This document shows, in pieces, positions 1-22,570 of a DNA stretch of 22,570 nt. The translations under genes and the position numbers were made by a program. This DNA is from a virus. The notes under the pieces are model-generated. The model searched no databases. It saw only the letters and a program-made list of their open reading frames with translations, and had not been told where the DNA came from. The stretch is from the IMG/VR virus record IMGVR_UViG_3300025132_000336, positions 1-22,570 of that record; one strand, 5' to 3'. Within the stretch, counting starts at the first letter, position 1. The number at the start of each line of letters is the position of its first letter.

Positions 1-4
1 TAAA

Positions 5-232
5 ATGAGCAAAGAAGCAGATCAAATATTAGAACTTTATAATAAACAAGTTTTATCTGTAAAACTACTTAATAAGATTAAAGATTGGTTAAACGAAGAA
101 GTTAAAACAAACAACAAATACACATTTGATGATTACAATGGTTTTGATGATTCAGATGTTTATTTGTTTAGAGGTCGTGCAGAAGTTGCAAGTGGCTTAC
201 TAGAACAAATAAATGAATGGGAGAAGTCATAA
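5..232 (+). CDS. small hypothetical protein (75 aa)
   Basis: A 75-residue, acidic, soluble protein with no signal peptide or membrane segment; I do not recognise the family. It starts just inside the window edge, and the TAA at bases 1-3 may be the stop of an earlier gene in the same operon. Its own stop overlaps the next start (TAATG at 230-234), so the two are probably translationally coupled. The ribosome site lies outside the window, so the start is not proved. The context, a run of short overlapping genes ahead of a DNA methyltransferase, suggests an early or accessory phage gene. Confidence 0.7.
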   Translation: MSKEADQILELYNKQVLSVKLLNKIKDWLNEEVKTNNKYTFDDYNGFDDSDVYLFRGRAEVASGLLEQINEWEKS

Positions 233-417
233 TGAATATTTTTAAAATCAATGTAATTAAAGATTTACAAGAGTTAGGTAAATTAGGAGTAGGATCACCT
301 CACATAATTACCAAAGTTAAAAACGGTGTTTATGATGAAGTCATTAAAGATTTTGAAAATGGCAGTGCTTCTGTAACAGAAACAAGTGACTTTATATTAG
401 AGGGGTTTGCAAAATGA
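232..417 (+). CDS. small hypothetical protein (61 aa)
   Basis: Start placed at the ATG at 232, because GGGAGAAG at 219-226 is a well-placed Shine-Dalgarno site. An in-frame ATG at 217 lies just upstream of that site and would use it as coding sequence. The predicted protein begins MNIFKINVIKDLQEL and has no recognisable motif, membrane segment or cysteine pattern. It overlaps the previous stop (TAATG) and the next start (ATGA at 414-417), as expected in a compact phage operon. Function unknown. Confidence 0.7.
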   Translation: MNIFKINVIKDLQELGKLGVGSPHIITKVKNGVYDEVIKDFENGSASVTETSDFILEGFAK

Positions 418-602
418 GTAGATTATCTGACAAACTACTTGAAGTAGAATTGTTCGTAGGTGAGCAGTTGCAGGACTACACAAACGAGCAGGTGTTAAAG
501 CAAGTCAAGATTAAGTTTGGTGTTGATATGTATGTAGAGCATGCAAAGGATTTGCTTAATGAATTTCAACAAGAACTTAACTTTCAGAGGTTACAGCCAT
601 GA
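414..602 (+). CDS. small hypothetical protein (62 aa), helical
   Basis: The start ATG overlaps the stop of the preceding gene (ATGA), with GAGGGG a few bases upstream as ribosome site. The protein is mostly helical by composition (many Leu, Glu, Gln), with no membrane segment; family not recognised. A half-site of the dispersed palindrome (AATTGTTCG, 448-456) lies inside the coding region and encodes part of ELFVGE. The next gene starts inside its stop codon. Confidence 0.7.
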   Translation: MSRLSDKLLEVELFVGEQLQDYTNEQVLKQVKIKFGVDMYVEHAKDLLNEFQQELNFQRLQP

Positions 603-1009
603 TTTTAGTTAAAAGAATAGATATGGCATTACATATTCAAGAACTATGTGCAGTTGAAAATATATCTGTAAGCTATCAATCGCTTACAGAAACTGTTCCT
701 AAATATTCAGCTATTCCATCTAGGCGACACATAACCATTAGACCGACTAAGAACACGGGCTATTATGTGTCTGCTTTACATGAAATCGGTCATATACTTG
801 GTGGCAATCAATCTCGTAACAACACAACAAAGGAGAAAGAAATTGGTGCATGGATTTGGGCAATGTTACATGCGATTGTATGGACAGATACAGCAGATCG
901 GGTCATGGCTAAAGCATTACGTTCATACGGTATTAGCCAATCTGAAATCGAGGAACTCCAACACAAATGGAATCCAACAACAAGAGATGAGGAGCGAGAA
1001 ATTGCATAA
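599..1009 (+). CDS. HExxH zinc metallopeptidase-like protein
   Basis: A 136-residue protein with ALHEIGHILG at about residues 59-68; H61, E62 and H65 form the HExxH zinc-binding and catalytic motif. A downstream Glu in KEKEIGAW (about residue 81) fits the position of a third ligand. The segment IWAMLHAIVWTDTADRVMAKALRSYGI looks like the helical tail of small phage proteins of this type. Such proteins resemble the minimal metallopeptidase fold of ImmA/IrrE, which cleaves repressors, but there is no fused HTH and no partner repressor next to it, so the substrate is unknown. The start overlaps the previous stop (ATGA). Confidence 0.75.
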   Translation: MILVKRIDMALHIQELCAVENISVSYQSLTETVPKYSAIPSRRHITIRPTKNTGYYVSALHEIGHILGGNQSRNNTTKEKEIGAWIWAMLHAIVWTDTADRVMAKALRSYGISQSEIEELQHKWNPTTRDEEREIA

Positions 1010-1109
1010 TTCTAAATTAATTAGACTACACATTCAAAGGGCTACTCCGTATAGGAGTGGCTTTATGGACAAAATTGTTCGGATATTGGACAAGATAAAA
1101 GAATGGTAA
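987..1109 (+). CDS. possible short overlapping gene (40 aa)
   Basis: This frame opens with ATG at 987 inside the end of the HExxH gene and encodes MRSEKLHNSKLIRLHIQRAT..., a basic 40-residue peptide. An alternative start at 1065 has the better ribosome site (AGGAG at 1053-1057) and would give only MDKIVRILDKIKEW. The TAA at 1107-1109 overlaps the next small gene. The second half contains a palindrome half-site (AATTGTTCGG, 1073-1082). I cannot decide between a real peptide, a leader peptide for the genes behind it, or chance. Confidence 0.35.
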   Translation: MRSEKLHNSKLIRLHIQRATPYRSGFMDKIVRILDKIKEW

Positions 1110-1237
1110 AACGAGCAAAAATTCATAGCACTAGCAGAGGTTGGGAGAAATCTCTTAAAAAATCTGCGAAGGCTAAAGAACGCCAACAGGAAAAGCGAAG
1201 AATTGTTCGGGAAATCAAGGAGGCAAAAAATGGTTAA
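1103..1237 (+). CDS. very basic small protein (44 aa)
   Basis: ATG at 1103 opens a 44-residue reading frame rich in Lys, Arg and Glu (MVKRAKIHSTSRGWEKSLKK...), probably one long helix able to bind nucleic acid. It overlaps the preceding short frame by 7 bases and the next gene by 8, in line with neighbouring genes, and fills what would otherwise be a gap in a dense operon. No strong ribosome site precedes it, so translation would depend on coupling. A palindrome half-site (1201-1210, AATTGTTCGG) encodes IVR near its end. Confidence 0.45.
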   Translation: MVKRAKIHSTSRGWEKSLKKSAKAKERQQEKRRIVREIKEAKNG

Positions 1238-1460
1238 AATGTTTGTTTTAATATGTGTCGTATGGGTAGAAGGCAGTCGCCATGAAGGTGGCGAACAAAA
1301 GTGTATTATGCACCAAAGTCAAGTGCATTATGCAAATATAGATCAATGTCGTGCTGATATACCTAAAAGCGAATTGTTAATTGAAGGTGCTATATTTGAT
1401 AATTTTGGCGAAGAACCAATAGATCATCAAATTATGGCGGGTTGTTTTGAGGGAGCATAA
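1230..1460 (+). CDS. small protein with possible signal or anchor (76 aa)
   Basis: Start chosen at ATG 1230 because a perfect AAGGAGG lies at 1217-1223, six bases upstream; an upstream TTG at 1203 in frame would lack such a site. The product begins MVKMFVLICVVWVEG, a short hydrophobic N-terminus that could be a weak signal or membrane anchor, followed by a region with four more Cys (QKCIM, DQCRAD, AGCFEGA). Another small protein in this window (17445-17648) has a similar short hydrophobic start and paired Cys. Family not recognised. Confidence 0.65.
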   Translation: MVKMFVLICVVWVEGSRHEGGEQKCIMHQSQVHYANIDQCRADIPKSELLIEGAIFDNFGEEPIDHQIMAGCFEGA

Positions 1461-1654
1461 TGATTAGAAGAGAACCAAAGAAGAAGTTTGTTATACATTG
1501 TAAGGAAGTTAAATACTACAATGTTGACATTGAGGCTGATAGCTACGAAGAGGCTGAAAAGAAATGGCAGTCTATAGCTAAAAGGCGTGACTACACAACA
1601 CTACACCAAGAAATTAATGTTATAAGCATAAGTGGAGAAGAAAATGAAACTTAA
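1460..1654 (+). CDS. small hypothetical protein (64 aa)
   Basis: Begins with ATG overlapping the previous stop (TAATG), preceded by GGGAG at 1451-1455. The sequence MIRREPKKKFVIHCKEVKYYNVDIEADSYEEAEKKW is typical of very small phage proteins with one beta-hairpin and a helix (the xVxIEADSYEEA pattern is common in unknown phage and plasmid proteins). No catalytic motif is visible. Its last codons overlap the start of the next gene. Function unknown. Confidence 0.65.
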   Translation: MIRREPKKKFVIHCKEVKYYNVDIEADSYEEAEKKWQSIAKRRDYTTLHQEINVISISGEENET

Positions 1655-1898
1655 AGTTATAGATAAAAAAGAAGATCAGCCAACACTTGAAGAAGCACAA
1701 AAATTTATCGGTGGCTGGATTGAAAGAGTACAATTAAAAAACAATGATATTTTACTTATTGATGAAGAGGGTAAATTAAAAAATCTTGATGTAAATCAAA
1801 AGGCTACAGATCATTGGGTTGAAAGTTATGGCATGACTGACGTTATCGTTGGTGATGCCATTTTAATTAAACGAAGTGCTTTAACGGATTTGTGGTGA
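1644..1898 (+). CDS. DUF3846-like protein (84 aa)
   Basis: The start is ATG 1644, eight bases after GGAG at 1634-1637; an in-frame GTG at 1632 overlaps that site and is less likely. The protein follows the DUF3846 pattern: an N-terminal strand (MKLKVIDKK), then FIGGWIERVQL, then a loop with DEEGKLKNLDVNQKAT, and near the end DVIVGDAILIKR. DUF3846 proteins are small, widespread in phages and plasmids, and of unknown function. The family call rests on pattern recognition of these blocks, not on a search. Confidence 0.6.
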   Translation: MKLKVIDKKEDQPTLEEAQKFIGGWIERVQLKNNDILLIDEEGKLKNLDVNQKATDHWVESYGMTDVIVGDAILIKRSALTDLW

Positions 1899-1903
1899 TT
1901 TTA

Positions 1904-2110
1904 ATGAACGTACAACAATTAATAGAAATATTAGAAAAAATAGACGATAAAACTTTGCCTATAAGAGTAATAGAAGAAAAAGATTATTACGAAAGTGGGG
2001 ATGCAAAGCCAAACTTTTGGTTACACCTTGAAACCGATATTGAACTTAATAATACGGGTCAATCAGGTTATGAGCAATCAGGAGAAGTTAGATTGATAGG
2101 GAGTGAATAA
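1904..2110 (+). CDS. small conserved phage protein (68 aa)
   Basis: The ATG at 1904 follows GGTG with a good spacing; in-frame GTG codons at 1892 and 1895 are alternatives. The protein starts MNVQQLIEILEKIDDKTLPIRVIEEKDY and ends SGYEQSGEVRLIGSE. This arrangement (helix for 'limit or divide a value', then acidic strands, then a GEVRLIG tail) is frequent in unknown phage proteins encoded near DNA-modification genes. No enzymatic motif is visible. It ends directly before the methyltransferase start, so the two are co-transcribed. Confidence 0.6.
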   Translation: MNVQQLIEILEKIDDKTLPIRVIEEKDYYESGDAKPNFWLHLETDIELNNTGQSGYEQSGEVRLIGSE

Positions 2111-3370
2111 ATGATTGATATAAAGATCGGAGATTGTCGGGAAGTGTTGAAAACATTGCCCGATAAGCATTTTCAAACATGTGTGACAAGCCCACCATAT
2201 TACGGATTACGGGATTACGGAACAGCTACTTGGGTAGGTGGATCGGAGAATTGTTCGCATATTGCTGGTACTGCTAGACGAGATGCACACAGAGAATTTG
2301 GAACGGGAGATGTTTTAACTATGCAATATCGTGATGTTTGCGAAAATTGTGGTGCAAAACGAGTGGATTCACAAATCGGACTGGAAGAAACACCCGAACA
2401 ATTTGTCGAGTCGCTGGTCAATGTGTTCCGTGAAGTCAAGCGTGTGCTTAAAGATGACGGAACTCTATGGTTGAATCTAGGCGATAGCTACTCTAGTGGC
2501 AGTAGAACTAGCACAACGAACCAAACTGTTCGGGGTAATACTGATTACGGAGTTACTAGACCACCACCAATTGTTGGTATAAAACCAAAGGATTTAATAG
2601 GAATACCCTGGCGTGTGGCTTTTGCCTTGCAAGCTGACGGTTGGTATTTGAGGCAAGATATAATATGGCACAAGCCTAATCCTATGCCCGAAAGCGTACA
2701 GGATAGATGCACAAAAGCCCATGAATATATATTTCTGCTTAGTAAAAGCCCTCATTATTACTACGATAATGTGGCTATCAAAGAAGAAGCACAGGATTGG
2801 GGAACTCGAGACCGAACAAATGGTAAGTATCATAATGAAGGTACTGGGTTAAATCCACATACTGGTCTTGAAAAGTCATATGAAACAAAAAACAAGCGTA
2901 GCGTATGGACTGTTAACACAAAGCCCTACAAAGAAGCCCATTTTGCCGTGTTTCCTACCGATTTAATCGAACCAGCAATACTGGCTGGATCTAGCGAGAA
3001 GATTTGTTCGGGTTGTGGAACTGCCTACAGGCGTGAAATGGTCACAACTGGCGTTCCCGATAGAATTGTTCGGGATCATATGGTTGGCGTTATACCTAAA
3101 CGAGATAAACCGACTCGTATGAATAGCAAGGATATGCTGTCATTAACGAAGGAAGATAAGGGTTTTGTTAAGCAATGTGACTGCGATACCAGTGAAACCG
3201 AACAAGATCGGGTATTAGACCCGTTTGGTGGATCGGGAACTACTGGACTGGTAGCTGATCGTCTTGGGCGTAATGCAACTGTTATAGAACTTAATAACGA
3301 ATATGTAGAAATAGCTAAAAACAGACTGGAAGGCGACTCCCCGCTGTTTTCAAAAGTGGAGGTGAGCTAA
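2111..3370 (+). CDS. DNA methyltransferase (N4-cytosine or N6-adenine, beta order)
   Basis: A 419-residue enzyme that transfers a methyl group from S-adenosylmethionine to an exocyclic amino group in DNA. The catalytic motif TSPPYYGLRDYG lies at about residues 26-37 and the cofactor-binding motif DPFGGSGTTG at about 370-379, so catalytic motif before cofactor motif (beta order). SPPY is seen in both N4C and N6A enzymes, so the modified base is open. Two Cys clusters (CENCGAKR near 77-84 and CSGCGTAYRRE near 298-308) may each be zinc knuckles. Ribosome site GGGAGTG just upstream. No restriction endonuclease is next to it, so it acts as an orphan enzyme, possibly for protection of phage DNA. 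Seven half-sites of the palindrome, some degenerate, lie in the gene. Confidence 0.9.
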   Translation: MIDIKIGDCREVLKTLPDKHFQTCVTSPPYYGLRDYGTATWVGGSENCSHIAGTARRDAHREFGTGDVLTMQYRDVCENCGAKRVDSQIGLEETPEQFVESLVNVFREVKRVLKDDGTLWLNLGDSYSSGSRTSTTNQTVRGNTDYGVTRPPPIVGIKPKDLIGIPWRVAFALQADGWYLRQDIIWHKPNPMPESVQDRCTKAHEYIFLLSKSPHYYYDNVAIKEEAQDWGTRDRTNGKYHNEGTGLNPHTGLEKSYETKNKRSVWTVNTKPYKEAHFAVFPTDLIEPAILAGSSEKICSGCGTAYRREMVTTGVPDRIVRDHMVGVIPKRDKPTRMNSKDMLSLTKEDKGFVKQCDCDTSETEQDRVLDPFGGSGTTGLVADRLGRNATVIELNNEYVEIAKNRLEGDSPLFSKVEVS

Positions 3371-3666
3371 TGGCTAAAAAGAAACAGAAGAATTGTTCGC
3401 AATGTAAAGAAAAGATTGTCGCTGGCATGGAACTGGTGATGAATAACCGAACAATTTGTCTTGGTTGCGCTGTTGAGAAAGGAATAGCACAGCAATGGCA
3501 AGCACCAATAAGTCATGTTCTTCATTGTGAATATGATGTTTATTCCTGTCCAGAATGCTACAGGAATTACACCGAAATGATGGAGCATCTGGGGTATGTT
3601 TGTACCAAACAAGGTACGTTCTATAAGCCTACAAATGACCCCAAAATTGTGGTGCTTTATGAGTGA
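3370..3666 (+). CDS. Cys-rich zinc-ribbon-like protein (98 aa)
   Basis: Starts at ATG 3370 in overlap with the methyltransferase stop and behind a strong GGAGGTGA site, so it is almost surely expressed with it. Cys pairs CSQC (residues 9-12), CLGC (near 31-34) and CPEC (near 60-63), plus single Cys, suggest one or two zinc ribbons. The phrase NNRTICLGCAVEKG recalls the PARP-type or RING-like zinc knuckle in small phage proteins. A role in nucleic-acid or methyltransferase binding is a guess from position. Two palindrome half-sites (3391-3399, 3447-3457) encode NCS and RTI inside the metal-binding loops. Confidence 0.7.
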   Translation: MAKKKQKNCSQCKEKIVAGMELVMNNRTICLGCAVEKGIAQQWQAPISHVLHCEYDVYSCPECYRNYTEMMEHLGYVCTKQGTFYKPTNDPKIVVLYE

Positions 3667-3920
3667 TTTACTTACCACTTACCAACTTACTCGGTAAGTA
3701 AAAATGACGGTAAGTAGTAAGTCATTGAAATTGTTCGGGTTTTTGAAGCAACTTACGGAGGTTACTTCTTATCACGGTAAGTTAGAATTTAGCTTTAAGT
3801 CATTGATTTTAAAGCTACTTACCAACTTACCGAACTTCCCCCCTAAAGGGGGGTTTAGGGGTCGGTAAGTAAACCGACCACCTAACCTATTAACTGGTAA
3901 CGAAATGGAGATAAAATAAG
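3667..3920 (+). repeat. GGTAAGT/ACTTACC repeat and hairpin block upstream of terS
   Basis: This non-coding block holds four exact GGTAAGT (3693, 3709, 3776, 3864) and four exact ACTTACC (3670, 3677, 3817, 3825), with degenerate copies at 3685 and 3751. They form nested hairpins: ACTTAC-TCG-GTAAGT at 3685-3699; AGCTTTAA paired with TTAAAGCT at 3791-3798 / 3809-3816; and a 9-bp arm ACTTACCGA / TCGGTAAGT (3825-3833 / 3862-3870) enclosing a second stem CCCCCC-TAAA-GGGGGG (3838-3853). An 11-bp direct repeat TAAGTCATTGA occurs at 3718 and 3796, and a palindrome half-site at 3729-3739. The position next to the small-terminase gene suits a packaging (pac or cos) site bound by TerS; a replication origin is the other option. 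Confidence 0.75.
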
Positions 3921-4448
3921 ATGCCAAAAGTAGCAGAGAATTTAACGAAGGAACAGCGACTCGCTGGGTGGAAAAGATTGACTGATAAACAGCAAGACTT
4001 TCTGAATAACTTTATGCACAAGGATATGACGCAAACACAGTCGGCTAGACAAGCAGGATATTCTAATCCTGGCGTTGATGCTGTTAGGCTGTTGCGTAAT
4101 CCAGTCGTTCAGGAACGCTATCAGGAAATGCGTGAGGAAGCCCGTAGTCGGTTCGGGGTAACAATTGATAAGTCTGTTCGGGATTTGCTGAAGATTCGTA
4201 ACGAAGCGTGGGAATCGGGGAAATTTGGTGAGGCTATTCGGGCTGAAGAACTGCGTTTAAAGGCTACTGGATTATTGGTTAACAAGGCTCATGTGCTACA
4301 TGAACGCACAGACAGTATGACAAGGGAAGAAATACTGGCAAAACTACAGGAATTTCAAGACATAGCACAGAAACGCATGAAAACAGCCATAAAGACCCAT
4401 AACGACCCAGACTTGATAGAGCAAAATAGCGTGAAAACCAAAAACTAG
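3921..4448 (+). CDS. terS: terminase small subunit (TerS)
   Basis: A 175-residue protein whose first half matches the Terminase_2-type DNA-binding domain: LTDKQQDFLNNFMHKDMTQTQSARQAGYSNP (residues 21-50), followed by AVRLLRNPVVQERYQEM. In this family the helix-turn-helix recognises the packaging site, and the protein oligomerises to load TerL on DNA. The second half is helical and charged, as expected for the oligomerisation part. Ribosome site GGAG at 3907-3910. It is about 7.1 kb from TerL, which is unusual since the two are often adjacent. Half-site-like TGTTCGGG at 4175-4182 lies in the gene. Confidence 0.85.
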   Translation: MPKVAENLTKEQRLAGWKRLTDKQQDFLNNFMHKDMTQTQSARQAGYSNPGVDAVRLLRNPVVQERYQEMREEARSRFGVTIDKSVRDLLKIRNEAWESGKFGEAIRAEELRLKATGLLVNKAHVLHERTDSMTREEILAKLQEFQDIAQKRMKTAIKTHNDPDLIEQNSVKTKN

Positions 4449-4518
4449 CATATTTACTTGGAGGGGGTACTCTTGGGTTCTCCCGAACAATTCCTGTACG
4501 CATAGGGATCGGGGTATA

Positions 4519-4580
4519 ATCGGGCTTATTATCGGGCTTATTATAGGGCTTTGATCGGGATCGGGCTTGTTATCGGGGTC
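4519..4580 (+). repeat. degenerate 12-bp tandem repeat (ATCGGGCTTATT)
   Basis: Units: ATCGGGCTTATT (4519), ATCGGGCTTATT (4531), ATAGGGCTTTG (4543), ATCGGG (4554, truncated), ATCGGGCTTGTT (4560), ATCGGGGTC (4572). It lies directly behind terS and ahead of the first palindrome of the cassette region. ATCGGG is also repeated after the third cassette (6630-6667). Confidence 0.75.
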
Positions 4581-4635
4581 ATTCTTTGGCAAATTGTTCG
4601 GGTTAGGATCGGGGTCCTCCTGCCTCCAGCAACCC

Positions 4636-4647
4636 GAACAATTGTTC
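4636..4647. repeat. palindrome GAACAATTGTTC, copy 1
   Basis: Exact 12-bp palindrome, flanked as CCC-palindrome-CC. It sits left of the CCAGCAGG / CCTGCTGG inverted repeat. Copies 1 and 2 thus bracket that stem. Confidence 0.9.
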
Positions 4648-4661
4648 CCTGTGGATAGATC

Positions 4662-4690
4662 CCAGCAGGTGTACCTGTCCTTCCTGCTGG
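4662..4690 (+). repeat. inverted repeat CCAGCAGG / CCTGCTGG
   Basis: Perfect 8-bp arms (4662-4669 and 4683-4690) with a 13-base loop, bracketed by palindrome copies 1 and 2. The same CCTGCTGG or CCAGCAGG octamer recurs at 5421-5428 and in the terminator at 5743-5750, always beside a palindrome copy. No T-run follows here, so it is not a clear terminator. Confidence 0.6.
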
Positions 4691-4696
4691 AAAACC

Positions 4697-4708
4697 GAAC
4701 AATTGTTC
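4697..4708. repeat. palindrome GAACAATTGTTC, copy 2
   Basis: Exact copy preceded by CC (CCGAACAATTGTTC). It lies 88 bases ahead of the first cassette promoter. Confidence 0.9.
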
Positions 4709-4795
4709 TAACCTTCACGGGCTGGATCTGGTACGGCTGGATCTGCTAATTTATGTCATATGATATATTTTTTTTATTTTTTTTTAATTTAGTTG

Positions 4796-4824
4796 TTGAC
4801 AAGGTAGCAATCATTACATATATT
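4796..4824 (+). promoter_or_regulatory. promoter P1 with GCAATCATTAC operator-like dyad
   Basis: TTGACA (4796-4801), 17-base spacer, TATATT (4819-4824): a near-consensus sigma-70 promoter. The dyad GCAATCATTAC (4807-4817) fills the spacer. It is the reverse complement of the element in P2 and P3. A T-rich tract lies upstream. It drives the genes at 4856 and 5221. Confidence 0.8.
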
Positions 4825-4855
4825 AGTATTAATTAAACAGCCAATGGAGAAAAAA

Positions 4856-5209
4856 ATGATAGTACAAACAGTAAATGAAAACCAATTCATAGACGCTTTT
4901 AGAACTTGGGATACATACAAGAATAATTTTTCTTATGAAGGACTTAGAGCGTTATATGAATATTTGGAAGAAGTTGCGGAGTGTATGGATAGCGGGCAGG
5001 TTGAACTTGATGTTGTAGCAATTTGCTGTGACTACACCGAGTTTGAAAACTTGAAAGACTTTCAAGAACAATACGGAAAACAATATAACCAAGTATTAGG
5101 AGGAGAAAAAGATTGTCTTGATTATTACACTTCTGTCATTCTTCCTGATTGTTGGCAAGGTAAGGAAGACAACGAAAAAGATTTACCATTCATAATTAGA
5201 CAATTTTAA
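4856..5209 (+). CDS. acidic conserved phage protein (117 aa)
   Basis: First gene of the first cassette. An ATG at 4844 in frame is inside the ribosome site AATGGAGAA, so the start is ATG 4856; the other cassettes show the same leader with the start just after it. The protein begins MIVQTVNENQFIDAFRTWDTYKNNFSYEGLRALYEYLEE and contains ELDVVAICCDYTEFEN. I recognise this FSYEGL...YEYLEE...DVxAxCCDxTEY layout as a family common in phages and plasmids, of unknown function, acidic and soluble. Acidic, DNA-like size and moron position would suit an inhibitor of a host defence protein, but nothing in the sequence proves it. Confidence 0.75.
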   Translation: MIVQTVNENQFIDAFRTWDTYKNNFSYEGLRALYEYLEEVAECMDSGQVELDVVAICCDYTEFENLKDFQEQYGKQYNQVLGGEKDCLDYYTSVILPDCWQGKEDNEKDLPFIIRQF

Positions 5210-5220
5210 CGGGGGTTATC

Positions 5221-5298
5221 ATGTTATTTTATACAATCTTCTTAAATGTAATAGCATTCGCACTATTTACCGCAACAGTCTTGCTCTTTCTTTTGTAA
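5221..5298 (+). CDS. 25-residue single-pass membrane peptide
   Basis: ATG at 5221 opens MLFYTIFLNVIAFALFTATVLLFLL, ending in TAA at 5296-5298. It is almost entirely hydrophobic, as long as one membrane helix, and begins 11 bases behind the stop of the previous gene with GGGGGTT ahead as a possible ribosome site. A terminator follows at once (5315-5340). Very small membrane peptides are common in phages, but a frame this short could be chance; the hydrophobic composition and position inside the transcription unit are the support. A palindrome half-site begins at its stop codon (5298). Confidence 0.5.
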   Translation: MLFYTIFLNVIAFALFTATVLLFLL

Positions 5299-5314
5299 AT
5301 TGTTCGGGGATCGG

Positions 5315-5340
5315 ATCGGGGGTTCTTCCCCCGATTTTTT
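5315..5340 (+). terminator. rho-independent terminator T1
   Basis: Perfect stem ATCGGGGG / CCCCCGAT with loop TTCTT (5315-5335), followed by a run of five more T. It ends the first cassette and lies 12 bases before palindrome copy 3. Confidence 0.85.
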
Positions 5341-5352
5341 CCTGTAGATACC

Positions 5353-5364
5353 GAACAATTGTTC
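5353..5364. repeat. palindrome GAACAATTGTTC, copy 3
   Basis: Exact copy in the context CCTGTAGATACC-palindrome-CC, directly behind terminator T1. A C-rich tract follows. CCTGTA or its complement TACAGG stands just left of copies 3, 4, 5 and 6, so the repeated unit may be longer than 12 bp. Confidence 0.9.
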
Positions 5365-5400
5365 CCTCCCCTCCCCCCTCCTGCTTCCAGACCTGTAACC

Positions 5401-5412
5401 GAACAATTGTTC
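5401..5412. repeat. palindrome GAACAATTGTTC, copy 4
   Basis: Exact copy, CC on the left and GC on the right, 36 bases after copy 3. It is followed by CCTGCTGG (5421-5428) and a small stem TTCAGG / CCTGAA (about 5429-5450). Confidence 0.9.
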
Positions 5413-5478
5413 GCTTCTGTCCTGCTGGTTCAGGGAATCCTGTTCCTGAAAAAAAATAAAAAAAAGTTTATTTTATTG

Positions 5479-5507
5479 TTGACAGGTGTTGTAATGATTG
5501 CTATATA
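5479..5507 (+). promoter_or_regulatory. promoter P2 with GTAATGATTGC dyad
   Basis: TTGACA (5479-5484), 17-base spacer, TATATA (5502-5507). GTAATGATTGC is at 5491-5501, ending right at the -10. The A-tract with GTTTATTT upstream (about 5450-5475) is repeated before P3, so the two promoter blocks are clearly related by copying. Confidence 0.8.
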
Positions 5508-5539
5508 TAATATATTAATTAACCAAAGGAGAAACAAAA

Positions 5540-11561: not shown

Positions 11562-13045
11562 TGGAACAGGCTCTAACAGCTTCAGAATTTGCAGAGTATC
11601 TTAGTGATGATGAAATATCTAAGATTACTCCGCTTCTTGATCGTCTTAAAGTTTTAGAAGAACAAAAAACCAGCCAAGACAATTATTTAAAATTTGTAAA
11701 GAAGATTTGGCCCACCTTCATTGAGGGCAAGCATCATAAGATATATGCAGACAAGTTACAGAAGGTAGCTGACGGTAAGATTAAGCGTTTGATTGTTAAT
11801 ATGCCACCTCGACATACGAAGTCAGAGTTTGCGAGTTATTTGTTTCCTGCATGGCTCATGGGTAGACGACCTGATTTGAAGATAATACAGGCGACACACA
11901 CGGCAGAACTAGCTGTAGGTTTTGGTCGTAAGGTAAAGAACCTTATTGATAGCGATGATTTTAGGGATATATTCCCAGAGATAAAATTAGCTAGTGATGC
12001 GAAGGCATCTGGCAGATGGTCAACAAATGGTGGCGGAGAATATTACGCTGTTGGAGTTGGAGGTGCGTTAGCTGGTCGTGGTGCTGACTTATGTATCATT
12101 GATGATCCTGTATCAGAGCAAGATGCGTTGAGTCCGACAGCGTTAGATGGTATTTACGAATGGTATACATCAGGACCTAGACAAAGATTGCAACCAGGTG
12201 GATCAATCATTATTGTTATGACCAGATGGGGTATTAAAGACCTGACAGCTAGAGTTATATCCAAGCAAGCTGAAGGAGGAGCAGACAGATGGGAAGTCGT
12301 GGAGTTTCCTGCAATATTTCCAGATACAAACAATGTACTTTGGCCCGAATATTGGAGTCGAGAGGAGTTAGACGGAGTAAAAGCGTCAATTCCAGTAGCC
12401 AAGTGGAATGCACAATATATGCAGAACCCAACGGCAGAAGAAGGAGCTATAATAAAAAGGGAGTGGTGGAATGTTTGGAATAATAGTGAACCACCTCCGT
12501 GTTCATACGTCATACAATCATACGATACCGCTTTCAGTAAAAATGATCGTGCTGACTTTAGTGCTATTACTACTTGGGGGATATTTACTCCAGTAGAAGG
12601 TGAGGGTGATGCGATTATTTTACTTGATGCGGAGAAGGGTAGATGGGATTTTCCAGAACTAAAGCAAAAGGCTTATGAACTAAACGAGGCTTACGATCCT
12701 GATATGATTTTAATAGAGCAAAAAGCGAGTGGTACGCCTTTAACACAGGAGTTAAGACGTATGGGTGTACCTGTTACACCCTTTACACCGAGCAAAGGTG
12801 CTGATAAGTTTGCAAGGATGAATGCTTGCGCACCTGTGTTTGAAAGTGGTATGGTATGGAGACCAGATGCTAATTTTGCAGAGGAAGTTGTTGAGGAATG
12901 TGCGAGTTTTCCACATGGAGACCATGATGACTTGGCAGATTCGATGACACAGGCTATACTAAGATTCAGACAAGGTGGTTTTATATCCACACCTGATGAT
13001 GAAGAATTTGAACCAGGATATAGAAGAAAAATGGAGTATTATTGA
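11561..13045 (+). CDS. terL: terminase large subunit (TerL)
   Basis: The 494-residue packaging motor. ATPase part: Walker A PPRHTKSEF at residues 82-90 (Thr replaces the usual Gly of PPRHGKS), Walker B LCIIDDP at 177-183, and coupling motif TRWG at 221-224. Nuclease part (RNase H fold): SYDTAFS with D322, IEQKASG with E386, and HDDLADSMTQA with D456, D457 and D460. TerL cuts the DNA and drives it into the procapsid through the portal. The start overlaps the previous stop (TAATG). Its partner TerS lies 7.1 kb upstream, with the cassettes in between. Confidence 0.95.
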   Translation: MEQALTASEFAEYLSDDEISKITPLLDRLKVLEEQKTSQDNYLKFVKKIWPTFIEGKHHKIYADKLQKVADGKIKRLIVNMPPRHTKSEFASYLFPAWLMGRRPDLKIIQATHTAELAVGFGRKVKNLIDSDDFRDIFPEIKLASDAKASGRWSTNGGGEYYAVGVGGALAGRGADLCIIDDPVSEQDALSPTALDGIYEWYTSGPRQRLQPGGSIIIVMTRWGIKDLTARVISKQAEGGADRWEVVEFPAIFPDTNNVLWPEYWSREELDGVKASIPVAKWNAQYMQNPTAEEGAIIKREWWNVWNNSEPPPCSYVIQSYDTAFSKNDRADFSAITTWGIFTPVEGEGDAIILLDAEKGRWDFPELKQKAYELNEAYDPDMILIEQKASGTPLTQELRRMGVPVTPFTPSKGADKFARMNACAPVFESGMVWRPDANFAEEVVEECASFPHGDHDDLADSMTQAILRFRQGGFISTPDDEEFEPGYRRKMEYY

Positions 13046-13329
13046 TGACCAAAAGATTGCAAAAAAATCTTTCCAAAGCAGTTTCAAATACAGACATAAA
13101 TAAACTTATGGAAATAATAAAAAGTCCAAGCATGGACAGCATTCCAAAAAATTTACAAGATATTGCAAAGCAATTAGGTAAATCAGTGCAGAAAAAAGAA
13201 ATGGGTGGCGAAGTTATGGACACAACCAAATCCATGCCTGTTGGTATGATGGACGGTGGTAAAGTCAAGAAGATGAACATGGGCGGTGTCATTGGTGGTC
13301 GTGGTGGAAAGTTCAAAGGAGTTAGATAG
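13045..13329 (+). CDS. small Gly-rich phage protein (94 aa)
   Basis: TGATG at 13043-13047 links it to the TerL stop; an in-frame TTG at 13042 is an alternative start. The N-terminal half is a helix-rich, basic part (SNTDINKLMEIIKSPS...IAKQLGKSVQKKE). The C-terminal half is a tail of repeated GG units: EMGGEVMD, MDGGKVKK, MNMGGVIGGRGGKFKGVR. The same GGxV tail is found at the end of the 833-residue protein and in the next gene. Function unknown; position suggests a virion or packaging accessory. Confidence 0.75.
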   Translation: MTKRLQKNLSKAVSNTDINKLMEIIKSPSMDSIPKNLQDIAKQLGKSVQKKEMGGEVMDTTKSMPVGMMDGGKVKKMNMGGVIGGRGGKFKGVR

Positions 13330-13976
13330 TGTCAGACGAAGCCGATAGAATTAGAACTTACCAAGAATTAGCAAGGCGTGGTCAGCCTGTGCCTGGTAAG
13401 AACTTTGGAACTGGCGTTACTCCTAAGACAAAAAAGATAGAGCCAAAAGTAAAGGAGATAAATCCTGGCAAGAATGTTCAACTTAAATTGTTAAGATTAG
13501 GTGGTAATGTGAGTAAAAGCAAAAACCCGTTAGCTGGTTTAAAGATGGCTACTAATATAGCTAATCAAGAAAGTAAGGATTTAGCTAAATTAAAGAAAAT
13601 GGCTAAAAAGCCTCGTAAAATTAAAATGAAAAGACCCACTAACTTAGATATAAGAAACGCATCTATCACTAAACCAACGACAATGGGTATAAACAAAGCA
13701 ACAATTATAAAAGCAGAGAAAGGTGGACTAATGGAAGCAATTGATAAAGTAAAAGCAAAAGAAATGAAATTAGGTGGTGAAGCAAAACCTTTAGTGGGCG
13801 GTCAAAAGAAACTAGACAAAAACAAAGATGGTAGAATATCTGGTGATGATTTTGCTATGATGGAAATGGGTGGCAAAGTAGAGAAATACGGTGGCGGCGG
13901 TAAAGTCAAAGGTGGCAAGATGTCATGTCGTGGCATGGGTGCAGCAATCAAAGGTGGCGGCTTTTCTATTAGATAG
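13329..13976 (+). CDS. Lys/Gly-rich protein with EF-hand-like loop (215 aa)
   Basis: Starts with GTG 13329 overlapping the previous stop (TAGTG). The first 130 residues are strongly basic and partly disordered. Residues 163-174 (DKNKDGRISGDD) fit a Ca-binding EF-hand or dockerin loop: D1, N3, D5, G6, I8, S9 and D12 in the right places. The end is Gly-rich: MEMGGKVEKYGGGGKVKGGKMSCRGMGAAIKGGGFSIR. It lies just before the portal. A virion protein with a metal-stabilised fold is likely, but this is inference. No membrane segment. Confidence 0.7.
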   Translation: MSDEADRIRTYQELARRGQPVPGKNFGTGVTPKTKKIEPKVKEINPGKNVQLKLLRLGGNVSKSKNPLAGLKMATNIANQESKDLAKLKKMAKKPRKIKMKRPTNLDIRNASITKPTTMGINKATIIKAEKGGLMEAIDKVKAKEMKLGGEAKPLVGGQKKLDKNKDGRISGDDFAMMEMGGKVEKYGGGGKVKGGKMSCRGMGAAIKGGGFSIR

Positions 13977-13984
13977 GATTTAAA

Positions 13985-16402
13985 ATGGCAATCGAAAAAA
14001 TAAATGGTATTGATGGCGCAATGCCTCCAGAGATAGAGTCTAATCTAGTTGATTTGACAGAACAGCCTATGATTGAAGGTGTTACAGAATTAGATGATGG
14101 ATCAGCTATCATTGGTGAGATGGAGATGCAAGCAGAAACTCCTATTGCCATTCCTTTCGATGCAAACTTAGCAGAACATATTGACGAAGATATATTGTCA
14201 GAAATATCCAATGAGATTATAGGCAATATAGAAGATGACACTAATTCAAGAAGTGATTGGGAAGAACAATACAAAGGTGGTCTTGAGTTACTCGGTATGA
14301 GTTATGAAGACAGATCAGAACCTTTCGAGGGTGCATCTGGAATAGTACATCCACTACTTGCTGAATCCGTTACACAGTTTCAGGCACAGGCATATCGTGA
14401 AATGCTACCTGCTGGAGGACCTGTTAAGACTTCAATTATTGGAGCAGAAACTCCAGAAGTAACAGCTCAAGCAGAGCGTGTTAAAAATTATATGAATTAT
14501 CAAATAACTTACGAGATGGAAGAATATGATCCAGAATTAGATCAAATGTTATTTTATCTTCCAATTGTAGGTTCAGCATTTAAAAAAGTTTACTTTGATC
14601 CAACAATGCAAAGAGCAGTAAGTAAGTTTGTGCATTCTGAAGACTTAATTGTTCCGTATAGTGCAACAGACTTAGCGACTGCTACGAGAGTTACTCACTG
14701 CATTCGTATGGACAAAAATGAAATTAAAAAATTACAATTATCAGGATTTTACAAAGATATAGACCTTCCTAGTTCTGGTGCTGATTCAGATGGCACGAAT
14801 GATGTGAAGGATACAATTAATGAGATAGAGGGTATTACAAGTAGTTCTTCACAGAACGAAGAAATGATGATTTATGAAGTTCACACAGATTTGGATATTG
14901 AGGGGTTTGAAGATATTGGAGCTGATGGTGAACCGACAGGATTGAAGATGCCCTATATCGTCACAATCATGGAGGACACTGGGGATGTCTTATCAATCAA
15001 ACGGAATTTCAATGAAAGCGATCCGCTCCGTAGGAAAGTGCCTTATTTTGTGCATTATAAGTTCCTACCTGGTCTTGGGTTTTATGGTTTTGGTCTCACG
15101 CACACTATAGGTGGTCTTTCCAGAGCTTCAACATCAATACTTAGACAATTAATAGATGCTGGTACATTGTCTAATCTTCCAGCAGGTTTCAAAGCTAGAG
15201 GAGCTAGAATAAGAGATGACGAAACACCTCTTAATCCTGGCGAATTTAGAGATGTGGATATGGTCGGTGGTGATCTAAGACAAGCTATCATGCCATTACC
15301 ATTTAAAGAACCATCACAGACATTATATTCTCTTATGGGAACATTAATTGATTCTGGTAGACGTTTTGCATCTATGGCTGACATGAAAGTTGGTGAGATG
15401 CAGGGCAACGCTCCTGTTGGCACAACTATGGCTATCATGGAGCGTGGCACGAAGGTTATGTCAGCCATTCATAAACGTCTTCATTATTCGCAGAAGATAG
15501 AGTTTAAGCTATTAGCTCGTGTTTTCTCTATGGATGTTCCAATGTATCCGTATCAAGTGCCAGGTGCGCCACCAGAAATAAAACAAGCTGATTTTGATGA
15601 CAGAATAGATATATTACCTGTTTCTGATCCTAACATATTCTCAATGTCACAACGTATCGCTTTAGCTCAAACTCAATTGCAGTTGGCTCAAAGCAATCCA
15701 GAAATTCATGGGCAGAATGGTATGTACCAAGCCTATCGTAAAATGTACGAAGCGTTAGGCGTTACGAACATAGACCAAGTGTTGCAACCTCCCCCACAAC
15801 CAATGCCCATGAACCCAGCAAAAGAAAATCAAGAGGCATTAAGATTAGCTGTGTTAACTGCATTTCCAGAACAAAATCATCAGGCACATATCACTGCACA
15901 TTTAGCTATGATTTCTACTCCTGTAGCACAATCAAATGCGTCAATACTTATGACATTGCAAGGTCATATATCCGAGCATATAGCCATGATGTCTGAAATA
16001 ACTGCACAGCAAGAAGTTATGGCAACGATACCGCCAGAGCAACAAATGATGATGCAACAAGATCCTAACATGCAAAAGCAGATAGCAGATCAAGTTGCAT
16101 CAAGAGCAGCCGAAATTGCAGCCGAAGTGCAAGAGCAATATGCACAAGCACTTACACCTCCTCCACAAGAAGACCCTCTTGTTAGTTTAAGAAAACAAGA
16201 ATTGGCTCTTCGTGGTTCTGAGATACAGCAAAAAGCCGAACAATTTCAGAAAAGAGCAGAAATGGATGCACAGAAAGAGTCAAATGATACAATGATTGAC
16301 AACAAACGTCTTCAGCAACAAGAAGAAATTGCTCAAGATAGAATACAAACTCAACGAGATATAGCAGCTATGAATGCTATGAAAGGAGGAAGAAGTGGTT
16401 AG
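13985..16402 (+). CDS. portal protein (805 aa)
   Basis: The large P22-like portal that forms the dodecameric ring through which TerL pumps DNA. Recognised by length, place behind TerL, and the sequence: RSDWEEQYKGGLELLGM...SGIVHPLLAESVTQFQAQAYREMLPAGGPVKTSIIG, the clip and stem segments, then a long Gln/Met-rich helical C-terminus (EHIAMMSEITAQQEVMATIPPEQQMMMQQDP...), with a coiled-coil barrel-like end. In related podovirus-type portals this barrel reaches into the capsid. A half-site of the palindrome, CCGAACAATTT (16236-16246), lies near the end of the gene and encodes AEQF. Its tail overlaps the next gene by 8 bases. Confidence 0.88.
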   Translation: MAIEKINGIDGAMPPEIESNLVDLTEQPMIEGVTELDDGSAIIGEMEMQAETPIAIPFDANLAEHIDEDILSEISNEIIGNIEDDTNSRSDWEEQYKGGLELLGMSYEDRSEPFEGASGIVHPLLAESVTQFQAQAYREMLPAGGPVKTSIIGAETPEVTAQAERVKNYMNYQITYEMEEYDPELDQMLFYLPIVGSAFKKVYFDPTMQRAVSKFVHSEDLIVPYSATDLATATRVTHCIRMDKNEIKKLQLSGFYKDIDLPSSGADSDGTNDVKDTINEIEGITSSSSQNEEMMIYEVHTDLDIEGFEDIGADGEPTGLKMPYIVTIMEDTGDVLSIKRNFNESDPLRRKVPYFVHYKFLPGLGFYGFGLTHTIGGLSRASTSILRQLIDAGTLSNLPAGFKARGARIRDDETPLNPGEFRDVDMVGGDLRQAIMPLPFKEPSQTLYSLMGTLIDSGRRFASMADMKVGEMQGNAPVGTTMAIMERGTKVMSAIHKRLHYSQKIEFKLLARVFSMDVPMYPYQVPGAPPEIKQADFDDRIDILPVSDPNIFSMSQRIALAQTQLQLAQSNPEIHGQNGMYQAYRKMYEALGVTNIDQVLQPPPQPMPMNPAKENQEALRLAVLTAFPEQNHQAHITAHLAMISTPVAQSNASILMTLQGHISEHIAMMSEITAQQEVMATIPPEQQMMMQQDPNMQKQIADQVASRAAEIAAEVQEQYAQALTPPPQEDPLVSLRKQELALRGSEIQQKAEQFQKRAEMDAQKESNDTMIDNKRLQQQEEIAQDRIQTQRDIAAMNAMKGGRSG

Positions 16403-16667
16403 TTCAGTTCGTGCAGGAATGATTGCACAAGAAAAAGAAAAGAAGAGACAAACAAGACTTGCTGAAGAAATGGCAAAACAAGGCATAGTGACTTCACCAG
16501 AAGTTGTTATGAAAACAATAATAAAACAAAATCCTTTGGAAGTATTAGAGGTTATAGCAGATGTCGAACCAAAAACGGAACAAAGCACAAAAGAAGATAA
16601 ACCAAAGAAAAAGACAAAAGCCAAAAAACAAACCAAAAATAATAACAAAGTTCTCAAAGATAGCTAG
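16395..16667 (+). CDS. small Lys-rich phage protein (90 aa)
   Basis: GTG start at 16395, five bases behind GGAGG (16385-16389), overlapping the portal end. MVSSVRAGMIAQEKEKKRQTRLAEEMAKQGIVTSPEVVMKTIIKQNPLEVLEVIAD is a charged helical part; the last third is KPKKKTKAKKQTKNNNKV, very basic. No known fold. Co-translated with the portal, so probably a head-assembly accessory that contacts DNA or the portal barrel. A terminator follows. Confidence 0.7.
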   Translation: MVSSVRAGMIAQEKEKKRQTRLAEEMAKQGIVTSPEVVMKTIIKQNPLEVLEVIADVEPKTEQSTKEDKPKKKTKAKKQTKNNNKVLKDS

Positions 16668-16693
16668 ACCTCAAAGGTTTGAAGGTGTTTTTT
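16668..16693 (+). terminator. rho-independent terminator T5
   Basis: ACCTCAAA pairs with TTTGAAGGT with one bulged base (16668-16686), followed by a run of T. It separates the portal unit from the membrane-protein unit, although read-through is likely in a late operon. Confidence 0.75.
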
Positions 16694-16704
16694 AAGAGGT
16701 AAAT

Positions 16705-17448
16705 ATGGTAGTTGCAGAAATTCTTACTGGTATTGCTCTAGTTCAAAAATCAGTAGATTTCATAAAGAGCAACATAGGTACAGTAAACGACATAAAAGAT
16801 ATAGCTAAACAGATAGATGGTTTCTTTGAGGGTGAAGCTCAAATGAATAAAGGTCAAGGCAAAGGTCTTGGCATCAAAGAACAGTTTGGAGTTGAGTCAA
16901 CTGCTAGTGATTTTATAGATAGAAAGTTATTAGAAGAAAAAAGACACGAACTTAAAATGATAATCAACTTGAGGTTTGGTCCTACTGCTTGGGATCAAAT
17001 TTTAGCTGAAAGAGCAAATAGAATAAATGAAGCTAAAGAAGCTGTTAGATTAAAAAAAATTGAGGCAAGACAAAAACAAAAAGAAATAATAGATGTTTTG
17101 CAAACAGCAGGGATTGTTTTCTGTGTTATTGCAGTTTTAGGTATTACTATAGCTATGTATTTTAAAGCATTTGCTTATGAGTACAAATCTAAAGATTACA
17201 CAAGACAACAAAAAATACAAAGAGGCGAAATAGTTTTGCCAACTATGACTACTTGTAGGCTTACAAAACAAAAAGTTTTTAAAGATAAAATGGCTTGTAT
17301 TTATGAGGGTGCAAATAAAACATATGAACTAGAATTTACTGATATACACATTGGTTGCCCTAGACAGTATAAATGTGTTCTTAATCCCAATGGCAAAGAG
17401 CCAAGCATTGATAAAGTTATGGAAAGTTTAAGGAGTATAGCCAAATGA
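16705..17448 (+). CDS. membrane protein with coiled-coil and Cys-rich end (247 aa)
   Basis: Residues 1-130 are mostly helical (amphipathic N-terminus, then EEKRHELKMIINLRFGPTAWDQILAERANRINEAKEAVRLKKIEARQKQKE); one membrane helix lies at about 131-155; the end contains four Cys (184, 198, 218, 224) that may form disulfides outside the cytoplasm. The pattern of a long cytoplasmic helix, one span and a Cys-rich outer domain suits a phage envelope protein in the lysis group. Ribosome site AGAGGT. First gene of a run of five membrane or small genes. Not recognised as a named family. Confidence 0.7.
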   Translation: MVVAEILTGIALVQKSVDFIKSNIGTVNDIKDIAKQIDGFFEGEAQMNKGQGKGLGIKEQFGVESTASDFIDRKLLEEKRHELKMIINLRFGPTAWDQILAERANRINEAKEAVRLKKIEARQKQKEIIDVLQTAGIVFCVIAVLGITIAMYFKAFAYEYKSKDYTRQQKIQRGEIVLPTMTTCRLTKQKVFKDKMACIYEGANKTYELEFTDIHIGCPRQYKCVLNPNGKEPSIDKVMESLRSIAK

Positions 17449-17648
17449 CAGCATTTATGCTGTACTGTACGTTAAACGGATTTTTAGTTAAAGAAGGAGC
17501 AATTTATTTTCGTAATGTAAATGATTGTTTGAGATTTGAAAAAAAACTTAGTAATCAAACATTTATGAAAAATAATGAAGAACAAGTTTATGATTGTATT
17601 TGTAAACTGATTCCTAAAGTTGATCCTAAAAAAGTGAGGGTTTATTGA
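17445..17648 (+). CDS. small Cys-containing protein (67 aa)
   Basis: ATGA overlap with the previous stop. MTAFMLYCTLNGFLVKEGAIYFRNVNDCLRFEKKL...QVYDCICKLIPKVDPKKVRVY has a weak hydrophobic start and four Cys, and may be an exported or membrane-near protein. It resembles the gene at 1230 in layout. Function unknown; its place between two membrane proteins suggests an envelope or lysis role. Confidence 0.65.
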   Translation: MTAFMLYCTLNGFLVKEGAIYFRNVNDCLRFEKKLSNQTFMKNNEEQVYDCICKLIPKVDPKKVRVY

Positions 17649-17857
17649 TGACAGAAGATAAAAAGAAAATAATTAATGTGGACATAGGTCAGAATAGTTT
17701 TGAGCTTATTCTTCGCATATTAGGAAATGAGTTTATTGCAATAAAGATTGGCTCAACTAATTTTTCTGGTAAATTAATAGCAGGCGGTATTTTATTATTG
17801 TTTTTTACTTTTATGATATTAGAAGTGTTTGGGTTGAATGAGGCGTTGATGAAATGA
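17648..17857 (+). CDS. single-span membrane protein (69 aa)
   Basis: Start ATG 17648 within TGATG. Residues 1-40 are soluble (MTEDKKKIINVDIGQNSFELILRILGNEFIAIKIGS), with one membrane helix at about 43-63 (LIAGGILLLFFTFMILEVFGL). Near-universal in this kind of gene group is a small helper of the holin, but I cannot name the family. It overlaps the next gene by four bases (ATGA). Confidence 0.65.
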   Translation: MTEDKKKIINVDIGQNSFELILRILGNEFIAIKIGSTNFSGKLIAGGILLLFFTFMILEVFGLNEALMK

Positions 17858-18090
17858 ATGTAGATACTTTTTTAAGATGGAAAATATTACCAAGATTGAT
17901 GATGCTTGCTAGTACAGTAATGTCTTGGCGTTGTGCAGAATGGTTTATGGGTTTGGAAGACCCAACCGCATCGCAATCAGCATTTGTATCTGTAGTTATG
18001 GGTGTAATGACAGGTGTATTTGGTATATGGATGGGTCACGAACATAAGGGAGATAATAATGTTAACAGCGTTAATAGGACCAGTAAGTAA
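17854..18090 (+). CDS. small holin-like membrane protein (78 aa)
   Basis: Two membrane helices at about 11-32 and 43-60, separated by EWFMGLEDPTASQ; the end (GHEHKGDNNVNSVNRTSK) is soluble. MNVDTFLRWKILPRLMMLASTVMSWRCAEWFM is like small two-span proteins I associate with marine phages. Holin-type or lysis-helper protein is a reasonable guess. The last 32 bases overlap the holin gene. Confidence 0.65.
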   Translation: MNVDTFLRWKILPRLMMLASTVMSWRCAEWFMGLEDPTASQSAFVSVVMGVMTGVFGIWMGHEHKGDNNVNSVNRTSK

Positions 18091-18454
18091 TTTACTTGGT
18101 AAGTTTATAGAAGACAAAGACATGAAGAATAAGTTGGCACATCAGGTGGCAACGATGGCTGAGAATCATGCGCAGGAGCTTGCGAAAGGTCAAATAGAAA
18201 TAAACAAGGCAGAAGCACAGCATAAATCCATATTTGTGGCGGGCTGGCGACCCTTTATCGGTTGGACCTGCGGCATTGCCCTATGTTGGCATTTCGTACT
18301 TGCACCTGTTACTATGTTTGTATGTGCTTACTTATCTGTGCAAATACCAGAATTACCAACTTTTGATATGGGTTCACTTATGACTGTTTTGATGGGAATG
18401 CTTGGATTGGGCGGCTTGAGGACATATGAAAAGCAAAAAGGATTAACAAAATAA
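18059..18454 (+). CDS. holin of GTA 3-TM type (131 aa)
   Basis: The start at ATG 18059 has AAGGGAG just upstream; an upstream in-frame codon at 18014 lies within the previous gene and is less likely. A helical part (residues 1-55) precedes SIFVAGWRPFIGWTCGIALCWHFVLAPVTMFVCAYLSV and a last helix DMGSLMTVLMGMLGLGGLRTYEKQKGL. The GWRPFIGW...LGLGGLRTYEK layout fits the three-TM holin family of gene transfer agents and phages (PF11351-like). Holins open the inner membrane at lysis. No endolysin is found in this window. Confidence 0.8.
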   Translation: MLTALIGPVSNLLGKFIEDKDMKNKLAHQVATMAENHAQELAKGQIEINKAEAQHKSIFVAGWRPFIGWTCGIALCWHFVLAPVTMFVCAYLSVQIPELPTFDMGSLMTVLMGMLGLGGLRTYEKQKGLTK

Positions 18455-18561
18455 TGTTATGGCATTGGTTGAGATTAGCAAAATGTTTTAATAAAATTGG
18501 TAATTATTTTTATTATAAACATGTAAAATGTTTAAGAATATCACAAGGTAGAGGTAAATAA
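18454..18561 (+). CDS. possible small basic peptide (35 aa)
   Basis: TAATG at 18452-18456 links this frame to the holin stop. It encodes MLWHWLRLAKCFNKIGNYFYYKHVKCLRISQGRGK, basic and aromatic, ending at 18561, three bases before the next gene. It fills the only gap in this cluster. Too short to identify; it could be non-coding spacer. Confidence 0.4.
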   Translation: MLWHWLRLAKCFNKIGNYFYYKHVKCLRISQGRGK

Positions 18562-18563
18562 TT

Positions 18564-18758
18564 GTGGACGGAATTAAATTAGCAGAGTATTTATATAAGA
18601 ACATACGTCAAAGAAAAGAGGAATTAGCTCAATCTTTGGCTGATGGTTCGATAGACTCAATGGAAGACTATCGGTTCATAACAGGTCAAATACGAGGAAT
18701 GACTTGGGTTGAAGAAGAATTAAAATCCTCGATGAAAGGTACAGACTTAGATGACTAA
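18564..18758 (+). CDS. small phage protein (64 aa)
   Basis: GTG start at 18564 with AGAGGT at about 18550-18556. MDGIKLAEYLYKNIRQRKEELAQSLADGSIDSMEDYRFITGQIRGMTWVEEELKSSM is all helical and recalls small unknown phage head proteins that sit ahead of capsid genes. It overlaps the co-chaperonin gene by 8 bases, so the two are coupled. Confidence 0.7.
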   Translation: MDGIKLAEYLYKNIRQRKEELAQSLADGSIDSMEDYRFITGQIRGMTWVEEELKSSMKGTDLDD

Positions 18759-19224
18759 GAAACTGATCGTGCCAGAGCGGTTTATGGCACAAAAAAAAAT
18801 AAACCCAACTCCTCCCCCTATAAGTAAAGCATTTGATGATAAAGAAGATGCTAATCCAAACTCAAAAGATCCGTCTAAAATGGAAGCATCAGCACTTGAT
18901 CGCTTGCCAAAACCAACTGGATATAGAATGCTTGTTATTCCATATTATGTTCCAGAAAAGGTTAATGGTATTATAATACCTGATAAGACGAGAGATCGTG
19001 AGAGTTTTGCAAGTGTCGTAGCATACGTTGTGAAAGTAGGACCTGATGCTTACAAAGATAAAGATAAATTCCCAAGTGGAGCGTGGTGTTCTGAGAAAGA
19101 TTGGGTGCTTATGGGTAGATATGCTGGAAATAAGTTCAAAGTGGACGGTTTAGAGCTAAGAATCATAAATGACGATAATATTATTGCATCTATACTTGAC
19201 CCTAAAGACATTTCTTATATATAA
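18751..19224 (+). CDS. phage co-chaperonin (GroES-like)
   Basis: A 157-residue protein with a 50-residue disordered N-terminus, followed by the Cpn10 fold: TGYRMLVIPYYVPEKVNGIIIPDKTRDRESFASVVAYVVKVGPDAYKDKDKFPSGAWCSEKDWVLMGRYAGNKFKVDG. The loop with G73 and III at 74-76 is like the mobile loop by which GroES binds GroEL. A phage-coded lid lets the host GroEL fold a capsid protein that the host lid cannot serve, as T4 gp31 does. Its position right ahead of scaffold and capsid genes supports this. The stop overlaps the scaffold ORF start region. Confidence 0.85.
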   Translation: MTKKLIVPERFMAQKKINPTPPPISKAFDDKEDANPNSKDPSKMEASALDRLPKPTGYRMLVIPYYVPEKVNGIIIPDKTRDRESFASVVAYVVKVGPDAYKDKDKFPSGAWCSEKDWVLMGRYAGNKFKVDGLELRIINDDNIIASILDPKDISYI

Positions 19225-19235
19225 TGGAGAGCATA

Positions 19236-20183
19236 ATGGATAACGAAACACAAACACAAGAAGCACAGGAAGAAAAATTTGTCTACGAAGTAGAAGATGA
19301 TACACCTGTTGCTGAAGAAAAAATTGAAACTTCACCAGAAAAAAAAGATGGAGAAGACCGAACAATTGTTCGTGAAAAAAATGAAGAGCCTGAAGAACTT
19401 GAAGCATATAGCGACAATGTTCAAAAAAGAATTAATCAATTAACAGCTAAACGTAAACAAGCATTAGAAGAAGCAGAAGCTGCTTTTAATTTTGCTCAAC
19501 AACAAAAAAATGAAAATGAACAATTAAAGCAACAGCTTAATCAGTTAAATCAAGGCTATACTTCTGAGTTTGGTAATAGAATTGAATCACAAACTGCTCA
19601 AGCTAAAAAACTTTATAAGGAGGCTTTTGATGCTGGAGATGCTGAAAAAATGTCTGAAGCGAGTGACCTTATGGCTAAACTCGCTATTGAAAATGAAAGA
19701 CTCAGAATCCAAAAAGCTCGTGCTGAGCAAGCGGGAGCAACTGGAAATAATGCGGAAAAGAGCAATGTTGAACAGGAAACCTCGCAAACGAGGCAGACCG
19801 CCCAAAAACAAGATTTAGATCCAAAACTACAAAAATGGTTAGATAACAATTCTTGGTTTGGAACTGATATGATTATGACTAGCGGAGCAAGAGCTATACA
19901 TGAACAATTAGTTGGACAAGAAGGTTTTGATCCGTCAACTGATGATTATTATGCAGAAGTTAGCAAGCGTATGGCTGTTGAGTTTCCGCACAAATTTAAG
20001 GGAGGACAGAAGAACACCCAATCTGTAGCTCCTGCGTCCAATGGACGGTCTCTAAAAAAGGGTGGTAAAAAAACTATTGAGCTAACACCTGGTCAGGTAG
20101 CCTTTGCTAAAAAAATGAGGATACCTTTAGAAAAATATGCACAGGAAGTTGCTAAAATAGAAAAAACAAAAGGAGTAGCGTAA
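19236..20183 (+). CDS. scaffolding-like protein (315 aa)
   Basis: Start set at ATG 19236, six bases behind GGAG (19226-19229); an ATG at 19224 lies before that site. The N-terminal 50 residues are strongly acidic; residues about 65-170 are coiled-coil (AKRKQALEEAEAAFNFAQQQKNENEQLKQQLNQLNQ); the C-terminus is basic (RSLKKGGKKTIELTPGQVAFAKKMRIPLEKYAQEVAK). This layout, together with the place ahead of decoration and capsid genes, fits a phage scaffold protein that guides procapsid assembly and then leaves. An exact palindrome copy at 19360-19371 lies in the acidic part and encodes RTIVRE. Confidence 0.8.
   Translation: MDNETQTQEAQEEKFVYEVEDDTPVAEEKIETSPEKKDGEDRTIVREKNEEPEELEAYSDNVQKRINQLTAKRKQALEEAEAAFNFAQQQKNENEQLKQQLNQLNQGYTSEFGNRIESQTAQAKKLYKEAFDAGDAEKMSEASDLMAKLAIENERLRIQKARAEQAGATGNNAEKSNVEQETSQTRQTAQKQDLDPKLQKWLDNNSWFGTDMIMTSGARAIHEQLVGQEGFDPSTDDYYAEVSKRMAVEFPHKFKGGQKNTQSVAPASNGRSLKKGGKKTIELTPGQVAFAKKMRIPLEKYAQEVAKIEKTKGVA
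19360..19371. repeat. palindrome GAACAATTGTTC, copy 7 inside the scaffold gene
   Basis: Exact copy with CC on the left and GTG on the right (CCGAACAATTGTTCG). It is inside a coding region, in frame, where it reads as RTIVRE in a stretch otherwise rich in Glu and Lys. Confidence 0.9.
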
Positions 20184-20644
20184 TGGCTGATCGTACTAAT
20201 CGAGAGTCGCAAACTCGTGAAAAAAATGCGAGAGTACAACAGTGGAAACCACCGTCAACGCTAGATGCTCCAGAAGCACCTGTGGGTTATAAACACAGAT
20301 GGATAAGAGAACGAGTTATGGAATATGATGATAGATCAAATATTCATAAACGGCTTAGAGAAGGATATGAATTAGTTCGTGCTGAAGAATATCCCGACTT
20401 TGATGCGCCTGTAATTGATGAAGGCAAAAATGCTGGAGTAATCGGTCAGGGTGGTCTTTTGTTAGCACGGATACCTGATGAACTTGTCGAGCAGAGAAAT
20501 GAATATTATCGAAACAAGACAAATAATCAAATGGAGGCTATTGACAGAGATATGATGAGAGATTCAAATTCTGCAATGCCTATGCTTAAACCTGAGAGAC
20601 GTTCTCAAGTCGCCTTTGGTGGCAAAAAGTCCGTTGACTCGTAA
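20183..20644 (+). CDS. conserved phage head-region protein (153 aa)
   Basis: TAATG overlap with the scaffold stop, and AAAGGAG upstream. The sequence MADRTNRESQTREKNARVQQWKPPSTLDAPEAPVGYKHRWIRERVMEYDDRSNIHKRLREGYELVRAEEYPDF is a recurrent type in marine phage genomes next to the capsid genes. It is basic, with a VIGQGGLLLARIPDELVEQRNEYY region in the middle and no known catalytic residues. Role unknown; a head or neck protein is likely from position. Confidence 0.7.
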   Translation: MADRTNRESQTREKNARVQQWKPPSTLDAPEAPVGYKHRWIRERVMEYDDRSNIHKRLREGYELVRAEEYPDFDAPVIDEGKNAGVIGQGGLLLARIPDELVEQRNEYYRNKTNNQMEAIDRDMMRDSNSAMPMLKPERRSQVAFGGKKSVDS

Positions 20645-20666
20645 TTTTAATTTTAAGGAGACTTAA

Positions 20667-21251
20667 ATGGCAAATCAAGATGCTGCTTTCGGATTACGTC
20701 CTGTTAAAAGAATAGGTGGAACACCCTATACTGGTGGACAAAGCCGATATAGAATCGCTGCCAATTATGGAACTGCTATATTTCAAGGTGATTTAGTAAT
20801 GCAAGTCACTGGCGGAGGCGTGGAAATTCACGCTGATGGTGGTACTGTTCCGATAGTTGGAGTATTCAATGGTTGTAGGTACACAGACCCTACAACTGGA
20901 AAAGAAACCTTTTCCAACTTTTACCCTGCAAGTACAAATGCTTCCGACATTGAGGCTTTTATCATTGACGACCCAATGGTTGTTTTTGAAATTCAATGTA
21001 ACGCTGCATTTCCAATTGCAGATTTACTTGGTAACTTTGATGTTGTTTATACAACAGCAGGGTCTACTGTCACGGGAATTTCTGGTGCAGAATTAAATGT
21101 ATCTGATGGAGCAACCACTGCTGGTTTACCTCTAAAGGTTATAGATATTTCTCAAGATCCAGAAAATTCAGATGTTTCATCAGATGCAACCAATGTCTAT
21201 GCTGTGATTCAAAATCACATCTTTGGACAAAAAGGTGCAGGATTAGCATAA
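20667..21251 (+). CDS. head decoration-like protein (194 aa)
   Basis: Ribosome site AAGGAG at 20655-20660. The sequence MANQDAAFGLRPVKRIGGTPYTGGQSRYRIAANYGTAIFQGDLVMQVTGGGVEI is a beta-rich protein with 'AFGLRPV' start typical of proteins coded just before the major capsid gene in marine phages; I read it as the decoration or head-stabilisation protein. A conserved C-terminus (NVYAVIQNHIFGQKGAGLA) is visible. Two Cys (NGCRYTDP, EIQCNAAF). It is in the same operon as scaffold and capsid proteins. Confidence 0.72.
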   Translation: MANQDAAFGLRPVKRIGGTPYTGGQSRYRIAANYGTAIFQGDLVMQVTGGGVEIHADGGTVPIVGVFNGCRYTDPTTGKETFSNFYPASTNASDIEAFIIDDPMVVFEIQCNAAFPIADLLGNFDVVYTTAGSTVTGISGAELNVSDGATTAGLPLKVIDISQDPENSDVSSDATNVYAVIQNHIFGQKGAGLA

Positions 21252-21264
21252 GGGAGTTTAGATT

Positions 21265-22176
21265 ATGGCTATATCAAGAGCGCAACTAGTTAAAGAACTA
21301 GAACCTGGTCTAAATGCCCTTTTTGGCATGGAATATGACCGTTACGATAATGAGCATGCGGAAATCTATGATACAGAATCATCAGACAGAGCGTTTGAAG
21401 AAGAAGTAATGATTAGTGGTTTCGGCAATGCTGCAACTAAATCAGAGGGTGCTGGTGTATCTTTTGATAGTGCAAACGAAGTATATACATCAAGGTATAC
21501 AATGGAGACAGTTGCATTAGCTTTCGCATTAACTGAGGAAGCAATGGAAGATAATCTCTATGACCGTCTTGGTGCTAGATATACAAAAGCACTAGCAAGA
21601 TCAATGGCACACACTAAGCAAGTAAAAGCTGCTTCGACTCTAAACAATGCGTTTAGTTCTAGCTTTACTGGTGGTGATGGAAAAGAGCTTTGTGCTACAG
21701 ACCATCCTCTAGGTGGTGGTGGAACATTCTCAAATGAACCATCAAGTGCCGCTGACTTAAACGAAACATCATTAGAAAGTGCATTAATTGACATTTCTAA
21801 TTTTGTTGACGAGAGAAACATGATTGTAGCTCTTCGTGGTATGAAGTTAATCATTCCACCAGCACTACAGTTTGTTGCTGATCGTTTATTAGAGTCAACT
21901 CTAAGACCTGGAACTGCTGACAATGATGTAAACGCAGTTAAGAACATGGGGATGTTACCAGAAGGTTACGTTATCAACCATTTCTTAACAGATACAGATG
22001 CGTTTTTCATCAAAACAGATGCTCCAAATGGTTTCAAATACTTTGAAAGAACACCATTAAGCACAAGCATGGAAGCAGACTTCGACACAGGAAATATGAG
22101 ATATAAAGCAAGAGAAAGATATGCTTTTGGATTCTCTGATCCTCGTTGTGTGTTTGGATCACCAGGCGCAGCTTAA
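21265..22176 (+). CDS. major capsid protein
   Basis: A 303-residue protein. RYTMETVALAFALTEEAMEDNLYDRLGARYTKALARSMAHTKQVKAASTLNNAF, CATDHPLGGGGTFSNEPSSAADLNETSLESALIDISNFVDERNMIVALRGMKLIIPPALQFVADRLLES and KYFERTPLSTSMEADFDTGNMRYKARERYAFGFSDPRCVFG match the Mu gpT-type HK97-fold capsid family as I know it. Ribosome site AGGGAG at 21251-21256. Stop at 22174-22176; a palindrome copy (22178) follows after one base and a terminator at 22196. Confidence 0.88.
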   Translation: MAISRAQLVKELEPGLNALFGMEYDRYDNEHAEIYDTESSDRAFEEEVMISGFGNAATKSEGAGVSFDSANEVYTSRYTMETVALAFALTEEAMEDNLYDRLGARYTKALARSMAHTKQVKAASTLNNAFSSSFTGGDGKELCATDHPLGGGGTFSNEPSSAADLNETSLESALIDISNFVDERNMIVALRGMKLIIPPALQFVADRLLESTLRPGTADNDVNAVKNMGMLPEGYVINHFLTDTDAFFIKTDAPNGFKYFERTPLSTSMEADFDTGNMRYKARERYAFGFSDPRCVFGSPGAA

Positions 22177-22177
22177 C

Positions 22178-22189
22178 GAACAATTGTTC
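22178..22189. repeat. palindrome GAACAATTGTTC, copy 8, after the capsid gene
   Basis: Exact copy (CGAACAATTGTTCG at 22177-22190), one base behind the capsid stop codon and just ahead of terminator T6. Confidence 0.9.
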
Positions 22190-22195
22190 GATTAT

Positions 22196-22228
22196 TAAAA
22201 GGGTGGCTTGCGAGTCACCTTTTTTTTA
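22196..22228 (+). terminator. rho-independent terminator T6
   Basis: AAAAGG-G-TGGC pairs with GTCACCTTTT (one bulged G), loop TTGCGA, with eight T at the end. It closes the capsid unit. Confidence 0.85.
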
Positions 22229-22291
22229 TGTATACTTAAATTACCTTGACGAAGAATTAACTTCGACAAATGCCACGACAAGGAGATTTAC

Positions 22292-22570
22292 ATGGCTAAT
22301 ACAACTTTTAAAGGAACTCTACGTTCTGAAGGTGGATATTCATCTATTGCTACTGCTGCAAGCACAGGAGTAGAAACAACTCAAATGTCAATTTCATCTG
22401 CTGGATTTGCATCTATGGATGCCAATACAATGGCAGTAGAAGCTGGTACTGGTATAACAACTGGTACTGGAACTATTTACAGAAGCTCTGTTCAAAGAGT
22501 TGGTGGAATAATAACAACAAGAATTTTAATTGACTTAACTGGTTTAAGATCAACTGGTTCAGGCGATATT
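22292..22570 (+). CDS. phage structural protein, partial (cut by the window end)
   Basis: AAGGAG at 22280-22285 precedes ATG 22292; the frame is open for 93 codons to the window edge. MANTTFKGTLRSEGGYSSIATAASTGVETTQMSISSAGFASMDANTMAVEAGTGITTGTGTIYRSSVQRVGG is small-residue-rich, beta-type, as in virion surface or decoration-type proteins that follow the capsid gene in marine phages. A small stem CGAAG / CTTCG (22250-22265) lies in its leader. End not seen. Confidence 0.65.
   Translation, partial: MANTTFKGTLRSEGGYSSIATAASTGVETTQMSISSAGFASMDANTMAVEAGTGITTGTGTIYRSSVQRVGGIITTRILIDLTGLRSTGSGDI

Follow-up and report, generated by a model that had tools for sequence, protein, structure and literature searches.

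A block of short repeats directly upstream of a small terminase gene (terS) is very probably the replication origin of a marine phage, in which the repeats would serve as iterons bound by the phage's own primase-helicase. The block lies in the viral record IMGVR_UViG_3300025132_000336, analyzed here over its full 22,570 bases ("the window"); our literature search found no paper describing such an array. An origin explains the block best because its initiator-type words track the primase-helicase across related phages and because they are accompanied by IHF sites and a hairpin, with an AT run added in one clade. A first-pass annotation of the sequence had suggested either an origin or a packaging site, and the former idea gains support from a recognition helix in the primase-helicase that changes with the word.

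In the proposed mechanism, the primase-helicase would bind the iterons through its winged helix, IHF would bend the DNA between the iteron groups, and the helicase, once bound, would load at the hairpin or the AT-rich stretch next to the iterons, where replication would start. We infer the two binding events, and the firing of replication by binding, from the computed patterns described below. As in iteron origins, several copies of a short putative initiator word occupy one intergenic block, a cognate initiator is encoded in the same genome (identified by co-variation only), and IHF sites occur as consensus matches only. GC skew gave no support for an origin and is uninformative as a test, since nearly every gene lies on the same strand.

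The repeat block and its conservation

The first-pass annotation had counted eight exact copies of GGTAAGT/ACTTACC in about 200 bp, and both direct counting and simulation bear this out: eight copies, four per orientation, fall within 201 bp (3670-3870), while in 60 Markov-2 simulations of the same composition the best 7-mer reached 3-4 copies per 210 bp. The whole window holds 12 copies, compared with a mean of 2.2 in shuffled sequences. At least two near copies had also been reported, and we located three (ACTTACT, AGTAAGT and ACTTACG). The features of the block are as follows.

3667..3890, no strand: iteron array with hairpin, proposed replication origin (from array, conservation, word switching and co-variation)
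3670..3676, minus strand: iteron ACTTACC (GGTAAGT on the minus strand), exact copy
3677..3683, minus strand: iteron, exact copy
3685..3691, minus strand: near copy ACTTACT, from sequence
3693..3699, plus strand: iteron GGTAAGT, exact copy
3709..3715, plus strand: iteron, exact copy
3716..3722, plus strand: near copy AGTAAGT, from sequence
3751..3757, minus strand: near copy ACTTACG, from sequence
3776..3782, plus strand: iteron, exact copy
3796..3808, minus strand: exact match to the IHF consensus AATCAATGACTTA, recurring in relatives' arrays
3817..3823, minus strand: iteron, exact copy
3825..3831, minus strand: iteron, exact copy
3838..3853, no strand: palindrome CCCCCCTAAAGGGGGG, present throughout the ACTTACC clade
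3852..3887, no strand: hairpin conserved across relatives, an iteron forming its tip; stem sequences differ and pairing is kept
3864..3870, plus strand: iteron in the hairpin tip, exact copy
3921..4448, plus strand: terS (PF03592, phrog_51), a constant neighbor and not the array's specificity factor

All three hairpins that the annotation had drawn correspond to inverted repeats in the window (3667-3676/3693-3702, 3775-3798/3809-3832 and 3852-3866/3873-3887), but only the last (3852-3887) is conserved as a hairpin across relatives; at 3775-3832 the relatives keep the words and lose the inner pairing. No Rfam family reached its gathering threshold in the window.

The same array geometry is found upstream of terS in about 140 related phage loci. 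Nearly all of 80 terS relatives in viral contigs carry an array at the same place, with word order and spacing alike, and a second search, by array pattern and independent of terS, turned up further contigs. True arrays of the window's family adjoin terS wherever the contig extends that far, with a small ORF between array and terS in some phages, and each long contig has one such array. Arrays also occur in a third clade, where ACTTACC, GTTACAT, AGGTTACC and ACTTACA are among the words. In all three clades the array sits beside terS, while other genes between the primase gene and terL come and go. Outside these viral contigs, a nucleotide search with the block and a protein search with TerS gave no match among annotated phages, and a scan of bacterial genomes returned only two close relatives, both located in metagenome-assembled genomes, and the array was not found there.

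A word is retained at the tip of the 3' hairpin, whose stem changes in sequence while pairing is preserved; clade 2 stems include GGGGAC/GTCCCC, GGGCAC/GTGCCC, GGGAAC/GTTCCC and GGCTACT/AGTAGCC. Because the MAFFT alignments of the hairpins were out of structural register, counting of structure pairs on them was dropped and the hairpins were scored by single-sequence folding against shuffles, yielding mean z values of -3.6 (clade 2) and -2.1 (the window's clade). Of 136 arrays, 94 contain exact matches to the IHF consensus, with 114 sites in all where 3.8 would be expected (counts that are non-independent since the arrays are related). Clade 2 also has a TATATATATATATATG run (AT) beside the last iterons, and the window's clade has nothing so clear.

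Co-variation of the word with the primase-helicase

In the phage L301, whose TerS is 65% identical, the layout is unchanged and the word is ACTGTCA. A search from this locus gave 68 loci with many words, each array consisting mostly of one word in 5-11 exact copies at corresponding positions. Across two sister clades the array word thus changes in concert among 12 words: six start with AC (ACTTACC, ACTGTCA, ACTTGCA, ACTTTCA, ACTTACA and ACTTTGG), and the remaining ones are GGTTAGCA, GGTTGCA, GGTTTGG, GGTGTCA, GGTATCA and AGTATCA. This concerted switching suggests that the words share a reader acting in trans. A few arrays (L333, L319) are mosaics of two words and may be intermediates of word switching.

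The comparison of ortholog groups took in 54 contigs and the region between 16 kb upstream and 9 kb downstream of terS. L377 and L378 (word GGTTAGCA) and L385 (word GGTTGCA) are near-identical through most of their shared upstream region. The primase-helicases of L378 and L385 are 99.2% identical, and all six differences over 735 aligned residues fall in a ten-residue stretch modeled as the recognition helix of a C-terminal winged helix (p 3e-9). Positions of the primase-helicase at which L385 departs from a residue shared by L377 and L378 are six in number, all in alignment columns 735-744.

The recognition helix tracks the second half of the word, and residue 650 (as numbered in the protein of L195; motif AL-C/T-Q-X-G/S/T-G), which lies before helix 2, tracks the first. 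Over the 12 words, Q or M at this residue goes with a word starting with AC, and R or K with one starting with GG or AG. The opening residues of the last helix go with the remainder of the word as follows: S/TQRxxDG with TTACC, SQHQMDR with TTGCA, SQPQ[ML]DR with TTACA, GESSIGR with TTTCA, QSTIDR with TGTCA, SQATIDRY with TATCA, GQWT[IV]DQ with TTTGG and QYxADQ with TTAGCA. The halves also recombine, SQHQMDR occurring with ACTTGCA and GGTTGCA, QSTIDR with ACTGTCA and GGTGTCA, and GQWT with ACTTTGG and GGTTTGG; since they combine freely, these cases are independent replicates of the rule. The rule also holds in L416, L407 and L325, three phages that came to light only once it had been formulated. 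The one misfit, L320, combines an array of ACTTGCA with a helix of the GGTTAGCA type; it may be a natural mismatch, a recent recombinant or an assembly chimera. The third clade has a different helix type, and the rule of residue and word is therefore clade-bound.

Across 15 phages, none of them from the ACTTACC clade, the word correlates best (after correction for overall similarity) with the protein windows at residues 670-684 and about 650. When the ACTTACC clade is included, other windows of the primase-helicase rank first, which we read as phylogenetic confounding. For pairs with 78-99.5% identity, the recognition region holds 2.3 times as many differences as expected if the words differ and 1.08 times as many if they are the same; this region was picked after seeing the alignment, and the pairs are non-independent.

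The primase-helicase gene lies outside the window. A contig that is 99.8% identical to window positions 1-6159 (L160) extends upstream and carries it about 6.5 kb before the block, with an ACTTACC-type helix. The protein of about 726 aa is predicted to comprise a Toprim-like region, an RSF1010-RepA-like helicase and a C-terminal winged helix. Pfam gave AAA_25 and weak Toprim matches, and a sequence match to RSF1010 RepA (PDB 1g8y; E 1.6e-7, profile positions 332-549) indicates homology to the RepA helicase core. In two AlphaFold models of moderate confidence (mean pLDDT 74 and 72), the C-terminal domain folds as helix-helix-helix-strand-strand with a two-strand wing, an order consistent with a winged helix, and the variable residues precede helix 2 and lie at the N-terminal end of helix 3. 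Fold searches with this domain returned many winged helices, unspecifically and with no distinct best match; the origin-binding domain of P4 alpha was absent among the fold matches, which proves nothing. The nearest annotated full-length relatives, at about 38% identity, are from Wolbachia phage WO, one of them annotated as similar to RSF1010 RepA, and no comparable repeat array was found beside the WO gene.

These comparisons turn an unannotated repeat block into a testable pair of initiator and origin, and at least 12 matched pairs form a natural set in which it becomes readable which winged-helix residue chooses which bases, that is, a natural code of protein-DNA recognition. They also pose the question of why the origin word keeps changing in phages whose terminase, flanks and remaining primase-helicase sequence do not. 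We tentatively suggest, as an idea that may or may not hold, that a widespread group of marine phages has kept one origin architecture and repeatedly rewritten its word along with a code of two parts in the winged helix of a fused primase-helicase, so that at least 12 presumably orthogonal origins exist. The probable drivers of the change would be antagonists or competitors that exploit the origin, such as satellites, origin-directed nucleases or co-infecting phages.

Packaging, transcription and copy control as alternatives

The ORF that starts right after the block (3921-4448) is a small terminase, as the first-pass annotation had it (PF03592, E 2e-10; phrog_51, E 4e-16). The block could therefore be a packaging initiation site (pac or cosB-like) with repeats bound by TerS: it always lies just upstream of terS in the window's family, IHF sites and TerS sites co-occur in lambda cosB, and in Pelagibacter phage HTVC023P a ACTAGGAAAA repeat array (L192:11678-11775) lies about 100 bp upstream of an unrelated terS. 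However, TerS proteins 100% identical over their length accompany different words (L310 versus L311 and L391, L329 versus L376, and further L321 and L374 versus L397, and L333 versus L385). Thus, TerS cannot set the word and is ruled out as its reader; the word tracks the recognition helix of the primase-helicase instead. Nor are contig ends concentrated at the block, and long contigs close into a circle elsewhere (as judged from the contigs), so that nothing marks the block as a fixed terminus; the window itself has no exact end repeats. Together, these results leave the packaging proposal unsupported and make it very unlikely, though TerS might use the hairpin or the flanks for packaging.

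An operator for the phage HTH protein (8629-9015), controlling terS and the late genes, would fit a block in the 5' region of terS, where a weak sigma-70-like match overlaps 3890-3917. However, promoter-like matches are no more frequent than chance predicts, and HTH proteins only 26% identical share one word while others 97% identical go with different words, which rejects this protein as the reader and leaves an operator barely conceivable. A 400-aa protein was likewise rejected as the word reader. It is also unlikely, if less far-fetched, that the primase-helicase binds the array for copy control or incompatibility (like P4 crr), or for helicase loading at a secondary site, with initiation elsewhere. 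P4 alpha does bind both ori and crr, and the array lies kilobases from the primase gene; but each long contig has a single such array, and the clustered words, the IHF sites and the hairpin, joined in one clade by the AT run, together resemble a complete iteron origin.

Known systems and other repeats

If the block is an origin, as we favor, the nearest systems in mechanism are P4 alpha, SaPI Rep/SCCmec Cch2 and PLE RepA, from which the marine family differs in helicase type, origin location and number of words. The helicase domain is homologous to RSF1010 RepA (structure 1g8y), but in RSF1010 iteron binding (RepC) and priming (RepB) reside on separate proteins, whereas here they would be fused. 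P4 alpha reads its iterons with a C-terminal winged helix and combines an SF3 helicase with an AEP-type primase. The marine protein has neither, its helicase matching RSF1010 RepA and its primase part being Toprim-like, and the marine phages have many different words. The alpha protein and its ori and crr iterons are covered by Ziegelin et al. 1993, as cited in PMC8628076. In SaPI Rep and SCCmec Cch2 the C-terminal domain of the initiator helicase reads short origin repeats (PMC7581432), a likeness to the repeat reader that we infer here; however, the helicase families differ, and the SaPI/SCCmec origin lies directly downstream of the helicase gene (PMC7581432), while here it would lie kilobases away, beside terS. 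In PLE RepA of Vibrio cholerae satellites, the DNA-binding domain co-varies with the origin and modules have been swapped repeatedly, and an origin-directed nuclease that exploits the origin has been linked to this swapping of initiator and origin (PMC8263062). PLE is thus a precedent for co-variation and swapping of initiator domain and origin, but has a RepA_N-type initiator, three iterons of about 30 bp and few variants (PMC8263062), compared with a fused primase-helicase, 5-11 seven-base words per array and at least 12 words in the marine phages.

Two other kinds of repeats were seen. An interspersed word AATTGTTCGG (17 copies) and a palindrome GAACAATTGTTC (7 copies) are spread over window positions 1073-6612, with few copies up to 22178, both inside genes and in intergenic DNA; relatives have them too, and they resemble the HIP1 element of cyanobacteria. 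In an unrelated phage of 39,116 bp with a 121-bp exact end repeat, nine copies of GGTAAGT/ACTTACC (a word preselected by the search) follow directly after a gene for a 744-aa BT4734-like_N protein (L184:5361-5623), far from the terminase genes.
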